From NCBI GenBank assembly GCA_016793305.1, contig JAEUHU010000152.1, positions 1 through 9,128 on the forward strand: a stretch of DNA of 9,128 nucleotides. Direction: 5' to 3'. The stretch comes from Planctomycetota bacterium (GTDB lineage Bacteria > Planctomycetota > UBA1135 > UBA2386). The position numbers and the translations under genes are program-made. Shown in pieces: positions 1 through 9,128 of the stretch. Under the pieces are notes generated by a model, which was not told the origin of the DNA, searched no databases, and saw only the letters and a program-made list of their open reading frames with translations. Each line of letters starts with the position of its first letter. The first letter of the stretch is position 1.

Positions 1-1206
1 GTGGCGCGCCTGGCTGTACTGCTGCAGCCAGTGGCCGGGGATCAGTTCGTGGTGCACCGTCGCGCGGCAGAAGTGCTCGTTGTTGCTGCGCAGCGCCTGC
101 AGCTTCTCGATGTGCGCCATCGCGTCGGTCGGGAACGCGACGTGGATCGTCTCGCCGCCGAGGAAGAACGGGTTCACCCGCTGTGCCTCGCGCGACAGCA
201 TCGTCATCCGCCAGCACTCCTTGGCGAGCGGCGGGATCGTGACCAGGTCGCGCTGTTCGAGGAACGCGATCGCCTCGTGGGCGAGGTCGCGGATCAGCGC
301 TGGCTGCTCGCCGGGCGGGCGATGGCGCTCCTTGACCTTGCCGAGGGCCTGGCGCCAGTCGGTGCACTGCATCGCGGTCGCCGCGGCAGCCATCTCGGCG
401 TCGCAGAAGGCGAACTCGCGCTCGGCGATCGCCACCAGTTCGGCCGGGGTGTAGGGGATCCACTCGAAGCCGAGTTCGCGCTGCAGTGCTGCTTCGCCGA
501 TCGGGTCGCCGCGCAGCGACTGGTCGCCGGGCCCCGCGTCGGCCCGTTCGCGCAGCGTCGTGGCGAGCTGGTCGAGCGCTGCGTCGGCGGCGGCGTAGGG
601 GGCCTTCGTCCACCAGCCGAACGACGGGTCGTAGCCATCGCGGAACTCGAACCAGCTGCGCAGGGTCTGCCGCAGCTCGCGCAGCCGGCGGCTCGCGCGC
701 AGCGCCAGCCGCTCGTCGGGCCGGGCCGCGCCGTCCTTCTGCAGCTCGGTGCGCGCCGCCAGCGCCGCGTCGGCGGCTTCGCTCAGCCGGGCGGCCGCCT
801 GCTGCGGATCCACGTCCTCGAGACGCAGCCGCGCCTCGGCGAGCGCCACGATGGGGGCCGCACAGGCGAGCCACGGCTGCAGGGCTTCGTCGTGCCGCTG
901 CTCCTCGTCGAGGCGGAACAACTCGCGGGCGACGTGGTTCTCGAGCAGCAGCAGGTCGACCCGCTGGTCGGTGTCGAGCGACGCGAACGGGGCCTCGCTC
1001 AGGGCGGCTCGTTCCTGTTCGAGTCGCTGGCGGAGCCGCTGCCGGCCCTCGGCGGACAGCGGCACGTCGTAGCGGCGTTCGAGGTCGGCGAGGTCGGCGC
1101 CGAGCGTCTCGATGCGGGTGCGCGGCGAGGGCCAGGGCTCCTGGGCGCGGGCGTGGTCGAGGGGGACGAGGGCTGCGAAGTACAGCAGAGCGGCGTAGCA
1201 GCGCAT
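1..1206 (-). CDS. Secreted DUF885-family metallopeptidase-like protein, C-terminus cut off by window edge
   Basis: The minus-strand frame is open for 402 codons from the ATG at 1206 to the window edge, so only the C-terminal part is missing (DUF885 proteins are usually about 550-600 aa). An in-frame TAG lies four codons upstream with no other start between, which fixes the start. Residues 1-21 form a Sec-type signal peptide ending in ARA before QEP, so the protein is exported. A long helical, Glu/Arg/Leu-rich region follows. The motif HHELIPGHWLQ at about 385-395 fits the HExxPGHxxQ signature of DUF885, a family thought to be zinc metallopeptidases because of this motif; the substrate is unknown. 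The gene starts 47 bp after pckA on the same strand with no visible terminator, so co-transcription is possible. No Shine-Dalgarno is visible. The family call is firm; peptidase activity is inferred. Confidence 0.85.
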   Translation of the reverse strand, partial: MRCYAALLYFAALVPLDHARAQEPWPSPRTRIETLGADLADLERRYDVPLSAEGRQRLRQRLEQERAALSEAPFASLDTDQRVDLLLLENHVARELFRLDEEQRHDEALQPWLACAAPIVALAEARLRLEDVDPQQAAARLSEAADAALAARTELQKDGAARPDERLALRASRRLRELRQTLRSWFEFRDGYDPSFGWWTKAPYAAADAALDQLATTLRERADAGPGDQSLRGDPIGEAALQRELGFEWIPYTPAELVAIAEREFAFCDAEMAAAATAMQCTDWRQALGKVKERHRPPGEQPALIRDLAHEAIAFLEQRDLVTIPPLAKECWRMTMLSREAQRVNPFFLGGETIHVAFPTDAMAHIEKLQALRSNNEHFCRATVHHELIPGHWLQQYSQARH

Positions 1207-1253
1207 CCGCGCATGCTACGCCGCGTTCGGCTCCGGCGAGTGTCGCGAGTCGC

Positions 1254-2834
<1,581 letters not shown>

Positions 2835-2849
2835 GGTGGGGAGTGGGGC

Positions 2850-2867
2850 GGCGGCGAGGTTGCCGCC
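2850..2867 (-). promoter_or_regulatory. Short GC hairpin in the pckA leader
   Basis: On the minus strand GGCGGC (2867-2862) and GCCGCC (2855-2850) form a perfect 6-bp stem with a 6-nt loop, ending 15 nt before the pckA ATG. It lies inside the leader predicted from the candidate promoter at 2882-2910. It could affect initiation on a message that lacks a Shine-Dalgarno sequence, but short GC stems arise easily by chance at this base composition. No riboswitch family is recognised. Confidence 0.25.
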
Positions 2868-2881
2868 TTCGGGGGGCGAGC

Positions 2882-2910
2882 AAGGTAGTGACCGTGTGTG
2901 AGAGGGTCCA
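2882..2910 (-). promoter_or_regulatory. Candidate sigma70-type promoter for pckA
   Basis: Reading the minus strand, TGGACC (2910-2905, four of six matches to TTGACA) is followed after exactly 17 nt by TACCTT (2887-2882, three of six matches to TATAAT). Transcription would begin near 2875 and give a leader of about 40 nt. The spacing and position suit pckA, but both hexamers are weak and the call is tentative. Confidence 0.3.
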
Positions 2911-2948
2911 GGGGTGGGCCTGCGGCCTCGACGGCACGAAGAAAGCGC

Positions 2949-2977
2949 TTGCGCGGTGCCTGAAGGGTCGCTAGCTT
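2949..2977 (+). promoter_or_regulatory. Candidate promoter for tRNA-Arg with GC-rich discriminator
   Basis: TTGCGC (2949-2954) and TAGCTT (2972-2977) are separated by exactly 17 nt and would start transcription around 2984, about 10 nt before the mature tRNA 5' end. The stretch after the -10, CCCCGCCCCC, is a GC-rich discriminator of the kind associated with growth-rate and stringent control of stable RNA promoters. Each hexamer matches consensus at only three of six positions, so support comes mainly from spacing and placement. Confidence 0.4.
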
Positions 2978-2993
2978 CCCCGCCCCCAAGCGG

Positions 2994-3070
2994 GCACCCG
3001 TAGCTCAATTGGATAGAGTACCAGACTACGAATCTGGTGGTTGGAGGTTCGATTCCTCCCGGGTGTACCA
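2994..3070 (+). tRNA. tRNA-Arg, anticodon ACG, CCA encoded
   Basis: A complete 77-nt cloverleaf is visible. The acceptor stem pairs GCACCCG (2994-3000) with CGGGTGT (3060-3066), followed by discriminator A (3067) and CCA (3068-3070). The D arm is GCTC (3003-3006) with GAGT (3016-3019). The anticodon stem CCAGA (3021-3025) pairs with TCTGG (3033-3037) around the loop CTACGAA, placing anticodon ACG at 3028-3030. The T arm is GGAGG (3043-3047), TTCGATT, CCTCC (3055-3059). ACG is the arginine anticodon normally deaminated to ICG by TadA so that it reads CGU, CGC and CGA. The first pair, G1-U72, is a wobble; all other acceptor pairs are Watson-Crick. The gene stands alone between pckA and the dioxygenase gene. 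Confidence 0.97.
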
Positions 3071-3076
3071 ACCTCC

Positions 3077-3101
3077 GCCCGCCGGCTCGCTGCCGGCGGG
3101 C
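3077..3101 (+). terminator. Perfect GC hairpin just after tRNA-Arg, possible terminator
   Basis: GCCCGCCGGC (3077-3086) and GCCGGCGGGC (3092-3101) are perfect reverse complements with the 5-nt loop TCGCT, giving a very stable 10-bp stem that starts 7 nt after the tRNA CCA. The position suits tRNA transcription termination or 3'-end processing. No T-tract follows, so it is not a classical intrinsic terminator; T-poor terminators are plausible in a genome this rich in GC. Confidence 0.45.
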
Positions 3102-3109
3102 AGGAACTC

Positions 3110-3131
3110 GCTCGAGCCAGGCTCGCGAGCC
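3110..3131. repeat. Two adjacent palindromes (8 and 12 bp)
   Basis: GCTCGAGC (3110-3117) and GGCTCGCGAGCC (3120-3131) are both perfect palindromes and share GCTCG/CGAGC half-sites, separated by only two bases. They lie between the post-tRNA hairpin and the 16-bp tandem repeats. They could be protein-binding sites or a fold-back structure in RNA. No known operator is recognised. Confidence 0.4.
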
Positions 3132-3140
3132 CCGGTGCCG

Positions 3141-3188
3141 GATCGCCGACTCCACGGGTCGCCGACTCCCCCGATCCCCGACTCCGCT
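3141..3188. repeat. Three tandem copies of a 16-bp unit
   Basis: Copies at 3141-3156, 3157-3172 and 3173-3188 are contiguous and share the core GATCGCCGACTCC. Copies 2 and 3 each match copy 1 at 13 of 16 positions; differences are at units 2, 5, 14 and 16. Because 16 is not a multiple of three, the repeat gives no repeated peptide in any frame, which argues that this stretch upstream of the dioxygenase gene is non-coding. Its role is unknown: binding-site array, leftover of replication slippage, or a repeat next to a tRNA insertion site. Confidence 0.6.
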
Positions 3189-3239
3189 GTCCAGCCCGTC
3201 GACCAGGCCATCGGCCGACCCGATGATCCGGCCCACCCG

Positions 3240-3839
3240 ATGAGCCCGTCGACGCACCGCGAAGCGCCGGACGCCTTCCCGCCCGACTACCTCGACAGCC
3301 TAGCGCGGAACATCCGCTCGTGCCGGCTGTTCACGGTCAACAACCTGAACCGCGACTTCGTCGGCACGCGCGGCTTCTCGGTGGTGTTCGTGCGCGACCA
3401 GCTGCCGAAGGTCGAAGAGCAGTTCCCGTTCTTCGCGCCCTACCTGCAGCGGGCGCTGCGTGCGGACTGCAATGCGTTCTACCTGAACCCGCTGCAGCTC
3501 GAGGCCGGTTCGCGGGTCGACGCGCACGTCGACCGCAGCCTGCGCAGCTACTGCAAGGACATCACGACCCCGCTCGAGGTCAGCGTGCTCTACGTCGACG
3601 TGCCGCCCGGCATGCGCGGCGGCACGCTGGTGCTGGCGCGCGGCAAGAAGACGCTGGCGCGCGTGGTGCCGCGGCCGAACCTGCTGATCGGCTTCGACGG
3701 CGACCTGACGCACTCGGTCGAACGCGTCGACACGCCCGGCAAGCGCTTGAGCCTCGTCTGCGAACAGTACGCACTCGACGAGCGGGAACTCGCCGAGGTG
3801 CCGCGCTACCGCCTCGAGACGCGCGCCCGCGAGTACTGA
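3240..3839 (+). CDS. 2OG-Fe(II) dioxygenase-fold protein
   Basis: A 199-aa single-domain protein predicted to be a cytosolic non-haem iron oxygenase using 2-oxoglutarate and O2; the substrate is unknown. The double-stranded beta-helix signature is complete: His96 and Asp98 (in DAHVDRS) form the HxD pair, His158 (in LTHSVERV) is the distal iron ligand, and Arg169 (in [11 protein letters not shown]), eleven residues later, is placed to bind the 2OG carboxylate. GGTLVLARG at about 124-132 fits the strand region between the two halves of the site. There is no signal peptide or membrane segment. The ATG at 3240 is preferred because the frame upstream runs back through the tandem repeat, the hairpin and the tRNA gene; an in-frame GTG at 3135 is a weaker alternative. 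No Shine-Dalgarno is visible. Its stop faces that of the minus-strand gene 16 bp away, and no neighbour points to a pathway. Confidence 0.85.
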
Positions 3840-3855
3840 GCACGCGAGGTGCCGG

Positions 3856-6042
3856 TCACGGGCTCGACCACTGCACCGCGTCCCATTCGCCGAAGCGGTC
3901 GGGGCCGCCTTCGCGCGGTGGGCGGCGGGAACTGCGCATGCGCTGCTGGATCGTCGTGCACTTCGCCGCCAGCGCCGCGTCGCCACGTGCCTGCGCACTG
4001 CAACGCGCGATCTCGACCGCCCCGAACGCCCATTCGCTGTAGGCCGTGCCCTGCGACCACGCGACCAGCGTCGGGTCGGTGCTCCGCCACTGCGCGTCGG
4101 TGAACGGGGCGCCGTCGAGCCAGCGGATCGCCATGCCGACCTCGTTGACGGAGTCGGTGACGAGCCAGCCGTGCCGCACCACGTTCTGCGCCAGCGCCTC
4201 GGCGAGTTCGCGCGCCTTCTGGTTGCCGGTGATCCGGTGCTGCGCGCCGAAGCCGACCGCGGCCATCGCGTCCTGCCAAGGGTTCCAGTAGCGGCAGCTG
4301 CCCTGCAGCAGGCGGCCGTCCGGATCGCAGACCATCATCGGCCGCACCCGGTCGGCGGCGAGTGTGCGGCCGGCCCATTGCTCGAAGTAGACGCGATCCA
4401 TGCGCTCGTCCATGCGCTGCCGCAGCGCTGCGTCGTCTTCGATCAGCGCGATCCAGGCGGCGGTCAGCGCCGTGCGGCCGCCGCCGCGCGGCGCGCCGGC
4501 GTTCGACGTCGACCAGCCGGGCTTGGTCGTCTGGCCGGCGCGGTAGAGCCGCGCTTCGTTCTGCAGCTCGGCCCGCGCCCAGTGGGCTCCGGTAAGCAGC
4601 GCGAACGCGCTCATCGTCGCACTGCTCCAGTGTTCGCGGTCCTTGCCGGTCCAGCCGTGCGTCTCGTGCGGAGCCTGCGGATCGGTCTTGCCGAGGCGAT
4701 CGGGCGACACCGACGCATGCCAGTGCGTGCGCCCGGCCCACACGACCCAGTCGGGGTGCGCCGCCGGCTCGACCGGCCGGCCGTCGACCTCGAAGAAGTG
4801 CACCGCGCGGCAGGCCTCCTGCAGCAGCGAGGCCTCGGCCTCGAGCAGCAGGCTCGGCAGGCCCGACCACGCGACCGGCGACAGCTTGACGACGCCGAAG
4901 TCGTTCTGGTCGCCGGTCTGGCCGGCGATGCGCGCCATGCCGAGCGGCCCCGCGGCGAACGGATCGCCGCCGGCGCGATCGCTGGCGACGAACGCGGCGT
5001 GCCGGCCGGCCAGCCACTGCCGCAGCCCCGGTTCGGGCAGCCACGGCGGCGGTTCCGGCACCACGCCGTAGGGGCCGAACGCACCGCTGTGCCGCCACGA
5101 CGACGACGCCGCCAGCGGCGGCACCACGACCGCGGCCTGCAGCGTCTGGTCGGCGACGCTGCGATCGCCGCGCAGCGCTGGCACCCAGGCGCCGAGCCGC
5201 CGCAGTCCCTGCCCGTCGCCGATCGGGCGATCGCGCAGCAGCACGGCGCGGCTGCCGGTCGGATTCGTCTCCTGCTGCACGGCGAGCCGGCCGGCGTGGC
5301 GGAACAGCAGCGCTCGGCCGCGGCTCTCGACCGCGAGCTCCTGCACCTGGAAGGTCAGCTTCGGCGTGCGCGGGTCGGAGCACCACACTCCCAGCTCGAC
5401 GTAGGCGTGGCCCTGGTCGCGGAAGGCGACCACGTGCAGTTCGACCAGCAGGCCCGTGTCGCCCAGGCGCGCTCGGCGCAGTTCGACGCGCCGCAGCGGG
5501 TTCGCTTCGAGGTCGCCGACGCGCACCGGCTCGGCGCGCGCCGTCACGCCGTCGACGGTGGCGACCACTTCGAGGGTTCCGTCGGGCATCGGCACCTCGC
5601 CCTCCGGCAAGGCCGGGCCGGGGCCCGGTCGCAGCGTCAGCGTGCGTTCGCCGATCGGCTCGAGCTCGGTGGCGAACAGGCAGATGGCCTGCCGCAGCGA
5701 ACCGTCGGGCCAGCGCATGCCGAACGGTTGCCACGCGGTGCGCTGGCCGTCGACGTGCAGGTCGGGCATCGTCGGCACTTCACCCGGCGCGAACGAGACC
5801 ACCGCGGCGATGCCCTCGCGGCGCGCGAACGGGGCGAGGTTCTGCACGATCACCGTCGGCGCGGCGGTGGCTGAAGGAGGCGGCTCGGGCACGGGTGTTG
5901 GTGCCGGGGACGGCTCCTGCGCGAGGAGTCCGCCGGTGAGTGCGACGGCGAGGACGGCGACCAGACCGCGGAGCCGCCGGCCGGCGGGTCGGCAGAAGCG
6001 CCCGGCGGCGACGAGTCCCTTGGCCACGGATCGCACGTGCAT
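3856..6042 (-). CDS. Secreted protein of unassigned function, possible exo-lyase/YetA-like architecture
   Basis: A 728-aa product I do not recognise with certainty. Residues about 1-41 form an export signal: a long Arg-rich n-region, hydrophobic GLVAVLAVALTGGLLA at 26-41, and likely cleavage before QEP. A low-complexity Pro/Ala/Ser linker covers 43-62. Residues 63-140 look like a beta-barrel: a VQNLAPF start, a PGEVP turn, and FGMRWPDGSLRQ at 107-118. This resembles the N-terminal RIFT-barrel domain of exo-rhamnogalacturonan-lyase/YetA-like proteins. A beta-rich middle runs to about 310. The rest, roughly 335-700, is helical and rich in Trp and His, with HETHGW and DREHW at 459-472, as in alpha/alpha-toroid enzymes that act on polysaccharides. 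The ATG at 6042 puts the signal near the N-terminus; the frame stays open to 6156 but that adds nothing signal-like. It is transcribed divergently from the NRPS gene. A role in glycan breakdown is inference only. Confidence 0.8.
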   Translation of the reverse strand: MHVRSVAKGLVAAGRFCRPAGRRLRGLVAVLAVALTGGLLAQEPSPAPTPVPEPPPSATAAPTVIVQNLAPFARREGIAAVVSFAPGEVPTMPDLHVDGQRTAWQPFGMRWPDGSLRQAICLFATELEPIGERTLTLRPGPGPALPEGEVPMPDGTLEVVATVDGVTARAEPVRVGDLEANPLRRVELRRARLGDTGLLVELHVVAFRDQGHAYVELGVWCSDPRTPKLTFQVQELAVESRGRALLFRHAGRLAVQQETNPTGSRAVLLRDRPIGDGQGLRRLGAWVPALRGDRSVADQTLQAAVVVPPLAASSSWRHSGAFGPYGVVPEPPPWLPEPGLRQWLAGRHAAFVASDRAGGDPFAAGPLGMARIAGQTGDQNDFGVVKLSPVAWSGLPSLLLEAEASLLQEACRAVHFFEVDGRPVEPAAHPDWVVWAGRTHWHASVSPDRLGKTDPQAPHETHGWTGKDREHWSSATMSAFALLTGAHWARAELQNEARLYRAGQTTKPGWSTSNAGAPRGGGRTALTAAWIALIEDDAALRQRMDERMDRVYFEQWAGRTLAADRVRPMMVCDPDGRLLQGSCRYWNPWQDAMAAVGFGAQHRITGNQKARELAEALAQNVVRHGWLVTDSVNEVGMAIRWLDGAPFTDAQWRSTDPTLVAWSQGTAYSEWAFGAVEIARCSAQARGDAALAAKCTTIQQRMRSSRRPPREGGPDRFGEWDAVQWSSP

Positions 6043-6191
6043 GGGCCCATCATCGGATCCGCGCCGGCGGACCGCTACCGTCGATGCCACGGCCGCGTCG
6101 CGAAGTGGTTCTACGCCTGCCGGCGACTGGTGCCCGCAACGGGCAACCCGTATCAAGCCGCGTTCGCGCCCTTCTCGATCAGTTCTCGTCC
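6043..6191. promoter_or_regulatory. Divergent intergenic region with an inverted repeat
   Basis: These 149 bp separate the starts of the secreted-protein gene (minus) and the NRPS-like gene (plus), so they must hold at least one promoter for each if neither is read from further away. The only clear structure is TGCCCG (6131-6136) and CGGGCA (6140-6145), a perfect 6-bp inverted repeat around CAA. It lies 46 bp before the NRPS start and could be an operator half-site pair or a small hairpin. A weak -10-like TATCAA at 6151-6156 has no convincing -35 partner. No regulator gene is present in the window. Confidence 0.35.
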
Positions 6192-9128
6192 ATGGGATCC
6201 ACTCTCGCCGCGGTCTTCGTCGGGTCCGACACCCTGTTGCTGCAGTGCCTCGAAGCGTTCCGGGAGCGGGGCCATCGGGTGCTCGCCGTCGCCACCGACA
6301 CCGACAAGGTGCGCCGCTTCTGCGCCGAACAGGGCCTGCGCTGCCTCGACGCCACCAGGGACCTGGCGACCCAGCTGGCCGGGGAGTCGTTCGACCACCT
6401 GTTCGCGATCACCTGGCTGAGAATGCTGCCGCCGTCGGTGCTGGCGCTGCCCAAGCGCTCGACGATCAACTTCCACGACGGGCCGCTGCCGCGCTACGCC
6501 GGCTTGAACGCGACGTGCTGGGCCTTGGCCAACGGCGAGAGCGAGCACGCGATCACCTGGCACCTGGTCGAGCCGAAGGCCGACACCGGCGCGATCCTGC
6601 TGCAGCGCCGCTTCCAGGTCGCCGCCGACGACACCGCGTTCACGCTGAACGCGCGCTGCTTCCAGGCCGGCACCGACTCGTTCGCCGAGCTGGTGCAGGG
6701 GCTCGCCGCCGGCACGGTGACGCCGGTGGCGCAGGACCTCGCGGGCCGCAGCTACTTCGGCAAGCACGCGCGCCCCGAAGCCCTGGCGGTGCTCGACTGG
6801 ACGAAGCCGGGGGCCGAGCTGGCGCGCCTCGTGCGCGCGTTCGACCACGGCGGCTACAAGAACCCGATCGCGATCGCCAAGGTGGTCGCGAGCCACGGCG
6901 TGTTCGTGCCGGGCGCCGTCGAGCTGGTCGCCGGTGCGGGTGCGGCTCCCGGCCTCGTGACGCAGGTAGGCGAGGACCTGGTGCAGGTCGCCTGCGCCGA
7001 CGGCGAACTGCGGCTCTCGCGGCTGCGCTGCCTGCGCGGCCTGCCGCTCGACCTCGGCGCGCTGCAGCGCTACGGCGTGATGCAGGGCGTGCGCCTGCCG
7101 CACGCCGACGCCGCGGTGCAGGCGCTGCGCACGGAGCTCGGTTCGCTCGCCGCGAAGGGGGAGGACAGCTGGGCCGAGGCGCTGCGTCGGCAGGAGCCGC
7201 TGCCGGTGCCCGACGGCCAGCCCGGCACGGGCAGCAGCGATCCGGCCGAACTGCCGGTTGGGCTCGCCGGCGTCGGTACCGCCCCCGCGGCGGCGGCGCT
7301 GTGCGTCGGGTTCCTGCAGCGCGCCACCGCGGCCGCGGAGTTCACGATCGGCGTGCGCCACGGCGGCCACGCGCGCTTCGTCGACGGCTGCGGCGAGCTC
7401 CTGGTCGCGGCCCCGCCCGCGCACTTCGTCGCGGTCGCCGGCGAGACCGCCGCGGCGGCGCTGCAGCGCTTCGCCGGCGAACTGCAGGCCCATGCCGCGC
7501 GTGGGCCGCTGCTGCGGGAACTGGTGGTGCGGCGGCCGGACGTGCTGCCGCCGACCACGCCGCTCGACCATCCGGTGGTGGTGTCGCTCGGTGCCCCGGT
7601 GCGGCCGGCACCGGCGGGAACGGTCGAGTTCGCGGCCGGCACCGACGGTTCGCTGGTGTTGCGCTTCGATCGCCATGCGCTGCCGCAGGCCCGCGCCGAA
7701 GCGCTACTACGCCGCCTGCAGGTGTTCGCGCGCGCGGTCGCTGCGAACGGCACGACGCCGCTCGTGGCGGTGCCGATGCTCGACGAAGCAGAGCTCGAGC
7801 AGGTGCTCCGAACGTGGAACCAGAGCGACGCGCCAGCCCCCGCGGAGCCGTGCGTGCACCGCCAGTTCGTGGCGATGGCGCACAAGCGCTCCGAGCACGT
7901 GGCGCTGCGCGTGCGCGGCGAGTCGCTGACCTACGGCCAGCTGCTGCAGCGCGTCGAACGGCTCGCCGGCTGGCTGCGGGGCCGCGGCGTCGGCGTCGGC
8001 GACCGCGTCGGCATCTGCGTGCCGCGCGGCTTCGGCATGGTGGTGGCGGTGCTGGCGACGCTGCGCTGCGGGGCCGCCTACGTGCCGCTCGACCCGAGCT
8101 ACCCGACCGACCGGCTGCAGTTCATGGCGCAGGACGCCGAACTCGCGGCGCTGGTCGTCGATCGCGGCAGTGCGGCCGCGGCCCCGAGTGCTGCCTGCCC
8201 GCGCGTCGACCTCGACGCCGACGCGAACGCGATCGCCGCCGCCCCGGTGCTGCTCGACGATCCGACCGACGGGGAGCGGCTCGCCTACCTGATCTACACC
8301 TCGGGTTCGACGGGGCGCCCGAAGGGCGTGATGGTGCGGCATCGCAACGCCACCAACTTCTTCGCCGGCATGGACCGTGTGCTCGGCACCGAGCCCGGCA
8401 CCTGGCTCGCGGTCACCAGCCTGTCGTTCGACATCTCGGTGCTCGAGCTGCTGTGGACGTTGTGCCGCGGCTTCACCGTCGTCGTGCACCAGGGCGAAGG
8501 CGCCGCAGCACACCAGGCCGCCGCGAAGCCGCCGGTGCAGGCCCGGCCGATCACCTTCAGCATGTTCTACTTCGCCAGCGACGAAGGCGAGCACGCGGAG
8601 GACAAGTACCGGCTGCTGTTCGAGGGCGCGCGCTTCGCCGACGCGAACGGCTTCGAGGCGGTGTGGACGCCGGAGCGCCACTTCCACGCCTTCGGCGGCC
8701 TCTACCCGAACCCGGCGGTCGCCAGTGCGGCGATCGCGACGATGACCAAGAACGTGGCGATCCGCGCCGGGTCGTGCGTCGTCACGCTGCACCACCCGAT
8801 CCGCGTCGCCGAGGACTGGGCGCTGGTCGACAACCTGTCGCGCGGCCGTGTCGGCATCGCCTTCGCCGCCGGCTGGCACGCGCGCGACTTCGTGCTGCGG
8901 CCGGAGACGTTCGCCGACCGCAAGAACGCGATGATGCGCGCGATCACGCAGGTGCACGCGCTGTGGCGCGGCGACGCGGTCGAGTTTCCCGGCCACGACG
9001 GCAAGCCGATCGCGATCCGCACGCTGCCGCGGCCGCTGCAGAAGACGCTGCCGAGCTGGCTGACCGTCGCCGGCAACCCGGAGACGTTCCGCATGGCGGG
9101 CGAAGCCGGCTGCTTCGTGCTGACGCAC
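6192..9128 (+). CDS. NRPS-like protein: formyltransferase, remnant condensation, adenylation domain interrupted by luciferase-like monooxygenase; C-terminus beyond window
   Basis: The frame is open for 979 codons to the window end. Residues 1-200 are a formyltransferase domain with Asn93 and His95 (in INFHDGPLPRYAG) and Asp131 (in KADTG), matching the catalytic Asn106, His108 and Asp144 of E. coli methionyl-tRNA formyltransferase with the same spacing. Residues 200-300 resemble its C-terminal domain. Residues about 320-550 look like the C-terminal lobe of a condensation domain, ending in the usual junction before WN; no HHxxxDG motif is present. The adenylation domain follows: A1 LTYGQL (579-584), A2 from 624, A3 LAYLIYTSGSTGRPKG (697-712), A4 SFDISVLE (745-752). 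From about 785 a flavin-dependent luciferase-like monooxygenase interrupts it (TPERHFHAFGGLYPNP at 826-841). The combination is known in MupA/Atu3671-type proteins of specialised metabolism. ATG 6192 begins directly at the formyltransferase fold; no Shine-Dalgarno is seen. The rest of the A domain and any carrier domain lie outside. Confidence 0.93.
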   Translation, partial: MGSTLAAVFVGSDTLLLQCLEAFRERGHRVLAVATDTDKVRRFCAEQGLRCLDATRDLATQLAGESFDHLFAITWLRMLPPSVLALPKRSTINFHDGPLPRYAGLNATCWALANGESEHAITWHLVEPKADTGAILLQRRFQVAADDTAFTLNARCFQAGTDSFAELVQGLAAGTVTPVAQDLAGRSYFGKHARPEALAVLDWTKPGAELARLVRAFDHGGYKNPIAIAKVVASHGVFVPGAVELVAGAGAAPGLVTQVGEDLVQVACADGELRLSRLRCLRGLPLDLGALQRYGVMQGVRLPHADAAVQALRTELGSLAAKGEDSWAEALRRQEPLPVPDGQPGTGSSDPAELPVGLAGVGTAPAAAALCVGFLQRATAAAEFTIGVRHGGHARFVDGCGELLVAAPPAHFVAVAGETAAAALQRFAGELQAHAARGPLLRELVVRRPDVLPPTTPLDHPVVVSLGAPVRPAPAGTVEFAAGTDGSLVLRFDRHALPQARAEALLRRLQVFARAVAANGTTPLVAVPMLDEAELEQVLRTWNQSDAPAPAEPCVHRQFVAMAHKRSEHVALRVRGESLTYGQLLQRVERLAGWLRGRGVGVGDRVGICVPRGFGMVVAVLATLRCGAAYVPLDPSYPTDRLQFMAQDAELAALVVDRGSAAAAPSAACPRVDLDADANAIAAAPVLLDDPTDGERLAYLIYTSGSTGRPKGVMVRHRNATNFFAGMDRVLGTEPGTWLAVTSLSFDISVLELLWTLCRGFTVVVHQGEGAAAHQAAAKPPVQARPITFSMFYFASDEGEHAEDKYRLLFEGARFADANGFEAVWTPERHFHAFGGLYPNPAVASAAIATMTKNVAIRAGSCVVTLHHPIRVAEDWALVDNLSRGRVGIAFAAGWHARDFVLRPETFADRKNAMMRAITQVHALWRGDAVEFPGHDGKPIAIRTLPRPLQKTLPSWLTVAGNPETFRMAGEAGCFVLTH

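What the first reader, a model, noticed from the sequence alone, without database searches (positions are those of the whole stretch)
6192..9128. Start of an uncharacterised NRPS-type gene cluster with formyltransferase, remnant C, and A domain carrying a monooxygenase
One continuous frame joins four activities that are rarely found together: formyl transfer, a vestigial condensation lobe, amino-acid adenylation, and flavin monooxygenation. Similar proteins are known as MupA/Atu3671-type, but few have an assigned product. Here the gene stands next to housekeeping and secreted-protein genes with no recognisable cluster genes upstream, so the cluster must extend beyond 9128.
Basis: partly seen in the sequence, partly recalled or inferred. 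Interest (0 to 1): 0.8.

Follow-up and report, generated by a model that had tools for sequence, protein, structure and literature searches.

The report
Lone glycine-oxidising assembly-line starter module
The window ends inside a gene for a single-module enzyme predicted to load glycine, put a formyl group on it and oxidise it; in related planctomycetes this module stands alone, while the kind of polyketide synthase that is its neighbour in many other bacteria lies elsewhere in the genome, so the pathway looks split rather than clustered.

Summary
In detail: window 6192-9128 is one frame, cut by the window end, with formyltransferase, C-terminal lobe of a condensation domain, A domain through A4, and part of a MupA/Atu3671-family luciferase-like monooxygenase. 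Relatives show the continuation: rest of A, one carrier domain, stop. A following cluster is not supported: in 18 relatives' loci with a downstream gene, none looks like a module. The A-domain code, DILQLGVVWK in 19 of 22 rows of this clade, resembles DILQLGMIWK reported for glycine domains with such monooxygenases. In other clades the gene shares its locus with a PKS in 61 of 76 loci. In the window's family such a PKS lies elsewhere in the genome: in 21 of 21 genomes with the lone gene, in 0 of 11 without the gene; but presence changes only twice on the tree. A hydrolase near the lone gene tracks one PKS type, suggestively. Best reading: an unlinked glycine starter module for a PKS. Product, oxidation chemistry and the window species' own partner are not shown.

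The parts
6192..9128 (+). 5' part (979 of about 1550 codons) of the FT-(C lobe)-A(LLM)-PCP synthetase gene ('F0' in this report)
   Evidence: open frame; full-length homologue P0001 1552 aa, 95% identical
6222..7007 (+). Formyltransferase domain (NCBIfam PRK06988 stretch, residues 11-272); N93-x-H95 at 6468-6476 and D131 from 6582
   Evidence: aligned with Fmt 5uai and ArnA; N/H/D kept in 100, 99 and 98 of 106 rows; of the others 4, 4 and 5 are gaps, 2, 3 and 3 other letters
7107..7808 (+). C-terminal lobe of a condensation domain without the HHxxxDG lobe (the formyltransferase takes its place)
7878..8507 (+). N-terminal part of the adenylation domain, motifs A1-A4 (A3 8295-8327, A4 8424-8450; motif names recalled)
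   Evidence: PF00501 residues 563-772; motif positions
8544..9128 (+). First 195 residues of the luciferase-like monooxygenase inserted between A4 and A5 (WTPERHFHAFGG 8664-8699); runs off the window
   Evidence: TIGR04020 309 bits; insertion place seen in full homologues; nearest solved structure PuwE 6ket, 2e-113 for the full domain of L030

Best explanation
The gene encodes a single starter (loading) module that works in trans with a type I polyketide synthase encoded elsewhere in the genome. Inferred mechanism: the A domain activates glycine and loads the carrier domain; the formyltransferase domain formylates the glycyl amine from 10-formyl-tetrahydrofolate; the FMN-dependent monooxygenase embedded in the A domain oxidises the glycyl thioester, most likely at the alpha carbon as reported for myxothiazol, melithiazol and solanimycin; the C lobe is a scaffold, not a catalyst; the carrier then docks to the KS of the PKS, which adds a malonate unit, reduces, dehydrates and releases by its TE. 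Shown by sequence: domain order, the carrier and stop in relatives, glycine-type code, the PKS in the same locus in other clades, its unlinked presence in this family. Inferred: each catalytic step, the docking, the product.
For: Domains and folds. Code DILQLGVVWK in 19 of 22 rows of this clade (one DILQLGVIWK, two cut short), DILQ[LMFC]G[MV][IV]WK in 82 of 84 other rows, two cut short; four glycine A domains with such an oxygenase are reported with DILQLGMIWK (PMC12283262, passages). PKS in the same locus in 61 of 76 loci L067-L142. In the F0 tree the window's clade is one clade (support 100) of 22 rows; 21 of them have a locus in hand, none with the PKS in the fetched stretch; it is sister (support 94) to three Ramlibacter rows, which have it. 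PKS type A is sister to the Ramlibacter PKSs plus a G001 PKS. All 21 family genomes with the lone gene have such a PKS: type A 15, type B 5, fused type C 1. Type turnover needs 5 changes on a ribosomal-protein tree with no loss found. An alpha/beta hydrolase, next to F0 or near it, is found in 13 of 15 type-A genomes and 0 of 6 others; 5 of 5 independent pairs agree without G001 and G024, 3.8 of 5 on average with them, none opposite. G033 holds F0 and PKS 11.3 kb apart on one contig near polysaccharide-type genes.
Against: No chemistry, expression or product. F0 presence changes only twice on the tree, so 21 of 21 is not 21 independent cases; the sign tests stay at p 0.06-0.25. F0 and PKS-A distances correlate (r 0.68, Mantel 0 of 2000; type B r 0.58, 149 of 2000), but common descent alone would give that. 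The window and G001 lack the hydrolase beside F0, and G001 has only a 190-aa piece of PKS-A at a contig end besides a type C hybrid, so the window species' own partner is unknown. Type-A assignments of G001 (190 aa), G003 (422 aa), G007 (1256 aa), G024 and G034 (two pieces each) rest on fragments. The PKS could serve another starter.
Confidence: 0.6

Rival explanations
1. The module is the first gene of a conventional cluster that continues past 9128 with further NRPS or PKS modules.
For: Distant homologues do share a locus with a PKS (61 of 76 loci; L048-L052).
Against: 19 of 19 complete 3' ends in the window's own clade stop after one carrier domain, and none of 18 downstream genes in hand looks like a module; G001, the nearest, has a convergent secreted-type gene there.
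Confidence: 0.07
2. The module is self-sufficient: it makes and releases a small oxidised formylglycine by itself or with the neighbouring hydrolase, and the unlinked PKS is unrelated.
For: No PKS in the fetched stretch in 21 of 21 loci of the clade (several contigs are short, and G033 has it 11.3 kb off); an alpha/beta hydrolase lies next to or near it in most of 13 relatives. Four distant loci also lack the PKS with about 10 kb on both sides (L074, L084, L087, L130).
Against: The hydrolase is missing beside F0 in the window and was not found in PKS-B genomes; its presence follows the PKS type; no family genome was found with the lone gene and without such a PKS.
Confidence: 0.2
3. The monooxygenase oxidises the glycyl nitrogen, giving N-formyl-N-hydroxyglycyl (hydroxamate, hadacidin-like) or an oxime.
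For: An oxygenase acting on a glycine primer is proposed for the necroxime oxime (PMC7318616, passages); formyl plus N-hydroxyl on glycine is the structure of hadacidin (recalled).
Against: In the systems with the oxygenase in a glycine module's A domain that I could read about, hydroxylation is placed on the alpha carbon (PMC10204066, PMC11342130, passages).
Confidence: 0.15
4. The gene is a decaying relic of a lost pathway.
For: C domain reduced to one lobe; PKS no longer adjacent.
Against: dN/dS 0.27 and 0.43 against G001; FT triad, A code and carrier serine kept nearly throughout; found in all 8 held genomes of the genus; HHxxxDG is missing in 104 of 106 homologue rows, linked PKS versions included, some rows being cut short.
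Confidence: 0.03

Closest known systems
MupA/Atu3671-family LLM synthetases (TIGR04020): FT-A(LLM)-PCP with a KS-AT-KR-DH-ACP-TE PKS in the locus, e.g. Rhodobacteraceae, Hydrogenophaga and Sphingomonas loci among L067-L142
   Same: Same domain order where checked (L142 by Pfam; alignment), same glycine-type code, 41-48% identity in the best segment.
   Different: There the PKS (61 of 76 loci), a GT2 (44) and a PPTase (44) are in the locus; in the window's family the PKS is not.
Myxothiazol/melithiazol, corallorazine-like and solanimycin (SolF) glycine modules with an oxygenase in the A domain (PMC10204066, PMC11342130, passages)
   Same: Oxygenase within a glycine-type A domain.
   Different: Those modules take over an upstream acyl chain; here a formyltransferase takes the place of the condensation N-lobe.
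LgrA (linear gramicidin) formyltransferase-A-PCP starter module
   Same: FT then A then carrier; LgrA is the best PDB sequence match of the A part, and its FT is matched weakly (3e-6).
   Different: LgrA's first module has no C lobe and no monooxygenase (recalled); the FT here is nearer Fmt and ArnA.
C-A(LLM)-PCP genes in G060 and G035 (L053, L054); G011 L055 looks similar
   Same: Same A(LLM) core, placed in the F0 tree; L053 is complete with carrier, L054 and L055 are cut.
   Different: C domain with HHxxxDG in L053 and L054, no FT motif found.

Membership tests
MupA/Atu3671 LLM family (TIGR04020) | score over the curated cut-off | tested here: met
   309.1 bits against 244.45, on the 191 residues in the window
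NRPS module | A domain with core motifs on both sides of the insert | tested here: met
   A1-A4 in the window; A5-A10 in P0001 and other homologues only
NRPS module | carrier domain with serine | tested here: met
   PF00550 in L030; Ser in 100 of 106 rows, 5 gaps, 1 Ala; not in the window itself
NRPS module | catalytic condensation domain HHxxxDG | tested here: not met
   no HHxxxDG in the window protein; only L053 and L054 of 106 rows show the motif, some rows being cut short
Formyltransferase (Fmt/ArnA type) | Asn-His-Asp triad | tested here: met
   N93, H95, D131; their role as triad is recalled
Glycine MOx module (MtaG/MelG type) | glycine specificity code with oxygenase in the A domain | tested here: met
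   8 of 10 code letters as DILQLGMIWK of PMC12283262; by sequence only; in the window only the first three letters can be read, the rest come from homologues
Glycine MOx module (MtaG/MelG type) | alpha-hydroxylation activity | not testable with these tools
   needs enzyme assay
Clustered FT-A(LLM)-PCP / PKS system | PKS in the same locus | tested here: not met
   0 of 21 loci of the clade with the PKS in the fetched stretch, several of them short; G033 has it 11.3 kb away

The most novel reading that the evidence does not exclude
In this planctomycete family a starter unit is made by an unlinked module that serves interchangeable PKS partners (types A, B, perhaps the fused type C), with formyl used as a small N-acyl group so that alpha-hydroxylation of glycine yields a glyoxylyl (or N-formyl-alpha-hydroxyglycyl) starter; in type-B genomes and many Proteobacteria the product is tied to polysaccharide synthesis. 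A starter module with swapped partners, and a traceless formyl group, would be new to me.
Probability: 0.15. Interest if true: 0.75.

Novelty: new variant of a known kind. Interest (0 to 1): 0.5.

Why it matters
The same module recurs in genomes from many phyla, mostly with the PKS in its locus, and my searches found no paper that assigns this pair a product (an open-access library only, listings and passages). If split and partner-swapping in planctomycetes, cluster-based genome mining would miss or misread it, and co-variation across genomes gives a way to name its partners and test the chemistry directly.

Tried and rejected
A cluster downstream: rejected for the clade. A multi-module NRPS: rejected (stop after the carrier). 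Hadacidin or oxime as main reading: kept as a rival only. A first Fisher test of 18/20 against 0/12 was superseded after fragments in G003, G007 and G034 were identified; the later tests are 20/20 against 1/12, p 9e-8, and 20/20 against 0/11 without G034, p 1e-8, but presence changes only twice on the tree, so neither p is to be trusted. G034 was moved from 'absent' to 'present' because its contig ends inside 28 residues of the gene. G011 and G015 have linked forms and stand outside the 21 and the 11; for G011 this rests on the end of an A-carrier gene before the PKS at a contig end. The genus-level test (9/9 against 0/8) has the same weakness. A first species tree used reading frames that were partly not genes; it was rebuilt from six ribosomal proteins, with 29 of 34 genomes (G004, G005, G019, G027 and G032 gave no L2 hit). 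Gene calls come from my own script; starts of L033, L034 and L037 are too long, and L168/L169 hold spurious frames. Both large trees are FastTree. Linkage labels there count any PKS of the family in the fetched stretch; of 15 loci without it 11 have under 4 kb on one side; L063-L066 were left out of the 76 because they repeat G012, G017, G024 and G004. Weak hydrolase-fold hits in many genomes (G001, G009 and G023 among them) and two further short pieces in G007 and G004 were not counted. A count of condensation domains across relatives did not complete. The free-standing LLM genes were not followed.

Full report

Continuation. The window's assembly is not held; G001 shares 25% of its sampled 31-letter words. 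G001 contig C227 carries the homologue from residue 498 on (89% identical) and ends with A5-A10, a carrier and a stop, followed by a convergent gene. The protein search gave 537 hits (candidates capped; best 120 listed): P0001 is 1552 aa and 95% identical, 112 of the 120 are 1490-1601 aa long, 116 carry FT, A and LLM domains. Where a listed name gives a phylum it is Planctomycetota; most have no such name. In 20 loci of the clade 19 hold the end of the gene; all 19 stop after the carrier; 18 show a downstream gene, 15 of them convergent. So carrier and A5-A10 are met, further modules are not.

Specificity and active sites. Over 106 homologue rows the code is DILQ[LMFC]G[MV][IV]WK where readable, DILQLGVVWK in 19 of the 22 rows of the window's clade. 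PMC12283262 (passages) reports four glycine A domains with monooxygenase, all DILQLGMIWK. FT triad and carrier serine are kept in most rows. The oxygenase sits between A4 and A5 (motif names recalled); that paper's introduction places such inserts between A8 and A9, which is not what these sequences show.

Elsewhere. Of 76 loci (L067-L142) 61 hold a PKS of one family, 44 a GT2 family, 44 a PPTase of one of two families, 21 a WecG-type family; Pfam of one set, L142: KS-AT-KR-DH-ACP-TE, GT2, PPTase, WecG. Four loci with about 10 kb on each side lack the PKS. In Phaeobacter inhibens a PKS (Inhi_1972) and an NRPS (Inhi_1974) two locus tags apart are listed without product (PMC4062626, passages); that these are the same pair is my guess.

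Split in the window's family. The F0 tree puts 22 rows (20 relatives, the window, P0001) in one clade; the 21 with a locus have no PKS in it; sister (support 94) are three Ramlibacter rows that have it. Searching for type I PKS (PF16197), fetching 20 loci, then others and a protein search showed homologous PKSs elsewhere: type A, about 40-44% over full length to the linked PKSs; type B, about 51-54%, beside genes that look like Wza, Wzc, WecG and glycosyltransferases (by eye and by shared family with L142); type C, fused to C-A-PCP-TE (G009; G001 in pieces). Type A: G001, G003-G007, G010, G012, G017, G024-G026, G030, G031, G034; type B: G002, G008, G023, G028, G033; type C only: G009. The 11 without F0 (G013, G014, G016, G018-G022, G027, G029, G032) have none of the three; G022 and G032 have other PKSs. 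These 11 are 62-95% complete. F0 presence changes twice on the trees, so this is few events; PKS type changes five times without a loss found. F0 and PKS-A distances correlate, as common descent alone would give.

Hydrolase. An alpha/beta hydrolase (E below 1e-70) is in 13 relatives, all type A: next to F0 and divergent in seven by gene calls, next to it by position in G004, G010, G031 and G034, one gene away in G017, on another contig in G030, whose F0 contig starts within the gene. A homologue (30-36%) lies between PKS and F0 in Myxococcus, Comamonas and Pyxidicoccus loci. It is not beside F0 in the window or G001's contig, and was not found in type B and C genomes, where only weak hits occur or none. 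Fisher 0.0005 ignoring kinship; 5 of 5 independent pairs agree without G001 and G024 (p 0.06), 3.8 of 5 with them (p 0.125-0.25). This ties the F0 locus to an unlinked PKS type, but does not reach 0.05. PPTase-family genes: two in each genome of the genus but G001, where none was found in a 56% complete assembly.

Reading. A glycine starter module acting in trans on a PKS. The alpha-carbon reading follows solanimycin, myxothiazol, melithiazol and corallorazine-like systems (PMC10204066, PMC11342130, passages), in some of which cleavage leaves a glyoxylyl thioester. N-oxidation stays possible. Product unknown.

Noticed in passing
L056-L062 (G023, G026, G004, G031, G017, G035, G010): Free-standing 361-379 aa luciferase-like monooxygenases, 49-55% identical to the window's LLM part, not next to the lone module.
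   Followed up: no
L165:4967-14305 (G009); G001 C323 and C6: A 3112-aa PKS-NRPS hybrid (KS-AT-KR-DH-ACP-C-A-PCP-TE); G001 has 68% identical pieces on two contigs.
   Followed up: partly
L143, L161, L162, L164, L166: A second, different type I PKS family with two small genes of like sizes upstream, in G007, G004, G005, G032, G010.
   Followed up: no
L048, L050 (G006, G015): A second, PKS-linked form of 1958 and 1962 aa; Pfam of L048 shows a methyltransferase before the A domain's C-terminal part. G006 carries it besides the lone gene.
   Followed up: no
window 3240-3839 (+) and 3856-6042 (-): Two proteins without Pfam or NCBIfam match; relatives of both lie by the lone gene and the PEPCK family in G008. 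The first has an HxD...H pattern like 2-oxoglutarate oxygenases (by eye).
   Followed up: partly
window 2994-3070 (+): tRNA-Arg(acg).
   Followed up: no
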